A stretch of 64,000 nucleotides of DNA from Roseicella frigidaeris. GTDB lineage: Bacteria > Pseudomonadota > Alphaproteobacteria > Acetobacterales > Acetobacteraceae. Positions within the stretch are counted from its first letter, which is position 1; every line of letters starts with the position of its first letter. Below are positions 1-64,000 of this stretch, piece by piece. Below the pieces are notes generated by a model, which searched no databases, was not told the DNA's origin, and saw nothing but the letters and a program-made list of their open reading frames with translations. The position numbers and the translations under genes were made by a program. The DNA is taken from assembly GCF_003258945.1 (NCBI RefSeq), contig NZ_QLIX01000009.1, positions 20,399 to 84,398 of the forward strand, given 5' to 3'.

Positions 1-474
1 CGCGGGCTGCGGCTCGGCCATGACGGCCTCGCCGAGGCCGAGGCGGCGCGCCTGGCCGAGACCGGCGAGCATGTCACCCAGACCGAGCGGCGCGCCGCCG
101 CCGCCGAGCGGGACGCCACCGAGCGCTACCTTGCGGCATTCATGTCGCATCGAATCGGAGAGGTGTTCGAGGCGCGCATTTCCGGGGTGACACGCTTCGG
201 TCTGTTCGTCACCGTAGAGGCGAATGGCGCAAGTGGAATCCTTCCCCTCGCGTCGCTGCCGGACGATCGATGGACCGAGGACCAGGCCAGACATGCGCTG
301 TCGGGCCAGCGGACCGGTCTCACCTTCAGCCTGGGACAGGCGGTGGAGGTGAGGCTGGTCGAGGCGACCCCCCGCACCGGTGGCATGGTCTTTCACCTGA
401 TGCAGGGAATTCCCGCACCGCGGCGCCAGCCGGGCCGCGCCCGATCCGGTTCGCCGACACGCCGCCGCTCCTGA
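1..474 (+). CDS. rnr: Ribonuclease R, C-terminal part (5' end outside window)
   Basis: This is the tail of an RNB-family 3'-5' exoribonuclease that degrades structured RNA. Reading frame 1 is open from base 1. It gives the end of the RNB catalytic domain, with the typical stretch AERDATERYLAAFM, and then an S1 RNA-binding domain (EVFEARISGVTRFGLFVTVE), and stops at 472-474. The tail after the S1 domain is short and rich in Arg and Pro (PRRQPGRARSG), as in many alphaproteobacterial RNase R proteins, where it helps bind RNA. The next gene is on the same strand and its frame overlaps this end, so the two are probably cotranscribed. Only about 157 residues are visible, and the RNB active-site aspartates lie outside the window. 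Confidence 0.9.
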   Translation, partial: RGLRLGHDGLAEAEAARLAETGEHVTQTERRAAAAERDATERYLAAFMSHRIGEVFEARISGVTRFGLFVTVEANGASGILPLASLPDDRWTEDQARHALSGQRTGLTFSLGQAVEVRLVEATPRTGGMVFHLMQGIPAPRRQPGRARSGSPTRRRS

Positions 475-1973
475 TCCTGCTGCTGCTGCTGCTCTGCCCC
501 CTCCCCGCCGGGGCGCAGCCGGGCGGCTTCCCGCGCGAGACCGTGCAGGCCGTGCTGGCGACCGCCCTCGGCGCGGTGCTGGAGCGGCATCTCGACCTCG
601 TCGCGCCGGCGCAGCTCGGGCTGTGGACCATGCGCGGCCTCGCGGTGCTGGAGCCGGCGCTGCAGACCGAGCTGCAGAGCAACACCCTGCTGCTCTCCGC
701 CCCCGACCGGCTGCTCTCGGCCCGGCCGATGCCCAGCCTGCCGGCTAACGGCCCCCCCGAGGCGGCGGCGCCGGCGCTGGCGGCGGCGCTCGCGGCCATG
801 TTCGATGCCGCCTGGCGCGCCTCGCCGGCGATCCGCGAGGCCGGGCCGGAGCGGATGCTGCGCAGCGGCTTCGAGGAGCTGTTCAACCACCTCGACCCCT
901 ACAGCCGCTACATGACGCCGCAGGAGGCGACGGCGGCGCGGGCCCGTCGCGTCGGCCAGACCGGCCTCGGGCTGCGGCTGGCGACCGGGCCCGGGGCGGC
1001 CGTCGTCATCGCCAGCCTGACGCCGGATTCGCCGGCGGCGGAGGCCGGGCTGCGGCTCGGCGACCGGGTGCTGGCGGTGGACGGCACCCCCCTCTCCTCC
1101 CGCGACCTCGCCGCCGCGGCGGCGCTGCTGGAAGGGCCGATCGGCACCGAGGTGGCGCTGCGCATCCAGCGCGGCCGGCGGCGCTTCAACGCCTATCTCC
1201 TCCGCAGCACCGTCCCGCCCGAGACGGTGCATGCGCGGCGGCAGGAGGAGATCCTCTGGCTGCGGCTCGACGGCTTCTCCAACGCCACCGACACGCGGCT
1301 CGCCGAGGTGCTGCAGGACAGCTTCCAGGACACGGTGCCGCGCGGGGTGGTGCTCGACCTCCGCGGCAACCGGGGCGGGCTGCTCGGCCAGGCTGTCGCG
1401 GTCGCCAGCGCCTTCCTGGCCGATGGCGTGGTCACCCGCACCAGCGGCCGCCACCCCGACGCGGCGCGGACCTACATCTCCGCGGGCCCGGACCTCGCCC
1501 GCGGGGTGCCGCTGGTGGTCCTCGTCGATGGCCGCACCGCCTCGGCGGCGGAGATCGTGGCCGCCGCCCTCTCCGATCGCGGGCGCGGCGTCATCGTCGG
1601 CAGCGCCACCACCGGCAAGGGCCTGATCCAGGCGGTGGTGCCGCTGCCGAACGGCGGCGAGCTGCTCGTCACCTGGTCGCGGGTGCTGGCGCCGCGCGGC
1701 TGGCCGATCCAGGGGCTCGGGGTCCTGCCCGCGGTCTGCACCAGCCTCGGGGCGGAGGCCGTCGCCGCCGCCCTGGCGCAGCTCCGCCGCGGCGAGGCCC
1801 CCATGGGCCGGGTGCTGGCGCGGCTGCGGACGGCGCGGGCGCCGGTGCCCGGCAGCGAGGTGACGGCGCTGCGCAGCGCCTGCCCCCCGGCCGAGGGGCG
1901 GCCGGCCGATCTCGCCGTGGCGCAGACGCTGATCGAGCAGGCCGCGGCCTATGACACGGCGGCCAGGCCGTGA
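270..1973 (+). CDS. S41 family C-terminal processing peptidase (CtpA-like) with PDZ domain
   Basis: Secreted serine protease of the tail-specific (Ctp) family, acting in the periplasm or at the membrane. In order it shows a hydrophobic Leu-rich signal segment ending PLPAGAQ (about 465-520), an N-terminal helical region, a PDZ domain (GLGLRLATG...DSPAAEAGLRLGDRVLAVDG, about 970-1090), and the S41 core. The catalytic serine is in TASAAEIVAA (about 1540) and the lysine in TTGKGLIQ (about 1610), forming the Ser/Lys dyad. The only ATG is at 270, which would put 65 extra residues, encoded inside rnr, before the signal peptide. No in-frame ATG, GTG or TTG lies closer, so the true start may be a CTG near 471 that overlaps the rnr stop. 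The start is therefore uncertain; the product is not. Confidence 0.85.
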   Translation: MDRGPGQTCAVGPADRSHLQPGTGGGGEAGRGDPPHRWHGLSPDAGNSRTAAPAGPRPIRFADTPPLLILLLLLLCPLPAGAQPGGFPRETVQAVLATALGAVLERHLDLVAPAQLGLWTMRGLAVLEPALQTELQSNTLLLSAPDRLLSARPMPSLPANGPPEAAAPALAAALAAMFDAAWRASPAIREAGPERMLRSGFEELFNHLDPYSRYMTPQEATAARARRVGQTGLGLRLATGPGAAVVIASLTPDSPAAEAGLRLGDRVLAVDGTPLSSRDLAAAAALLEGPIGTEVALRIQRGRRRFNAYLLRSTVPPETVHARRQEEILWLRLDGFSNATDTRLAEVLQDSFQDTVPRGVVLDLRGNRGGLLGQAVAVASAFLADGVVTRTSGRHPDAARTYISAGPDLARGVPLVVLVDGRTASAAEIVAAALSDRGRGVIVGSATTGKGLIQAVVPLPNGGELLVTWSRVLAPRGWPIQGLGVLPAVCTSLGAEAVAAALAQLRRGEAPMGRVLARLRTARAPVPGSEVTALRSACPPAEGRPADLAVAQTLIEQAAAYDTAARP

Positions 1974-2084
1974 GGCGCCCGGGCGGCCGGGCCGGCACAG
2001 CGAATCCTTGACGCCAGCGCCCCGCCCGCTACTGTCCCGCCCCTTCCGCCAGCCCGGCAGACCGAACACGACGAAGGCGTCATC

Positions 2085-2252
2085 ATGGCCAAGGCCAATA
2101 CCATCCAGATCAAGCTCGTCAGCAGCGCCGACACCGGCTTCTTCTACGTGACGAAGAAGAACGTGCGGACCACGACGAGCAAGCTGGAGAAGAAGAAGTA
2201 CGATCCGGTGGCGCGCAAGCACGTCGTCTTCCGCGAAGCGAAGATCAAGTAG
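2085..2252 (+). CDS. rpmG: 50S ribosomal protein L33
   Basis: A 55-residue basic protein of the large ribosomal subunit, too short for many gene finders. The translation runs from [18 protein letters not shown] through FFYVTKKN to [18 protein letters not shown], the classic L33 pattern. It lacks the zinc-binding cysteine pairs of the C+ form of L33, so it is the zinc-independent type. The ATG at 2085 follows a purine-rich stretch (ACGAAGG), an acceptable ribosome site. It stands alone between the S41 protease and a palindrome, with a hairpin about 35 bases downstream that probably ends the transcript. Confidence 0.97.
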
Positions 2253-2287
2253 CCAGCCTCTCCGCGGTTCGTCAGCACGGCGCGACC

Positions 2288-2313
2288 GGGCGGCCAGGGC
2301 AACCCGGCCGCCC
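2288..2313 (+). terminator. Hairpin downstream of rpmG
   Basis: GGGCGGCC (2288-2295) pairs perfectly with GGCCGCCC (2306-2313) across a 10-base loop, 35 bases after the rpmG stop. No T run follows, so this is a terminator-like or RNA-stabilising hairpin rather than a canonical intrinsic terminator. Confidence 0.45.
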
Positions 2314-2341
2314 TTCGGCATGCGCGGCGCCAGGGCGGGCC

Positions 2342-2370
2342 AACGGCATGAATGGAATATTCATGCCGTT
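2342..2370. repeat. Perfect 12-bp inverted repeat, AT-rich centre
   Basis: AACGGCATGAAT (2342-2353) and ATTCATGCCGTT (2359-2370) are exact reverse complements around GGAAT. It lies between the convergent genes rpmG and pleD. It is unusually AT-rich for this genome and could be a protein-binding palindrome, a bidirectional transcript end or a dispersed element. Confidence 0.6.
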
Positions 2371-2400
2371 CGCATTGCGCGACCTGTCCAGGCTATTGTC

Positions 2401-2449
2401 CGATCGTGGGACTCACGCCTTTCGGTGAGTCCACCTCAGGCGATCACGC
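2401..2449 (-). repeat. Dispersed intergenic repeat, copy 1
   Basis: The reverse complement of this segment aligns over about 48 bases with 12666-12713. Both begin GCGTGATCGCCTGAGG, share GCACCGAA or CACCGAA followed by GGCGTGA, and end CGATCG. The copy contains an 8-bp hairpin (GGACTCAC at 2409-2416 with GTGAGTCC at 2425-2432). It also shares the 13-mer GGTGAGTCCACCT (2424-2436) in direct orientation with the palindrome at 12626-12653. It abuts the 3' end of pleD. Confidence 0.6.
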
Positions 2450-2450
2450 C

Positions 2451-3839
2451 CTAGCCGCCGGCCACCGAGGCCGGTGGCGGGGCGATGAAATCCTCCGGCA
2501 CCGCGGATTCCACCCGGTTCCGCCCGGCCGCCTTGGCGCGGTAGAGGGCGGCATCCGCGGCGGCGACGGCGCCGGCGACCGAGCAGCCGGCCGGCGCGAT
2601 CGCCAGGCCGATGCTGATCGTGACCGGCAGCAGCGCCGGGCCGATGGCGATCGGATCGCCGCTCAGCGCCCCGCGCAGCCGTTCGGCGACCATGGCCGCG
2701 TAATCCGTCGGCGCCCCGGCCAGCACCACCATGAACTCCTCGCCGCCGTAGCGGGCCAGGACATCGACGGCGCGGAGATGCGACTTCAACCGCTCCGCCA
2801 CCTCCTTCAGCGCCACGTCGCCGGCGGCGTGGCCATAGGTGTCGTTGATCGACTTGAAGCGGTCGACGTCGAGCAGCATCACGGCGGCATCCGTGCCGCG
2901 CAACACGCCGTCCAGGTGCCGCTGCACGTAGCGGCGGTTGCGCAGGCCGGTGAGCGCATCGGTCACCGCGAGCTCCAGCGAGCGGTCCAGCTCGTTGCGC
3001 AGCCGCTCCTGGTACCATTTGCGCCGCACCTGGTTGCGGGCCCGGGCGCGCAGCTCGTTGGCATCGATCGGCCGCAGCACATGGTCGTTGGCGCCGAGAT
3101 CGAAGCCGCGCAGCACCAGGCCGCGCTGGCTCGGATCGGCCGCCAGCAGCACCGGCAGGTCGCGCGTCGCCGCCTCGGCGCGGAGCCGCGAGGCCAGCCG
3201 CAGCACGTCGCCGCCCTCCGGCGGCAGGCAGAGAACGGCGAGGTCGAAGCCGCCGACCAGCAGGGCGTGGCGCGCCTCGTCGGACCGGGTCGATTCGTGC
3301 ACGACGACGCCATCCTCGGCGAGCGCCGCGGCGATCTGCCCGGCCTCGCCGGGCGTCTCGGAGAGCACCAGCGCATGGGCGCCGGCGATCCCGGCGCTCG
3401 GCTCGGGCGGCGGCTCGATGCCGAGCTGCCGGGCGGTCTCGGAGCGCTGCCGCCAAGCATCGAGCACCTGCTTCACCCGCAGCAGGGCACGCAGCCGGGC
3501 GAACATGGTGGCGTCGTCGACCGGCTTCGAGAGGAAGTCGTCCGCCCCCGCCTCGAGCCCGCGGACCCGCTCCGCCTGGTCGATCAGCGCCGTGACCATG
3601 ACGACCGGCATATGCGCCGTCGCCTCCGCGGCCTTCAGGCGCCGGCAGACCTCGTAGCCATCCATGCCGGGCATCATCACGTCGAGCAGGATGACGTCGG
3701 GCGCCCAGCGCTCGGCCATGGCCAGCGCCTCCGGCCCGTTCGCCGCCAGGGCCACCTCGTAATACTCGGCGAGCAGCTTGGCCTCGAGGAGGCGGAGATT
3801 GGCCGGGACGTCGTCGACCACGAGAATCCGCGCCGTCAT
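2451..3839 (-). CDS. pleD: PleD-type response regulator diguanylate cyclase (REC-REC-GGDEF)
   Basis: Makes the second messenger cyclic di-GMP from two GTP when its first receiver domain is phosphorylated. Receiver 1 (residues 1-125) keeps the acidic pocket (D9, D10), the phospho-acceptor D53 (ILLDVMMPG) and the lysine of LSKP. Receiver 2 (about 150-275) is degenerate: where the acceptor Asp should be it reads FDLAVLCLPPEGG, as in Caulobacter PleD, where this domain mediates dimerisation. The GGDEF domain (about 285-455) carries GGEEF at 365-369, with an intact allosteric inhibition site RxxD (R356-D359) five residues before it, so product feedback is expected. The length of 462 is standard. 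The gene stands alone with no kinase beside it. An EAL protein at 13954 may oppose it. Confidence 0.93.
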   Translation of the reverse strand: MTARILVVDDVPANLRLLEAKLLAEYYEVALAANGPEALAMAERWAPDVILLDVMMPGMDGYEVCRRLKAAEATAHMPVVMVTALIDQAERVRGLEAGADDFLSKPVDDATMFARLRALLRVKQVLDAWRQRSETARQLGIEPPPEPSAGIAGAHALVLSETPGEAGQIAAALAEDGVVVHESTRSDEARHALLVGGFDLAVLCLPPEGGDVLRLASRLRAEAATRDLPVLLAADPSQRGLVLRGFDLGANDHVLRPIDANELRARARNQVRRKWYQERLRNELDRSLELAVTDALTGLRNRRYVQRHLDGVLRGTDAAVMLLDVDRFKSINDTYGHAAGDVALKEVAERLKSHLRAVDVLARYGGEEFMVVLAGAPTDYAAMVAERLRGALSGDPIAIGPALLPVTISIGLAIAPAGCSVAGAVAAADAALYRAKAAGRNRVESAVPEDFIAPPPASVAGG

Positions 3840-3973
3840 GTGTCAGCCCCGTGAATTCCGCGGCTTGCGGCGCCCCGGGCGGCGCGAGGGGGCTTCGCCA
3901 GCCCCCTCGGCGATCCTATGCAGGCCCCGGTCGGGCGGCGCCCGGCCAGCGCAGCATCGGGGCGGAGGCCGGC

Positions 3974-4573
3974 ATGTCGGAACTTACGGCGGGCGGGGAT
4001 GCGGATCGGCGCCAGGCGAGCAATGCCGGGCTGTTCTTCCGCCGCTGGATGGCGAACCCGCTGCAGATGGGCTCGATCATCCCCTCCTCGCCCAGCCTCT
4101 GCCGCCGCATCGCCGCCCTGGTCGAGCGCGCCGCCGACGAGGTGGTGCTCGAGCTCGGCGCCGGCACCGGCGTCGTCTCCCGCGCCCTCCTCGCCGCCGG
4201 CGTGCCGGCGGAGCGGCTGGTGGTGGTGGAGATCGTGCCGGCCATGGCCGAGCACCTGCGTGCGGTCATGCCCGGCGTGCAGGTGATCTGCGGCGACGCC
4301 TTCGCCCTGGAGCGGGCGCTGCCGGCGCACTGGCACGGCCGGGTCGGCACCGCGATCTGTGGCATTCCGCTGGTGCTGCTGCCACTGGCGCAGCAGCGGC
4401 GCTTCGTGGCGGCGGTCGAGGCGGTCGCGCCCGGGCGGGGCTTCCTGCTCTACACCTACTGCGTCACCTCGCCCCTGCCGCATGGGAAGCTCGGCCTGCG
4501 GGCGCGGCGGGAGGCCTGGACGCCTCTGAACTTCCCGCCTGCCAGCGTATGGCGCTATCAACCCAGGCGATAA
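3974..4573 (+). CDS. PmtA-like class I SAM methyltransferase (phospholipid N-methyltransferase family)
   Basis: Predicted to transfer methyl groups from S-adenosylmethionine to an amine, in this family usually phosphatidylethanolamine on the way to phosphatidylcholine. The N-terminal stretch FFRRWMANPLQMGSIIPSS (residues 21-39) is typical of PmtA and related enzymes, and motif I is LELGAGTGVV (59-68). The ATG at 3974 is chosen because GGAGG sits 6 bases upstream. The frame is open 123 bases further up, but that part looks noncoding. At the 3' end the last roughly 10 codons overlap a possible transposase remnant on the other strand, so the natural C-terminus may have been altered. The real substrate cannot be told from sequence; rRNA adenine methyltransferases share the fold. 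Confidence 0.75.
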   Translation: MSELTAGGDADRRQASNAGLFFRRWMANPLQMGSIIPSSPSLCRRIAALVERAADEVVLELGAGTGVVSRALLAAGVPAERLVVVEIVPAMAEHLRAVMPGVQVICGDAFALERALPAHWHGRVGTAICGIPLVLLPLAQQRRFVAAVEAVAPGRGFLLYTYCVTSPLPHGKLGLRARREAWTPLNFPPASVWRYQPRR

Positions 4574-4671
4574 TGCCCGCATACGCCTCGCCTAAAGAGT
4601 CGTAGTAGCGGGCGATCCGCCACTTCCGGTGCAACGCTTCTAGCACAGCGGGGAAGCAGGGTTGAAGATTA
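4545..4671 (-). pseudogene. Possible IS5-family transposase C-terminal remnant
   Basis: Read on the minus strand, about 40 codons give FPAVLEALHRKWRIARYYDS followed by LGEAYAGIIAWVDSAI. This resembles the conserved end of IS5-type transposases (pattern RWRR-ATRYDK-A--YL--I-LA). There is no start, catalytic domain or terminal repeat, and base composition is less GC-rich than the neighbours. If real it is a relic with no activity. The resemblance is judged by eye only. Confidence 0.35.
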
Positions 4672-4713
4672 CAGGTGATCTATTCACCTATGCAATGTTT
4701 TCCTGGCTGTGCC

Positions 4714-5352
4714 TCAGCCGCTGCTGAGCGTGACCTCCTGGCCATCCGCGCGGCGCAGCCGGGCGATCAGCCGGGCATGCGGGCTGCGGCGGACGCGCAG
4801 CGCCTCCTCCAGCCCGCGCTCGGCCAGCGCGGCCCGTACGGCATCGGCCTCCGGATGCTCGGCCTCGAGCTGCAGGAGCCGCACATGGCTGTCGGGGATG
4901 CGGGTCGAGGCGCTCTCGCCCGGCCATTCGATCAGGGCGGGGATGAGGTTGTCCATGTCCTGGCGCTGCGGCGGGAAGGCCATGCGCCAGCGCAGCTCGC
5001 CGCGGCTCATCGGCTTGATCTCGCCGCCGCGCGGCCCGAGCCGGGCGATCATGGCATCGAGCACCGGCGTCCGCGCCACCCAGGCGATCAGCCGCGGCTC
5101 GGCCTCCAGCATCACCTTCACCGCCGGGTCGTCGAGGTCGAAGAGCCGGCCATGCGGCGGCTCCGGCTGGTCGGGGTCCGGCGCGATGATCTCGAGATAG
5201 GCCCCGCGCCCGAGGCCGAGCAGCATGTTGTGGGTCCCGAAGCCGGCATGGGTCCCGCCCGGCCGCGGCTTCGCGCCGAGATGCTGCTCGACGAAGGCGG
5301 CGCCCTCGGCGAGCGTCCGCGCGCCCAGCACGATGTGGTCGATCTCGGCCAT
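4714..5352 (-). CDS. Glyoxalase-like (VOC superfamily) domain protein
   Basis: A 212-residue protein starting IDHIVLGARTLAEGAAFVEQHL, the pattern of the Glyoxalase_3 (glyoxalase-like) family of the vicinal oxygen chelate superfamily. Conserved features are the first-strand His (DHIV), GGTHAGFGTHNMLLGLG and YLEIIAPDP with a metal-ligand-type glutamate. No specific substrate is known for these relatives. The ATG at 5352 has GGGAGG 7 bases upstream. The frame stays open further upstream only because a 27-bp tandem array there happens to be a multiple of three, so the longer reading is not credible. It probably stands alone, with the array in its promoter or leader. Confidence 0.8.
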   Translation of the reverse strand: MAEIDHIVLGARTLAEGAAFVEQHLGAKPRPGGTHAGFGTHNMLLGLGRGAYLEIIAPDPDQPEPPHGRLFDLDDPAVKVMLEAEPRLIAWVARTPVLDAMIARLGPRGGEIKPMSRGELRWRMAFPPQRQDMDNLIPALIEWPGESASTRIPDSHVRLLQLEAEHPEADAVRAALAERGLEEALRVRRSPHARLIARLRRADGQEVTLSSG

Positions 5353-5376
5353 GCTTCCTCCCTCATCGCGCCCGGG

Positions 5377-5521
5377 GCGCGTCTCCGACCCATCGCGCCT
5401 CAGGCGCGTCTCCAGTCCATCGCGCCTCAGGCGCGTCTCCAGTCCATCGCGCCTCAGGCGCGTCTCCAGTCCATCGCGCCTCAGGCGCGTCTCCGATCCA
5501 TCGCGCCTTAGGCGCGTCTCC
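5377..5521. repeat. 27-bp tandem repeat array (5 units plus a partial)
   Basis: Units begin GCGCGTCTCC and end CATCGCGCCTCAG. They lie at 5377-5403, 5404-5430, 5431-5457, 5458-5484 and 5485-5511, with a partial unit at 5512-5521. Units 2-4 are identical and the outer ones differ by one to a few bases. Each junction contains CGCGCCTCAGGCGCG, a 6-bp hairpin, so the array can fold into a row of hairpins. It lies just upstream of the glyoxalase-like gene, and an imperfect extra unit reaches back to about 5363. Confidence 0.9.
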
Positions 5522-5668
5522 GGCCGGCCGGCCCGCGGCGGCATCCATCCTGGCCCAGGCGCGGGCGGATGCCCAACGGCCAGGCGGCCCGCGGCCGGTT
5601 CCGGCACGCATCATGCCGATCCTGCTGCGGCAGGGATTGCGGCAGGTCAAGCGGACCCCGCTTTGTCG

Positions 5669-7402
5669 TCAGAACCGGAACAGGCCCGAGAGCACCACCC
5701 GGTGCGAGACGCCGCCCTTCGCGCCCTCGGTGCCGGCGCCGGCCGGCAGGCCGCGCAGCAGGGTGCGGGTGGTGCCGAGATATTCGAGGCCGAGATCGAC
5801 CCGGGGCACCGGGCTCCAGATCAGGTTCAGCACCCCCTGGCCGATATCCTTGTTCAGCAGCGCGGCGCCGCCGGCGGCGAATTGCCGCGCATAGGCGGGA
5901 TAGGAGAGCGAGGCCCAGCCCATGGTGGCGTTGCTGCGCAGCGTGTCGGTCCAGAAATGTGTGTAGCCGAGCAGCGCCGCGACCAGCGGCACCTCGTCCA
6001 TCCGCACCGCGTCCGGCGCCACGCCGGCCAGGCCGGCATTGCTGACGCTGCCCTGGCCATTGGCCGTGGAATCGAGATAGCGGCCGATGCCCTGGCCATA
6101 GGCGAAGCGGAGATAGACCCGGTCGCGCTCGAAGACCTTCGCCATGCCGGAGAGCTGCACCCCCCAGCCGGTGGCGCTCGCCCGGTAGCGGTTGGCGGCG
6201 ACGAAGTCGCCATCGTTGCTCGCCGTCATCTGCGGCCGCACCAGGCCGGTGAGGGCGAGGCTGCCGAAATCGGCATCCTCCCAGCGCAGCCGCGCCAGCA
6301 CGTCCGGCGCCTTGTCCAGCGTCAGCGGCGGGGCGCTGCCGGTGTCCATATCGGCGTAGCGCACGCCGCCGCTGAAGGTGAGATCGGTGTAGGGCTGCTC
6401 GAAGCTGGCGGCGAGGCTGAGGCCATGGGCGAATTTCTGCGTGTAGCGGAACTGCGCCTGGCGGACGTTGGAGACCGCGAAGGGCGTCGCATTGTCCAGC
6501 CGCTGCGGGTAGTTCTCGTCGAAGAAGAGGCTCCAGGTCTGGCCGATCAGCACCGGCCCCAGCTCGCCATAGGCGTGGCGCAGGCGCGGGATGTAGCTGT
6601 TGCTGCTCGACTGGCTCTGCAGCGAGGCGGTGCTTTGCGCGCCGGCGAAATCCATCTCGACGACGGTGTGCAGCGGCCCCCAGTCGGTGTCGGTCGAGGT
6701 TTCGATGCCGAGGCGCGAGCGGCGGGCGCTGAACAGCACCTCGCCTCCCTGGCGCGCGGCGGCGCCCGGCGAGAGGGGGATGCTCTGGGCGGTGACGACG
6801 TCCGAGCGGTTGCGGGCGCCGCCGTCGATCAGCATCTGGCCGACCGCGAAGCCATAGAGCCGCACCGAGGTGCCGGTGCCGGGAATCCGCAGCGAGCCGG
6901 GCATGCTGCCGAGGGTCGCGGCGAGCTCGGGCGGCGGCTGCTGCGCCCCCTGCGACGGCACCGGGCCCTGGGCGGCGCTGCCGGCCGGCGCCTGGACGAC
7001 GGCGGTGCCGGCGCTGGGCGGGGCTGGGGCCGGCGCCGCGGCGCCGGACGCGGTTGCGACGGGCGGCGGGGCCCGGGTGGCGCCGGGCGCGGGGCCCGAG
7101 GCGGCCTGGCTCGGCGCCGCCGGGCCGGGCGCGGTTGCGGCGGGGCGCGGCGGCGCCTCGGGCGCCGGGCGCGCCGCGGCGGTGCGGGCGGTCTCGCGCG
7201 GCGCGGCGCGGCTCCGTTCCCGCGCCTCCATTGCCTCCAGCCGGCGCTGCAAGCTGTCCACCTGCCGGCGCAGCGCCTCGATCAGCGCCGCGCTGCTGTC
7301 CTGCGCGCCGGCGTCCTGCGCGCCGGCCGGCGCCAGGGGCCAGATCATGCCGATGCCGACGGCGAGCGCCGTCAAGCCGTCGCGCCAATGACGATGCGAC
7401 AC
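5669..7402 (-). CDS. DcaP-like trimeric outer-membrane porin
   Basis: Outer-membrane channel for small, probably acidic, solutes. The 577-residue protein has a signal peptide (to about residue 28, WPLAPAGAQ), a heptad-like coiled coil (ALIEALRRQVDSLQRRLEAM), a long Ala/Pro/Thr-rich linker (about 65-150), and a beta-barrel of alternating strands starting at SVRLYGFAVGQMLID and ending in the C-terminal phenylalanine SGLFRF, the usual signal for barrel assembly. The order of coiled coil then barrel, and the SVRLYG start, match the DcaP family. Its substrate is unknown. It is the last gene before the tandem array, with a possible promoter in the 240 bases upstream. A weak hairpin (AAGCGG-CCGCTT) follows the stop. 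Confidence 0.85.
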   Translation of the reverse strand: MSHRHWRDGLTALAVGIGMIWPLAPAGAQDAGAQDSSAALIEALRRQVDSLQRRLEAMEARERSRAAPRETARTAAARPAPEAPPRPAATAPGPAAPSQAASGPAPGATRAPPPVATASGAAAPAPAPPSAGTAVVQAPAGSAAQGPVPSQGAQQPPPELAATLGSMPGSLRIPGTGTSVRLYGFAVGQMLIDGGARNRSDVVTAQSIPLSPGAAARQGGEVLFSARRSRLGIETSTDTDWGPLHTVVEMDFAGAQSTASLQSQSSSNSYIPRLRHAYGELGPVLIGQTWSLFFDENYPQRLDNATPFAVSNVRQAQFRYTQKFAHGLSLAASFEQPYTDLTFSGGVRYADMDTGSAPPLTLDKAPDVLARLRWEDADFGSLALTGLVRPQMTASNDGDFVAANRYRASATGWGVQLSGMAKVFERDRVYLRFAYGQGIGRYLDSTANGQGSVSNAGLAGVAPDAVRMDEVPLVAALLGYTHFWTDTLRSNATMGWASLSYPAYARQFAAGGAALLNKDIGQGVLNLIWSPVPRVDLGLEYLGTTRTLLRGLPAGAGTEGAKGGVSHRVVLSGLFRF

Positions 7403-7465
7403 CCGGAGTCCCCCACCATCCCGTGCCGGCCCTGGACCGGCGCCCCTGATCCCCGGCGGAGCGTG

Positions 7466-7516
7466 GGCCGCAAGCAGCGCCGCATCCTGCGCGGCATGCC
7501 GCGGATGCTTGCGGCC
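7466..7516. repeat. Interrupted inverted repeat upstream of porin
   Basis: GGCCGCAAGCA (7466-7476) is the exact reverse complement of TGCTTGCGGCC (7506-7516). Between them lies a further perfect palindrome GCGGCATGCCGC (7491-7502). It sits 64 bases before the porin start, in the 241-base gap 7403-7643, and could be a regulatory stem-loop in the porin leader or the end of the upstream aminotransferase transcript. Confidence 0.5.
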
Positions 7517-7643
7517 TCTGGACTTGGCCGCGACGCGGCGGCGCCAGCAGCCTGCCGGAGGCGGGTGGGCGAGGAGAACCGCTAACCTCCGGCGTCACCG
7601 CGACGTGACAAGCGCCGCCGTCAACGGCAACCGGGCCGTGCCG

Positions 7644-8828
7644 TCAGGCATTGCCGTTCAGATAGGCCATCGCCGCCTGCACCCCGCCCGGCTTGTGCGG
7701 GACGCCGGCGGCGGCGAGCCCCATCTCCACCCCGCCCAGCGTGCCGACCAGGGAGAGCGGCCCGAAATCGCCGAGATGGCCGATGCGGAAGACGCGGTCG
7801 CCCAGCCGGCCGAGGCCGTTGCCGAGCGACATGTTGAAGCGCTCGAGGATCGTCCGCCGCAGCCCGTCGGCGCTGTGCCCCTCCGGCACCCGCACGGCGG
7901 TGAGGGAGGAGGAGTAGTGCCGCGGCTCCTCGCACTGGATCTCGAGGCCCCAGTGGCGCACGGCGCGGCGCGTCGCCTCGGCGAAGCGGTCGTGGCGGGC
8001 GAAGACGTTCTCGAGCCCCTCCTCGAGCAGCATGTCGGTCGCGGCGTCGAGGCCGTAGAGCAGGTTGGTCGCCGGCGTGTAGGGGAAGTAGCCGGTCTCG
8101 TTCGCCTTCAGCATCGGCCGCCAGTCCCAGAAGCTGCGCGGCAGCGTCGCGGCCTCGGCCGCCCGCAGCGCCTTCTGCGAGACGGCGTTGAAGGAGAGGC
8201 CGGGCGGCAGCATCAGCCCTTTCTGGCTGCCGGCGACGGTGACGTCGACGCCCCATTCGTCGTGCCGGTAGTCGATGGAGCCGAGCGAGCTGATGGTGTC
8301 GACCAGCAGCAGCGCCGGATGCCCGGCGGCGTCGATCGCCCGCCGCACCTCGTCGATGCGGGAGGTGGCGCCGGTGCTGGTCTCGTTGTGCACCACGGCG
8401 ACCGCCTTGATCGCATGCGCCTTGTCCTCGCGCAGCGCCGCCTCGATGCCGGCGGCATCGGCGCCGCGGCGCCAGTCGGTCTCGACGAACTGCGCCTCGA
8501 GGCCGAGCCGGCCCGCCATCTCGCGCCAGAGATGCGCGAACCAGCCGGTCTCGCACATCAGCACGCGGTCGCCGGGCGAGAGGGTGTTGGCGAGCGCCGC
8601 TTCCCAGGCGCCGGTGCCGGAGGCCGGGTAGATCACCACCGGGCCCTCGGTCTTGAAGACCGCGCGGATCTTCTCCAGGAGCTGCTTGCCGAAGCGACCG
8701 AAATCCGGGCCGCGATGATCCATGGTCGGGTTGTCCATGGCCCGCAGCACGCGGTCCGGCACGTTGGTGGGGCCCGGGATCTGCAGGAAATGCCGGCCGG
8801 CCACGGGCTTCGATTCGTAATAGGCCAT
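7644..8828 (-). CDS. Serine--glyoxylate aminotransferase (class V, PLP)
   Basis: Transfers the amino group of serine to glyoxylate, giving hydroxypyruvate and glycine, a step of the serine cycle for C1 assimilation and of photorespiratory-type metabolism. The 394-residue protein has the class V fold: IPGPTNVPDRVLRAM near the N-terminus, the PLP-contacting aspartate in LLLVDTISS (D177) and the PLP-binding lysine in VAGSQKGLM (K203). The ATG at 8828 has GAGGAGG upstream. It faces away from a 2-hydroxyacid dehydrogenase gene. With xoxF nearby, a role in one-carbon or glyoxylate metabolism is plausible, but no other serine-cycle gene is in the window. Alanine--glyoxylate aminotransferase is the main alternative. 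Confidence 0.88.
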   Translation of the reverse strand: MAYYESKPVAGRHFLQIPGPTNVPDRVLRAMDNPTMDHRGPDFGRFGKQLLEKIRAVFKTEGPVVIYPASGTGAWEAALANTLSPGDRVLMCETGWFAHLWREMAGRLGLEAQFVETDWRRGADAAGIEAALREDKAHAIKAVAVVHNETSTGATSRIDEVRRAIDAAGHPALLLVDTISSLGSIDYRHDEWGVDVTVAGSQKGLMLPPGLSFNAVSQKALRAAEAATLPRSFWDWRPMLKANETGYFPYTPATNLLYGLDAATDMLLEEGLENVFARHDRFAEATRRAVRHWGLEIQCEEPRHYSSSLTAVRVPEGHSADGLRRTILERFNMSLGNGLGRLGDRVFRIGHLGDFGPLSLVGTLGGVEMGLAAAGVPHKPGGVQAAMAYLNGNA

Positions 8829-9058
8829 GGGTCGCCTCCTCGCTCGGCGGGGGTTATCACCCCGATCCATCCCGGGCGCCAATGAGAAGCCGTGTTCGGA
8901 TTGATGAGCATTATAGATCGGACAGGCCGGGGCCCCGCCGCTACTCTCCCGGCCGCCGCCCCGCCCCCCTTCCCCGCCCGGGCGCGGCGGCGCAGCACCG
9001 CCTTCTGGAATCGCGGCCGGCCGGGGCAGCCTGCCCGCCGCCGCAGGACGACGCCCGA
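8829..9058. promoter_or_regulatory. Divergent promoter region
   Basis: 230 bases between two diverging genes. The only AT-rich pocket is at 8895-8920 and holds a perfect TATAAT on the minus strand (8915-8910), about 80 bases before the aminotransferase start. No good -35 box is visible at normal spacing, so the assignment is weak. Confidence 0.3.
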
Positions 9059-11986
9059 ATGAACCAGCTCACCCCGCCGCCCGCCCTGCCCGCCCGCGCC
9101 CGCATCGGCGACAGCCGCCTCGCCGCCCGGCTGGCGCGCGAGACCGCGGGCGAGGTGCTGTGGAGCGCCGCCGATCGCGGCCGCTACGCCACCGATGCCA
9201 GCATCTACCAGATCGAGCCGATCGGCGTGCTGGTGCCGCGCCGCATCGAGGACGTGGAGGCGGCGCTGGCGATCTGCCGCGAGGAGGGCATCCCGGTGCT
9301 GCCGCGCGGCGGCGGCACCAGCCAGTGCGGCCAGACGGTGAACCGCGCCCTCGTGCTCGACTGCACGAAACACCTGCGCGAGGTGATCGCGGTGGACCCG
9401 GCGGCGCGGAGCGCCACCGTGCAGCCCGGCATCGCCCTCGGCGCGCTGAACGAGGCGCTGAAGCGGCACGGGCTGTTCTTCCCGGTCGATCCCTCGACCT
9501 GGGCGCGCTGCACCATCGGCGGCATGGCGGGCAACAATTCCTGTGGCAGCAAGTCCATCCGCTACGGGCTGATGGCCGACAACGTCCGCGCCATCGACGC
9601 GCTGCTCGCCGATGGCACACGCTTCCGCTTCGGCGATCTGCCGGACAATCTCGGCGCCGGGGTGCCGGCCGGCATCGCCGATCTGGTGCAGCGCCTGCGG
9701 GCGCTCGGCGCGCGCGAGGCGGCGGAGATCGCCGCCCGCTTCCCCGACCAGCTCCGCCGCGTCGGCGGCTACAACCTCGATGCGCTGACGCCGGCGGCGC
9801 GCGCGGCCGGGCGCGGCAACTTGGCGCGGCTGCTGGTGGGCAGCGAGGGAACGCTCGCCTTCTCCGCCGCGCTCGAGCTGCAGCTCTGGCCGATCAAGCC
9901 GCGCAAGGCGCTCGGCATCTGCCAGTTCCCCAGCTTCCGCGCCGCGATGGCGGCCTCGCAGCACCTGGTCACGCTCGACCCGGAGGCGGTGGAGCTGGTG
10001 GACCGGACGATGATCGATCTCGGCCGCTCCATCCCGATCTACCGCGCGACCATCGACCGCATGGTCCGGGGCGAGCCGGACAGCCTGCTGATCGTCGAAT
10101 TCCACGGCCATGAGGAGGCGCCGCTGCTGCAGGCGCTGGACCGGCTGGAGGAGATGATGGCCGATCTCGGCTATCCCGGCGCCGTGGTGCGGGCGACCGA
10201 GCCCGGCTTCCAGGCGGCGATCGCCGAGGTGCGGGAGGCCGGGCTCAACATCATGATGAGCATGAAGGGCGACGGGAAGCCGGTCTCCTTCATCGAGGAC
10301 TGCGCCGTCGCCCTGCCCGACCTCGCCGACTACACCGAGCGGCTGAACGAGGTCTTCGCGAAGCACGGCACCAAGGGGACCTGGTACGCCCATGCCAGCG
10401 TCGGCTGCCTGCATGTCCGGCCGGTGCTGAACATGAAGGACCCGGGCGATGTGCGGCGCATGCGGGAGATCGCTGAGGAATGCTTCGCCCTGGTGCGGGA
10501 GTACAAGGGCAGCCATAGCGGCGAGCATGGCGACGGCATCGTCCGCTCCGAGTTCAACGAGCCGATGTTCGGCCCGCGCATCGCCCGCGCCTTCGAGCAG
10601 GTGAAGGATGCCTTCGATCCCGGCGCCTTGCTCAATCCCGGCCGCGTGGTGCGGGCGCCGCGCATGGATGACCGCAGCCTGTTCCGCTACTTCCCCGACT
10701 ACCGGGCCGATGCCGCGGTGACGCCGGCGCTCGACTGGTCCGCCTGGCCCGGCCCGCAGGGCGGGCTGCTCGGCGCGGTCGAGATGTGCAACAACAACGG
10801 CACCTGCCGCAAATTCGATGCCGGCGTGATGTGCCCGAGCTTCCGCGCCACGCGCGACGAGCGGCACCTGACGCGCGGCCGCGCCAACACGCTGCGCCTG
10901 GCGCTGACCGGGCAATTGCCGGGCGCCCTCGCCTCGGAGGCGGTGCAGGAGGCGCTCTCGCTCTGCGTCTCCTGCAAGGGCTGCCGGCGCGAATGCCCGA
11001 CCGGCATCGACATGGCGAAGCTGAAGATCGAGGCGCTGGCGGCGCGCGCCAGGACGCATGGCATCGGCGCCAAGGAGCGGCTGATCGCCAGCCTGCCGCG
11101 CTGGGCGCCCTTCGCCAGCATGCTGCCCGTCCTCGCCAATGCGCGGGACCGGGTGCCCGGCCTCGCCGCGCTGTCCGAACGCCTGTTCGGCTTCGCCGCC
11201 GGGCGCAGCCTGCCGCGCTTCCGCCGCGACGCCTTCCACGACGCCGAGCTGCCGGCGCCGGATGGGCGGGAGGGCGAGGTCATCCTCCTCCCCGATGTCT
11301 TCAACCGCTATTTCGAGCCGGAGAACCTGCGCGCCGCCATCCGGGTGCTGCGGGCGGCCGGGTATCGCGTCGCCCTCGCCCGGCCGCCCCGCGGCGCCCG
11401 GCCGCTGGACGAGGGCCGCACCCTGCTCGCCGCCGGGCTGGTGGAGGCGGCGCGGGCCGAGGCGCGGCGGACCCTCGAGGCCCTCGCCCCCTTCCCCTCC
11501 CCGGTCATCGGCCTCGAGCCCTCCTCGCTACTGACGCTGCGCGACGAGTTTCCCTCGCTGCTGCCCGGCGCGCCGGCCGCGGCGCTGGCGGAACGCGCCC
11601 TGCTGCTCTCGGAATTCCTGGCGCGCGAGACGCCGCGCCTCGCCCTGAAGCCGGTGGCGCCGGCGGCGCATGTCCACGGCCATTGCCACCAGAAGAGCTT
11701 CGGTGCCTTCCCCGCCGCCGTCGCCACGCTCTCGCTGGTGCCGGGGCTGAAGGTGGTGCCGATCACCTCCTCCTGCTGCGGCATGGCCGGCAGCTTCGGC
11801 TATGAAGCGGCCAATCTCGAGGTGTCCAAGGCCATGGCCGAGCTCTCCCTGCTGCCGGCGGTGCGCGCCGCCCCCGCCGACCACCTCATCGTCGCCGACG
11901 GCACCTCCTGCCGCCACCAGATCGCCGATCTCGCCGGGCGCGAGGCGCTGCACAGCGTGCGGGTGCTGGAGAGGGCCCTGGCATGA
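9059..11986 (+). CDS. FAD-linked 2-hydroxyacid dehydrogenase with C-terminal Fe-S domain (YdiJ/D-2-hydroxyglutarate dehydrogenase type)
   Basis: Membrane-associated respiratory-type dehydrogenase of 975 residues. The N-terminal half is a vanillyl-alcohol-oxidase-type FAD domain (GIPVLPRGGGTSQCGQ at 77-92, and the NNSCGSKS loop) with the FAD-oxidase C domain after it (HSGEHGDGIVRSEF). The second half, from about 577, has a cysteine cluster (CNNNGTC, then CVSCKGCRRECP at about 637) for 4Fe-4S centres and two CCG-type elements (HGHCHQKS and SSCCGMAGS at about 905). This fusion architecture and length match E. coli YdiJ, which oxidises D-2-hydroxyglutarate; D-lactate or glycolate are alternatives. 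The ATG at 9059 is where similarity to the family begins. The next gene overlaps its stop by 4 bases. Confidence 0.85.
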   Translation: MNQLTPPPALPARARIGDSRLAARLARETAGEVLWSAADRGRYATDASIYQIEPIGVLVPRRIEDVEAALAICREEGIPVLPRGGGTSQCGQTVNRALVLDCTKHLREVIAVDPAARSATVQPGIALGALNEALKRHGLFFPVDPSTWARCTIGGMAGNNSCGSKSIRYGLMADNVRAIDALLADGTRFRFGDLPDNLGAGVPAGIADLVQRLRALGAREAAEIAARFPDQLRRVGGYNLDALTPAARAAGRGNLARLLVGSEGTLAFSAALELQLWPIKPRKALGICQFPSFRAAMAASQHLVTLDPEAVELVDRTMIDLGRSIPIYRATIDRMVRGEPDSLLIVEFHGHEEAPLLQALDRLEEMMADLGYPGAVVRATEPGFQAAIAEVREAGLNIMMSMKGDGKPVSFIEDCAVALPDLADYTERLNEVFAKHGTKGTWYAHASVGCLHVRPVLNMKDPGDVRRMREIAEECFALVREYKGSHSGEHGDGIVRSEFNEPMFGPRIARAFEQVKDAFDPGALLNPGRVVRAPRMDDRSLFRYFPDYRADAAVTPALDWSAWPGPQGGLLGAVEMCNNNGTCRKFDAGVMCPSFRATRDERHLTRGRANTLRLALTGQLPGALASEAVQEALSLCVSCKGCRRECPTGIDMAKLKIEALAARARTHGIGAKERLIASLPRWAPFASMLPVLANARDRVPGLAALSERLFGFAAGRSLPRFRRDAFHDAELPAPDGREGEVILLPDVFNRYFEPENLRAAIRVLRAAGYRVALARPPRGARPLDEGRTLLAAGLVEAARAEARRTLEALAPFPSPVIGLEPSSLLTLRDEFPSLLPGAPAAALAERALLLSEFLARETPRLALKPVAPAAHVHGHCHQKSFGAFPAAVATLSLVPGLKVVPITSSCCGMAGSFGYEAANLEVSKAMAELSLLPAVRAAPADHLIVADGTSCRHQIADLAGREALHSVRVLERALA

Positions 11987-12561
11987 GCCCGCAGGCCGCC
12001 CTGCTCGATTTCTGGTTCGGCCCGGATCTCACGACCTGGCAGCTGGCGCGCTGGTTCAAGCCGGATCCGGGCTTCGATGCCGCCTGCCGCGACGGCTTCG
12101 GCCAGATGCTGGCGCCGGCGCGGGAGGGGGCGCTGGCGGGCTGGGCCGCGACGCCCGAGGGGGCGCTGGCGCTCTGCCTGCTGCTCGACCAGTTCCCCCG
12201 CAACCTGCATCGCGGCACGCCCGCCGCCTTCGCCAGCGATCCCGAGGCACGACGGGTCGCCCGCCAGGCGGTGCTGCGGGACCGCCACGACCTCGCCCTG
12301 CCGCCGACCGCGCGCTGCTTCCTCTACCTGCCCTTCGAGCATGGCGAGGCGCTGGCGGACCAGGACCTCTCCGTCGCGCTCTTCGAAGGGCTGCGCGACG
12401 ATCCGGTGCATGCGGCGCCCGGCGGCAGCATCGACTATGCCTGGAGGCATCGGGCGGTGATCCGCCGCTTCGGGCGCTTCCCGCACCGCAACGCCATCCT
12501 CGGCCGCCCCAGCACGCCCGAGGAGGAGGCCTATCTCGCCCAGCCCGGCGCGGGGTTCTAG
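11983..12561 (+). CDS. DUF924 family protein
   Basis: A 192-residue soluble alpha-helical protein of unknown function. It opens LLDFWFGP and contains the family hallmarks LLLDQFPRNLHRGTPAAFA, FLYLPFEHGE and a C-terminal HRNAILGR. DUF924 proteins have TPR-like folds and are widespread in proteobacteria without an assigned role. The ATG overlaps the dehydrogenase stop (ATGA), so translation is coupled and the two genes probably belong to one operon. A strong hairpin begins in its own stop codon. Confidence 0.88.
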   Translation: MSPQAALLDFWFGPDLTTWQLARWFKPDPGFDAACRDGFGQMLAPAREGALAGWAATPEGALALCLLLDQFPRNLHRGTPAAFASDPEARRVARQAVLRDRHDLALPPTARCFLYLPFEHGEALADQDLSVALFEGLRDDPVHAAPGGSIDYAWRHRAVIRRFGRFPHRNAILGRPSTPEEEAYLAQPGAGF

Positions 12562-12600
12562 GGCGCTTCCCGTGAACACCGGGTCACGGAAAGCGCCCTA
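12559..12600 (+). terminator. Long hairpin starting in the DUF924 stop codon
   Basis: TAGGGCGCTTCCCGTGA (12559-12575) pairs with TCACGGAAAGCGCCCTA (12584-12600) in 16 of 17 positions around an 8-base loop. The left arm includes the TAG stop. It is well placed to end or protect the operon transcript, but has no T tract, and may also be a dispersed palindromic element. Confidence 0.6.
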
Positions 12601-12625
12601 GGCTCCTGTTGTCAGAGCATCGCCA

Positions 12626-12653
12626 CCCGATCAGGTGAGTCCACCTGATCGGG
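12626..12653. repeat. Dispersed palindrome, CCCGATC family
   Basis: CCCGATCAGGTG (12626-12637) and CACCTGATCGGG (12642-12653) form a perfect 12-bp stem with loop AGTC. A near relative, CCCGATCCGGTGG-CCC-CCACCGGATCGGG, lies at 57281-57309. The core GGTGAGTCCACCT also occurs at 2424-2436. Confidence 0.65.
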
Positions 12654-12665
12654 ATCTGCTCCAGA

Positions 12666-12713
12666 GCGTGATCGCCTGAGGGGAACGCACCGAAGGCGTG
12701 AATCACGCGATCG
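12666..12713 (+). repeat. Dispersed intergenic repeat, copy 2
   Basis: Matches the reverse complement of 2401-2449, with the first 16 bases (GCGTGATCGCCTGAGG) identical and later blocks conserved. It follows the CCCGATC palindrome by 12 bases, so the two may be parts of one mobile or REP-like unit. Confidence 0.6.
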
Positions 12714-12829
12714 AACAATGGCCTGGGCCATGGTCCAGGCCGCCACGAGCCGGGCGGCTCCGGGGCGGCTGCGCCACGCCTGGCACCCCAGGCCTCACGG
12801 CGCGCTGAATTGTGCATCGCAACATTTTC

Positions 12830-12858
12830 TTGCGGCGCAGCAAAATCCCCCCTATCCT
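12830..12858 (+). promoter_or_regulatory. Candidate sigma-70 promoter for the DUF1194 gene
   Basis: TTGCGG (12830-12835) and TATCCT (12853-12858) are separated by 17 bases, a good spacing, in the most AT-rich part of the intergenic region, about 100 bases before the ATG at 12963. The rest of the 12714-12962 gap shows nothing further. Confidence 0.4.
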
Positions 12859-12962
12859 GTTGGGAATACGAGGAGCAGCACAGCCACGGCCCCGCCTTCC
12901 GGTCCATGCCGGATCCTGCCGGCCGCCGCCCGCGGCCAGGCACCGGCGCAAATGGGGGTCGC

Positions 12963-13703
12963 ATGCTCCGTCGCAGGTTGCTGGGTGCCGCACTGGCCTC
13001 GCCCGCCCTTTTCCGCATCGCCCGCGCCCGGGCCGCCACGCCGGTGGATGTCGAGCTGGTGCTGGCCGTCGATGTCAGCCGCTCGGTCGACGGCGAGGAG
13101 CAGGAGCTGCAATTCGCCGGCTACGAGGCCGCCTTCCGCGACCGCCGGCTGATCGAGGGCATCATGGGCGGCCCGGTCGGCGCCATTGCCTGCACGCTGT
13201 TCACCTGGTCCGACTGGAACATCCAGAGCGTGGCGGTGCCCTGGACGAGGCTCGACAGCCCGGCCAGCGCGCATGGCTTCGCCGATGCCATCGCCGCCGC
13301 GCCGCGCCGCACCTGGCTCTACACCTCGATCTCGGGCGCCATGGATTTCGCCGTCCGGCAATTCGGCCAGGGCTTCGAGGGCACCCGCCGGGTGGTCGAC
13401 ATCTCCGGCGACGGGGTAAACAACTCCGGCCGGCCGGTGGCCGAGGCGCGGGAGGAGGCGCTGGCGCAGGGCATCGTCCTCAACGGCCTTGCCGTGCTCG
13501 ACCGCCAGCCCAGCCCCTTCGCGCAGACCTCGGGGCTGCCGCCGCTCGATGTCTACTACCGCGAGGAGGTGATCGGCGGCCCCGGCGCCTTCCTCGTCGT
13601 CGCCGAGGGCTTTCCCGCCTTCGCGGCGGCGGTGCGGCGCAAGATCATCCGCGAGATCGCCGCGGTGCCGCTGCCGGGCGCCAGGGTCGAGCGCTTCGCC
13701 TGA
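12963..13703 (+). CDS. DUF1194 family exported von Willebrand A-like protein
   Basis: A 246-residue exported protein with a vWA fold. The N-terminus MLRRRLLGAALASPALF is a signal peptide, possibly Tat-type. The metal-ion-dependent adhesion site DxSxS is present as DVSRS at the start of the domain (VELVLAVDVSRSVDGEE), followed by TSISGAMDFA and VVDISGDGVNNSG. DUF1194 proteins are common in alphaproteobacteria and have no known partner. The ATG at 12963 follows a GGGGG ribosome site, while the longer upstream frame lacks coding character. A hairpin (13757-13783) follows. Confidence 0.87.
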   Translation: MLRRRLLGAALASPALFRIARARAATPVDVELVLAVDVSRSVDGEEQELQFAGYEAAFRDRRLIEGIMGGPVGAIACTLFTWSDWNIQSVAVPWTRLDSPASAHGFADAIAAAPRRTWLYTSISGAMDFAVRQFGQGFEGTRRVVDISGDGVNNSGRPVAEAREEALAQGIVLNGLAVLDRQPSPFAQTSGLPPLDVYYREEVIGGPGAFLVVAEGFPAFAAAVRRKIIREIAAVPLPGARVERFA

Positions 13704-13756
13704 GGGCTGGCGGACCCGGCGCGGCGCCGCGGCTTCACGCCGCGCTCCTATGCCGA

Positions 13757-13783
13757 GCGCAGGACGGCTTCACCGTCCTGCGC
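13757..13783 (+). terminator. Hairpin downstream of the DUF1194 gene
   Basis: GCGCAGGACGG (13757-13767) pairs perfectly with CCGTCCTGCGC (13773-13783) over a CTTCA loop. It lies 53 bases after the stop, without a T run. Confidence 0.5.
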
Positions 13784-13789
13784 CTCAGA

Positions 13790-13810
13790 CGCCGGGCGCA
13801 ACCCTCCGGT
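13790..13810 (+). repeat. 21-bp dispersed repeat, copy 1
   Basis: CGCCGGGCGCAACCCTCCGG plus a T is found exactly, on the other strand, at 18169-18189. Both copies lie in gaps after genes and next to hairpins, which suggests a genome-wide intergenic element. Confidence 0.6.
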
Positions 13811-13820
13811 CTGCCTGGGC

Positions 13821-13854
13821 CGTCGCGCCGTCAGGCGCGCCTGACGGCGCGACG
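13821..13854. repeat. 34-bp perfect palindrome
   Basis: CGTCGCGCCGTCAGG (13821-13835), then CGCG, then CCTGACGGCGCGACG (13840-13854) form an exact 34-base palindrome, about 100 bases before the EAL gene. It could be a strong hairpin or cruciform, or an operator. The rest of 13855-13953 shows nothing recognisable. Confidence 0.7.
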
Positions 13855-13953
13855 CACGGCGCCCGTTCGGGCGCTCGGCCTGCATGACGCAGTCATGCCG
13901 TTGGCATTAGCCCTCGCTTCATCCCAGGCCCGCATCCTGCCGCTGCACGGAGA

Positions 13954-14910
13954 ATGGGCCGGATGCCGCCAACACCGCTGGATCGCCCCATGGCGATCGC
14001 CACGACCCTGCTGGACCAGGAGCTGCGCCGGCAGCTCGCCGGCGCCCTGCGCCAGGCCCCGGCGCGTGGCGAGCTCGCCATCCACTACCAGCCGCGCGTC
14101 CATCCCGTGGATGGCCGCCGCCTGGGGGCCGAGGCGCTGCTGCGCTGGCGGCATGCCCGCTATGGCCAGGTTCCGCCGAACACCTTCATCCCGATCGCCG
14201 AGGGGTCGAACCTGATCCTGGCGCTTGGCGGCTGGGTGCTGCGCCAGGCCATGGCGGACGCCGCACGGCACCCCGAGCTTGGCCGCGTTTCGATCAACGT
14301 CTCCGTCCGGCAGGTGCTGAGCGGCCGCCTGCCGGCCCAGGTCGCCACCGCCCTGGCCGAGAGCGGCCTGCCGCCGGAACGGCTGGAGCTGGAACTCACC
14401 GAGACCCTGCCGCTCGGGGACATGGCGGAGGCCGCCGCCATGCTCGGTCGCCTGCGGGATTGCGGCATCGGCATCGCCCTCGACGATTTCGGCGCCGGCT
14501 ACGGCTCCTTCCAGCGCCTGCGGGAGCTGCCCTTCAGCACCATCAAGCTGGACCGCAGCCTGATCGCCCGGCTGCCGGAGGATGCGAAGGACTTCGCCAT
14601 CCTCTGGGCGATCCGCGATCTCGCCCGCAGCCTGCGCCTGCGGCTGGTGGCCGAGGGCGTCGAGCGGCCGGAGCAGCTCGAGGCCGCCATCGGGCTCGGC
14701 TTCGACGAGGTGCAGGGCTTCCTCCTCGGTCGCCCGGCGCCGCTGGAGGCGCTGGTCGGCCCGACCGCCCCGATGCAGCCAGGTCCCGCGGCGGCGCATC
14801 GCCTTCTCGGAGGCGGCCCGGCCCTGCGGCAGGCCGCCGGCGGGGCCTGCCGCCCGCCCGATGACGCATCCCCGGCGATCATGCTCCACCCCGCGGACCG
14901 GAGGCTGTAG
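13954..14910 (+). CDS. EAL domain cyclic-di-GMP phosphodiesterase
   Basis: Stand-alone EAL protein of about 318 residues that should hydrolyse cyclic di-GMP to pGpG. The full set of active-site motifs is present: EALLRW (the EAL motif), SINVS (metal Asn), ELTET (metal Glu), DDFGAGYGSF (both Asp), IKLDRSL (catalytic Lys), AEGVE and QGFLLGRP. It therefore looks enzymatically competent. There is no sensor, GGDEF or membrane domain; the C-terminal 60 residues after the EAL fold look disordered. Start choices are 13954, 13963 or 13990. The only SD-like run (GGAG) is best spaced for 13963. Confidence 0.9.
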   Translation: MGRMPPTPLDRPMAIATTLLDQELRRQLAGALRQAPARGELAIHYQPRVHPVDGRRLGAEALLRWRHARYGQVPPNTFIPIAEGSNLILALGGWVLRQAMADAARHPELGRVSINVSVRQVLSGRLPAQVATALAESGLPPERLELELTETLPLGDMAEAAAMLGRLRDCGIGIALDDFGAGYGSFQRLRELPFSTIKLDRSLIARLPEDAKDFAILWAIRDLARSLRLRLVAEGVERPEQLEAAIGLGFDEVQGFLLGRPAPLEALVGPTAPMQPGPAAAHRLLGGGPALRQAAGGACRPPDDASPAIMLHPADRRL

Positions 14911-14922
14911 CCTCGGCGGCGC

Positions 14923-15522
14923 ATGCCGCACTCCCCGCCCGCGCCGTCCGCGCCGCCCCTGCCGGACACCCTGGCCGGCCTCCGCGCGGAGGCCTTCCGG
15001 CGGCTCGCCTGCGGCGTCGAGGATCGCGGCAGCCCTTTCCGCACGCCCACCCTGGCGACGATCGGCCTCGATGGCGCCCCGGCCCAGCGCAGCCTCGTCC
15101 TTCGCGCGGTCGATGCGGCGGCGCGCCGCCTGGCGCTGCACACCGACCGGCGCAGCGCGAAATGCGCCGAGCTCGCGGCCGATTCGCGCGCGGCGCTGCA
15201 TATCCACGACCCCGCCGCCGGCATCCAGCTCCGCCTCTCCGGCCGCGCCGCCCTGCATGTCGGCGACGCCGCGGCCGAAGCGGCCTGGGCCGCCTGCCCG
15301 CCCGCCAGCCGGCTGAGCTATGCCGCCCTCTCCGGCCCCGGCAGGCCGGTCGCCGCGCCGCCGCCGGCGCCCGACGATGCGGCCGGCGCGGCGGCGCAGT
15401 TTGCGCTGATCCGCTTCACCTTCGACCGCATGGAATGGCTCGACCTGCGCCGCGCCGGGCATCGCCGCGCCCGGTTCCTCTGGACGGCGGATGGATTGCA
15501 CGAAACCTGGCTGGTGCCCTGA
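14923..15522 (+). CDS. Pyridoxamine 5'-phosphate oxidase-like FMN-binding protein
   Basis: A 199-residue protein of the split-barrel flavin-binding superfamily. It has the PNPOx N-terminal half: TLATIGLDGAPAQRSLVLRAV, with LHTDRRSAKCAEL after it (the FMN phosphate-binding pattern) and a barrel strand IQLRLSGRAALHV. The usual dimerisation C-domain of true PdxH is absent or short, so it is probably a general FMN-dependent or heme-related oxidoreductase rather than the vitamin B6 enzyme. It starts 12 bases after the EAL gene and 25 bases before the next gene, which suggests a shared transcript. Confidence 0.75.
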   Translation: MPHSPPAPSAPPLPDTLAGLRAEAFRRLACGVEDRGSPFRTPTLATIGLDGAPAQRSLVLRAVDAAARRLALHTDRRSAKCAELAADSRAALHIHDPAAGIQLRLSGRAALHVGDAAAEAAWAACPPASRLSYAALSGPGRPVAAPPPAPDDAAGAAAQFALIRFTFDRMEWLDLRRAGHRRARFLWTADGLHETWLVP

Positions 15523-15547
15523 CGGGCGGGGCGTATTCTGCCCCGCC

Positions 15548-15826
15548 ATGCCATCCCCCGAGCCGCCCGCCATCGCCGCCGAGATCCTGCGCCTGACGGC
15601 GTCCCGCAGCCCCGGGCAGTCCGTCAGCCCCAACGACGTGGCCCGGAGCCTCGCCGCCGGCGACGAAGCCGCCTGGCGGTCCCTGCTCGGCCCGGTGCGG
15701 CGGGCCGCGCTGGCGCTCGCCGCCGAGGGCCGGCTGGAGATCCTGCGCAAGGGCAAGCCGGTGCCCGCCGCCGAGGCGCGCGGCGTCATCCGCCTGCGCC
15801 AGCCCGGCGGGAGCGCCGCGGCATGA
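15548..15826 (+). CDS. DUF3253 domain protein
   Basis: A 92-residue winged-helix-like protein. The pattern IAAEILRLTASRSPGQSVSPNDVARSLA, then WRSLLGPVRRAALALAAEG, RLEILRKGKPV and ending RGVIRLRQ, is that of the DUF3253 family, whose members are small and uncharacterised; the fold suggests nucleic-acid binding. The ATG at 15548 is preferred because the homologous part begins there, while the longer frame overlaps the previous gene. It is tightly packed with its neighbours. Confidence 0.78.
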   Translation: MPSPEPPAIAAEILRLTASRSPGQSVSPNDVARSLAAGDEAAWRSLLGPVRRAALALAAEGRLEILRKGKPVPAAEARGVIRLRQPGGSAAA

Positions 15827-15851
15827 CCGCCCGGGCGATGGGCGGGGCGGC

Positions 15852-16301
15852 ATGAGCACGCCCATCACCGCGCTGCTGGCGCGGGGCGCGGGCGGCCTGC
15901 CGCCGGCGACCCCGGTCGATTTCGCCCGCCTCCGCCTGCCCGCCTCGCCCAATACCTGCCTGGCCGCGCCGCCAGGGGCGCATCCGGAGGCGCAGATCAG
16001 CGTGCCGCCCCTGCCGGTGGATGCCGCCACCGCCTGGCCGGTGCTGCGCGGCCTCGGCGACGGCATGCCGCGCGTCTTCCGCTACGGCGAATGGCCGGAG
16101 CGGCGGCAGATGCAATGGGTCGCCCGCTCGGCGCTGATGAACTATCCGGACATCGTCGCCGCCGAGCTGGTGCCCGGCCCCGCCGGCGCCGGGCTGTTCC
16201 TCTATTCCCGCAGCCTCTTCGGCTGGTCCGATCTCGGCGTGAACCGCAAGCGCGTCGAGTCCTGGCTCGCCGCCCTCGACGCCGCGCTCCGGCGCCGCTG
16301 A
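15852..16301 (+). CDS. DUF1499 family protein
   Basis: A 149-residue protein with the DUF1499 hallmarks PASPNTCLAAPPG near residue 33 and RSLFGWSDLGVNRKRVESWL at the end, including the typical Ser-Asp-Gly-Asn run. Function is unknown. Members often sit beside envelope or transport genes, as here: the next gene, an ABC exporter, starts 25 bases downstream and is probably cotranscribed. Confidence 0.8.
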   Translation: MSTPITALLARGAGGLPPATPVDFARLRLPASPNTCLAAPPGAHPEAQISVPPLPVDAATAWPVLRGLGDGMPRVFRYGEWPERRQMQWVARSALMNYPDIVAAELVPGPAGAGLFLYSRSLFGWSDLGVNRKRVESWLAALDAALRRR

Positions 16302-16326
16302 CCGCCCGCGCCCACCGGAGACCTGC

Positions 16327-18081
16327 ATGCGCCGCCTCGGCTCCTTCCTGCACGATGCCTGGCGGATCGCCGGCCCCTATTGGCGGAGCGAGGAACGCTG
16401 GCGGGCGCGGCTGCTGCTCGGCACCGTCATCCTGCTGAACCTGGCGCTGGTCGGCATGAGCGTGCTGCTCAGCTACTGGAACCGCGAGCTGTTCAACAGC
16501 CTGCAGGAGAACGATGCCGCGGCCTTCTGGGCGCTGCTCTTCTGGTGGCGGCAGACCGATAGCGGCCCGATGCCCGGCTTCGTCTTCGTCGCCGCGCTCT
16601 ACATCCTGATCGCCATCTACCAGCTCTACCTGCGGCAGGCCCTGCAGATCCGCTGGCGCGGCTGGATGACGCGGCAGGTGCTCGATCGCTGGCTGGCCGA
16701 ACGCGCCTATTACCGCATCGCCCTCACCGATCCCGGCACCGACAACCCGGACCAGCGCATCGCCGAGGATCTGCGGCTCTTCGTCGATGACAGCCTCGTC
16801 CTCGGCCTCGGGCTAATGCGATCGCTCGTCACCCTGTTCAGCTTCGTCCTGGTGCTCTGGGGCCTGTCCGGCCCGGCGACGGTCTTCGGCCTGCAGATCC
16901 CCGGCTACATGGTCTGGGTGGCGCTGATCTATTCCCTGATTGGTACCGGCCTCGCGCATTGGGTCGGGCGGGCGCTGATTCCGCTCAACTTCAACCAGCA
17001 GCGGGTCGAGGCGAATTTCCGCTATGCCCTGATGCGGCTGCGCGACAATGCCGAGGGCGTCGCCCTCTATGGCGGCGAGGCGGATGAGAAGCGCGGCCTG
17101 CTGCAGCGCTTCCAGGCGGTGATCGAGAATTGGTGGGGCATCATGGTCGCCACCAAGCGGCTGACCGCCTTCACCGCCGGCTTTTCCCAGGTGGCGTCGA
17201 TCTTCCCATTGGTGGTCGCGGCGCCCGCCTTCTTCGCCGGCCGCATCCCGCTCGGCGCCCTGACCCAGACGGCGGACGCCTTCGGCTCGGTGCAGGGCGC
17301 CATGTCCTGGTTCGTCGACAACTACGCCGACCTGACCGAATGGCGCGCCACGGTGCAGCGCATCACCGGCTTCCTCGACGCCACCGAGGCGGCGCGCCGC
17401 GCGGTGGACGCCGGGGAAGGCGTGCGGGCCGAGGCGGCGCCGCGCCGCGACCTCGCCCTCGATGCCGTCACCCTCGCCCTGCCCGATGGCCGGGTGTTGC
17501 TGGAAGGCGCCTCGGCCGGGATCGCGCCGGGGGAATCGGTGCTGGTCACCGGCCCCTCCGGCGCCGGGAAATCCACCCTGTTCCGCGCCATCGCCGGCAT
17601 CTGGCCCTTCGGCGCCGGCCGCGTGCGGGTGCCGGCGGGCGCCTCGGTGCTGTTCCTGCCGCAGCGGCCCTACCTGCCGCTCGGCACGCTGCGCCGCGCC
17701 GTCTGCTATCCGCGCGACGCGGCCGACATCCCGGATGCGGCGATCCGGGCCGCGCTCATCGATGCCGGGCTCGGCCATCTCGCCGCGAAGCTCGACCAGG
17801 AGGAGGCCTGGGACCGGCACCTCTCCGGCGGCGAGCAGCAGCGCCTGGCGCTCGCCCGGGCGCTGCTGCTGAAGCCCGACTGGCTGTTCCTCGACGAGGC
17901 GACGGCGAGCCTCGACCCGGCGGCCGAGGCGCGCTTCTACACCCTGCTGCGGGAGCGGCTGCCGGGCACCACGCTGGTCTCGATCGCGCATCGCCCGGCC
18001 GTCGCGCAGTATCACGGCCGGGCGCTGCGGCTGCAGGACGGGCGGTTGCAGGACGGGCGGTTGCAGGCGGGGCCGGCCTGA
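16327..18081 (+). CDS. SbmA/BacA- or ABCD-type ABC transporter (membrane plus ATPase half-transporter)
   Basis: A 584-residue half-transporter. The N-terminal membrane domain (about 1-340, with hydrophobic helices at about 28-48, 80-100, 165-185 and 200-220) carries the SbmA/BacA-type sequence LLSYWNRELFNSLQ and NPDQRIAEDLRLFVDDSL. The ATPase domain has Walker A (GPSGAGKST), the signature LSGGEQQR, and Walker B (WLFLDEATASLD). This fusion is the YddA/ABCD type, linked in relatives to uptake of peptides or very-long-chain acyl compounds; the substrate here is unknown. The C-terminus ends in a short repeat LQDGR-LQDGR-LQAG encoded by 15-bp tandem DNA units. Confidence 0.88.
   Translation: MRRLGSFLHDAWRIAGPYWRSEERWRARLLLGTVILLNLALVGMSVLLSYWNRELFNSLQENDAAAFWALLFWWRQTDSGPMPGFVFVAALYILIAIYQLYLRQALQIRWRGWMTRQVLDRWLAERAYYRIALTDPGTDNPDQRIAEDLRLFVDDSLVLGLGLMRSLVTLFSFVLVLWGLSGPATVFGLQIPGYMVWVALIYSLIGTGLAHWVGRALIPLNFNQQRVEANFRYALMRLRDNAEGVALYGGEADEKRGLLQRFQAVIENWWGIMVATKRLTAFTAGFSQVASIFPLVVAAPAFFAGRIPLGALTQTADAFGSVQGAMSWFVDNYADLTEWRATVQRITGFLDATEAARRAVDAGEGVRAEAAPRRDLALDAVTLALPDGRVLLEGASAGIAPGESVLVTGPSGAGKSTLFRAIAGIWPFGAGRVRVPAGASVLFLPQRPYLPLGTLRRAVCYPRDAADIPDAAIRAALIDAGLGHLAAKLDQEEAWDRHLSGGEQQRLALARALLLKPDWLFLDEATASLDPAAEARFYTLLRERLPGTTLVSIAHRPAVAQYHGRALRLQDGRLQDGRLQAGPA
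18031..18070 (+). repeat. 15-bp tandem repeat inside the ABC transporter C-terminus
   Basis: CTGCAGGACGGGCGG, TTGCAGGACGGGCGG and a partial TTGCAGGCGG lie head to tail, adding the peptide repeat LQDGR. It is in frame and close to the stop, so copy-number change would only alter the tail. Confidence 0.8.
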
Positions 18082-18168
18082 TACCCGGCGCACGGGGCTC
18101 CGCCTTGCGGCCCGCAGGGCCGGGCGCCCGGATGGGCGCCGCCGCCAATGCGCCAAAGACACAAGCCA

Positions 18169-18189
18169 ACCGGAGGGTTGCGCCCGGCG
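18169..18189 (-). repeat. 21-bp dispersed repeat, copy 2
   Basis: Exact reverse complement of 13790-13810. It lies between two convergent genes, in the 163-base gap 18082-18244, which otherwise shows only GC-rich inverted stretches. Confidence 0.6.
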
Positions 18190-18244
18190 CCAAGGGGACT
18201 GCCCATGGGGGCCGTTGATGGGTCACCAGCAACGGCCGTTCGTA

Positions 18245-18922
18245 TCAGCCGTTGCGGCGCAGGATGGTGACGATGCTGCCGCCGGAGAATTTGCGCAGCT
18301 CCTCGCCCTCGTGCCGGTAGAGCCAGCGTTCGAGGCGGTACTGCCGGTCCGCGGTCTGCTTGTCGCAATGCTCCTTGATGAAGATGCCGCCCACCGGCGC
18401 CTCCTCGTCGCCCGGCGGCAGGCTGCGGCAGGCCCAGCCCTCCTCGCCGTAACGGGCCTTCACCTGGTCGCCGAAGAGGAAGGCCTTACGGCGCTCGAAC
18501 AGCTTCGCCGCCGGGTCGGTGCGCATGCGCAGCCCGTCGAGGCGGCCGTCATCGCCGATCAGCAGCGAGAGCAGCATCGGCTGGCCCGCCACCTTGGTGC
18601 CGGCGAAGCGCTCGCTCGACCGTGCCAGCGGCGTGGTCTCGTCGTAGCGGAAGCTGACCTCGTGCAGGCCGGTCTCGGGCTCCGCCGGGCAGGTCCGGTA
18701 CTCGCTCCAGGCCGCCAGCCGCGTCTCCGGCCGCGCCGCGCAGGCGAGATCGACATAGCCGCTCGCCGGCAGCGCGGCGACCGGCATGCCGATGCGGAAC
18801 TCGCGCAGGTCGGTCTCCTCCGCCCGGACCGGGGCGGCGAGGCCGAGGAGGAGGAAGCCGGTCAGGAGGAAGCCGGCCGGGAGGAAGCCGGTCGGGGCAC
18901 CGGCACGGGGATGGAGGACCAT
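18245..18922 (-). CDS. Unknown periplasmic protein, last gene of the xox operon
   Basis: A 225-residue protein that I cannot place in a family. It has a signal peptide (hydrophobic PAGFLLTGFLLLGLA, then APVRAEE) and a mature part with four or five cysteines (CAARPE, YRTCPAEP, GWACRSLPP, KEHCDKQ) that could form disulfides. It is otherwise mixed alpha/beta, ending ERWLYRHEGEELRKFSGGSIVTILRR. The ATG at 18922 lies one base beyond the stop of the cytochrome gene, so the two are translationally coupled. From that context it probably supports XoxF or the cytochrome (assembly, electron transfer or metal handling). It is not the XoxJ-type binding protein. Part of the signal peptide is encoded by three 15-bp DNA repeats. 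Confidence 0.75.
   Translation of the reverse strand: MVLHPRAGAPTGFLPAGFLLTGFLLLGLAAPVRAEETDLREFRIGMPVAALPASGYVDLACAARPETRLAAWSEYRTCPAEPETGLHEVSFRYDETTPLARSSERFAGTKVAGQPMLLSLLIGDDGRLDGLRMRTDPAAKLFERRKAFLFGDQVKARYGEEGWACRSLPPGDEEAPVGGIFIKEHCDKQTADRQYRLERWLYRHEGEELRKFSGGSIVTILRRNG
18851..18895 (-). repeat. Three 15-bp repeats encoding a signal-peptide core
   Basis: GAGGAAGCCGGTCAG, GAGGAAGCCGGCCGG and GAGGAAGCCGGTCGG (plus strand) lie in tandem. On the minus strand they encode the repeated GFLPA, GFLLT, GFLLL of the signal peptide. Gain or loss of a unit would lengthen or shorten the hydrophobic core without a frameshift. Confidence 0.75.
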
Positions 18923-18923
18923 C

Positions 18924-19514
18924 TCAGCGGCCGATCGGACGGCCGGCGGCATCGGTCGCGCCCGCCTCCGCCCCGGCGGGCCGGTAATGCTGGCACATGC
19001 GCGAGCTGTCGCCGAAGAAGGCCGTGCAATCGGCGTAGTTCGGCTCGGCCTTGCCGCGGATCTCGGCCAGGACGTAATCCACCACCGCCTCGATCTCGCG
19101 CGGCCGCAGGAAGCGCGGCCCGGCCATGGGCGCGGATTCGCCCAGCTCCTCGCGGCCGACGCCGTAGCACTCCTTCGCCGCATAGGCGTCGCGGTTGAAG
19201 TAGGGCATGCCGGTATTCGGCCGGCCGCAGCGCACCACCTCCATGATCTGCTCCTTGGTCAGCGCCGTGGCGCGCAGCGACAGCGCCGCGCCGCCATAGC
19301 CGCCGCCGCCATCGCCGTGCCACTTGTGGCAGCCGACGCAGTTGGCCTCCTTGTAGACCTTCATCCCGGCTTCGTTGGGCTTGATCATCGGGCCTTCCGA
19401 GCTGAGGCGCCCCTCGGCGGCGGCGAGCCGCGTGAGGCCGGCCGCGCCGGCGAGGCCGAGGCCGATCGCCGCGAGGGCGACCCAGCCGGTCCGGCGTTTG
19501 GATTTGCTGAACAA
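18924..19514 (-). CDS. c-type cytochrome associated with methanol oxidation
   Basis: A 196-residue exported monoheme cytochrome c, the likely electron acceptor for XoxF. It has an N-terminal membrane/signal segment (TGWVALAAIGLGLAGAAGL), heme-binding CVGCH (in ANCVGCHKWHGD) and a methionine-bearing region (GRPNTGMPYF). Four further cysteines (RCGRP, KECYG, DCTAF, RMCQHY) match the methanol-metabolism-related cytochrome family with conserved extra cysteines. The start is a TTG at 19514, with GCGGAG 8 bases upstream. There is no nearby ATG, and the longer open frame runs into the xoxF gene without sense. It lies 218 bases after xoxF and is coupled to the next gene. Confidence 0.85.
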   Translation of the reverse strand: MFSKSKRRTGWVALAAIGLGLAGAAGLTRLAAAEGRLSSEGPMIKPNEAGMKVYKEANCVGCHKWHGDGGGGYGGAALSLRATALTKEQIMEVVRCGRPNTGMPYFNRDAYAAKECYGVGREELGESAPMAGPRFLRPREIEAVVDYVLAEIRGKAEPNYADCTAFFGDSSRMCQHYRPAGAEAGATDAAGRPIGR

Positions 19515-19700
19515 TGCACAGGCTCCGCAGAATGGCTTGAAGGCGGAGCGCTTGGGGAGCGCCCCGCCGCCGTCATCTCCATCCGGGCGATCCGCGCCAC
19601 GGGGACCCGGCCGGCCCCAGCCGGCGCCGGAGGCAGCCCAGCGGCCATGCCCTGCGGCGCGCCGCGCGGGACACGGCCGGGAGGCGCGCCCGGAGGCAGA

Positions 19701-19722
19701 CCCGGCCCCGCCAGGGGCCGGG
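19701..19722 (-). terminator. Hairpin between xoxF and the cytochrome gene
   Basis: CCCGGCCCC (19701-19709) pairs perfectly with GGGGCCGGG (19714-19722) around GCCA, about 10 bases beyond the xoxF stop. With no T tract it may attenuate or process the transcript, giving more xoxF than downstream message. The remaining bases to 19514 show no gene. Confidence 0.45.
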
Positions 19723-19732
19723 GCCGCCGGCG

Positions 19733-21517
19733 TCAGAGCGCGAAGACGTAGAGCGTCGAGCTCGGCGGCACCGCCTTCAGCTCCGGCGTCGCCTCGACGA
19801 ACCACTTGTCCCAGGCGCCGCCGAGGCCGACCAGGATGGCGATGTACTGCTTGCCATCGGCCATGAAGGTCATCGGCGGGGCGTTCACGCCGCCGCCCGC
19901 CTCGAAGGACCAGACCTTCTCCAGCGTCTTGGCGTCGAGCGCGAAGATCTCGCCATCCGGCTGGCTGCCGAAGAGCAGGTCGCGCGTGGCGAGGAAGCCG
20001 CCGAGCTGCGGGAAATGCGTCTCCAGCTTGGCCGCGATCTTACCGGTGGTGACGTCGATGGCGGTGACGCTGCCGGTGATCCGCTCATGCTGGCTCGGCC
20101 CGCCGCCGGTGAAGAACTCACGCGGCTTGAAGGAGACGCCGGGCTTCATCTCCTCGTTGGTGATCGTGTTGCAGCTCTCGATCACCGGGATGTACCAGTA
20201 ACGCAGCGACGGGTTGTAGGCGGTCGGCGGCCAGTTCTTGCCGCCCATGTTGCCCGGGCAGATGACGGCCTTGCCGTTCTTGCGGTTGGCGAGGGAGGCC
20301 GGCTGGTAGGGCTGGATCGACTTGTTGGGGTCGTACTCGTTCGGCTTGCCGCTCTCGGGATTGAGGCCGGAGGTCCAGTTCACCCGCTTCACGAAGGGCG
20401 TGCCCCAGACGAAATTGCCGTTCTCCCGGTCGAGCGCGTAGGCGAAGCCGTTGCGGTCGGCGGTCAGCGCCAGGCGGCGCGGCCCTGCGGCGCCGGCCGA
20501 GGGCAGGTCGATCAGCACCTTCTCCGAGACGCTGTCGTAGTCATAGGGATCGTTCGGCGTGTGCTGGAAATGCCACTTGATCTTGCCGGTATCGAGATCC
20601 ATCGCCAGCGTGCTGTCGGTGTAGAGGTTGTCGCCGGGACGGTATTCGTGGTCCCAGTCCGGCCCGGGATTGCCGACGCCCCAGAACAGCGTGTTGGTCG
20701 CGGGCTCGTAGCTGCCGGTGACCCAGGTGGAGCCGCCGCCCGTCGCCGCGGCGTTGTGGCTGTCTTTCCAGGTCTCGGAGCCCGGCTCGCCCTTGGCCGG
20801 GATGGTGTAGGTGCGCCAGACCTCCTTCTGGGTCTTCAGGTCGGTCGCCGCGATCCAGCCGCGGATGCCGTATTCGGCGCCCGAGACGCCGGTGATGGCG
20901 AGGTCCTTCACCACCAGCGGCGCCGCGGTGATGACCTCGCCCTTCTCCGGATCGGCGACCTGGCGCTGCCAAGCCACCTCCCCCGTCTCCTTGTCGGTGG
21001 CGATCAGCCGGCCGTCGAGGGAGTGCGAGACGACGAGGTTGCCCCAGAGCGCCACGCCGCGGTTGTCGACGCCGCAGCAGGCGACCGCGCCGGCCCAGTC
21101 ATGGTCGGTCTTCGGGTCCATCTTCCAGAGCAGCTTGCCGCGGCCGTTGCGGGCATCCACCTTGTAGACCGAGCCCCAGCCATCGGTGACGTAGAGGAAG
21201 CCGTTCTCGGCGATCGGCGTGCCCTCGAGGCCGCCATGGCTCCAGATGCCGCCGCCCTCGGTGCCGCCGAGGTGCAGGGTCCAGGCCACGCGCAGGGTCT
21301 TGACGGTGTCGCGGTTGATCTGGTCGAGCGGGGTGAAGCGCTGGCCGTCATAGCTGCGGTGATGGTTGAGCCAGTTGCCCGGCTCCTTCTCCACGTTCTG
21401 CAGCCGCTCCGGCGTCACCTGGTCGGCGGCGCGGGCGGGCTGGCCCAGCGATGCGGCTGCGAGCGCGCAGGTCAGCGCATAGGCGCTGACCCGGCCAAGA
21501 TGGTGGATCCTGGACAC
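19733..21517 (-). CDS. xoxF: Lanthanide-dependent PQQ methanol dehydrogenase
   Basis: Periplasmic quinoprotein oxidising methanol (and often formaldehyde or other short alcohols) with pyrroloquinoline quinone. It is 594 residues long, the family's usual length, with a signal peptide (to about residue 31, QPARAAD) and an eight-bladed propeller. Diagnostic residues are the vicinal disulfide C147-C148 (AVACCGV), metal-ligand E215 (GAEYGIRG) and N283 (VGNPGPDW), and D326-Y327-D328 in NDPYDYDSV. The second Asp of that DYD motif is the extra ligand found in lanthanide (Xox) enzymes and replaced by Ala in calcium MxaF enzymes. The start is a GTG at 21517 with GAGAGG 7 bases upstream. It heads the operon xoxF, cytochrome, periplasmic protein. 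Confidence 0.93.
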   Translation of the reverse strand: MSRIHHLGRVSAYALTCALAAASLGQPARAADQVTPERLQNVEKEPGNWLNHHRSYDGQRFTPLDQINRDTVKTLRVAWTLHLGGTEGGGIWSHGGLEGTPIAENGFLYVTDGWGSVYKVDARNGRGKLLWKMDPKTDHDWAGAVACCGVDNRGVALWGNLVVSHSLDGRLIATDKETGEVAWQRQVADPEKGEVITAAPLVVKDLAITGVSGAEYGIRGWIAATDLKTQKEVWRTYTIPAKGEPGSETWKDSHNAAATGGGSTWVTGSYEPATNTLFWGVGNPGPDWDHEYRPGDNLYTDSTLAMDLDTGKIKWHFQHTPNDPYDYDSVSEKVLIDLPSAGAAGPRRLALTADRNGFAYALDRENGNFVWGTPFVKRVNWTSGLNPESGKPNEYDPNKSIQPYQPASLANRKNGKAVICPGNMGGKNWPPTAYNPSLRYWYIPVIESCNTITNEEMKPGVSFKPREFFTGGGPSQHERITGSVTAIDVTTGKIAAKLETHFPQLGGFLATRDLLFGSQPDGEIFALDAKTLEKVWSFEAGGGVNAPPMTFMADGKQYIAILVGLGGAWDKWFVEATPELKAVPPSSTLYVFAL

Positions 21518-21962
21518 TCTATTTCCTCTCCCGTCTTCCGGCGGCCCCGGACTTTTTTCCGTCTCGGTTCGTGCTGAGGCGAACCATGCTCGCGGAAGCG
21601 CGCGCCGGCCAAGGGCCTCAGAAGTCGCGCGAGATTTTGTGATCAGCACAGCCCAAGGGCAAGGCAACTTTAGGAATTTCGCCGAAAGATTGCGAAATCG
21701 ACATGTTCGGCAACCGCCCTCCGGGCCGGGCGCGACCCCGGGTCGGGACACCTCCCTATCGCCCCGCGGGAGGATTGGCCATCGCCGACGGGAAGGCGGC
21801 CCCAAGGCCGGCCCCAGCCAGGCGCCCGAGCCCGGCAGTCTCGCCAATCCCGCGCCCGGCATGGGATGCTGGGCCGGGGAGGCTGGCGGAAACCGGGGGA
21901 CCGCACCGCCCGTTCTGCCGCGGATGCAGGCAGGACCGTCGTCCCGCAGCAGGGAGAGGGGC
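21518..21962. promoter_or_regulatory. Divergent region upstream of xoxF and yihY-like gene
   Basis: 445 bases between two diverging genes. The segment 21635-21720 is clearly AT-rich (for example GAGATTTTGTGATCAGCACA and AACTTTAGGAATTTCGCC) and is the likely home of the xoxF promoter and any lanthanide-responsive control. No clean -35/-10 pair could be assigned. The GC-rich half nearer 21962 shows nothing further. Confidence 0.4.
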
Positions 21963-22952
21963 ATGCTGCAGAGGCTCTGGGACCTTATCCGCGGAACCGT
22001 CGAGGGCTACATCGCGGACGACGCGATGAGCCGCGGCGCCGCCATCGCCTACTACACCTTCTTCTCGCTCGCCCCGTTGCTGGTCATCGCCATCGCCATC
22101 GCCGGCCTGTTCTTCGGCTCGCAGGCGGTCGAGGGCGCGGTCGCGCAGCATCTCGAGGAGATGATGGGCGAGACCGGCGCGCAGGTGGTCGAGGGGCTGA
22201 TCCGCAGCGCCGCGGACCGCCAGCAGGGGCAGATCGCGGCGGTGATCGGCATCGTCGTCCTGCTCGTCACGGCAAGCAGCGTCTTCAGCGAGGTGCAGGC
22301 GGCGCTCAACGTCATCTGGCGCGCCCCGCCGGTCGAGCGCGACACGCTGCTGCACCTCGTCCGCAACAAGCTCGTCAGCATCGCCCTGGTGCTCGGCACC
22401 GGCGTCCTGCTGCTCGGCTCGATCATCGCCACCGCGGTGCTGGCGGCGATCACCAGCTGGGCGACGGAGCTGGTGCCGGAGACCGGCGAGCTGATCGGGC
22501 TGGCCAATTTCGGCCTCTCCTTCCTGCTCACCGCCTGCGTCTTCGCCGGGGTCTACAAGGCGCTGCCCAACCGGCATATCGGCTGGCGCGACGTCGGCAT
22601 CGGCTCGCTCGTCACCGCCTTCCTGTTCACCATCGGCAAGTGGATGATCGGCCTCTACATCGGCACCAGCGGCATCACCAGCACCTATGGCGCGGCGGGG
22701 GCGCTGATGGCGGTGCTGATCTGGATCTACTACTCGGCGCAGATCTTCCTGCTCGGCGCCGAGTTCACCAAGGTCTGGGCCGGCGTGCAGGGCAACGAGG
22801 AGGCGCGCGAGGCGCTCGCCGCCGGGCCGATCAATCCCTGCCGGCCACGGCGCCACGAGCGGCCGAAGGGCGAGCGGCCGAGCATGGCCCCGGCCGTCGG
22901 CGCCGCGGCGCTGACCACCGTGGCGCTGACCCTGCTGAAGCGCCGGCGCTAA
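21963..22952 (+). CDS. YihY/virulence factor BrkB family membrane protein
   Basis: A 329-residue inner-membrane protein with about six helices, for example PLLVIAIAIAGLFFG, VIGIVVLLVTASSVF and ALMAVLIWIYYSAQIFLLGAEF. The family signature AAIAYYTFFSLAPLLV is present near residue 27. YihY/BrkB (UPF0761) proteins were once misassigned as RNase BN; their transport or envelope role is unsettled. The cytoplasmic C-terminal tail is basic (RPRRHERPKGERP) and ends in a further short hydrophobic stretch. The ATG at 21963 follows GGGAGAGGG. The gene converges on recQ with a 112-base gap. Confidence 0.88.
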   Translation: MLQRLWDLIRGTVEGYIADDAMSRGAAIAYYTFFSLAPLLVIAIAIAGLFFGSQAVEGAVAQHLEEMMGETGAQVVEGLIRSAADRQQGQIAAVIGIVVLLVTASSVFSEVQAALNVIWRAPPVERDTLLHLVRNKLVSIALVLGTGVLLLGSIIATAVLAAITSWATELVPETGELIGLANFGLSFLLTACVFAGVYKALPNRHIGWRDVGIGSLVTAFLFTIGKWMIGLYIGTSGITSTYGAAGALMAVLIWIYYSAQIFLLGAEFTKVWAGVQGNEEAREALAAGPINPCRPRRHERPKGERPSMAPAVGAAALTTVALTLLKRRR

Positions 22953-23064
22953 ACCATGATCCGCTCACACGGCTTCGCGGAGCACGGTCCAACGCCTGTC
23001 GGGTCGCCTGGGCCACGGCTCCGCCGATCCCCCCCGCAGGCGACCGTGCGCCAGGCGATGCGCC

Positions 23065-24894
23065 TCACCCCTGCGCCTTGACCAGGCGCAGCACCTCGTC
23101 GGCATAGCGTTCGAGCTTGCTGCGGCCGACGCCAGGCACCATCGCCAGGTCCTCGGCATCCTGCGGCCGCATCGTCGCGATCGAGGCCAGGGTCTCGTTG
23201 GAGAAGATCATGTAGGCCGGCAGCCCCTGCGCCTCCGCCTCGCGCTTGCGCCAGGCCCGCAGGGCATCGAAGAGCGGGTCCCCGGCCATGGCGGGCGGCG
23301 TGCCGCGGCCGGCCCGCTCGCGCGGCGCCGCCTCGCGCAGCGTCTCGGCCCGCAGCATCACCTGCTGCTCGCCCTTCAGGATCGGCCGCGCCGCCTCGGT
23401 CGGCACCAGCTCGCCATGGTTCTCGATGGCGACGTCGAGCGCGCCCATGGCGACGAGCTGCCGCGCCACCCCGCGCCAGGCCTGGTCCGAGAGGTCCTTG
23501 CCGATGCCGAAGGTCGGCAGCCGGTCATGCCCGAACTGCGCCACCTTGTCGGTGACGCGGCCGCGCAGCACGTCCACCAGATGCCCGACGCCGAAGCGGC
23601 GGCCGGTGCGCAGCACGGCGCTCAGCAGCTTCTGCGCAGGCACCGTGCCGTCGAACAGCCGCGGCGGGCTGCGGCAGACATCGCAGGCGCCGCAATGCTC
23701 CGGCCCGTCCTCGCCGAAGCAGCGCAGCAGGATGCGGCGGCGGCAGGTGGCGGCCTCGGCGATCGAGACCATGGCCTCCAGCCGCGCCCGCTCGATCCGC
23801 TTCTGCTCCTCCGGCGCCGGGCTCTCCAGGATCCGGTGGCGGGCGAGCGCGATGTCGCCGGCGCCGTAGAGCAGCAGGGCGCGGGCCGGCAGCCCGTCCC
23901 GCCCGGCGCGGCCGATCTCCTGGTACCAGCTCTCCGGCGAGCGCGGCAGGTCGAGATGCGCCACCCAGCGCACATCCGGCCGGTCGATCCCCATGCCGAA
24001 GGCGATGGTCGCGGCCATGATGACGGCATCGCCGCGGGCGAAGCGGCGATGCGCCTCGCGCTTGGCCGCCGGCTCCATCCCGGCATGGAAGCAGAGCGCG
24101 TCATGCCCGTCGGCCTGCAGCCAGGCCGTGGTCTGCTCGGTCCTGGCGCGGCTGCCGCAATAGACGATGCCCGCCCCGGTGCCGTCGGAGGCGGCCTTGA
24201 TGAAGGCGCGGAGCTGGCCGCGCTCGCTCTCCCGCGGCGCGGCGGCGATCTGGATGTTCGGCCGGTCGAAGCCGCCGCGGAAGACCGGGCTGTCGCTCAG
24301 GCCGAGCTGGGCGCGGATGTCCTCGACGGTGCGCGGATCGGCGGTCGCGGTCAGCGCCAGCCGCGGCACCGCCGGGAAGCGCTCCGCCAGCAGGCCGAGG
24401 CCGCGGTATTCGGGGCGGAAGTGATGCCCCCACTGGCTGACGCAATGCGCCTCGTCGATGGCGAAGAGGGCGAGCGGCCGGCGGGCCAGGAAGTCCAGCG
24501 TGCCGTCCAGCAGCAGCCGCTCGGGCGAGACGTAGAGCAGCTTCAGCGCGCCCTGGGCCAGCTCGCGCCGAACCTCCCGCGCCTGCTCCTCGGGCAGGTC
24601 GGAATGCAGCGCCGCGGCGGCGATCCCCTGCTGCCGCAGCGCGGCGACCTGGTCCTCCATCAGCGCGATCAGCGGCGAGACGACGACGCCGAGGCCGGGC
24701 CGGCAGAGGGCGGGCACCTGGTAGCAGAGCGACTTGCCGCCGCCGGTCGGCATCAGGACGAGGCCGGAGCCGCCCGCCATCACATGGCGGATGATCTCCT
24801 CCTGGCGGCCGCGGAAACCGGGATGGCCGAAGACGCGATGGAGGACGGCTTCGGGCGTCTCGCCCGGGCTGTCCTGCCTCGGCTGATCAAGCAT
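23065..24894 (-). CDS. recQ: ATP-dependent DNA helicase RecQ
   Basis: A 3'-5' superfamily 2 helicase for recombination and repair, 609 residues. Motif I is PTGGGKS (49-55), motif II AIDEAHCVSQWGHHF and motif VI QEIGRAGRDGLPA. The RecQ zinc-binding cysteines follow (CRRRILLRCFG, then CGACDVC), then the winged-helix RQC domain, and an HRDC domain at the C-terminus (YMIFSNETLASIATMRPQ). This is the complete bacterial RecQ set. The ATG at 24894 fits the family start; a TTG 33 bases upstream is possible but unneeded. Confidence 0.95.
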   Translation of the reverse strand: MLDQPRQDSPGETPEAVLHRVFGHPGFRGRQEEIIRHVMAGGSGLVLMPTGGGKSLCYQVPALCRPGLGVVVSPLIALMEDQVAALRQQGIAAAALHSDLPEEQAREVRRELAQGALKLLYVSPERLLLDGTLDFLARRPLALFAIDEAHCVSQWGHHFRPEYRGLGLLAERFPAVPRLALTATADPRTVEDIRAQLGLSDSPVFRGGFDRPNIQIAAAPRESERGQLRAFIKAASDGTGAGIVYCGSRARTEQTTAWLQADGHDALCFHAGMEPAAKREAHRRFARGDAVIMAATIAFGMGIDRPDVRWVAHLDLPRSPESWYQEIGRAGRDGLPARALLLYGAGDIALARHRILESPAPEEQKRIERARLEAMVSIAEAATCRRRILLRCFGEDGPEHCGACDVCRSPPRLFDGTVPAQKLLSAVLRTGRRFGVGHLVDVLRGRVTDKVAQFGHDRLPTFGIGKDLSDQAWRGVARQLVAMGALDVAIENHGELVPTEAARPILKGEQQVMLRAETLREAAPRERAGRGTPPAMAGDPLFDALRAWRKREAEAQGLPAYMIFSNETLASIATMRPQDAEDLAMVPGVGRSKLERYADEVLRLVKAQG

Positions 24895-24960
24895 GCGGCG
24901 CCTATAGCACGCCGCCGCGGATTCCAAGCGGGGCGCGGCACCGCCGCGCCGCCCGGAGCC

Positions 24961-25359
24961 TCAGCCGCCGATCACGATCTCCACCCGCCGCGATTCGGTC
25001 GGGAAGCTGTCATAGGCCACCGCGCCGCGCGGCTCGAGGCGGATGCGGCCGCGATCGATGCCGGCCTCCACGAGCTGGTCGGCCACCTGCTGCGCCCGCA
25101 GCGCCGCCAGCGCCTTGTTGAAGGCGCCGCTGCCGCTGTCGGGCGCGGCGAAGCCACGGACGCGCACCGGCTGGTCCGGCCGCTGCTTCGCCGCCGCCGC
25201 CGCCTGGGCGATGACGTCGCGCGCCTGGTCGTCCAGCGCCGCGCTGTCGGCGTTGAAGAAGACCACCGGGACGGGCAGCGGCGCCGGGGCCGGCGCCGGC
25301 TGCTGGCAGGCGGCCAGGACCAGCAGGGGCAGGGCGGCGAGGGCGAGGCGGCGGCGCAT
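24961..25359 (-). CDS. Small OmpA-family lipoprotein
   Basis: A 132-residue lipoprotein. The signal peptide ends in the lipobox LAAC, so the mature protein would begin with a lipidated Cys at about residue 18. A short Pro/Ala linker is followed by an OmpA-like peptidoglycan-binding domain (VVFFNADSAALDDQARDVI, VRGFAAPDSG, ALRAQQVADQLVEAGI, ESRRVEIVIGG). It probably anchors the outer membrane to the cell wall. The domain differs from the canonical one in details (GFAAPDSGSG where GHTD is usual), so peptidoglycan binding is inferred. It lies downstream of a radical SAM gene on the same strand. Confidence 0.82.
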   Translation of the reverse strand: MRRRLALAALPLLVLAACQQPAPAPAPLPVPVVFFNADSAALDDQARDVIAQAAAAAKQRPDQPVRVRGFAAPDSGSGAFNKALAALRAQQVADQLVEAGIDRGRIRLEPRGAVAYDSFPTESRRVEIVIGG

Positions 25360-25458
25360 GGCACGACTCCGGTTCGATGAGGAACAGGATTGCTCCCCGA
25401 AACCGCCCTGCCGTCAACCGCGACGGCAGCGGCCCCGGCCTGGCGGCGGCCCCGGCCC

Positions 25459-26415
25459 TCAGCGCGAGCAGGCGGCGCCGCCGAGGACGCAGAATTTCGC
25501 GCAATGCGGATGGTTCAGCGGCACCGGCCGCGCCGCCTCGGCCAGGGTCGCGCCCAACTCGAATTGCGGGTCGTAGGGCAGGAGGGTGCAGGCGAGGACC
25601 GCCGGCCGCGCCGCGCCGCGCCGCTTCACCACCATGCGGGAGGAGGCGCACATCAGGCTCTCCGGGCTCTTGCGCAGGATGCCCCAGCAGGCGGTGGTGA
25701 TCTCCGGCACGTCGATGCCGGCATCCATCTCCGGGAAGAGCATCAGCGCCACCGGGTCGGCGGCATCGACCGGGATGCCGTGCGCGGCGAAGAGCCGGGC
25801 GAAGCCGGCCCGCATCGCCGCCTCGCCCTCGGCCCCGAAGCCGGCGCGGCCGGCGACATGCAGGTGGAAGCCCTGCCGCGCCAGCCAGCCCAGCCCCGCC
25901 AGCGCCTGGGCGAAGCTGCCCTCCTGGCGCTCCTGGTCATGCAGCGCGGCCGTGTGGTGGTCGAGGCTGACGCGCAGCGTCAGCCGGTCGCCATGCGCCG
26001 CGCGCAGCGCCAGCAGCGCGGCCGCGTGGTTGCGCATCGGCTTCATGGCGTTGGTCAGGACCAGCGCCCGGAGCCCGCGCGCCAGCACCGCCTCCAGCAT
26101 CCGCGGCAGGTCGCGGTTGAGGAAGGGCTCGCCGCCGGTGAAGCCCACCTCCTCCACCGGCAGCGCCTCCCGGTCGATCTCGGCCAGATAGGCCTCGAGC
26201 TCCGCGGCGCCGAGATAGGCCAGGGCATCGTTGCGCGGGCTGCTCTCGATGTAGCAATGGCGGCAGGTGATGTTGCAGAGGGTGCCGGTGTTCACCCAGA
26301 GCGTCCGCAGCGCCGCCAGCCGCACCTGGGCCCGCTCCTCCCCCTTCGCGGTCAGGCGCGGGTCGCGGAATTTGGCCGGATCGAGCGGCGGCGCCGGCCT
26401 GGCGGTGACGGACAT
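25459..26415 (-). CDS. Radical SAM protein with extra cysteine tail
   Basis: A 318-residue radical S-adenosylmethionine enzyme. The [4Fe-4S] motif is C47-x3-C51-x2-C54 (CNITCRHC), followed by GFTGGEPFLNRDLPRML, the glycine-rich SAM-binding motif. The C-terminus has additional cysteines (CWGILRKSPESLMCAS, ACTLLPYD and HCAKFCVLGGAACSR) that may hold auxiliary clusters. The layout resembles enzymes that modify peptides or act in tungsten/molybdenum cofactor chemistry (MoaA/NifB/PqqE-like), but the substrate cannot be assigned and no precursor peptide is visible nearby. The ATG at 26415 fits the frame, and the divergent gene is the large regulator at 26730. Confidence 0.82.
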   Translation of the reverse strand: MSVTARPAPPLDPAKFRDPRLTAKGEERAQVRLAALRTLWVNTGTLCNITCRHCYIESSPRNDALAYLGAAELEAYLAEIDREALPVEEVGFTGGEPFLNRDLPRMLEAVLARGLRALVLTNAMKPMRNHAAALLALRAAHGDRLTLRVSLDHHTAALHDQERQEGSFAQALAGLGWLARQGFHLHVAGRAGFGAEGEAAMRAGFARLFAAHGIPVDAADPVALMLFPEMDAGIDVPEITTACWGILRKSPESLMCASSRMVVKRRGAARPAVLACTLLPYDPQFELGATLAEAARPVPLNHPHCAKFCVLGGAACSR

Positions 26416-26729
26416 GCGGCGCAGGCTCCTCGGACCCTGTCTCGTGGCGGCGACGCCACCGGGCCGCGTGGATCCAGAGCAGCCCGTCCGGGCGGAAACA
26501 CCCACCCCCTCCATGGCGGCGCCCGGGCCGCCTGGCAAGGCGGCTTGATGCAGCGCAAGGCGAGGCGCCCCGCCCGGCTCCATCCTGTGGCACGGCCCAT
26601 GCAACCTCCTGGCCCGGGCTGTGCCGGCGACCGCCGGGACACAGCGCCCGGGGACTTGCCGCCGGCATGTTTCCTTTCGCCACGCCCGGGCGAACAGCAG
26701 TGGGACAGGGCGGCAGGCGGGGTGACGCG
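26416..26729. promoter_or_regulatory. Divergent intergenic region
   Basis: 314 bases between the radical SAM gene and the cyclase-like regulator, GC-rich throughout, with no coding character on either strand. It must carry both promoters, but no convincing -35/-10 pair stands out. Confidence 0.3.
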
Positions 26730-29700
26730 ATGCGATGTGGGGCCTGCGGCGCGGCAAATCCCGAGGCCCGGCACCATTGCAGCCGCTGCGGCGCCCGGCT
26801 CGGGCCGGTCTGCCCGGCCTGCGCCCATGCCAACCCGCCCGACAGCCTCTTCTGCAGCCAGTGCGGGCTCGCCCTCAGCGCCGGCTTGCCGGCCCCCCCG
26901 CCCGGCCCGCCCCGCGGCAGCGGCGAGCTGAAGCAGGCGACGGTTCTCTTCGTCGACATCCCCAGCTCCGCCGAGCTGGTGGCGGCGCTCGCGGCCGAGC
27001 AGGCCATGGAACGGCTCGAGCAGATCATCGCGGTCCTCTGCCGCACGGTCGAGCGGCATGGCGGCACGGTGGCGACCACCCTCGAGGACGGGCTGATGGC
27101 CCTCTTCGGCGCCCCGCGCGCCCAGGAGGGGCATGCGGTGCTCGCCTGCCAGGCGGCGCTCGCGCTGCAGGCCGCCTTCCCGCCCGCGCCCGGGGCGCCG
27201 ACGCTGCGGATCGGGCTGCATGTCGGCGAGATCGTCGCCGATGCGCCGGATGCCGATCCCGGCCGGGCGCGCCAGGCGCATGGGCTGACCATCCATGTGG
27301 CGAACCGGATCATGGCCCTCGCCCCGGCCGGCACGGTGCTGATCTCCGATGCGGTGGAGCGGCTGGTCCGCGGCCCCTGCCGGACGCAGCCCTTCGGCCG
27401 GCACGCGCTGCGCGGCGTGCCGGCGCCGATGGGGCTGCACAGCCTCCTCGGCCTGGCGGCGACGCTGCCGGGGCGGGATTTCCACGCCCCCGGCCGCACC
27501 TCCTTCCGCGGCCGCGCGGCGGAGATGCGGCTGCTGCGCGAGGCGCTCGCCGCCGCCGGCACCGGCGCCGCGCAGCTGGTCGCCATCGCCGGCGCCCCCG
27601 GGGTCGGCAAGAGCCGGCTCTGCTTCGAATTCGCCGCCTGGTGCCGCGCCCAGGGCGTGACCGTGCACGATGCTCGGGCGCTCTCCTATGGCCGGGAGAC
27701 GCCGCTGAGCCCGGTGATCGGCATCCTCCGCCAGCTCCTCTTCGACCAGACGCGCGCCGAGGAGGACGCGACGCCGGAAGGGGTGGCGGCGCGGCTGGCG
27801 CGGCTGGAGGCCGGCTTCGCCGCCGATGCGGCGCTCGTCTGCGGCTTCCTCGGCATCCCCTGCCCGGAGGCGAGCCCGCGCCAGATCGAGCCGGCGCTGC
27901 GCCTGCAGCGGCTGCGCGAGATCCTCGCCGCCCTGCTGCGGCAGCGCGGGGACCAGGTCTCGCTCATCCTCATCGAGGATCTCCACTGGCTCGACGTCGC
28001 CAGCGAGGGGGTGGTGGCGGCGCTGGCCGAGGCCGCCGCGGGCAGCCGGACCATGCTGCTGCTGAACTACCGGCCGGAATTCCGCGCCGCCTGGCTGCGC
28101 GAGGCGCAGCCGCAGGCGATCACGCTGCAGGAGATGGGGCAGGAGGAGATCGGCGCCCTGGTCGGCGAGCTGCTGGGCCGCCGGCGCGAGCTGGCGCGGC
28201 TGCGCGACGAGCTGGTGGAGCGCAGCGGCGGCAACCCCTTCTTCGCCGAGGAGCTGGTGCGGTCCCTGGTCGAGGCCGGCACGCTGACCGGCCCGCCGGG
28301 CGCCCTCGCCCTCGCCCCCGGCACCCGGGTGGAGCAGCTCGCCCCGACCCTGCCGGCGACGCTGCAGGCGGTGATCGGCGCCCGCATCGACCGGCTGGCG
28401 GCGCCGGAGCGCTGGCTGCTGCAACTCTGCGCGGTGATCGGCAAGGATGTCGCCTTCGACGTGCTCGAGCGGGTCTCGCGCCTGCCGGTGCCGCAGATCG
28501 ATGCCGGCCTCACCCAGCTCTGCGAGGCCGGGCTGCTGACGACGCAGCCGGGGCCGGAGGGCGTGACCTATGCCTTCCGCCACCCGATGATCCAGGAAGT
28601 CGCCTATGCCACGCAGCTCCGGGCCCGCCGCGCCCCGCTGCACGCCGCCGTCGCCGCCTTCCTCGAGGCCCAGGGCGCGGAGCAGGGCACCGGCCGGCTG
28701 GAGCAGTCCGCCGGCCTGCTCGCCTATCACCACGAGGCGGCGGGCCATGCGCGCGAGGCGGCGATCTACGGCGCGCGGGCGGCGCATTTCGCCGGCCGCT
28801 CCAGCCACGCCCAGGCGGTGCGGCACTGGCACCGGGTGCGCGAGCTGCTGCGCGCCCAGCCGCGGACGCCGGCCACCGACCCGCTCCGCATCATGGCCAG
28901 CGCGCAGGTCGCCTATCGCGGCTGGATGGACGGCATGACCGCCGAGGCGGCGCAGCCCTACATCCAGGAGGCGCTGGCCTGGGCGCGCGAGATCGACGAC
29001 CGCATGGTGCCGCTGCTGCACTTCGTCGACGGCCGGATCGCCGGGGCGAGCGGCGGGCCGGCGGATGCCTATGTCGCCCGCGTGCGGCAGGCCATGGCGC
29101 TGCTGCAGCCCGGGCGCGACGCCGGCCGCGCCGCCACGCTCAACGCCTCGCTCTGCCAGGCCTATGGCTGGGCCGGGCTGCTGCGCGAGGCGCTGGCGGC
29201 GAGCGACGCGGCGCTCGCCGGGCTGGCGCATCTGGAGCCGGAGGACGAGCAATTCCTCGGCTTCAACATCGGCCACTGGGTCACCAGCCTGCGCGGGCGG
29301 GTGTTGCTGCGGCTCGGCCGGCTGGCCGAGGCGCGCGCCTGCCTCGCCGGGATGCTGGCCCTGGACGAGGCGCTGGTCGCGCCCACGGTGCGCTACATCG
29401 GCCATTTCGGCCTGAGCGAGATCGCCATCCTGGAGGGCGACCTGGCCGAGGCGGGGCGGCATGCCCTGCTGCTCTCCGGCATGGCGGCGCGGCACCGCAT
29501 GCCCTACCTCCAGGCCTGGGCCTTCGACTGCGAGGCGAGCTACCGCGCCCGGATCGGCGAGGCGGCGGAGGCGGCGCGGCTCTACACCGAGGGGCTCGAC
29601 CTGGTGCGCCGGGCGCATGTGGCGATGGAGATCGAGGCCGACATGCTGGCCGGGCTGGCGGAATGCCGGCGCGGCATGGGGGCGGCGTCGCAGGCGCTCT

Positions 29701-29954
29701 CCACCGCGCTGGCCGCCGAGCAGCTGGCGCGGCGGCGCAATGCGCGCCTCGCCGAGGGCCGGGCCTGCATCACCCAGGCCGCGGCCTGGCTCGACCAGCA
29801 GGGGGCCGAGGGGGCGCCGCGCGCGACGACGCTCCTCGACCGGGCCGAGGCCTTGATCGCGCAGACCGGCGCCATCAGCTTGCGCCGGCGCCTCGACCCG
29901 GTGGCGGAGCGCCTGGCCCGCATCGCGGAGGGGCGCGACGGCCCGGACGCGTGA
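26730..29954 (+). CDS. Cyclase-homology/ATPase/TPR regulator with double zinc ribbon
   Basis: A 1074-residue signalling protein. In order: a double zinc ribbon (CGACG, HCSRCG, CPACAH, FCSQCG; residues 1-50), a class III nucleotide cyclase homology domain (about 68-245), a STAND-type ATPase with Walker A (IAGAPGVGKSR, about 288) and Walker B-like LILIEDLHWLD, then helical/TPR repeats to the end. In the cyclase domain the first metal Asp is present (LFVDI) and the second as LEDGLMALFG. The usual NxxxR catalytic pair is changed (GLTIHVANRIMA; the Asn position appears to hold His), so cyclase activity is doubtful. The architecture is known as adenylate/guanylate cyclase domain protein. The ATG at 26730 has a GGCGGGGTGA run upstream. 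The partner and signal are unknown. Confidence 0.85.
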   Translation: MRCGACGAANPEARHHCSRCGARLGPVCPACAHANPPDSLFCSQCGLALSAGLPAPPPGPPRGSGELKQATVLFVDIPSSAELVAALAAEQAMERLEQIIAVLCRTVERHGGTVATTLEDGLMALFGAPRAQEGHAVLACQAALALQAAFPPAPGAPTLRIGLHVGEIVADAPDADPGRARQAHGLTIHVANRIMALAPAGTVLISDAVERLVRGPCRTQPFGRHALRGVPAPMGLHSLLGLAATLPGRDFHAPGRTSFRGRAAEMRLLREALAAAGTGAAQLVAIAGAPGVGKSRLCFEFAAWCRAQGVTVHDARALSYGRETPLSPVIGILRQLLFDQTRAEEDATPEGVAARLARLEAGFAADAALVCGFLGIPCPEASPRQIEPALRLQRLREILAALLRQRGDQVSLILIEDLHWLDVASEGVVAALAEAAAGSRTMLLLNYRPEFRAAWLREAQPQAITLQEMGQEEIGALVGELLGRRRELARLRDELVERSGGNPFFAEELVRSLVEAGTLTGPPGALALAPGTRVEQLAPTLPATLQAVIGARIDRLAAPERWLLQLCAVIGKDVAFDVLERVSRLPVPQIDAGLTQLCEAGLLTTQPGPEGVTYAFRHPMIQEVAYATQLRARRAPLHAAVAAFLEAQGAEQGTGRLEQSAGLLAYHHEAAGHAREAAIYGARAAHFAGRSSHAQAVRHWHRVRELLRAQPRTPATDPLRIMASAQVAYRGWMDGMTAEAAQPYIQEALAWAREIDDRMVPLLHFVDGRIAGASGGPADAYVARVRQAMALLQPGRDAGRAATLNASLCQAYGWAGLLREALAASDAALAGLAHLEPEDEQFLGFNIGHWVTSLRGRVLLRLGRLAEARACLAGMLALDEALVAPTVRYIGHFGLSEIAILEGDLAEAGRHALLLSGMAARHRMPYLQAWAFDCEASYRARIGEAAEAARLYTEGLDLVRRAHVAMEIEADMLAGLAECRRGMGAASQALSTALAAEQLARRRNARLAEGRACITQAAAWLDQQGAEGAPRATTLLDRAEALIAQTGAISLRRRLDPVAERLARIAEGRDGPDA

Positions 29955-29978
29955 CGCCCTGCCGCGCGCCTTCCGGGA

Positions 29979-30620
29979 TCAGTCGGCCGCGGGCTGGCGC
30001 CGCACCAGCAGGGTGAACTCGCCGAGCCCGTCCCCCTCGGCCAGTGTCGCCCTGGCGCCGAGGACCTGCTCACAATGGGCGATCCAGGGCTCCGGCCGGG
30101 TGCGGTAGAGGCCCTCCCGGCCCGTGCCCCCGTCCGTCGGCGCCAGGATGAAATTCACCGCGAAGCCCAGCCGGCTGGTCGCGTGCAGGCCGCCGAGCGT
30201 CTCGCGGATCCAGGCTTCCCAGAGCGGCACCGGATGGTCGAGCCGGACATGGAAGATGCCGCTCGCCAGGCCGTAATCCGCCACCCGGCCCGGCACGGCG
30301 CCGACCGCGAAGCCCCGGCCCGGCCAGCGCCGCCGCGCGCGGCGGATCATGGCGGCGGACAGGTCGGTGCCGCAGTAGTCGATGCGCGCGAGGTCGTGGC
30401 GCTCCGCCAGGAAGTCCAGCAGCGCGCCATAGCCGCAGCCGAGATCGTTGAGCGACACCCCTTCCCAGGACCCGACCACCTGCAGCAGCCGCGCGAAGCG
30501 GAGCTGCTGGGTCGGCAGGCAGCGCCAGTCGACGCCGAGCGGCGTCGCGCCGTGGCGGCGCAGGCGGTCGCCGTAGTAGCGCCCGACCGTCGCCCGGACC
30601 GCGGCAAGCGCCGGCGTCAC
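29979..30620 (-). CDS. Class I SAM-dependent methyltransferase
   Basis: A 213-residue Rossmann-fold methyltransferase. Motif I is LNDLGCGYGALLDFLA, followed by the acidic end of strand 2 (DYCGTDLSAAMI). A typical motif IV is hard to see. The C-terminal part (RLGFAVNFILAPTDG, WIAHCEQVLGARATL) suits small-molecule or protein targets. The start is a GTG at 30620 with AAGGA upstream, and it overlaps the stop of the preceding gene by GTGA, so translation is coupled to that unknown protein. The substrate is unknown. Confidence 0.85.
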   Translation of the reverse strand: MTPALAAVRATVGRYYGDRLRRHGATPLGVDWRCLPTQQLRFARLLQVVGSWEGVSLNDLGCGYGALLDFLAERHDLARIDYCGTDLSAAMIRRARRRWPGRGFAVGAVPGRVADYGLASGIFHVRLDHPVPLWEAWIRETLGGLHATSRLGFAVNFILAPTDGGTGREGLYRTRPEPWIAHCEQVLGARATLAEGDGLGEFTLLVRRQPAAD

Positions 30621-31222
30621 TTGTCCTTCTTTTTCTTCTTCGTCGCCTTCCTGGCCTCGCCGCCCCGCTTCGGCGCCGGGGGCGGCGTGTCTGGGGCCGC
30701 GGATGGCGGCGCGCCGCCACCGCCCGAGCGCCCGCCGCGCGGCCGCATCGGCAGCGAGATGGTGAGGTAGTCGCCCGCCATGTAGTGCAGCGGCCGCTGC
30801 GGCGCCGCGATCAGCACGCTCCACCGGGCCGCGTCGCGGCCCTCGGCGAGATGGCTGGTGAAATGCACCGGCAGCGGGCTGGCGGCGGCGAGGTTCGCCA
30901 GGAGGGCGCGGACGATGGCGGTGTCGCCATCGGTCTCCGGCTCGGAGGAGCGCATGGTCCTCAGCGTCTCGAGATAGGCGTACCAGCGCGCCTTGGCCCG
31001 TGGGTTGTAGAAGCCGCCGGTGCTGAGCAGCGCGACGCTGCGGGCGAAGCTGCGGCCCTCGCGGAAGATCTCGAACTCCTTCTGCAGCGCGGCCAGCTCC
31101 GCGATGCCGGTGAACCACTCCTTCTCCTCGTCCTGCATCGAGGGCCCGAAGCGGAGGTTGAGCATGTTCAGGAAGGTGTCGACGAAGATGTCGTCGGATT
31201 TCATGAAGCCGCCCATGCGCAT
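30617..31222 (-). CDS. Unknown conserved-looking protein coupled to a methyltransferase
   Basis: A 201-residue soluble protein in no family I recognise. The first 150 residues look folded and alpha-helical (KSDDIFVDTFLNMLNLRFG, WFTGIAELAALQKEFEIFRE, RWYAYLETLRTMR, RPLHYMAGDYLTISLPM). The last 50 are a low-complexity Gly/Pro linker ending in a poly-lysine tail (ATKKKKKDK), typical of nucleic-acid or ribosome contact. Starts at 31222, 31216 or 31204 are possible; 31216 has the best SD spacing (GGGGG, 6 bases). The overlap with the next gene implies a two-gene operon. Its role may be to present the methyltransferase substrate. Confidence 0.7.
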   Translation of the reverse strand: MRMGGFMKSDDIFVDTFLNMLNLRFGPSMQDEEKEWFTGIAELAALQKEFEIFREGRSFARSVALLSTGGFYNPRAKARWYAYLETLRTMRSSEPETDGDTAIVRALLANLAAASPLPVHFTSHLAEGRDAARWSVLIAAPQRPLHYMAGDYLTISLPMRPRGGRSGGGGAPPSAAPDTPPPAPKRGGEARKATKKKKKDK

Positions 31223-31344
31223 CCCCCTGGGGCCGAAGCCGATTGATGGCGACGAAGCGCGCGTCCGGCGGCCCGCGCCGGCCCGTCGCGCCCGGCAGGT
31301 TCGGCGACCGGTCGTCGCGGATCAAGGACGATTTGCGCCTGGCC

Positions 31345-32991
31345 TCACCCCGCCGCGGGCAGGGCCCGGCCGCCGACCAGGCGCAGGATGCGGGTCGGCC
31401 GCTCCGCCCCGGTCAGGCGATGCGTCACCAGGATCACGGTGCGCCCGGCGGTGACGGCCTCCAGCGTCTCGAGGAAGGCGCGCTCGGTCTCGGCATCGAG
31501 CCCGGCGGTCGGCTCGTCCAGCACCAGCACCGGGGCCGCCGAGAGCAGCACCCGGGCGAGGGCGATGCGCCGCGCCTGGCCGCCCGAGAAGCGCGCGCCG
31601 CCCTCGCCGCAGCCGGTCGCCAGGCCTTCCGGCAGGGCGCGCACCAGCTCGCCGATGCCGGCGCGGTCGAGGGCGCGCCAGAGCGCCGCATCGGGCGCGG
31701 CCGGCGCGGCGAGGCGGAGATTGGCGGCGATGCTGTCGTCGAACAGCCGCGCATCCTGGGTGAGGCAGGCGATGCGGCGGCGGACGAACTCGGCCGGCAG
31801 ATCGGCGATGTCGGTGCCGCCCAGGGTGATCCGCCCGGCCTGCGGCGCCGCCAGCTTCAGCAGCAGGGCGACCAGGCTGGACTTGCCGATGCCCGAGGGG
31901 CCGAGCAGCGCCAGCCGCGTGCCCTCCGGCAGGTCGAGGTCGAGGCCCTGGAAGACCGGGCCGCGCGCCGGGTCCCAGGCGAAGTCGAGCCCCTCGATGC
32001 GGATCGCATAGCCCTCGGGCTCCGGCGCCGGTCGGGCGGGCTCGGCCACCGGCGGCGCCGCATCGGCCAGCTCGAAGAGCCGCCGCGCCCCGGCGGCGGC
32101 GCTGGCGAGCGCGATGCCGGCCCGCGGCAGCAGGCCGAGCGTCTCGGCCGCCGCGACGGCCAGGAAGAGGCCGAGCACGGCGAGGGCCGCGCCGCCCTCC
32201 CCGCTCGCCAGCCCCCAGGCCAGGGCGCCGAGCAGCGCCGCCTGCACCAGCAGCCCGCCCGCCGCCCCGGCGATGGCGCTGCGCCAGCCGAGGCCGCGCT
32301 GCGCGGCGGCGAGCCGCTCGCCGGCCTCGGAGAGCCGCGTCGCGGCGGCGGCCTCGCCATTCGCCGCCAGCACGTCCTCGGCGCCGAGCAGCGGATCGAT
32401 CGCCGCGGCGCGCAGCCGCCCCTGGGCCCGCGCCGCCTCGCCCGCCGCCCGCGCCGCGCCGGGGGCGAGCAGGAAGGGCAGCGCCAGGGCGAGGCCGAGC
32501 GGCAGGGCGAAGGCGGCGGCGAGCAGCGGCGCCCCGGCCAGCAGCGCCGCGCCGCCGGCCACCACCGCGAGCGCGGCCAGCGCCGGCACCAGGCTGCGGA
32601 GATAGAGCCCGTCCAGCGCATCGACATCGGCGACCAGCCGCCCCAGCAGGTCGCCGGAGCGGCCGAGGCCGATGCCGGCCGGCAGCCGCTCGGCGAGGCG
32701 GCGGAAGAACCAGATGCGGGTATCGGCGAGCGCCCGGAAGGTGGCGGCATGGGTGACCATGCGCTCCGCCCAGCGCGCCGCCGGGCGCAGCAGGATGAGC
32801 AGCCGGAGCAGCAGCACCGCGATGCCGCCGGCCAGCGCCGAGCCGCCGAGCGCGGCCGCCACCCCCTGCCCGGCCAGGGCCAGCAGCGCCACGCCGAGCA
32901 GCGCCGAGCCGGCGGCGACCAGGATGCCGGCGAGCAGCCAGCCGGCCTGCCCCCGCCAGAGGCCGAGGACGCGGAGGAGGTCGCGCCGCAT
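31345..32991 (-). CDS. cydC: CydC, half of the CydDC thiol/redox ABC exporter
   Basis: A 548-residue half-transporter of the heterodimeric CydDC system, which moves glutathione or cysteine to the periplasm and is needed to assemble cytochrome bd. It has an N-terminal membrane domain with six helices (such as GWLLAGILVAAGSALLGVALL) and an ATPase with Walker A (GPSGIGKSS), signature FSGGQARRIALARVLL and Walker B (VLVLDEPTAGLD). It begins 5 bases after the cydD stop. No cytochrome bd genes (cydAB) lie in the window, so the context only partly supports the classical role. Confidence 0.88.
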   Translation of the reverse strand: MRRDLLRVLGLWRGQAGWLLAGILVAAGSALLGVALLALAGQGVAAALGGSALAGGIAVLLLRLLILLRPAARWAERMVTHAATFRALADTRIWFFRRLAERLPAGIGLGRSGDLLGRLVADVDALDGLYLRSLVPALAALAVVAGGAALLAGAPLLAAAFALPLGLALALPFLLAPGAARAAGEAARAQGRLRAAAIDPLLGAEDVLAANGEAAAATRLSEAGERLAAAQRGLGWRSAIAGAAGGLLVQAALLGALAWGLASGEGGAALAVLGLFLAVAAAETLGLLPRAGIALASAAAGARRLFELADAAPPVAEPARPAPEPEGYAIRIEGLDFAWDPARGPVFQGLDLDLPEGTRLALLGPSGIGKSSLVALLLKLAAPQAGRITLGGTDIADLPAEFVRRRIACLTQDARLFDDSIAANLRLAAPAAPDAALWRALDRAGIGELVRALPEGLATGCGEGGARFSGGQARRIALARVLLSAAPVLVLDEPTAGLDAETERAFLETLEAVTAGRTVILVTHRLTGAERPTRILRLVGGRALPAAG

Positions 32992-32996
32992 GCCGC

Positions 32997-34670
32997 TCAG
33001 CCCTCCGCCGCCCGCGCCGCGCCGGCGACGCGGCCCCCGGCGATCTCCAGCACCCGGCCGAGCCGGGCCCGGGCCCCGCTATGGCTGGCGATGATGGCGG
33101 TGCGGCCGATGCAGAGGCGTTGCAGGCTGTCGATCACCAGCGCCTCGGTCCCCGGGTCGAGATGCGCCGTCGGCTCGTCGAGCAGCACCAGCGGCCGGTC
33201 GCGCAGGAAGGCGCGGGCCAGCGCCACGCGCTGCGCCTGGCCGCCGGAGAGGCCCCAGCCGCCCTCCCCCACCAGCGTGTCGAGCCCCTGCGGCAGCGCC
33301 TCGGCGAAGTCGAGCACATGCGCGGCGCGGGCCGCGGCCTCCACCTGCGCCGGCGTCGCCTCCGGCCGGGCGAGGCGGATGTTCTCGCGCAGCGTGGCGC
33401 GGAAGAGGTGCGGGTGCTGCCCGACATAGGCGGAAAGCCGCCGCAGCTCGGCGGGGCAGAGCGCCATGGCGTCCTGCCCGTTGATCGCGACGCGTCCGGC
33501 TTCCGGCCGGACGAAGCCCATCAGGATGCGCAGCGCCGAGGATTTCCCGGCCCCCGAGGCGCCGGCCAGCACCAGGGTCTCCCCGGCGCTGGCGCGGAAG
33601 GAGAGGCCATCCAGCGCCGGCGGCCGGGCCGGGTCGTAGGAGAGGCGGACCTCGGTGAAGGTGACGGTGACGCGCGGCGGCAGCTCGGCCAGCAGCAGGC
33701 CCTGCCCGGTCTCCCCGGCGAGCAGCGGCGCCAGGGCGGTGGCCGCGCCCGCGGCATGCAGCCGGTCCTGGTAGGCCGCGGCGAAGCCGCGCAGCGGCGC
33801 GAAGAAGGCCGGCACCAGCAGCAGGCTGAACAGCGCGGCCGTCGGGTCGCCGCCATCAGTCAGCAGGCTGCGGTGCCGCCAGGCGAGGCAGGCCAGCACG
33901 CCGGCCGAGAGCAGCTCCAGCGCCGTGCCGGAGAGGAAGGCGACGCGCAGCACCTTCATCGTGTGCTGCCGCAGCGCCGCCGCCGCCTTGCCGAGCGCCG
34001 CCGCCTCCGCCTCCTGCCGGTTGAACAGCACCAGGGTCGGCAAGCCACGCATGCGGTCGAGGAAGCGGCCGGACAGGCGGCCGAGCGCCTCGAATTGCCG
34101 CCGGCTGGCCTGCGCCGCGCCGATGCCGGTCAAGGCCATGGCGACCGGGTAGAGCAGGCCTGCGACGGCGAGGATGGCGCCGCTGCCGGGATCGGCCCAG
34201 GCGAGCGCGGCGCAGACCAGCACCGGCCCGACCATGGCGAGGGCGGCGGCGGGGATCCAGCGGGCGAAATACCCGTCCAGCGCCTCGATCCGGTCCACCA
34301 CCAGCGACACCCGCTCGCCGATGCCGGTGGGATCGGCCGGGGCGTGCTCCAGCAGCCGGGCGAAGGCGGCGTCGCGCAGCCGGGCGCGCGCCGCCTCGCC
34401 GGCCGCGAGCTGCGCCCGCTCCTGCGCCAGGGTCAGGCCGGCGCCGAGCAGGGCGAGGCCGGCGGCCATGGCGAGGCTCGCCCAGCCGGCCTCGCCATGG
34501 CCGAGCAGCCCGGCCAGCAGCCGCGCCACCAGCCAGGCGCCGGCCATGGCGGCCAGCAGGCCGCCGAGACCGAGGAGGATCGGCAACCCGACCTGCCGGC
34601 GCAGGGCTCGGGATTCGCGGCGCAACAGCGCCCGGGCCGCGTCGTCACGGGCTGCCGAGGGAGAGTCCAT
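32997..34670 (-). CDS. cydD: CydD, half of the CydDC thiol/redox ABC exporter
   Basis: A 557-residue partner of CydC, with membrane helices in the first 300 residues (LPILLGLGGLLAAMAGAWLVARLLAGL), Walker A (GASGAGKSS), signature LSGGQAQRVALARAFL and Walker B (LVLLDEPTAHLD). The motif QHPHLFRATLRENIRLARP is typical. The ATG at 34670 is the first ATG at the family start; the frame is open 51 codons further up but without coding character. cydD and cydC form a compact operon, with a divergent deacetylase upstream. Confidence 0.88.
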   Translation of the reverse strand: MDSPSAARDDAARALLRRESRALRRQVGLPILLGLGGLLAAMAGAWLVARLLAGLLGHGEAGWASLAMAAGLALLGAGLTLAQERAQLAAGEAARARLRDAAFARLLEHAPADPTGIGERVSLVVDRIEALDGYFARWIPAAALAMVGPVLVCAALAWADPGSGAILAVAGLLYPVAMALTGIGAAQASRRQFEALGRLSGRFLDRMRGLPTLVLFNRQEAEAAALGKAAAALRQHTMKVLRVAFLSGTALELLSAGVLACLAWRHRSLLTDGGDPTAALFSLLLVPAFFAPLRGFAAAYQDRLHAAGAATALAPLLAGETGQGLLLAELPPRVTVTFTEVRLSYDPARPPALDGLSFRASAGETLVLAGASGAGKSSALRILMGFVRPEAGRVAINGQDAMALCPAELRRLSAYVGQHPHLFRATLRENIRLARPEATPAQVEAAARAAHVLDFAEALPQGLDTLVGEGGWGLSGGQAQRVALARAFLRDRPLVLLDEPTAHLDPGTEALVIDSLQRLCIGRTAIIASHSGARARLGRVLEIAGGRVAGAARAAEG

Positions 34671-34771
34671 GGCACTTTGTAGTCCGGTGCCGCGGCTGCC
34701 GCCACGGCGCCCGCCTTGCCCGGGGCGGAAAGCTCCGGCCAGATGGGCACGGAAGGTTCCGGAGTCCGCCG

Positions 34772-35662
34772 ATGCTGCCGCACCATGGCCGCTTCGCCTA
34801 TCACCCCTGGCCGGACCGGGCACGCTATGCCTGGCCCGGCGGGGCGAAGCTCGCGGTCTATCTCGGGGTCAACCTCGAGCATTTCGCCTTCGGCGAGGGG
34901 CTGGGCGCCGAGCTCGCCCCCGGCGGGCCACAGCCGGACGTGCTCAACCATGCCTGGCGCGACTACGGCAACCGGGTCGGCGCCTGGCGGCTGCTGGAGC
35001 TGCTCGACCAGCTCGGCCTGCCGGCGACCGTGCTGCTGAACGCCGCGCTCTACGACCATGCGCCGCAGCTCGTCGCCGCGCACCGCGCCCGGGGCGACGA
35101 GATCGCCGGCCATGGGCGGACCAATTCCGAGCGCCAGAGCGTGCTGCCGGAGGCGGCGGAGCGGCGGCTGATCGCCGAGAGCACCGCCGCCATCGCCCGC
35201 CACGAGGGCCGGCCGCCGCGCGGCTGGCTCTCCCCCTGGATCGCCGAGAGCCATGCGACGCCCGACCTGCTGGCCGAGGCGGGCTACGCCTACACGCTCA
35301 ACTGGTGCATGGACGACCAGCCGGTCTGGATGGCGACGCGGCGCGGCCGGCTGCTCGCCATCCCCTATCCGCAGGAGCTGAACGACATCCCCGCGATCGT
35401 CGCCCGCAAGGACGGGGCCGAGCAATTCGCCGCCATGATCCGCGCCGAGTTCGAGGAGCGGCTGGAACAGGTGGCCCGCGACGGTGTTGCACAGGTCATG
35501 GGCATCGCGTTGCACCCCTACATCATCGGCCATCCCTACCGGCTGCGGGCGCTGCGGGGCGCGCTCGCCGCCATCGCGGCGCGGCGCGACGCGGTCTGGT
35601 TCGCCACGGCGGGCGGCATCCACGACCATGCCGCCGGCCTGCCGGAGGGCGTGGTGCCATGA
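34772..35662 (+). CDS. Polysaccharide deacetylase-like protein (allantoinase/PuuE-type branch)
   Basis: A 296-residue carbohydrate-esterase-4-fold protein. It has the NodB-type sequence NLEHFAFGEGLGAEL and motifs around GDEIAGHGRTNSE and RGWLSPW, ending with GIALHPYIIGHPYRLRAL, where metal-ligand histidines are seen. This pattern is closer to the PuuE-like/allantoinase branch than to chitin deacetylases, and the first D of the usual DD pair looks absent. The ATG at 34772 has GGAG 7 bases upstream. The stop overlaps the ATG of the lipocalin gene, so both are in one operon. The substrate is unknown. Confidence 0.8.
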   Translation: MLPHHGRFAYHPWPDRARYAWPGGAKLAVYLGVNLEHFAFGEGLGAELAPGGPQPDVLNHAWRDYGNRVGAWRLLELLDQLGLPATVLLNAALYDHAPQLVAAHRARGDEIAGHGRTNSERQSVLPEAAERRLIAESTAAIARHEGRPPRGWLSPWIAESHATPDLLAEAGYAYTLNWCMDDQPVWMATRRGRLLAIPYPQELNDIPAIVARKDGAEQFAAMIRAEFEERLEQVARDGVAQVMGIALHPYIIGHPYRLRALRGALAAIAARRDAVWFATAGGIHDHAAGLPEGVVP

Positions 35663-36195
35663 AGCGCGCCCTGCTGGCCGCGGCGCTGCTGCTGCCGGGC
35701 TGCGTCGCCCGGCCGGATGCGACAACGCCACAACCCGTCGCCGCGGTCGACCTGTCGCGCTATCTCGGCACCTGGCACGAGGTGGCGCGGCTGCCGATGT
35801 GGGCGCAGGATTCCGCCCGCGTCTCCTGCGAGGACGTCACCGCCAGCTACAGCCTGCGCCCGGATGGGCAGGTGGCGGTGGTGAACCGCTGCCTGAACGC
35901 GCTGGCCGGCGATGCGCCGCGCGAGGCGACGGCCACCGCCTATGTGGTGGAGGGCAGCCAGGGGGCGCGGCTGCGCGTCAGCTTCTTCTGGCCCTTCTAC
36001 GGTAATTACTGGGTGATCGGCCTCGATCCCGACTATCGCTGGGCGGTGGTGGGCGAGCCCTCGCGTCGCTGGCTCTGGGTGCTCTCCCGCACGCCGCGCC
36101 TGCCGGAGGCCGAATTCGAGCGGGCGCTCGGCATCGCCCGCGCCAATGGCTACGACCTCGCGCCGCTGAAGGTGGCGCGGCAGCAGCGCGGATAG
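35659..36195 (+). CDS. blc: Outer-membrane lipocalin lipoprotein (Blc-like)
   Basis: A 178-residue bacterial lipocalin that binds lipids or other hydrophobic ligands at the outer membrane. The lipobox LLPGC at about residue 14 gives a lipidated Cys. The first lipocalin block is DLSRYLGTWHEVARLP (the GxW motif). The NPC-type second motif (VVNRCLNALAG) and strand NYWVIGLDPDYRWAVVG follow, ending LWVLSRTPRLPE. This is the usual length for Blc. The ATG overlaps the deacetylase stop (ATGA), so it is coupled and cotranscribed. Confidence 0.9.
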   Translation: MKRALLAAALLLPGCVARPDATTPQPVAAVDLSRYLGTWHEVARLPMWAQDSARVSCEDVTASYSLRPDGQVAVVNRCLNALAGDAPREATATAYVVEGSQGARLRVSFFWPFYGNYWVIGLDPDYRWAVVGEPSRRWLWVLSRTPRLPEAEFERALGIARANGYDLAPLKVARQQRG

Positions 36196-36268
36196 GGCTG
36201 AGGGCGCCTCGCCTCCCTGCCCCGCGCCCGGACGAGACAAGGACGCCCCTGGCCACCGCCGCTGCCCT

Positions 36269-36287
36269 GCCGCGGCTTCGCCGCGGC
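36269..36287 (+). terminator. GC-rich hairpin downstream of lipocalin
   Basis: GCCGCGG (36269-36275), CTTCG loop, CCGCGGC (36281-36287). It sits between the convergent lipocalin and HMG-CoA lyase-like genes; there is no T tract. Confidence 0.4.
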
Positions 36288-36360
36288 GGGCCGTGACGCG
36301 CATTGGGCGCAAAGGGCATCAGGAGCCCGCGCGACGGCGCGCAGCGACGTCGTGGGGAAC

Positions 36361-37260
36361 CTATGCCGCCTGCCGCGCCGCCGGCACCCGCCGCATGGCG
36401 CCGCCCGGGGTGGCGCCCGGCACCGCCGCCGCCAGATCGGCCGCCACGAGCAGCTTCGGCCAGTCGGTGCCGGTCTCGACGCCCATGCGCCGGAACAGCC
36501 AGACCACATCCTCCATCGCCACGTTGCCCGTCGCGCCCGGCGCGAAGGGGCAGCCGCCGATGCCGCCCGAGGCGGCGTCGAAGATGCGGCAGCCCGCCTC
36601 CCAGGCGGCCGTCACATTCGCCACGCCCATGCCGTAGGTGTCATGGCCATGGAAGGCGAAGGGGTTGGGCCAGGTCTTCAGCGCATGCGCGAAGACCTGC
36701 CGCACCTGGTCGGGCGAGGCATTGCCCGTGGTGTCGGCGAGGGCGATCTCCATCTCCGGGTCGAGCGCGGCGACGCGGCCGGTGAAGGCGATCGCCTCCT
36801 CCACCGGCACCACCCCCTCGAAGGGGCAGTGGAAGGTGCAGGAGAGGTTGAAGCGAATCTTCGTGCCCTTCGGCGTTTCGCGCACGATGGCGGCGAGATC
36901 GGCGAAGCTCTCCTCCCGGCTGCGGTTCAGGTTCGCCTTGTTGTGGCTCTCCGTCACCGACATGAAGAGGCCGAGCCGGTCGGCGCCGGCATTGATCGCC
37001 GCCTCGAAGCCCCTGCGGTTCGGCACCAGCACCGTGCATTCGAGGCCGGCGAGCTGCTTCGCCGCCTGCAGCACCGCGCCGGTATCGGCCATCTGCGGCA
37101 CGGCGCGGGGAGAGACGAAGCTGCCCACCTCCATCCGCCGCAGCCCCGCCTCGTAGCAGGCGCGGACCAGCGCGATCTTGGTCTCGGTCGGCACAAAGGG
37201 GCCGATGGATTGCAGCCCGTCGCGCGGCGCGACCTCCGAGAGTTCCACCTGCCCGGTCAT
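36361..37260 (-). CDS. Hydroxymethylglutaryl-CoA lyase family protein
   Basis: A 299-residue TIM-barrel enzyme that cleaves HMG-CoA to acetyl-CoA and acetoacetate, or a close relative such as citramalyl-type lyases. It has EVAPRDGLQSIG at the N-terminus, the metal-ligand His pair in FAFHGHDTYGMG, and the catalytic-cysteine loop GGIGGCPFAPGATGN. The last part ends with a short Arg/Ala tail (RRVPAARQAA). The ATG at 37260 overlaps the stop of a CoA-transferase gene (ATGA), so it is the second gene of a two-gene operon. With a class III CoA transferase upstream, catabolism of a branched or dicarboxylic acid is plausible. Confidence 0.88.
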   Translation of the reverse strand: MTGQVELSEVAPRDGLQSIGPFVPTETKIALVRACYEAGLRRMEVGSFVSPRAVPQMADTGAVLQAAKQLAGLECTVLVPNRRGFEAAINAGADRLGLFMSVTESHNKANLNRSREESFADLAAIVRETPKGTKIRFNLSCTFHCPFEGVVPVEEAIAFTGRVAALDPEMEIALADTTGNASPDQVRQVFAHALKTWPNPFAFHGHDTYGMGVANVTAAWEAGCRIFDAASGGIGGCPFAPGATGNVAMEDVVWLFRRMGVETGTDWPKLLVAADLAAAVPGATPGGAMRRVPAARQAA

Positions 37261-38462
37261 GCGCCTTCCTCCTTCGCCAGCATCTCGAAGACCTGCTCGT
37301 TGTGCGCCCCCGCCGCGGGGCCCGTCCAGCGCACCATCTCGCGCGGGCTGACGCCGTCGAGGCGGAAGGGCGCGGCCGGGTGCAGCACCTCGCCGATCAG
37401 CGGGTCCTGCACCGGCATCACCATCTGCCGCGCCCGGAAATGCGGGTCCTCGGCGCAGTCGCGCATGTCGTAGAGGCGCGAGCAGGGCACCTCGGCGGTC
37501 TCCAGCACCGCCTCCGCCTCGGCGGCCGGCAGGGTCCGGGTCCAGGCGGCGATCATCGCATCCAGCTCGGCCACGTTCTCGCAGCGCAGCGCATTGGTGG
37601 CAAAGCGCGGCTCGGCGGCGGCCTCGGGCCGGCCGATCGCCGCCATCAGCCGGCGGAAGATGAGGTCGGAATTGCCGGCGATGCAGAGCCACTTGCCGTC
37701 GGCGCAAGGATAGGTGTTGGTCGGCGCCGCGGTCTTGATCGCCGCGCCCTGCGGCTGCCGCACCCAGCCGAACAGCCCGTATTCCGGCAGCATGCCCTCC
37801 ATCAGCGAGAAGACGCTGCCGACGAGATCGACATCGATGATCCGGCCCCTGGCCGCCGGGTCGCCCTTCACCTGCCAGCAGCCGGCGACCAGCGCCATGG
37901 CGGCATACATGCCGGCGAGGTCGTCGCTGATCGAGACGCCGCAGCGCGGCGGCGGCAGCGTGGTCTGGCCGGGATTGGCGGTGAGGTGGCGCAGCCCGCC
38001 CATCGCCTCGCCGATGGCGCCGAAGGCCGGCTTGTCGCGGTACGGGCCGTCCTGGCCGTAGCCGCTGATGCGGGCGATGACGAGGCGCGGGTTGACCGCG
38101 TGCAGCTCGGCCGGGCCGAGGCCGTAGCGCTCGAGCTGGCCGGGGCGGAAATTCTCCACCAGCGCGTCGGAGCGGGCGACCAGCCGGCGCAGCTTCGCCT
38201 TGTCCCCGGCATCCTTCAGGTTGAGCGTGACCGAGAGCTTGTTGCGGCCATGCACGCTGAACCAGACCGCATGGCCCCCGACCTCAGAGCCCCAGCCGCG
38301 CACCGGGTCGCCCTCGGGCGGCTCCACCTTGATCACCTCGGCGCCGAGATCGGCCAGCAGCCGGGTGGCGAAGGGGGCGGCGATGTAGTGGCCGAGCTCG
38401 AGGATGCGAAGGCCGGCGAGCGGCAGGCGGGCGGGTCCCGCGGCGGGATCTTTCTCGGACAT
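37257..38462 (-). CDS. CaiB/BaiF family CoA transferase (class III)
   Basis: A 401-residue family III CoA transferase that moves CoA between an acyl donor and a carboxylic acid. The family start LRILELGHYIAAPFATRLLADLG is present, with AEVIKVEPPEGDPVRGWG next. The catalytic Asp is in GVSISDDLAGMYAAM (about residue 175). The usual second half RFATNALRCENVAELDAMIAAW, CSRLYDMRDCAEDP is intact. It is coupled to the lyase gene by a 4-base overlap. The acyl substrate is not determined by sequence; the succinyl/oxalyl type is most common in these operons. Confidence 0.88.
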   Translation of the reverse strand: MSEKDPAAGPARLPLAGLRILELGHYIAAPFATRLLADLGAEVIKVEPPEGDPVRGWGSEVGGHAVWFSVHGRNKLSVTLNLKDAGDKAKLRRLVARSDALVENFRPGQLERYGLGPAELHAVNPRLVIARISGYGQDGPYRDKPAFGAIGEAMGGLRHLTANPGQTTLPPPRCGVSISDDLAGMYAAMALVAGCWQVKGDPAARGRIIDVDLVGSVFSLMEGMLPEYGLFGWVRQPQGAAIKTAAPTNTYPCADGKWLCIAGNSDLIFRRLMAAIGRPEAAAEPRFATNALRCENVAELDAMIAAWTRTLPAAEAEAVLETAEVPCSRLYDMRDCAEDPHFRARQMVMPVQDPLIGEVLHPAAPFRLDGVSPREMVRWTGPAAGAHNEQVFEMLAKEEGA

Positions 38463-38574
38463 GGTCGGCAGACATAGGCCAGATCGGCGCCGGCCGGAAC
38501 CGGGCCGTGGCGCCAGCCGGGGCGGCCGGGCCCGGGCCGTCAGACCCGGTGCGGCGCCGCCCCGGCCCGCGCGC

Positions 38575-38856
38575 TCAGCGGAAGGGCATCGGCGGCTGCG
38601 GCATCGCCTTGCCCTTGGCGGCGTCCTGCTCGCTCATGCGGTTGAGCGAACCGGTGGTGTCGCTGCCCGCGCCCGGGGAGTTGGTGCCGGCCTGGGCCCG
38701 CGCCAGGCTCTGGGCGTTGAGCTGGTCCGCCATGGTGTCCTCGCTCGCGGCGGCGCGCGCCTTGCCGTGATGCTTGCTGCCGGCGGCATCGGCCGAGGCG
38801 GCGGTGAAGGTGAAGGCCAGGGCGGCCAGGGCTGCGGTCAAACCGGTCAGGCGCAT
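38575..38856 (-). CDS. Small secreted protein of unknown function
   Basis: A 93-residue protein with a signal peptide (LTGLTAALAALAFTFTAASADA) and a short, disordered-looking mature part rich in Ala, Ser, Gln and Met (SKHHGKARAAASEDTMADQL, then GTNSPGAGSDTTGSLN). I recognise no family. The ATG at 38856 has AAGGACGG upstream. It stands alone, just downstream of the divergent amidase region, and may be a periplasmic stress or metal-responsive peptide, but nothing supports that beyond its secretion. Confidence 0.65.
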   Translation of the reverse strand: MRLTGLTAALAALAFTFTAASADAAGSKHHGKARAAASEDTMADQLNAQSLARAQAGTNSPGAGSDTTGSLNRMSEQDAAKGKAMPQPPMPFR

Positions 38857-39183
38857 TCTTCCGTCCTTTCTGTCGTCGTGGCGGGGCTGGCGCGCCGCCG
38901 CAGGGGCATCATGGGCTGCCCGCACCAGCGGCGAACGCTCGCTCACGGCGATGTTTCCCTGCCGCGCCAAATGCCGCGGCGCATGATGCGCGCGCCCCAC
39001 AACGCGCCGGACGCATGGCCGCGCCCGCCCTCGGGACGGCATGATTTTCGCTGGGCCGGCGCCGCGCGGCTTCCACCGCCCCCGGAACTCGGCCAGCATC
39101 CCGGCCGAGGCCTCCGGCGGGTTGGTCCGCACCCGCTCCGCCCGGCGACCGGCGGCCGTTCCAACAAGGGGGCCCACCGCCCG
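38857..39183. other. Non-coding region, no feature recognised
   Basis: 327 bases between the small secreted protein and the AtzG-like gene. Both neighbours start here and diverge, so it must contain two promoters. No clear hexamer pair, repeat or hairpin could be assigned. Confidence 0.3.
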
Positions 39184-39375
39184 ATGTCCGAATCCGCAAC
39201 ACGCGACGCCATCCTGGCCGAGGCCGCCGGGCTGCGCCGCGCCTGGGCCGAGCACCGCGCCGATGTCGAGCAGGCGATCGCCGCCGCCGCCCGGCTGCGC
39301 ACCGCCTTCGCGCGGCCCGCCGACCCCGCCGCCGAGCCGCTGCCGGCGCAGCGCGCGCCGGAGGCAGGCCGGTGA
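39184..39375 (+). CDS. AtzG/DUF4089-like microprotein, partner of amidase
   Basis: A 63-residue helical protein (LAEAAGLRRAWAEHRADVEQ, then IAAAARLRTAFARPADPAAEPLP) resembling AtzG and DUF4089 proteins. In known systems they bind an amidase of the GatA type and stabilise it or act like a GatC subunit. Its stop overlaps the GTG start of the amidase (GTGA), which fits a stoichiometric complex. Assignment rests on size, position and the C-terminal Ala-Glu-Pro pattern. Confidence 0.65.
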   Translation: MSESATRDAILAEAAGLRRAWAEHRADVEQAIAAAARLRTAFARPADPAAEPLPAQRAPEAGR

Positions 39376-40766
39376 CGGCGCCGCATCTGCTGCCGCTGGC
39401 CGAGGCGGCGGCGCTGATCGCCGCCCGGCGGCTCTCCCCGGTCGAGCTGCTGCAGGATTGCCTGGCCCGTATCGCGGCGCTGGAGCCGCGGCTGAACACG
39501 GTGATCCGCCTGCTAGCGGAGGACGCCCTGGCGGCGGCGCGCGACGCCGAAGCCGAGATCGCCAGCCATGGCCCGCGCACGCCGCTGCACGGCATCCCGG
39601 TCGGGCTGAAGGACATCATCGACCTCGCCGGCCAGCCCACCACCTGCCATTCGAAGCTGCAGCTCGACCATGTCGCGGCCACGGATGCCGCGGTGGTGGC
39701 GCGGCTGCGGGCGGCGGGCGCCCTCTTCCCGGCCAAGCTCGCCACGCATGAATTCGCCATCGGCGGCCCGGCCTTCGACCTGCCCTTCCCGCCGGCGCGC
39801 AACCCCTGGAACACGGCGCACCATCCGGGCGGCTCCTCCTCCGGCTCGGGCGCGGCGGTCGCGGCGCGGCTGCTGCCGGCGGCGCTCGGCACCGATACCG
39901 GCGGCTCGGTGCGGCATCCGGCGACGCATTGCGGCCTGGTCGGGCTGAAGCCGACCTACGGCCTGGTCTCGCGCCGCGGCGTCTTTCCCCTCTCCTTCAC
40001 CCTCGACCATGTCGGGCCGATGACGCGGACGGTGCGGGACAACGCGCTGCTGCTGAACGCCATCGCCGGGCACGACCCGGAGGACCCCGGCAGCGCCGCG
40101 CGCCCGGCCGAGGACTACACGCTCGGCCTCAATGGCGGCGTCGCCGGGCTGCGGATCGGCGTCGTGCGGCATTTCCACGAACGCGACGTGCCGGCGAGCC
40201 CCGAGGTCGGCGCCGCGCTCGAGGCCGCTGCGGCGCTGCTCGCCGCCGAGGGGGCGGTGCTGCGGGATGTCACCCTGCCGCCGCTCGGCGAGTTCGCCGC
40301 CGTCAACCGCGCCATCATGCTGCCCGAGGCCGCGGCGGTGCACGAGACCTGGCTGCGCGAGCGGCCAGGCGACTATGCCGCGCTCACCCGGCGGCGGTTG
40401 CTGCCGGGGATGTTCATCACCGGCGCCGACTACGTGCAGGCGCAGCGGCGGCGGCGGCAGCTCACCGAGGCGGTGCAGGCGGCCTTCGCCGAGGTGGACC
40501 TGCTGCTCTGCGCCAGCTCGATGGACCCGGCCTGCCGGATCGACGATGCCGCGGAGGTGGAGCGCACCTATCCGCGGCAGGCCCGCACGCCCTTCAACGT
40601 CACCGGCCATCCGGCGGTCTCGGTGATGTGCGGCCTCAGCAAGGCGGCCGGCTTGCCGATCGGGATGCAGCTCGTCGGGCCCGCCTTCAGCGAGGCGCTG
40701 ATCCTGCGGGCCGCGGCGGGCTATGAGCGCGCCGCGCCGTGGCGGGAGATGATGCCGCAGCTCTAG
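39372..40766 (+). CDS. Amidase signature family protein
   Basis: A 464-residue hydrolase of the amidase signature family (GatA/AtzF/amidase). The catalytic triad is complete: K80 in PVGLKDIID, S155 in HPGGSSSGSG and nucleophile S179 in GTDTGGSVRHP. The C-terminal part continues PFNVTGHPAVSVMCGLSKAA and GLPIGMQLVGPAFSE, as in the family. The GTG start overlaps the AtzG-like gene's stop. GatA itself is unlikely because no GatB or GatC follows. The substrate is an unknown amide, allophanate- or carboxamide-like, suggested by the AtzG partner. Confidence 0.9.
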   Translation: MTAPHLLPLAEAAALIAARRLSPVELLQDCLARIAALEPRLNTVIRLLAEDALAAARDAEAEIASHGPRTPLHGIPVGLKDIIDLAGQPTTCHSKLQLDHVAATDAAVVARLRAAGALFPAKLATHEFAIGGPAFDLPFPPARNPWNTAHHPGGSSSGSGAAVAARLLPAALGTDTGGSVRHPATHCGLVGLKPTYGLVSRRGVFPLSFTLDHVGPMTRTVRDNALLLNAIAGHDPEDPGSAARPAEDYTLGLNGGVAGLRIGVVRHFHERDVPASPEVGAALEAAAALLAAEGAVLRDVTLPPLGEFAAVNRAIMLPEAAAVHETWLRERPGDYAALTRRRLLPGMFITGADYVQAQRRRRQLTEAVQAAFAEVDLLLCASSMDPACRIDDAAEVERTYPRQARTPFNVTGHPAVSVMCGLSKAAGLPIGMQLVGPAFSEALILRAAAGYERAAPWREMMPQL

Positions 40767-40841
40767 CATTCCCCGCGAAGCCGCCGCGCGTCGTCGCGGG
40801 GCCCCGGGGATTCGCTCACGCCCCGGGGCGCGTCACGGCCC

Positions 40842-40860
40842 GGCGCGGCAAAGCCGCGCC
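40842..40860 (+). terminator. Hairpin downstream of amidase
   Basis: GGCGCGGC (40842-40849), AAA, GCCGCGCC (40853-40860): a perfect 8-bp stem in the gap between convergent genes, where CCCCGGGG palindromes also occur (40801-40838). No T run, so a Rho-type or bidirectional end is possible. Confidence 0.45.
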
Positions 40861-40933
40861 AGGGCAACGGGCAGCGACAGGCCCGACAGGCGCGCCAAGG
40901 CGCCGCGGCTTCGGGCGCGGCCAGCATCGGCCC

Positions 40934-42679
40934 CTATCGCGCCGCCCACCATCCCGCCAGGGCCCGGGAGCAGCGGGCGGTGAAGGCGCGGAGCGCCGCC
41001 GGGGTTCGCGGCGCCGGCGCGGCCGGCCCCCGCCGCTCCGCCAGCCGCTCGACCAGCACCTCCGGCGGGCAGGGCAGGCCGGTGACCGGGTCGATGCAGC
41101 GCAGGTGCAGGATCAGCGCCCCGGCCACCAGCATATCGAGGCTGAGGCGGCGGCCGCGGCGCGGCGGCGGGTCGCGGTCCTCGGTCAGCCCCCAGCCGGC
41201 GTAGAAGGGCCGACCCCAGGTGGTGACGCGGAGCCCGCGCAGCAGCGCCTCGAAGCCGGCGAGGCTGGAGAGGCAGTGCACCTCCTCCGCCACGCCGTAG
41301 AGCGGGCCGATCGGCACCTCGCGCAGCACATGGTCGGCCAGCCGCGCCAGCGCCCGGGGCGGCACCCGGCCACGGCGCATGCCCGCCTCGACATCCGGAT
41401 GCGGCTTGAAGAGGATGACGGCCTCGGGATTGGCCTCGCGCACCGCCCGCAGCAGGCCGAGATTGTCGCGCACCCGGCCGCCGCCGAGGCGGACCGCCGC
41501 ATCGTCCTCCACCTGCCCGGGCACCAGGATCACCCGCCGCCCCGGCGGCAGGGCGGGCAGCCGCGCCTCGCCGACGAGGTTGTACTTGGTGACGCCGGAC
41601 CGCAGCAGCATCGCCCGCAGCCGCGCCGCCCGCGCCAGCAGCGCCGGATCGAAGGCGGTCTCCGCCAGCAGCCGCTCCAGCGCGCTCTCCCGCGCCGGGT
41701 CGTAATGGATGCCGAGCCCGTCCAGCACCAGCGAGCCGGCGCGCGCCCGATGCACGCCGAGGCCGGCGGAGCGGATGAAGCCGTCCTCGATCCGCACCAG
41801 CCCCACCCCCGCCGCGGCGGCGCGGGCGGGCAGGGTCTCCGGCATCACCGACGCCCAGACCGCGGCATCGCCGCCCGCCGCGCGCGCCAGCCGGATCGCA
41901 GTGCTGCCGCGCATGACGATGCGGGGCGGCCCGGCCTGGCCGGCCAGGGCCGCCCGCATCGCCCGGAGCTTGAACCACTCGATCCCGGTGCAGGCGACGA
42001 TGCGGCGATTCGCCGCCTCCGCCTCCCGCCAGGCGGCGAGCTGGGCGATGCCCTCTTCCGCTGTCCAGGGCCGGGCATGGAAGGGATCGGTCCAGCGGGT
42101 GGCGGCGAGGAGCGCGGCGAAGGCGGCCTCGGGCGCGGCGCCCCCCCAGGGCGCGGCGCCCGCCAGCCGCGCCGGCAGCCCCGCCGCCCCGGCCAGCAGG
42201 GCCAGCTCGGGCGAGAGGGTGTGCAGGCCGGCCGCGAGCTCGAGCAGGGTCCAGGGCGCGAGGCGGCCGGGCAGCAGGCGCAGGCCCTCGGCCGCGAGCA
42301 GCGGCCTGGCCCCCGGCGGCGCCTCCGGATCGAGGGCGAGCAGGAGCGGCTGGCCCGTCGCCTGGCCCATCGCCTGGGCGGCCCGCAGCATCGCCGCCGC
42401 CGCGGCCGCCCGCGCCGGATCGCCGGGATCGATCAGCAGCACCGCGCCGCCGGCGGGCAGGCCGAGCCCGGCCGGCCCCGGATCCGGCAGGCCGGGCGCG
42501 CCGCCGACCCGCGCCGCCCGCAGCTGCCGCATGACGGCGCGCGCCGCGCGGCAGGCCGCCGGATCGGCCAGCGCCGCCGCCAGGCCGCGGGCGATCGCCG
42601 CCTCGGTCGTCCCCGCCACCGCCGCCACCGGCGCCCAGGCCCGCCCGAAGCGGGGGGCGCGGAACGGGCCCTCCGTCAC
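40934..42679 (-). CDS. KpsC/LipA-type capsule polysaccharide (Kdo) transferase
   Basis: A 581-residue cytoplasmic protein of the capsule polysaccharide biosynthesis family, related to KpsC/LipA, which builds the beta-Kdo linker on the lipid anchor before export. Family patterns seen: RIEDGFIRSAGLGVHRA, LVLDGLGIHYDP, VILFKPHPDVEAGMRRG (the KPHP motif), and VHCLSSLAGFEALLRG. KpsC of E. coli is a duplicated protein of about 675; here one or two shorter modules fit. The GTG at 42679 has AGGCGGAC upstream; an ATG about 95 bases further up is an alternative. It diverges from the export operon, and kpsS, kpsF and kpsU are not in the window. Confidence 0.75.
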   Translation of the reverse strand: MTEGPFRAPRFGRAWAPVAAVAGTTEAAIARGLAAALADPAACRAARAVMRQLRAARVGGAPGLPDPGPAGLGLPAGGAVLLIDPGDPARAAAAAAMLRAAQAMGQATGQPLLLALDPEAPPGARPLLAAEGLRLLPGRLAPWTLLELAAGLHTLSPELALLAGAAGLPARLAGAAPWGGAAPEAAFAALLAATRWTDPFHARPWTAEEGIAQLAAWREAEAANRRIVACTGIEWFKLRAMRAALAGQAGPPRIVMRGSTAIRLARAAGGDAAVWASVMPETLPARAAAAGVGLVRIEDGFIRSAGLGVHRARAGSLVLDGLGIHYDPARESALERLLAETAFDPALLARAARLRAMLLRSGVTKYNLVGEARLPALPPGRRVILVPGQVEDDAAVRLGGGRVRDNLGLLRAVREANPEAVILFKPHPDVEAGMRRGRVPPRALARLADHVLREVPIGPLYGVAEEVHCLSSLAGFEALLRGLRVTTWGRPFYAGWGLTEDRDPPPRRGRRLSLDMLVAGALILHLRCIDPVTGLPCPPEVLVERLAERRGPAAPAPRTPAALRAFTARCSRALAGWWAAR

Positions 42680-42930
42680 GTCCGCCTGGCGTCCTGATGG
42701 GCATCCCGCTGGGCCGGCGCGCCGGTCCGGCGCAGCCCCCGGAACATCAAGAGTCTGGACAGCATGCAACGGCATGGTCGCGGGGCGTGCCGAGGGCCGA
42801 GTCCCCGCCATCAGACAGGTCCGGTCCAGCGGCCTCGGGCGCAGCGCTCCAGAGGGTGCAAAACGTTCCCAGGAATTTGGTTGCTCCTCATTCGAGTGTC
42901 GGTAGAGGAAGCCGCGGAGGCTGCGAAGAT

Positions 42931-43317
42931 ATGAATCTGCTCTCGGGCATGTCCGGGCGGCCGGGTTTCGGGATCCGTCCCAGGGCGGCACTCGCTGGCG
43001 GGCTGCTCCTCCTGGCCGGTTGCGGCGGGATGCGGGACGCGCCCGCGACGACGACGCCACCGGCCGCCGCGGCGGCGCCGCGGGATGGCCTCGGCCAGTT
43101 CCTCGGCGGCGCGGCGCAGGGGCAGAGCGGCCGGGTGGTGCTCGCCGATGGCGGCCTGGCGCAGATGCAGGTCGTGCGCAGCTATGCCGCGGCGAGCGGC
43201 CGCGAATGCCGGGAGGTGCTGGTCGGCGCCGGCCGGTCGAGCCTCTACTGCCGGTCCGAGCAAGGCTGGACGGCGACGCGGCCGCTCCTGCTCGGCAGCG
43301 GCGCGGCCCGGCCGTGA
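42931..43317 (+). CDS. Small lipoprotein heading the capsule operon
   Basis: A 128-residue lipoprotein with lipobox LLLLAGC (Cys at about residue 31). The mature part has an Ala/Pro/Thr linker and a small domain with two cysteines (GRECREVLVGAG, SSLYCRSEQGWTA), like the C-terminal unit of 17-kDa surface-antigen proteins. I know no assigned function for it in capsule export. The ATG at 42931 has GGAGG 9 bases upstream. Its stop overlaps the kpsM GTG, so it is coupled to the permease gene. Confidence 0.75.
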   Translation: MNLLSGMSGRPGFGIRPRAALAGGLLLLAGCGGMRDAPATTTPPAAAAAPRDGLGQFLGGAAQGQSGRVVLADGGLAQMQVVRSYAAASGRECREVLVGAGRSSLYCRSEQGWTATRPLLLGSGAARP

Positions 43318-44111
43318 GCGAGGTGATCGGGCCGCAGGCGAGCCTGTGGTCCTGCGGCCGGATCCAGCTGCGGGTGATCGGCGCGCTGATGCTGCGCGAG
43401 ATGGGCACGCGCTTCGGGCGCGACAATCTCGGCTATGTCTGGCTGTTCCTCGAGCCGATGCTGCTCGGGGGTGCGATCGGCGCGCTGCACCAGCTCTCCG
43501 GCCATGCCCTGCCCGGCGGGCTGGAGCCCTTCGTCTTCTGGGTGATCGGCTACATCCCCTTCTACCTGTTCCGCGGCATCGTGAACCGGGCGCCCGTCGG
43601 CATCGTCGGCAACCAGTCCCTGCTCTACCACCGCCGGATCACGGTGTTCGACATCATGCTCTCGCGGCACCTGCTGGAAGGCGCCGCGGTCGGCATCGCG
43701 CTCGCCTTCTACATCGCGCTGTTCGGCGCGACGGTCGATGTCTGGCCGGTGGAGACAGCGAAGATGGTGCTCGGCATGGTGCTGATGCTCGGCCTGGCGC
43801 ACGGCATCGCGCTGCTGATCGCCGCGGGCAGCGTCTACACCGAGCTGTTCGACCGCATCACCCATCTCGCCACCTATCTCTCCATGGGCCTGACCGGCGC
43901 CTTCTTCATGGTCTTCTGGCTGCCGAGCGACATGCAGCGGGCGGTGCTGACGATCCCGACGGTGCACTGCTTCGAGCTGGTGCGGAACGGGCTCTACGGC
44001 AACCAGGTGCCGACGCATTACGACGTCCCCTACGTGGTCGCCTGGATCGCGGCGCTGAACCTGCTCGGCATGGCGGCGCTGCGGAAGGCGCGCAGGCACC
44101 TGATCGTCTGA
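43314..44111 (+). CDS. kpsM: Capsule polysaccharide ABC transporter permease
   Basis: A 265-residue inner-membrane permease of the ABC-2 (group 2 capsule) exporter, with about six helices, for example LGYVWLFLEPMLLGGAIGAL, FVFWVIGYIPFYLFRGI and VLGMVLMLGLAHGIALLIAA. It keeps the family's LREMGTRFGRDNLGYVW near the N-terminus. It forms the export channel with KpsT. The GTG at 43314 overlaps the lipoprotein stop by 4 bases, and kpsT follows after 4 bases. Confidence 0.9.
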   Translation: MSEVIGPQASLWSCGRIQLRVIGALMLREMGTRFGRDNLGYVWLFLEPMLLGGAIGALHQLSGHALPGGLEPFVFWVIGYIPFYLFRGIVNRAPVGIVGNQSLLYHRRITVFDIMLSRHLLEGAAVGIALAFYIALFGATVDVWPVETAKMVLGMVLMLGLAHGIALLIAAGSVYTELFDRITHLATYLSMGLTGAFFMVFWLPSDMQRAVLTIPTVHCFELVRNGLYGNQVPTHYDVPYVVAWIAALNLLGMAALRKARRHLIV

Positions 44112-44115
44112 CGCC

Positions 44116-44763
44116 ATGATCCGCCTGCACGACGTCCACAAGAGCTACCCGACGCATTTCGGCCCCAAGGAGGTGCTGCGCGGCGTCGACATCACCTTCA
44201 TGCCCGGCGAGAAGGTCGGCATCCTTGGCCGCAACGGCGCCGGCAAGTCGACCCTGCTGCGGCTGATCGCCGGCGTCGAGCACCCGAACCGCGGCCGGGT
44301 GGAGCGGCGGATGAGCGTCTCCTGGCCGCTCGGCTTCGCCGGCGCCATGCACTACAGCATCTCCGGCGCCGACAACGCCCGCTTCCTGGCGCGCATCTAC
44401 GACAAGCCGATCAAGGAGACGGTGGAGTTCGTCGAGAATTTCGCCGATCTCGGCCACTACTTCCGCATGCCTGTGCGGACCTACTCCTCCGGCATGACGG
44501 TCCGCCTCGGCTTCTCGCTGTCGCTCGCCGTGCAGTTCGACTGCTACCTCGTCGACGAGGCGATCGCGGTCGGCGACAGCCGCTTCGCCGAGCGTGCCCG
44601 CGCGGCGCTCGCCGACCTCAACGCGCGCGCCTCCCTGCTGCTCGTCTCGCACCAGGCCGAGACCGTGCGCGCCTTCTGCAAGACCGCAGCAATCCTCGAG
44701 GATGGTAGGTTGATCCGCTATGACGATCTGGACCAAGCGATCGCAGCCTACCAGGCTGCCTGA
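44116..44763 (+). CDS. kpsT: Capsule polysaccharide ABC transporter ATPase
   Basis: A 215-residue ATPase driving capsule export with KpsM. Walker A is GRNGAGKST, the signature region YSSGMTVRLGFSLSLA (typical of KpsT/Wzt, replacing LSGGQ), and Walker B DCYLVDEAIAVGD. The H-loop is in LLVSHQAET. It lacks the C-terminal carbohydrate-binding domain of Wzt proteins, so it is the KpsT type. Its 3' end overlaps the kpsE start by 44 bases, in another frame. Confidence 0.92.
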   Translation: MIRLHDVHKSYPTHFGPKEVLRGVDITFMPGEKVGILGRNGAGKSTLLRLIAGVEHPNRGRVERRMSVSWPLGFAGAMHYSISGADNARFLARIYDKPIKETVEFVENFADLGHYFRMPVRTYSSGMTVRLGFSLSLAVQFDCYLVDEAIAVGDSRFAERARAALADLNARASLLLVSHQAETVRAFCKTAAILEDGRLIRYDDLDQAIAAYQAA

Positions 44764-45922
44764 GGCCGCCATCGATCCGGCCGGCTGGTCCGGTCCGGTC
44801 CCGATGCCCGGCCTGCTCGCCCGTGCCCGCCGCGTCCTGCAACGCAACGCCTTCAAGGTGACGGTGCTGCTGCCGACGCTGCTCGCCGCCCTCTACCTGT
44901 TCGGCTTCGCGGCCTCGCAATACGAAGCCGAGGCGCGCTTCCTGGTCCGTGGCCGCTCCAGCGGCGGCGGTGGCGGGGCCGGGGCGCTGGCGGAGATGGC
45001 GCAGGGCGCCGGCTTCAAGCCGGCCTCCGAGGATGCGATGGGCGTGCGCGACTACCTGCAGTCGCACGACGCCGTGGCCGCGCTGCGGCAGCGCCTGCCG
45101 GTGGTCGAGATCTTCCGCCGCCCGGAGGCCGACGCGCTCGCCCGGCTCTGGTGGTCGGACCCGACCGCCGAGCGGCTGCTCGACTATTTCCGCCGCATGG
45201 CGAACGCCGAGTACGACACGACGAGCGGCATCACCACGCTCCGCGTCCGCAGCTTCCGCTCCGAGGATTCGCGCCTGGTCGCGCAGCACCTCCTGGCGCT
45301 GTCCGAGGAGCTGGTGAACCGCCTGAACCTCCGCATGCAGGAGGACGGGCTGCGCGTGGCGCGGGAGGATGTCGGCCGCGCCGAGGCCCGGCTGAAGGCC
45401 ATCCAGCTCGAGATCGGCCGCTTCCGCGAGCGCGAGCGGGCGGTCGATCCCACCCGCTCCGCCGGCCTCGCCCTCGAGAATATCGGCCGGCTGGAGGGCG
45501 CCCTCGCCCAGGCCCGCGCCGACCTGGCCGAAGCGCAGCGCTTCTCGCGCCCCGACAACCCGGCGCTGCTGCCGCTCCGCAACAAGGTCGCGGCCCTGAC
45601 CGCCCAGGTGACGGAGGAGCGGCATCGGCTCGGCAACACCCAGGACGGCGTCTCGCAGCAGGTCGGCGAGTTCGAGCGCCTGAGCGTGGAACGCGAGCTC
45701 GCGCTCAGCCAGCTCGCCTCCGCCAACGCCTCGCTCGAGCGCGCCCGCGCCGATGCGCAGCGGCAGCAGATCTTCCTGCTGCGCGTCGTCGAGCCGAACC
45801 TCGCCGAATACGCCCGTTACCCCAAGGCGACGCTGACCACCCTCTACATTTTCATCTGCCTGGCCGTGCTCTACGGGCTGGCCTGGCTGCTCATTGCAGG
45901 AATGCGGGAACATGCGTCCTAA
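44720..45922 (+). CDS. kpsE: Capsule export inner-membrane protein (KpsE/PCP family)
   Basis: A 400-residue polysaccharide co-polymerase-type protein spanning the periplasm to link the inner-membrane exporter with KpsD. One helix near the N-terminus (VTVLLPTLLAALYLFGFAA) and one at the C-terminus (LYIFICLAVLYGLAWLLIAG) anchor it; the long middle (about 210-350) is coiled coil (for example ARLKAIQLEIGRFRERERAV). The proline-bearing segment VVEPNLAEYARYPKATL before the last helix is conserved in the family. The start at 44720 lies inside kpsT, with AGGTTGAT upstream. Confidence 0.9.
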   Translation: MTIWTKRSQPTRLPEAAIDPAGWSGPVPMPGLLARARRVLQRNAFKVTVLLPTLLAALYLFGFAASQYEAEARFLVRGRSSGGGGGAGALAEMAQGAGFKPASEDAMGVRDYLQSHDAVAALRQRLPVVEIFRRPEADALARLWWSDPTAERLLDYFRRMANAEYDTTSGITTLRVRSFRSEDSRLVAQHLLALSEELVNRLNLRMQEDGLRVAREDVGRAEARLKAIQLEIGRFRERERAVDPTRSAGLALENIGRLEGALAQARADLAEAQRFSRPDNPALLPLRNKVAALTAQVTEERHRLGNTQDGVSQQVGEFERLSVERELALSQLASANASLERARADAQRQQIFLLRVVEPNLAEYARYPKATLTTLYIFICLAVLYGLAWLLIAGMREHAS

Positions 45923-47678
45923 TCTCGGAATCGCGGCACTCGCCGGGCTGATCGCGGCCTTTCCCGCGGGCGACCCCGCGATGGCGCAGACGCCGATGCA
46001 GTACGTGCAGCAGATGCAGGCGATCGGCCTCAGCTCGCGCCTGGCCTCGCCGCCCTCGGCGGCGCCGGACGTGCAGTCGGCCCAGTCCCTCGTCGGCGGC
46101 AGCGGCGGCGTGGTGACGAACCGCGCCGGCACGACGACCCAGTCCGAGGGCGGGCCGATCGTCACCGGCCCGCTCGGCGACGACAACCGCGCCGCCGGCA
46201 CCACGGCCGTCTTCGGCGCCAGCCTCTTCACGCGGGAGGCGACGGCGGTCAGCGACGCGCCGAACCCGAACTACCTCCTCGTCCCCGGCGACCGCGTCTC
46301 GGTCCGGGTCTGGGGCGCGGTCGAGGCGGAGGTGGTCGGCCAGGTCGATCCCTCCGGCATGCTCTTCCTGCCCAATATCGGGCCGGTGCGCGTCGCCGGC
46401 ACCCGGGCCGGCGACCTGCAGGCCGCGGTGCAGTCGGAGGTGCAGAAGGTCTACACCAACCAGGTGCAGGTCTATGCCGTGCTGCTCTCGACGCAGCGGA
46501 TCGGCGTCTTCGTCACCGGCTTCGTCCGCACCCCCGGCCGCTTCGCCGGCTCGGCCGCCGACAGCGTGGTGGATTTCCTGGTGCGGGCCGGCGGCGTCGA
46601 TCCCGGGCGCGGCTCCTACCGCGAGATCGCGCTGCAGCGCGGCGGCCGGACCATCGCCAACATCGACCTCTACCGCTTCCTCCTCGACGGCCGGCTGCCG
46701 CCGCTGCGGCTGCAGGAGGGCGACACGCTGGTGGTCGCCCGCCAGCGCGCCGTGGTCGGGGCCGATGGCGCGGTGCGCAACAACTACCTCTTCGAGGTGC
46801 CCGGCCGGGTCATGACCGGGCGCGAGATGATCGAGTATGCCCGCCCCCTGCCCTCGGCCACCAATGCGGTGGTCAAGGGCACCCGGGGCGGCCAGCCCTT
46901 CTCGCGCTACGTGGCGCTCTCCGAGGTGCCGGGCCTGGTGCTGCAGGACCAGGACACGATCAGCTTCATCACCGACAGCCCGGCCCGCACCGTGCGCGTC
47001 ACCGTCGAGGGCAGCCGCATCGGCCCCTCGGTGCTGGTCGCCGACCGCGACGCGCAGCTCTGCCAGCTGCTCGACCACATCGCGGTGGACCCGGTGCTGG
47101 CGGACACCCGCTCCGTCTTCCTGCTGCGTCCCTCGGTGGCGCTGCAGCAGCGCCGCGCCATCGACGAGGCGCTGGACCGGCTGGAGCGGCAGCTCTTCAT
47201 GGCGGTCTCGCCGACCACCGGCGTCGCCGCCATCCGCTCGAGCGAGGCGAACCTCGTCTCCTCCTACATCCAGCGCGCCCGCCGCACCCAGCCCGAGGGC
47301 CGGCTGGTGGTGATGGATACGCAGGGCCAGTGCGCGCCGATCCGGCTGGAGGATGGCGACGTCGTCGTCATCCCCGAGCGGTCGCAGACGGTGCTCGTCG
47401 CCGGCGAGGTGACGGCGCCGCGGGCGGTCGTCTGGCGGCCGGAGATGCGGCTGGTGGACTATGTGAGGTCGGCCGGCGGCTACACGCCGCGCGGCAGCGA
47501 CAGCTCGCTGATGATCCGCCGGGCGAGCGGCGAGCTGCTGCTCGACCCGCAGGAGCTGCCGCGGCCGGGCGACGAGCTCATCGTCCTGCCGCGGCTCGAC
47601 CCGAAGATCTTCCAGATCGGCAGCGACCTGCTCGGGCTGATCTACCAGATCGCGGTGGCGACGCGCATCTTCCTCTGA
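45912..47678 (+). CDS. kpsD: Capsule polysaccharide outer-membrane export protein
   Basis: A 588-residue periplasmic/outer-membrane exporter of the Wza/KpsD family. The signal peptide ends AMAQTP. A poly_export domain starts at NYLLVPGDRVSVRVWGAVEAEVV, followed by SLBB-type repeats (VFVTGFVRTPGRFAGSAADS, PRAVVWRPEMRLVDYVRSAG). It completes the trans-envelope channel with KpsE and KpsMT. The ATG at 45912 overlaps the kpsE stop by 11 bases. Unlike Wza, no lipobox is visible. A strong hairpin follows the stop. Confidence 0.88.
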   Translation: MRPNLGIAALAGLIAAFPAGDPAMAQTPMQYVQQMQAIGLSSRLASPPSAAPDVQSAQSLVGGSGGVVTNRAGTTTQSEGGPIVTGPLGDDNRAAGTTAVFGASLFTREATAVSDAPNPNYLLVPGDRVSVRVWGAVEAEVVGQVDPSGMLFLPNIGPVRVAGTRAGDLQAAVQSEVQKVYTNQVQVYAVLLSTQRIGVFVTGFVRTPGRFAGSAADSVVDFLVRAGGVDPGRGSYREIALQRGGRTIANIDLYRFLLDGRLPPLRLQEGDTLVVARQRAVVGADGAVRNNYLFEVPGRVMTGREMIEYARPLPSATNAVVKGTRGGQPFSRYVALSEVPGLVLQDQDTISFITDSPARTVRVTVEGSRIGPSVLVADRDAQLCQLLDHIAVDPVLADTRSVFLLRPSVALQQRRAIDEALDRLERQLFMAVSPTTGVAAIRSSEANLVSSYIQRARRTQPEGRLVVMDTQGQCAPIRLEDGDVVVIPERSQTVLVAGEVTAPRAVVWRPEMRLVDYVRSAGGYTPRGSDSSLMIRRASGELLLDPQELPRPGDELIVLPRLDPKIFQIGSDLLGLIYQIAVATRIFL

Positions 47679-47684
47679 CGCCGC

Positions 47685-47710
47685 GGGCCCCGTGCCCAGG
47701 CACGGGGCCC
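47685..47710 (+). terminator. Hairpin ending the kps operon
   Basis: GGGCCCCGTGC (47685-47695) pairs perfectly with GCACGGGGCCC (47700-47710) around a CCAG loop, six bases after the kpsD stop. No T tract follows. It probably closes the operon at the boundary with a convergent glycosyltransferase gene. Confidence 0.55.
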
Positions 47711-47757
47711 ACCCGGCCGAGGCGGGGCGGTGCCGGGCCGCCCGCGCCCCCGCCCCC

Positions 47758-50004
47758 TCAATCGACCGGGCTGGCGATCGCCTGCCGTTCGAGATAGCCG
47801 AGCCGGGCGGCGAGGTCCTCCGCCCGGCACGCCATCAGGCTGCGGACGCCGATCCGCGACGCGCCGGCCCCCGCCGCGACGGCCGGGTCGATCGAGACGA
47901 CGAGATCCCCTGCCACCTCCGCCGGCAGCGCGAACAGGACGACGAGCCGCGCCCCCGGCCTGGCCTCGAAGCGCCGCGCCAGCGGCGGCGCGCCGGTCTC
48001 GCGCCCGGCCTGCAGCCGGAACAGCACCGGCTCCGCCGGCGCCTGGAGCTCGAGATAGACCCGCAGCGGCGTGCCGTCGGCCTCGGGCGGCAAGGGCAGC
48101 CGCAGCCGGCTCTCGCCGGGCCGCGCCCAGCAGCCCCAATCCTCCAGCGTCGACCAGCCCGTCCCCTCGCGCATCGCATCCGCCAGGGCCATGGCGAGCA
48201 GCGGCGCGCCCTCCGGCAGGAGGGCGATGCGGTGCGGCGTGCCGAGCGGCGGCGCGAGGCGGGCGAGCGGCGCGGGAAGCGGCGGGCCCGCCTCGGCGAC
48301 CTCCCGCAGCACCTGCGCCGCGATCTCGGCCCAGCGGCGCGGCCGGAACTGCGCGGCCACGCGCTGCTCGAGCGCGGCGCGGTGCTCGGCATCGGCGCTC
48401 AGCCGCCAGACCTGCTCGACGAGGTCCGGCTCGCTGTTCGGCGCGAAGAAGACCGCGCCCGGCGCGCCGGATTCGCGCAGCCCCGAATGCTCCGGCACCA
48501 GCGCCACCTTGCCATGCGCCAGGCTCTCGGTGACCGGCAGTCCCCAGCCTTCGTAGAAGCTGTTGTAGAGGGTGAAGAGGCAGCCGCGGTAGAGCGCGGC
48601 CAGCCCCGTGTCCGGGATGTCGTGCAGCAGGTGCACCTTGGCGCGGAGGATGGCGGACCGCGCCTGCAGCCGCAGCGCCGACTCGGCCAGCCAGCCCTGC
48701 TTGCCGACGCAGACCAGGTCCGGCACGCGCTCGGCGCCGTGGCGGCGCACCAGGCTCAGCCAGGCCTGGAAGACCAGCAGGTGGTTCTTGCGCGATTCGA
48801 TGGTGCCGACGAAGAGGACGAAGGGCCGGCCCTCCCGCAGCCGCGGCGGCAACGGGCCCGGCGCGACCGCATCCGGGGCGGCGTCGAGCGGCACGATGCT
48901 GCTCGGGATCTCCAGCGTCGGCAGCAGGGCGCGTTGCAGCCGGCGGAAATCGGCCCCGGTGCAGGCGGAGTTCACCAGCACCTGGTCGGCATGCAGGCAG
49001 AGCCCGGCGAACCAGCGGGCGAACTCCCCGACCAGCCCCTCGGCGCAGTGTTCCGGCACCAGCAGGGGGATGCAGTCGTGCAGGAAGGGCACGTAGCGGA
49101 GGCCGAACCGCGCCTTGGCCTGGCGGATCCGCGCGAGATAGCCCGGCAGCCACCAGGAGGTGCCGAGGTTGATGAGGGCGGCGCCGGGGGTGAAGGCGAG
49201 CACGGCGCCGCCGCTCGCCGCCTCGCCGGCGGCCGCGACCACGGCCTCCCAGGCGGGGTCGGCGGTGTCGGTGCCCGTCGCCGAGAGCCGGGCGAGCTCG
49301 AGGAAGAGCGGCGCCGGCACCGCCCGCCAGGCGCCCGCCGCCGGATCGAAGGCGCAGACCTGGACGGCGTCCGCCCCGCCGCCCTGCAGGGCCTCGCGGA
49401 TGATGTTGAGCTGCACCCGCTGGATGCCGGTCGGGGCGCGGTTGTGCCGCACATAGTCGAGCAGGTCGGAGGCATCGAAGGCCAGCCCGGCCGCGACGGC
49501 GGGGCTGGCCTGGGGCGCGGGGGCCGGCGCGGGCGGGGCGGCCGGCGGGGGCTTGGCCAAGGGGGGCTCGGCCAGTAGGGGCTCGGCCAGGCGGGGCTCC
49601 GCCGGCGGGCCGGGCGCGACCAGGCCCAGCAGCTCGTGCCGCGCGCCGGCATTGCCTGGGTCGAGGCGGAGCGCCTGGGCATAGGCGTCCATCGCCTCCG
49701 CCGGCCGGCCGAGCAGCTTCAGCGCGTGGCCGAGCTGCAGCTGGATGTCGCCGTCCTCCGGCCGGAGCGTCTCGGCCTCGCGGTAGCAGACCAGCGCCCC
49801 GCGCGGATCGCCCGCTTCCTTCAGGCAATGGCCATACTGGACGAGGATCGCGGCATCGTCGCGGCACAGGCGGAGATAGGCGCCATAGGCCTCGGCGGCA
49901 TCGGCCCAGGCGCCGGCGTCGCGCAGCCGGTCGCCGCGCTCCCGCAGCGCCTCCGGCCCGGCCGGCGCCTCGTCCCGGGTCGCATCCTGCACTGGCATGT
50001 CCAT
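47758..50004 (-). CDS. TPR-glycosyltransferase (GT4 family) fusion
   Basis: A 748-residue protein. Residues 1-125 are TPR-like repeats (AAEAYGAYLRLCRDDAAILV, GALVCYREAETLRPEDGDI). A low-complexity linker with repeated LAEP/LAKP units follows (about 130-165), and then a GT4-type glycosyltransferase (from FDASDLLDYVRHNRAPTGIQR), with FVGTIESRKNHLL and the donor-binding segment LYNSFYEGWGLPVTESLAHG. The last 200 residues form an extra domain with no clear assignment. It probably adds sugars in the capsule or O-chain. The ATG at 50004 has an AGGA run upstream; 49998 is an alternative. Confidence 0.82.
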   Translation of the reverse strand: MDMPVQDATRDEAPAGPEALRERGDRLRDAGAWADAAEAYGAYLRLCRDDAAILVQYGHCLKEAGDPRGALVCYREAETLRPEDGDIQLQLGHALKLLGRPAEAMDAYAQALRLDPGNAGARHELLGLVAPGPPAEPRLAEPLLAEPPLAKPPPAAPPAPAPAPQASPAVAAGLAFDASDLLDYVRHNRAPTGIQRVQLNIIREALQGGGADAVQVCAFDPAAGAWRAVPAPLFLELARLSATGTDTADPAWEAVVAAAGEAASGGAVLAFTPGAALINLGTSWWLPGYLARIRQAKARFGLRYVPFLHDCIPLLVPEHCAEGLVGEFARWFAGLCLHADQVLVNSACTGADFRRLQRALLPTLEIPSSIVPLDAAPDAVAPGPLPPRLREGRPFVLFVGTIESRKNHLLVFQAWLSLVRRHGAERVPDLVCVGKQGWLAESALRLQARSAILRAKVHLLHDIPDTGLAALYRGCLFTLYNSFYEGWGLPVTESLAHGKVALVPEHSGLRESGAPGAVFFAPNSEPDLVEQVWRLSADAEHRAALEQRVAAQFRPRRWAEIAAQVLREVAEAGPPLPAPLARLAPPLGTPHRIALLPEGAPLLAMALADAMREGTGWSTLEDWGCWARPGESRLRLPLPPEADGTPLRVYLELQAPAEPVLFRLQAGRETGAPPLARRFEARPGARLVVLFALPAEVAGDLVVSIDPAVAAGAGASRIGVRSLMACRAEDLAARLGYLERQAIASPVD

Positions 50005-50283
50005 CGGCGAGTCCTGCCTGGTGCCCCCTCCCCGAAGTCCCGCGGAGTCCGGGATCGGGACACTCCCCTTGCGTGTCCGTGGGCAGCCGAGATCGGCATG
50101 GCCCCGATGGTGGACGCGCGCTTTCGCTTACCCCTTGATGAACCGGAGCGGATCGGACCGAAATCGCAATGCATTCCGCCGGGGGCCGGGGTTAACGGCG
50201 CGATAACCATTCCCCGGCATCGCATGTCCTGCCGCCGCCGGGCTCCGCGCGGGATCGGCGATGTCGAGCCATGGAGATCGGGG

Positions 50284-51657
50284 ATGACGCGTCCCGCCCG
50301 GGTGTTTCTGGATGGCTACAATCTGGCGCTCAGCCAGGGCACGGGCGTCGCGACCTATGCGCGCAACCTGAGCTTCGCCCTCGGCCGGTTGGGCCATGAG
50401 GTCGGCGTCCTCTACGGCACGCGCGCCTCGCCCTCCTCCGCCGAGCTGATCCGCGAGATCGCCTTCTTCGACGAGCGCGTCGGCGCCCCGCCGAAATGGC
50501 TGGTCGCCCTGCGGCGCTCGCGCCGCCTGCTGCGCGCGCCCTTCGGCGAGCTCGGCGTGCCGGTGCCGATCACCGGCCGCGTCGTGGCGACCACCTTCCG
50601 CGACCGCCTGCCGCATTTCGACGAGATCTGGAACTCGCAGGACCTGTTCCAGCAATCCAGCACGCATCAGCGGCTGTTCAACACCCGGCTCGCCGTCGAC
50701 ATCCCGGCGACGCCGGACCTGATGCATTGGACCTATCCGCTGGCGCTGCGCGCCCGCGGCGCCCGCAACATCTACACCATGCACGACCTGGTGCCGCTGC
50801 GGCTGCCCTACACCACCCTCGACAACAAGCGCCGGTACTTCCGCCTCAACCGCATGCTCGGCCAGGTCGCGGACCATATCGTCACGGTCTCCGAGGCCTC
50901 GAAGCGCGACATCATCTCCCTCCTCGGCGTGCCCGAGGAGCGGGTCACCAACACCTACCAGGCGGTCGACATCCCGCGCCGGCTGCGCGAGCTGCCGATG
51001 GAGCAGGTGCAGGCCGAGATCAATGGCAGCTTTGGCCTCGAGGCCGGGAAATACTGGCTGTTCTTCGGCGCGATCGAGCCGAAGAAGAATGTCGGACGGC
51101 TGATCCAGGCCTATCTCGCCAGCGGCGTCGAGGGCCCGCTCGTCATCGTCGGCAAGAAGGCCTGGAAGTCGGAGGAGGAGCTGCGGCTGCTGCACGACGA
51201 CCATGTGCGCTACCTGGTGCAGGAGGGCTCGGTCCTCCGCACCCGGCACCGGGTCATGCTGCTCGACTACGCGCCCTTCCGCCTGCTGGTGAACCTGATC
51301 CGCGGCGCCCGGGGCGTGCTCTTCCCCTCGCTCTACGAGGGCTTCGGCCTGCCGGCGCTCGAATCCATGCTGCTCGGCACGCCGGTGATCACCTCGAACA
51401 CCGCCTCCATGCCGGAGGTGGTGGGCGATGCGGCGCTGAAGGTCGATCCCTACGACATCTCGGACCTGGTCCAGGCGATCCGGGCGATCGACCGCGACCC
51501 GGCGCTGCGCGGCCGCCTCGCCGAGGCGGGGCCGCGGCAGGCGGCGCAGTTCAGCGCAGAGCGCTACGCCGCCCGGCTCGAGGCGCTCTATGCCAGGCTC
51601 GGCATCGCGCCCCGCGCGGCGCAGGCGACGCCGGAGATCCGGCTGGCGGCCGAGTAG
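50284..51657 (+). CDS. Glycosyltransferase family 4 protein
   Basis: A 457-residue retaining glycosyltransferase of the GT-B fold. The N-terminal acceptor domain starts VFLDGYNLALSQGTGVATYARNL. The donor domain carries LFFGAIEPKKNVGRLIQAY, and the nucleotide-sugar site FPSLYEGFGLPALESMLLGTPVITSN shows the EGFGLPxLE glutamates. The start at 50284 has GGAG upstream; the open frame before it is not coding. It starts a three-gene run with the DUF4214 protein and the next glycosyltransferase, presumably for surface polysaccharide. Confidence 0.9.
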   Translation: MTRPARVFLDGYNLALSQGTGVATYARNLSFALGRLGHEVGVLYGTRASPSSAELIREIAFFDERVGAPPKWLVALRRSRRLLRAPFGELGVPVPITGRVVATTFRDRLPHFDEIWNSQDLFQQSSTHQRLFNTRLAVDIPATPDLMHWTYPLALRARGARNIYTMHDLVPLRLPYTTLDNKRRYFRLNRMLGQVADHIVTVSEASKRDIISLLGVPEERVTNTYQAVDIPRRLRELPMEQVQAEINGSFGLEAGKYWLFFGAIEPKKNVGRLIQAYLASGVEGPLVIVGKKAWKSEEELRLLHDDHVRYLVQEGSVLRTRHRVMLLDYAPFRLLVNLIRGARGVLFPSLYEGFGLPALESMLLGTPVITSNTASMPEVVGDAALKVDPYDISDLVQAIRAIDRDPALRGRLAEAGPRQAAQFSAERYAARLEALYARLGIAPRAAQATPEIRLAAE

Positions 51658-51698
51658 CCTCGCCTGCGCCGAGGCGCCTGTCCCTGGAGAGCGACAGC

Positions 51699-52328
51699 GT
51701 GGACACCCCACCCGAGGCGCGGCGCTTCACCGCCGCCGAGCTGCTCGGCGGCGAGGACCATGACTTCGTCGTCAACCTCTACCTCGCCCTGCTCGGCCGC
51801 TGGCCGGACGCCGCCGGCTATCGCCACTACCGCGAGGCCATCGCCGGACGGCCCGAACGCCGGCGCGAGGCCCTGCGGGAGATGGCGGAGTCGGCCGAGG
51901 CGGCGCGCTTCGGCGCCCGGATCGGCTTCGAGGACGGCCCCGCGGTGCCGCCGGGGCCGCATCGCCTCCTCGCCCTCTCCCTCGCCCTCCGCACCGAATG
52001 GCTGCAGCGCGAGGTGGCCCGGCTCTGGGAGGCGACCGGCCTGCTCTCCGGCGCCGGGCCGGATGCCTCGCTGATCGAGGCGCGCGACGCGGCGCTGTAT
52101 TTCGAGATCAACGCCCTGCGGCGCGAGGTGACGGAGCGGCTGGACGGGCTGCTCGGGCCGGCGGGCGGGGAGGCTGCGGCGCTGCGCGAGGCGGCGCTGC
52201 GCTCGGTGGCGCGGCTGGTCGCCGAGCATGCCGCCGGGCTGGTGGCGGCGGCCGAGGCGAAATGCGAGGCGCGGCTGCGGGCGGTGGAGGCGCGGCTTCT
52301 CGCCCTGGAGGCGCGGCCCATGGCGTGA
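51699..52328 (+). CDS. DUF4214 domain protein
   Basis: A 209-residue protein with one DUF4214 domain (DHDFVVNLYLALLGRWPDAAGYRHYREAI, residues about 22-60), a unit otherwise found in large calcium-binding secreted proteins and in carbohydrate-gene clusters. The rest is predicted helical with heptad-like spacing (ALREAALRSVARLVAEHAAG, EAKCEARLRAVEARLLALEA), so a coiled-coil scaffold is likely. There is no signal peptide. The GTG at 51699 has GGAGAG upstream, and the stop overlaps the following GTG by 4 bases. It lies between two glycosyltransferases, suggesting a scaffold or chain-length partner. Confidence 0.75.
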   Translation: MDTPPEARRFTAAELLGGEDHDFVVNLYLALLGRWPDAAGYRHYREAIAGRPERRREALREMAESAEAARFGARIGFEDGPAVPPGPHRLLALSLALRTEWLQREVARLWEATGLLSGAGPDASLIEARDAALYFEINALRREVTERLDGLLGPAGGEAAALREAALRSVARLVAEHAAGLVAAAEAKCEARLRAVEARLLALEARPMA

Positions 52329-53548
52329 GCCGCCCCGGGGCGCCAGGCGAGGGGCTGGTGGTCTTCACCCCGCTGCCGCCCGCCCGGTCCGGGGTGGCGA
52401 GCTATGCCGCGGAGCTGCTGCCGGACCTGGCCCGCGACCTGCCGGTGGTCGCGGTGGTGGCGCAGCACCGCGGCGTGCCCCCCCTGCCCGGCGTCGAGGT
52501 CCTGCCGCTCCTCGCCTACCGGCAGCGGCCGGATCTCTGGGCCTGGCCGCATCTGCACCAGGTCGGCAACAGCCTCGACCATGCGCATGCCTATGGCGCG
52601 GCGCTGCGCCGGCCCGGCATCGTCACCCTGCACGACCCGGTGCTGCACCACCTGGTGGAGGCGCTGACGCTCGGCCAGGGACGGCCGGCGGCCTATGAGG
52701 CGGCGCTCGTCGCCGAGCATGGCGAGGCCGGGCGGCGCATCGCCCGCCGGCGCGCCGCGGGCCTCTTCGACCCGATGCTGCGCTTCCTGCTGCCGCTGCA
52801 CGGCCAGGTGCTGGCGCGGGCGCATGGCGTCATCCTGCACAGCCGCTTCGCCGCAGGCCGGGTGCGGCGCCCGGGCGGCCCGCCGCTGCGGATCGTGCCG
52901 CACCACCTCTCGCCGGCGGTGGCGCGGTTCGACGGGCTGGACCAGGCGGCGGCGCGGGCGCAGCTCGGCCTGCCGGCACGGGGGCCGATCCTGCTCTCGC
53001 TCGGCCATGCGACCCCGGCGAAGCGGATCGACCTGGTGCTGGAGGCGGTGGCGCGGCTGGTCCCGGCGATGCCGGACCTGCTCTACCTCGTCGCCGGCGC
53101 GCCCGATCCGGCGCTCGACCTGCCGGGGCTGCTGGCGCGGCTCGGGCTGCAGGGCCGGGTGCGGGTGACCGGCTGGCTGTCGGAGGACGATTTCCTGCGG
53201 CATGCCCGGGCCGCCGACCTGCTGGTCAACCTGCGGCATCCGCTGGCCGGGGAGAGTTCGGGGGCGCTGGTCCGCGCGCTCGGCCTGGGGCTGCCGGCGG
53301 TGGTCGACGGGGCCGGGCCGGCGGCGGAGCTGCCCCCGGCGGCGGTCACCTGGCTGCCGCCGGGGCCGGAGCCGGCGCCGCGGCTGGCGGCGCTGCTCGC
53401 CGCGCTGCTGCGCGATCCCGACCGGCGGGCGGCGCAGGGGGCGGCGGCGCGGGCGCATCTGCGGCGGCATTGCAGCCTCGAGGCCTCGGCCCGCGCCTAT
53501 CGGGCGGCGATCGCCGACTGGGGCGGCGGCCGGCCGGCGGCCCCCTGA
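52325..53548 (+). CDS. Glycosyltransferase family 4 protein
   Basis: A 407-residue GT-B glycosyltransferase with VVFTPLPPARSGVASYAAELLP at the N-terminus, TLHDPVLHH and LHSRFAAGRV in the acceptor half, and LLSLGHATPAKRIDLVLEAV plus LLVNLRHPLAGESSGALVRAL (the donor site; the usual EG(F/W)G is replaced by AGESSGA) in the second half. The GTG start overlaps the DUF4214 gene's stop, so translation is coupled. The acceptor and sugar are unknown. Confidence 0.87.
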   Translation: MSRPGAPGEGLVVFTPLPPARSGVASYAAELLPDLARDLPVVAVVAQHRGVPPLPGVEVLPLLAYRQRPDLWAWPHLHQVGNSLDHAHAYGAALRRPGIVTLHDPVLHHLVEALTLGQGRPAAYEAALVAEHGEAGRRIARRRAAGLFDPMLRFLLPLHGQVLARAHGVILHSRFAAGRVRRPGGPPLRIVPHHLSPAVARFDGLDQAAARAQLGLPARGPILLSLGHATPAKRIDLVLEAVARLVPAMPDLLYLVAGAPDPALDLPGLLARLGLQGRVRVTGWLSEDDFLRHARAADLLVNLRHPLAGESSGALVRALGLGLPAVVDGAGPAAELPPAAVTWLPPGPEPAPRLAALLAALLRDPDRRAAQGAAARAHLRRHCSLEASARAYRAAIADWGGGRPAAP

Positions 53549-53575
53549 CGGCAGGCCGGCAACGGCCCCGGCGCC

Positions 53576-54760
53576 TCAGTCGGCGAGGAAGGCGCGGACC
53601 TGCTCGGCGACCGGCGCCATGGCGACGACGCCGTTCAGGTGCCCGAGCGGCCCGGTCACCTCGGCGGTCTGCACCTGCTTGCCGGCGCTGCGCAGCGCCG
53701 CGACGAACTCCTCCACGCCCGGCTGCAGGAAGACCCGGTCGGTCGGGGAGGAGATCACCAGCCAGCGCGGCGCCGCCCCGGCCACGGCGGCGGCGAGGCT
53801 CGGATAGTCGTTGAGGAAGAGCTGGTTGGCGCGGACCATGTAGAGGAAGGAATTGGCGTCCGAGGTGCGGGCCCGCGCCATCGCCGCGTCGTCGAGCCAT
53901 TTCTCGATGGCGAAGCGGTCGGCGATGCGCCGCGCCGGGTCCTGCCCCTCGGGCAGCTTGCGGTCGAATTGCCGGGCCCAGATCCGGTCCCGCGCCTGCA
54001 GGGTGACGATCTTCCAGGCCTCGGCCAGGCCCCGCAGCGGCGGCTCCCGGCCCTGGCCGTAGTAATCGCCCTCGCGCCAGTTCGGGTCGAGCCGGATGGG
54101 GCTCTCCCAGAGATCGAGCCAGCCCTGCATCCAGGCATCGATCTCGGCGGCGATGACCGGCATCGCCCGGAGGACGAAATCCGGATAGGCGGCGGCCCAT
54201 TCGATGCTCTGCAGCCCGCCATTGGAGGGGCCGGCGACCAGGGCCAGGCGCTTCACCCCGAGGCTGTCGAGCAGCCGCTTCTGCACCTCGACGAAGTCGC
54301 GCATGGCGACCACGGGGAAGCCCATGCCCCAGGGCCTGCCGGTGTCGGGGTTGATGCTCGCCGGGCCGGTCGTCACCGTGTTGGCGTCGGGCACGTTGAC
54401 GTTGACCAGCGTATCGGCCGAGACGACGAAGTAGCGGTCGGTGTCGATCGCCTTGCCGGGGCCGATGATGGCATCCCAGTAGCCGGCGGAGCCGCCGGGC
54501 GCGAGCCGGCCGAAGGCATGGCTGTTGCCGCTGAAGAAGTGGCAGATGAGGACGGCGTTGTCCCCCGCCGCATTGAGCTCGCCCATGGTCTGGTAGCCGA
54601 TGCGGGTCTTCGGGATGGTCGCGCCGCCGCGGGTCTGGACGCTGCCGGCCTCGAAGACGCGCTTCTCCACCACCTCCTGCGCCCCCGCGGGAGGCGCCGG
54701 CAGCCCCGCCAGCCCCGCCGTGGCCCCTGCGATGGCCAGGAGACCCCGCCGTCGGATCAT
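53576..54760 (-). CDS. Exported MetX-like alpha/beta hydrolase
   Basis: A 394-residue alpha/beta-hydrolase related to homoserine O-acetyltransferase (MetX). The nucleophile elbow is [17 protein letters not shown], corresponding to the MetX GGSMGGMQALEWA site. The mid-section [20 protein letters not shown] is typical of the family, and the C-terminal Asp and His are in SSPTDRVFL and GPLGHLNG. Unlike cytoplasmic MetX, it begins with [25 protein letters not shown], a signal peptide of Tat type, so it is exported and probably is an esterase or hydrolase instead. The ATG at 54760 has a GGAGAG site. It lies opposite the hppA promoter. Confidence 0.82.
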
Positions 54761-55102
54761 GCCCCTGCTCTCCCCCTCGTCCCGCCGGGCATGGTGGGAG
54801 GCAATCAAGGCGGCAGCAAGACGGCCGCATGGCAACCTCGGCGCCGGATTTCGCGGCCGCCGCGGGCGGCGGAAAAAGCGGCGCCGGGAGCATTGGGACG
54901 CCGCCTCACCGTTGCGCCCCTGCCGCAGCCCCGCTTAGCCTTGCCTGCCTGCGCCGCGCGATGGCGCGCCGTCCGACCCAGCCGGGCCGGCCGACCGCCA
55001 CCGCGGCGCTCGGCCTCCCCCCGGCCGCTTCGCGGGTCGGCCAGCGCCCGGCCAGGCGCCCGACCAGACGACAGACAAGACAGAAGGGGGGTTGCGACTT
55101 TG
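54761..55102. other. Non-coding region before hppA, no feature recognised
   Basis: 342 bases between the divergent MetX-like gene and hppA, GC-rich throughout. It must carry both promoters. No clear promoter pair, hairpin or small gene was recognised. Confidence 0.3.
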
Positions 55103-57220
<2,118 letters not shown>

Positions 57221-57280
57221 GCGCGCCGCCGGCGCGCCTTCGCCTCCTCCATGCCGGGCGATTCCGCGCCCGGCGCAGAT

Positions 57281-57309
57281 CCCGATCCGGTGGCCCCCAC
57301 CGGATCGGG
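57281..57309. repeat. Dispersed palindrome, CCCGATC family, second copy
   Basis: CCCGATCCGGTGG (57281-57293), CCC, CCACCGGATCGGG (57297-57309): a perfect 13-bp stem. It shares the design of 12626-12653, about 60 bases downstream of hppA and facing a minus-strand gene, and may act as a bidirectional end or be a REP-like element. Confidence 0.65.
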
Positions 57310-57332
57310 TGACGACGCCCTGAGGACAAAAA

Positions 57333-57360
57333 AGGGCCGGCGGGTTGCCCCGCCGGCCCT
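57333..57360 (-). terminator. Intrinsic terminator of the 57400 gene
   Basis: Read on the minus strand: AGGGCCGGCGGG, loop GCAA, CCCGCCGGCCCT, then TTTTT and TGTCC. A perfect 12-bp stem with a following T run is a textbook Rho-independent terminator for the small gene at 57400-57582. Confidence 0.85.
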
Positions 57361-57399
57361 CTTCCAGCATGAGAACCGGCGCCGATGCGGCGCCGCGGC

Positions 57400-57582
57400 T
57401 CAATCGGGCTTCACGTGCTCCGGCTCGAGCTCCGGCGGCGCCTCATCCTCGGGCTCGCCGTCCCGCCCGGCCTTGCGGCGGGCGACCGCCTCGTCGCGCT
57501 CCCGCTGCTTCTCGGCCTTCTTGGCCTGCTTGCCGCGATTGATCTCGGCTCGTTGCTGTCCGTAATTCGGTCGTCGCGCCAC
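57400..57582 (-). CDS. Small highly charged protein, unknown
   Basis: A 60-residue protein, MARRPNYGQQRAEINRGKQA then KKAEKQRERDEAVARRK, basic in the first 40 residues and acidic at the end (EPEDEAPPELEPEHVKPD). It looks disordered or a single long helix, as nucleic-acid-associated microproteins do. No family is recognised. It is supported by the strong terminator downstream and consistent GC3 bias. Confidence 0.6.
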   Translation of the reverse strand: MARRPNYGQQRAEINRGKQAKKAEKQRERDEAVARRKAGRDGEPEDEAPPELEPEHVKPD

Positions 57583-57602
57583 GCCCGGCTCCGCTCAGTT
57601 GC

Positions 57603-57824
57603 TCACGAGAAGACGGCAGCGGGACCGCCGCGCAGCTGGCTCTCCAGCACGACGCGTTCATGCCCATCCCGCTGATGCTTCACCCGGTACTCGCGGTCGG
57701 TGTCCGAACCGGGCAGCTGCCGCACGACCGTGTAGGGACCGCGCGGAATATTGCCGTCGAAGCGATGGGGAACGAATTCCACCTGCTGCCCGACGGTGAA
57801 ACGGTGCGGTCCGACCATGGTCAT
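57603..57824 (-). CDS. Small conserved hypothetical protein
   Basis: A 73-residue protein, probably a small beta-barrel (RFTVGQQVEFVPHRFDGNIP, GPYTVVRQLPGSDTDREYRV, HERVVLESQL). It resembles short SH3-like domains that bind nucleic acid or protein. I know similar short alphaproteobacterial proteins but not their role. The start may be at 57824 or at the second Met (57818). It lies just upstream of the charged protein and may share its transcript. Confidence 0.6.
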   Translation of the reverse strand: MTMVGPHRFTVGQQVEFVPHRFDGNIPRGPYTVVRQLPGSDTDREYRVKHQRDGHERVVLESQLRGGPAAVFS

Positions 57825-57859
57825 CCTGCCTTTCGGGCTGCGGCAGGCAGGAATGACGG

Positions 57860-57890
57860 CCGCCCGGGGCCGCAGCCGGCCCCCGGGCGG
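57860..57890 (-). terminator. Hairpin downstream of cspA
   Basis: CCGCCCGGGG (57860-57869) pairs with CCCCGGGCGG (57881-57890) over an 11-base loop, ten bases beyond the cspA stop on the minus strand. There is no T run. Confidence 0.5.
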
Positions 57891-57900
57891 TCGGTCAAGC

Positions 57901-58107
57901 TCAATCGACCTTCAGGTTGCAGGCGGAGAGCTTGCCCTTCTGGCCGCGCTGCACGTCGAAGGTGATGCGCTGGCCATCATTCAGACCCTGCAGGCCGGCG
58001 CGCTGCACGTCGGAGATGTGGACGAAGACGTCGGCGGTGCCGTCCTCAGGCTGGATGAAGCCATAGCCCTTGGTTGCGTTGAACCATTTCACGGTGCCAG
58101 TGGACAT
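57901..58107 (-). CDS. cspA: Cold-shock RNA chaperone
   Basis: A 68-residue single-OB-fold cold-shock protein that melts RNA secondary structure. RNP1 is KGYGFIQ, RNP2 VFVHIS, and the start STGTVKWFNATKGYG is typical. A region of about 200 bases upstream (58108-58308) is free of genes and unusually AT-rich. It likely contains a long 5' leader, as in thermoregulated csp genes, but this is inferred. Gene symbol is by family. Confidence 0.93.
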   Translation of the reverse strand: MSTGTVKWFNATKGYGFIQPEDGTADVFVHISDVQRAGLQGLNDGQRITFDVQRGQKGKLSACNLKVD

Positions 58108-58308
58108 AGATGGAATCCATAGATGCGTAGGTTCCGTCCCACGACCGTCGCGGGACAGGCCAATCTGCCATGACGGGACGGGAACCAGGCTCGGCGCTCA
58201 TGGAATGAGCAAACGAAACAGGCCGAACCAGACGGGTTGACCCGGATACCATGCGCCCAAAGCGCGGAAAGGACAATGCCCCTCCGCCGCAATTGGCAGA
58301 ATTCCGGC

Positions 58309-58881
58309 TCAGCGGTAGCGCAGCCGCTCCGGTATCGGCAGGCCGAGCCGCGCCGGCACCTGCCAGATCTCGCGCACCGTCCGCAGCCGGCTGAAGCCGG
58401 TGGCGAGATAATTCGGTAAGGCCCGCGGATGGTCGGCGGTGCAGGTGTTCACCGTCACGCCGCGCGGCCCCTCCGCCCAGGCGGCGTCCACCGCGTGCCG
58501 CAGGAAGGCGCGGCCCAGCCCATGGCCGATGGCATGCGGCATCAGGCCGAAATAGGCGATGTTGGCGAAGGGCCGGTTGCGCCGGTCGAGCTCGTAGAAG
58601 CCCGCCGGCTCGCCATCCTGGTAGAGGACATGGATGGTGATGGCGGGGTCGCGCAGGATCGCCGCGAGCTCGCCCTCGGCGAGCGTGCGGCGCAGCCACC
58701 AGCAATAATCGTGGCCGACCGTGTGGTAGAGGTAGCGGTAGAAGGCCGTGGTGCAGCGCCGCGCCGGCACCACCGTCGCGCCGGCCGGCAGCGGCCGCGC
58801 CGGGTTCTCCGGCCGCCGGTCCATGCGCAGGAAGGTCACGTCGACCGCGACCGGGATGATCGTCTCCGTCGCCACGGCCAA
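58309..58881 (-). CDS. GNAT family N-acetyltransferase
   Basis: A 190-residue acetyltransferase. The acetyl-CoA binding motif is IGHGLGRAFLRHAVDAAW, with strand beta4 NIAYFGLMP before it, and CTADHPRALPNYLATGFSRL, the typical end of the GNAT core. The N-terminal 20 residues differ from common members. The start is TTG at 58881 or GTG at 58875. No substrate is implied; it sits alone between cspA and rpoD. Confidence 0.85.
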   Translation of the reverse strand: MAVATETIIPVAVDVTFLRMDRRPENPARPLPAGATVVPARRCTTAFYRYLYHTVGHDYCWWLRRTLAEGELAAILRDPAITIHVLYQDGEPAGFYELDRRNRPFANIAYFGLMPHAIGHGLGRAFLRHAVDAAWAEGPRGVTVNTCTADHPRALPNYLATGFSRLRTVREIWQVPARLGLPIPERLRYR

Positions 58882-58898
58882 GGCCCGAGCCCGCCGCC

Positions 58899-60818
<1,920 letters not shown>

Positions 60819-60878
60819 ACTGTCCGCTCCATCGACGCGACGAACCTCCCGGCGACCCGGGATGCCCGTGCCTTGCCC

Positions 60879-62840
60879 CTACCCTATGGTGTCGTCCCGC
60901 AATGCCCCACGGGACGTCACCGGGCCCCATGCGGCGCCGGCGGGCGCCCCGTCCAGGGCCCCATCCGGGGACTGGTCCTGCGATGCTTCCTCCGGGATGG
61001 CCTCGGTCTCGCCGGCCCGCAGGGCGGCGAGCGCCTTCGTCAGTCCGATCAAGCGCTTCTGCGCAGCCGGGTCGTTGCGGTCTGTGAGGAGACGTTGCGC
61101 TTCCGTCTGGTCCTTGATCAGTTCCGCCTCGCCTCGCAGCAGCCCGAAGAAATGCCACCAGCCATCCAGCGCCTCTTTCGGCTGGGCCGTGGGATGCGCC
61201 GCGGCGCAGAGCCCGGTGGCCCGCACGGCCCAGGCCACGGTATCTTGCATACCGTTCTGGGCGAGGTGGCCTGCCAGGGCTTCCGAGTCAAGGAGTTCCG
61301 CCCCGCGCAGCCAGTCCAGCAGGGCGTGGCCGAGGGCCTCGCAGGGACCCGCCGGCAGGTCGAGCGTCATGAGGGCTTCCTCGACATCGGGCAGGATGGC
61401 GGGGTGGCGCAGCAGGATGGCGAGCAGGTTGCGGGCCCGCTCCAGCCGGATGGCGGCGATGTCGATCGGCCGGCGCTGCAGCCCGGGCGGCGGCGCCAGC
61501 GCCTCGCCGCGCCGCCCCGCGCCGCCCCGGCGCGGCCCGCTGCCGCCGCCCGGCCCGCCACCTGGCCTTGGGCGGCGCTGCTCCTCGAAGAAGCGGTCGA
61601 GCAGCACGCGGCGATACTCGCCGGAGAGGATGCGGTCGGGGATCAGCCGCGCCGCCGCCTCGAGCTGACCGCGGAGGGCGGCGCGCTGCTCGGGCGTCGC
61701 CCGCGGCCGGCCCGCCGTCAGCAGGTCGTAGAGGGCGGCGGAGAGCGGCTTCGCCGTCTCGAGCACCGCCTCGAAGACCCGGGCGCCCCCCTTCCGCACC
61801 AGCGTGTCCGGATCCTCGCCGCCGGTGAGGGTCGCCAGCCTCAGGCTGCGCTCGGGGCTGAGCAGCGGCAGGGCGATCTCGGCCGCGCGCACGGCGGCCC
61901 GCCCGCCTGCGGCGTCGCCGTCAAAGCAGAGCACGGGTTCGGGCGTCATCTGCCAGAGCAGCCCGAGCTGCTCGGCCGTCAGGGCGGTCCCCAGTGGCGC
62001 CACGGCGCCGCCGAAGCCTGCCTGGTGCAGGGCGATGACATCCATATAGCCCTCGACCACCAGGACCGTCGCGCCGCGGAAGGCCGCCTCCCGCGCCAGG
62101 TCCAGCCCGTAGAGGCCCCGCCGTTTCTGGAAGAGCTCGGTTTCCGGTCCATTGACATATTTCGGCTGGCCGTCGCCGAGGATACGCCCACCGAAGGAAA
62201 TAATGCGGCCGCGCCGGTCGCGGATCGGGAACATCACCCGGCCGAAGAACATGTCGACCAGGCCGGCTTCGGGCCGCTCCGGGTCGCGCGGCTTCATCAG
62301 CCCGGCGGCGACGAGCTGCGCCGGCTCGATCCCCTCGGGCTTCAGCTCGGCGGCGAGCGCCCCCCGCCCCTCGCCCGACCAGCCGAGGCCGAAGCGGGCG
62401 ATGGTCGCCTCGGTGAGGCCGCGGCGGTGCAGGTAGTCGCGCGCCGCCGCCCCCTCCGGCTGGGCGAGGCGGCGCTGATAGGCCGCGGCCGCGGCGGCCA
62501 GCACCTCGTGCAGGTCGCGCGCCCGCCGCTCCCGCGCCGCGGCCTGGGGCGTCGGCCTCGGCACCTGCATCCCCGCCTCGGCGGCGAGCCGCTCCACCGC
62601 CTCGGGGAAGCTCGCCCCCTCGGCGCGCATCAGGAAGGTGATGGCATCCCCATGCGCGCCGCAGCCGAAGCAATGGAAATGGTCGTCATAGACGTAGAAG
62701 GAGGGGGACTTCTCGTTGTGGAAGGGGCAGCAGCCCTTCCACTGCCGGCCGTTGCGGACCAGCCGCGCCTTGCGGCCGATCAGCCCGTGCAACGGGGTCC
62801 GGGCGCGCAGCTCATCGAGGAAGGCGGGCGGGAGGGCCAT
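60879..62840 (-). CDS. dnaG: DNA primase
   Basis: Makes RNA primers at the replication fork. It has 653 residues: an N-terminal zinc ribbon (CCPFHNEKSPSFYV, HCFGCGAHGD), a TOPRIM domain with VLVVEGYMDVIALHQAGF and the acidic triad in CFDGDAAG, and a C-terminal helicase-binding domain (from about 540). A basic, Gly/Pro/Arg-rich linker (RPRPGGGPGGGSGPRRGGAG, about 435-465) separates core and tail and is longer than in E. coli. It is between yqeY and rpoD. Confidence 0.96.
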   Translation of the reverse strand: MALPPAFLDELRARTPLHGLIGRKARLVRNGRQWKGCCPFHNEKSPSFYVYDDHFHCFGCGAHGDAITFLMRAEGASFPEAVERLAAEAGMQVPRPTPQAAARERRARDLHEVLAAAAAAYQRRLAQPEGAAARDYLHRRGLTEATIARFGLGWSGEGRGALAAELKPEGIEPAQLVAAGLMKPRDPERPEAGLVDMFFGRVMFPIRDRRGRIISFGGRILGDGQPKYVNGPETELFQKRRGLYGLDLAREAAFRGATVLVVEGYMDVIALHQAGFGGAVAPLGTALTAEQLGLLWQMTPEPVLCFDGDAAGGRAAVRAAEIALPLLSPERSLRLATLTGGEDPDTLVRKGGARVFEAVLETAKPLSAALYDLLTAGRPRATPEQRAALRGQLEAAARLIPDRILSGEYRRVLLDRFFEEQRRPRPGGGPGGGSGPRRGGAGRRGEALAPPPGLQRRPIDIAAIRLERARNLLAILLRHPAILPDVEEALMTLDLPAGPCEALGHALLDWLRGAELLDSEALAGHLAQNGMQDTVAWAVRATGLCAAAHPTAQPKEALDGWWHFFGLLRGEAELIKDQTEAQRLLTDRNDPAAQKRLIGLTKALAALRAGETEAIPEEASQDQSPDGALDGAPAGAAWGPVTSRGALRDDTIG

Positions 62841-62879
62841 CGCTGCGGCACAGTGTAGCGGCGGCGGGACCGCCGCGCA

Positions 62880-63344
62880 TCAGCCGCCGAGCGCCGCCTT
62901 CACCAGCGGGCCGGCCTTGCCAAGATCCATGCTTGCGGCGTGCTTCGCGCGCAACACCGCCATCACCTTGCCCATCTCCTTCACGCCCGTCGCGCCGGTC
63001 TCGGCGATGGCGGCCGCGATGGCGGCGCGGGTCGCGGCCTCATCCATCTGCTGCGGCAGGAAGCCCTCGATGACGGCGATCTCCGCCTCCTCCTTGGCGG
63101 CGAGCTCCTCGCGGCCGCCCTGGCGGTAAAGCTCGACGCTCTCCCGGCGGGACTTGGCCATGCCGCGCAGCATGGCCACGATCTGCTCCTCCGGCACCTG
63201 CTCGATGCCCGAGGGCCGGGCGGCGATGTCGGTGTCCTTCAGCTTGGCGAGGATCATGCGCAGCGTCGATGTCCGCGCCGTGTCCTTGGCCAGCATGGCG
63301 GCTTTGAGCGCCGCGGTGAAACGGCTGCGGAGGTCCTCGGCCAT
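62880..63344 (-). CDS. yqeY: GatB/YqeY domain protein
   Basis: A 154-residue protein with the GatB C-terminal (YqeY) fold, which in other proteins contacts tRNA. It shows the YqeY pattern [58 protein letters not shown] and [20 protein letters not shown]. Its exact role is unsettled. The ATG at 63344 has GAGGAAC upstream. The gene diverges from carA, the standard order in alphaproteobacteria. Confidence 0.92.
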
Positions 63345-63417
63345 GGCGTTCCTCGCTGGATGGGCGGTGGGGGCGCGGCTGTAGCATGCCGGGCGGCGGC
63401 TCGGGAGACCGGGCTCC

Positions 63418-63472
63418 GGGAATCGTTTTCCCATTTTCCATCATCACCATTGATCTGGGAAATACTTTCCCA
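63418..63472. promoter_or_regulatory. Candidate operator palindromes before carA
   Basis: TGGGAAA-TAC-TTTCCCA (63456-63472) is a perfect 7-3-7 inverted repeat ending 12 bases before the ATG at 63485. A weaker half-matching copy GGGAA-TCGTT-TTCCC lies at 63418-63432. The repeated GGGAA/TTCCC half sites in an otherwise GC-rich region look like binding sites of a dimeric helix-turn-helix protein, which could be the domain fused to CarA. Confidence 0.55.
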
Positions 63473-63484
63473 CATACCTGTGCC

Positions 63485-64000
63485 ATGCGGACGGTCGAAG
63501 ACATCATCGCTCTCCTCGGCGGCCCGGACGCCGCCGCGCAGCGTTGCGGCATCGGGACCGAGGCGGTGCGCAAATGGCGCCAGGCCCGGGCTATCCCGCC
63601 CCGCCATTGGCCGGCCATCCTGGCCGCCACCGGCCTGTCCCTGTCCGAGCTTCCCGGCGCGCCGCCCCCCGGCGCCCCGGAGGCCGGCCCTGCTTCCCGT
63701 GCGGAGACCCCCATGCCCCAGACCGAGACCGCCCCCGACGCCATCCCCGAAGGCGCGACGGCCTGCCTCGTGCTCGGCGACGGCAGCGTCTTCTGGGGCC
63801 GCGGCTTCGGCGCCCATAGCCGCCCCGGCCAGCCGCCGGTCGCCGAGGTCTGCTTCAACACCGGCCTGACCGGCTACCAGGAGACGCTGACCGACCCCTC
63901 CTATGCCGGGCAGATCATCACCTTCACCTTCCCCCATATCGGCAATGTCGGCACCAATGCCGAGGATCTGGAGGCGGCGACGCCGGTCGCCCGCGGCCTC
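63485..64000 (+). CDS. carA: Carbamoyl-phosphate synthase small chain with N-terminal HTH-like domain (3' end outside window)
   Basis: Glutamine-amidotransferase subunit of carbamoyl-phosphate synthase, for pyrimidine and arginine synthesis. Frame 2 is open without a stop from 63485 to the window end. Residues 1-60 form a Cro/YdaS-like helix-turn-helix ([34 protein letters not shown]), and residues 61-76 an Ala/Pro linker. CarA proper starts at M77 (63713), followed by [19 protein letters not shown] and [20 protein letters not shown], with [14 protein letters not shown] at the end. The Met at 63713 has CGGAG 7 bases upstream, so a shorter CarA alone may also be made. The triad Cys-His-Glu lies beyond the window. 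Similar HTH-like leaders (carph-isopro domain) are known near carA genes, so this is probably regulatory. Confidence 0.85.

Follow-up and report, generated by a model that had tools for sequence, protein, structure and literature searches.

The carA gene that opens near the end of the analysed DNA of Roseicella frigidaeris (64,000 nucleotides, here called the window) very probably encodes a trigger enzyme, HTH-CarA, which would repress carA through two operators, O1 and O2, in its own promoter, and would be accompanied by a domain-free form started at the internal codon Met77. In the mechanism proposed here, the Cro-type domain fused to CarA would bind the two 17-bp palindromes, O2 and O1, of the carA promoter, and the protein bound at O1 would shut out RNA polymerase, leading to the negative autoregulation of carA; carB, placed further downstream, would probably also be held in check. 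A single mRNA would give rise both to the repressor form, from a probably leaderless start, and to the plain enzyme form, from Met77 with its own Shine-Dalgarno (SD) sequence. Taking into account what comparison among relatives reveals, namely the domain and the sites, where exactly these sites lie in predicted promoters, how they co-vary and are lost together with the domain, and the conservation of the internal start, we infer that HTH-CarA binds DNA, that it represses rather than activates, and that both starts are used.

Reading of the window sequence bears out that the carA frame runs without a stop from the ATG at 63485 to the window end, as stated in the original prediction. The frame continues beyond it in the same genome (C87:83883-85301), giving a protein of 472 amino acids in which a carph-isopro domain is followed by a Pro/Ala-rich linker and then by CarA. 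The HTH-like domain announced for the frame start (codons 1-56, 63485-63652, plus strand, like all features of carA given below) is indeed there, residues 4-56 matching NF046037 (carphisopro) with 67.9 bits and the full protein belonging to this family with 65.9 bits (cut-off 38), and the name carph-isopro, mentioned in the original prediction, is the correct one. The linker (63653-63712), whose length and sequence differ widely among relatives, contains the SD-like CGGAG (63702-63706) that precedes Met77 (63713-63715), as earlier described. Homology to CarA had been placed from codon 77 onwards, and this has to be corrected, since the profile matches begin at residue 93-95. CarA proper, the carbamoyl-phosphate synthase small subunit, occupies 63761-64000 in the window and runs on to C87:85301; residues 93-468 of the full protein belong to TIGR01368 (443.2 bits, cut-off 307.35), PF00988 and PF00117 also match this part, and the protein contains the amidotransferase motif GICLGHQ.

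AlphaFold2, run with 31 aligned domains, returned a 56-residue helical model (mean pLDDT 96) with helices at residues 4-10, 14-21, 25-34 and 39-49, the third being the predicted recognition helix. The first-ranked Foldseek match of this model was the N15 Cro-operator complex (6on0; E 0.0077, query TM 0.74), and Xfaso 1 Cro (3bd1, TM 0.76) and P22 Cro (1rzs, TM 0.75) were within the first ten, no match of this search reaching E ≤ 0.001. The same Cro proteins were obtained in a profile search of PDB sequences (E 0.001-0.15), reflecting weak sequence similarity. The domain falls below the gathering cut-offs of both P22_Cro (PF14549; 22.7 and 24.8 bits, 21 in the full protein, cut-off 30.2) and YdaS (PF15943; 20.8 and 23.2 bits, cut-off 30), and its resemblance to P22_Cro appears to be one of fold only. 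A Cro-like HTH fold is predicted with high confidence for the carph-isopro domain.

The fusion of this domain to carA is the rule in the family and not an oddity of one genome. A single domain over the cut-off exists in the own genome, and domains over the cut-off were found in 189 of 200 genomes of the family, understood here as the grouping used by the genome collection, which is separate from the NCBI families; a one-genome oddity is rejected by this distribution. Besides the window, the carA fusion itself was confirmed by reading in 67 fused relatives (39 + 28, two of the 67 being repeats), a count that leaves aside L150, whose locus ends inside the gene; including the window and removing the two duplicates, there are 66 distinct fused loci. 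The nearest relatives by the HTH-CarA protein include Crenalkalicoccus, Siccirubricoccus and Belnapia. In the NCBI taxonomy, Crenalkalicoccus belongs to Roseomonadaceae and Acidocella to Acidocellaceae, both in the order Acetobacterales. Outside the family, no carA fusion was found in the 49 class-level loci read (29 + 20; one of them, L115, ends soon after the domain).

In all 67 fused relatives read, the domain and the start of CarA share one open frame, uninterrupted by any stop or frameshift (in L049 a stop appears later, inside CarA, 270 residues from the frame opening). Selection on the first codons, which had been named as a further check, is evident as well, the pN/pS of the domain, pooled over 18 pairs of relatives of which five share the window sequence, being 0.124, in agreement with purifying selection. 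The shared open frames and this selection reject a fortuitous open frame.

Absence of the domain was studied in a sample of 12 family genomes, consisting of nine without a match, two with a match below the cut-off, and G116, which belongs to the genus of one of the nine. Six of them gave no carA and four gave only partial CarA matches, two of which begin at the first bases of the contig. The remaining two, G029 and G116 (both of genus g29; loci L220 and L221), carry carA without the domain; in G116 a domain match exists somewhere in the genome, and none in the 600 bases before its carA. The members of this genus have small genomes, and their carA is devoid of both domain and operators.

Upstream of carA, both palindromes of the original prediction are present: the 7-3-7 palindrome TGGGAAATACTTTCCCA at 63456-63472, considered as the putative proximal operator O1, and a weaker copy, CGGGAATCGTTTTCCCA, at 63417-63433, the putative distal operator O2, located 39 bp upstream of O1. 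In the 5.8 Mb of the own genome, the core GGGAAN5TTCCC has four occurrences, two of them being the carA pair, versus one for the reversed control pattern, and a chance palindrome is rejected by this count. The two other core matches (L106, C56:17706; L107, C78:52614) have GC-rich centres.

Allowing one mismatch (at least 9 of the 10 core bases), this core was found within 350 bases upstream in 34 of 39 fused loci versus none of 41 unfused carA loci; these controls lack the domain, a profile built from the fused domains giving them 2.5 bits at most (versus 95 for two fused loci), and in one of them, L061, only 39 upstream bases are present. The five fused exceptions form an Acidocella-like group with sites of the CCGGAAN5TTCCGG type at the same places. 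When both forms were scanned from -400 to +240, all 39 fused loci gave matches versus three of the 41 controls, each of the three having a single one-mismatch variant downstream of the match start, that is, inside the match, and none having the GGG form. Another 28 fused loci, retrieved because of their domain and without regard to sites, all showed sites at 10 or more of 12 positions. Taken together, the 66 distinct fused loci all have a 17-bp palindromic site upstream and 65 have two, the sites being called at 9 or more of 12 positions of either consensus, a similarity search that favours those two forms. The spacing between the two sites is mostly 38 bp (28 loci) or 39 bp (13 loci), and it lies between 38 and 40 bp in 47 of the 65. 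Of 120 family genomes, 76 contain the exact 17-mer, in most cases as one or two copies. Among the matches listed there are 75 exact sites, of which 57 are no more than 250 bp from the domain, seven lie elsewhere, and 11 belong to genomes with no domain position listed, so that 57 of the 64 with a known domain position are close to it. One family genome (G072) has 11 exact copies, the others at most three among the matches listed.

The palindrome seems to be part of the core promoter itself, a point missing from the original prediction, and it would take part in it in two different ways. In the first layout, to which the window and 44 of the 66 loci in all belong, the proximal site is at most 55 bases from the reading frame, and a TTG stands exactly six bases before it in 38 of the 44 loci, versus 0-6 loci at the 13 other offsets counted; in the six remaining loci TTG is missing from that position. 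In the hexamer that follows the operator, the second base is A in 39 of the 44. The operator would therefore constitute the 17-bp spacer of the predicted promoter, which in the window reads TTGATC-TGGGAAATACTTTCCCA-CATACC, with the -35 box at 63450-63455 and the putative -10 box at 63473-63478. An ATG is found 6-9 bases past the hexamer in 39 of these 44 loci, to which two scored as TTG with an ATG six bases on have to be added; L027, L097 and L157 depart from this spacing. Since the ATG at 63485 is only 6 nt past the putative -10 box, the carA mRNA is probably leaderless, and the long form of loci with this layout would probably be made from such leaderless mRNAs.

In the second layout, presented by the other 22 loci (12 of them named, all acetic acid bacteria), the TTCCCA half is followed by TA at a distance of exactly 17 bases in every case (22 of 22), versus none at the offsets on either side and at most six at any other offset. 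Here the right half of the operator would act as the -35 box, and 22-56 bases separate the -10 box from the start codon. With O1 serving as promoter spacer or as -35 box, a bound protein should exclude RNA polymerase; both layouts would pit the operator against polymerase binding, and repression is thus favoured.

Changes in the domain are accompanied by changes in the sites. Towards the end of helix 3, residue 33 (codon 33, Gln in the window, 63581-63583) is Q in 59 of the 66 loci, S in four, A in one and T in two. Positions 2-5 of the half-site are GGGA in 208 of 234 half-sites of the Q33 loci and CGGA in 17 of 20 half-sites of the S33 and A33 loci, and the T33 loci have four GGGA, three CGGA and one GAGA half-sites. 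This is the pattern expected if residue 33 contacts base 2 of the site, a likely specificity contact, the co-variation representing at most two evolutionary events (the five loci of the Acidocella-like group and two close relatives). Regarding co-loss, the domain-less loci L220 and L221 have no site of either form (at 9 or more of 12 positions) in the 700 bases upstream.

The other side of the operator region is occupied by yqeY (62880-63344, minus strand; PF09424, 142.1 bits), dnaG and rpoD, which together (58899-63344) adjoin carA divergently, so the region parts carA from a macromolecular-synthesis-like cluster. The gene carB is on the same strand as carA, at C87:87262, and an SDR gene, a transporter-like gene (below model cut-offs) and one further stretch lie between the two; co-transcription of carA and carB is possible.

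It could be argued that the palindromes serve another regulator of carA, of the ArgR or pyrimidine type, and that the HTH domain does something else. Several regulators target carA in E. coli, and a few exact sites are found away from carA among the matches listed, both of which would suit such a regulator. In gammaproteobacteria, carAB is counted in the core regulon of ArgR (PMC5343134), this being the one mention of carAB in that regulon survey, in whose main text Rhodospirillales does not occur. Nevertheless, the GGG-form site is absent from all 41 domain-less carA loci (one with only 39 bases upstream) and sites are absent from the two domain-less genomes of one genus, the site changes along with the recognition helix of the domain, and the own genome has one domain over the cut-off and the carA pair as two of its four core matches, so that another regulator is quite improbable. 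No more probable is that the domain activates instead of repressing, or that O2 serves the divergent yqeY-dnaG-rpoD genes. The location of the two sites between divergent genes, 38-40 bp apart in 47 of 65 two-site loci, would be compatible with either role, but O1 lies within the promoter spacer or on the -35 box, and this is the classical position of a repressor. Autorepression by HTH-CarA is therefore the reading that we prefer.

Turning to the two starts, an ATG is present in 50 of the 66 linkers versus 7.2 expected when the linker bases are shuffled, and an ATG with an SD match of at least 4 nt in 40 versus 0.6 expected. In four further linkers a purine-rich leader precedes GTG (L051, L053, L152) or TTG (L027). 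The last ATG ahead of the core is at a median distance of 48 amino acids before GYQE in the fused genes (n = 53, duplicates kept), and the nearest in-frame ATG of unfused carA is at 49 (n = 41). Met77 looks, from these distances, like the ancestral carA start kept in service. Production of the long form alone, with the internal ATG left as an unused relic of the fusion, would agree with the 16 linkers that have no ATG, among them four of the five of the Acidocella-like group (the fifth, L044, has an ATG without SD), and another 10 linkers have an ATG without a 4-nt SD match. Dual start is consequently not universal, and the conservation of Met77 among relatives, as originally envisaged, holds for the 40 linkers with ATG and SD and does not extend to all. 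The retention of this pair in 40 of 66 highly variable linkers, together with the GTG and TTG codons of four others, makes an exclusive long form unlikely all the same.

The reverse proposal, that Met77 is the only true start and the upstream frame a leader or a fortuitous frame, could invoke the good SD at Met77, when none is evident before 63485, and the fit of Met77 to the ancestral start position. However, the domain is conserved as a protein (pN/pS 0.124) and held by 189 of 200 genomes, and the transcript is predicted to start at the first ATG itself, which leaves this proposal with hardly any credibility. An enzyme repressing its own gene and a gene with a dual start had been put forward as two options; both gain strong support from the comparison of loci, and they would be mutually compatible rather than alternatives.

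The signal is the least certain part of the proposed mechanism. The classical effectors of carbamoyl-phosphate synthase, as known in E. coli, bind CarB, and free CarA is for this reason favoured as the repressing species. As a tentative guess, somewhat doubtful in our own estimation, CarA not engaged with CarB would be the form that represses, and repression would measure the surplus of small subunit.

This domain, or a related one, is also located at the N-terminus of other enzymes, namely LeuA (L223, L224), ArgH (L114), NnrE/D (L135), HisZ (L168, L181), CoaBC (L177), ArgB (L183) and PdhA (L187). The partners of these named loci were identified by NCBIfam or Pfam, and those of the other loci in the same groups were judged by eye and from the length of the frame. 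In LeuA, ArgH, NnrE/D and one HisZ (L181, 38.2 versus 38) the domain scores above the cut-off, and in L168, L177, L183 and L187 below it. We lean, with reservations, towards the idea that the carph-isopro/Cro domain serves in general as a module for self-repression, grafted onto the N-termini of at least eight enzymes (CarA, LeuA, HisZ, CoaBC, ArgB, ArgH, PdhA and NnrE/D) in separate proteobacterial lineages, typically with repeats in their own promoters, these proteins being autorepressors with a single target and sensing how much of the free enzyme is present.

The LeuA fusions (L223:1-1695, minus strand; L224:1495-3183) come from two genomes outside the class and show, by eye, TTGTC/GACAA repeats upstream. 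Those of CoaBC (L177-L180, L188-L216) have a related domain and upstream arrays of TTCAC/GTGAA half-sites; in the alphaproteobacterial family concerned, the domain matches at E ≤ 0.001 in 54 of 61 genomes and is over the cut-off in none of the 61. A group k-mer test of the GTGAA/TTCAC repeats gave no shuffle out of 200 reaching the observed value (31 loci; two of the 33, L206 and L208, were dropped because the upstream stretch was not that of the gene's start). The same test was positive for the HisZ fusions of family f43 (0 of 200 shuffles) and for ArgB (3 of 200), and negative for the HisZ fusions of families f17 (29 of 200) and f108 (28 of 200). HisZ fusions (L168-L176, L181, L182) exist in these three separate families, and upstream of the gene in f43 lie two ATTCATATNATATGAAT-like palindromes, separated by about 39 bp. 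In a single-locus shuffled palindrome test, the paired sites of four f43 loci reached P values of 0.003, 0.000, 0.000 and 0.013, and the best palindrome was significant for ArgH (P 0.010, one locus) and NnrE/D (P 0.013, one locus). The other 16 enzyme loci gave in this test only three isolated low pair values (L174, 0.010; L178, 0.017; L184, 0.003), and the pair of L184 lies in GC-rich sequence away from its TTACT repeats. The remaining fusions are those of ArgB (L183-L186), single loci of ArgH (L114) and NnrE/NnrD (L135), and PdhA (L187), which has no clear upstream repeat by eye.

Most of the loci L110-L138 have the domain on the N-terminus of a membrane protein with a mitofilin-like C-terminus, the partner match being taken from L112. 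Excluding L114 and L135, the 27 loci of this series present no consistent palindrome, with pair values ≤ 0.05 only in L119, L131 and L138, and the module may thus do something else in these mostly mitofilin-like fusions. If the proposal is true, the enzyme series, with its common domain type and differing repeats, would offer a test set for the evolution of enzymes into transcription factors and for a recognition code relating residues to bases. Pathways under feedback control could moreover be built with the help of such a portable self-repression domain.

The domain and its name were already known to NCBI, and its operators and the role proposed did not appear among the matches listed in the literature searched. 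The NF046037 entry names the domain only and does not mention operators, autoregulation, a second start or the additional enzyme partners. On our own reading of the name, 'car' probably records the CarA fusion and 'isopro' the fusion to 2-isopropylmalate synthase; isoprenylcysteine methyltransferase was considered for the latter and rejected, the fusions found being with 2-isopropylmalate synthase. The term carph-isopro was not found in the literature searched, and no publication on the HTH-CarA fusion or its sites appeared among the matches listed, in a search that lacked most subscription journals. If the proposal is true, a domain named by annotation pipelines without a function would become a defined autorepressor, and carA would be controlled by way of CarA itself throughout a large bacterial group, to which the industrial acetic acid bacteria belong.

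With regard to known systems, a trigger enzyme joins an enzyme and a DNA-binding domain in one protein, as HTH-CarA does by sequence and predicted fold, and has sites in its own promoter, as comparison of the loci indicates for carA. The repressors Cro of phages N15, P22 and Xfaso 1, which act on short operators within their own control region, have their fold in common with the HTH-CarA domain. Unlike them, this domain is fused to a metabolic enzyme; no phage genes lie beside HTH-CarA within the stretches read, and none of 55 matching records in the plasmid collection covers 80% of the query. In E. coli, carAB is controlled by PepA, PyrH, ArgR, PurR and RutR, which are separate proteins, whereas in the system proposed here the regulator would be CarA itself. 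PutA, BirA, NadR and PepA of E. coli are enzymes that double as DNA-binding regulators, as proposed for HTH-CarA. PutA is described as binding only the putA-putP spacer and repressing it (PMC8249747). HTH-CarA would differ from these four in the enzyme concerned, in its Cro-type domain, in the internal start that would supply a domain-free form, and in a target range that seems largely confined to its own promoter.
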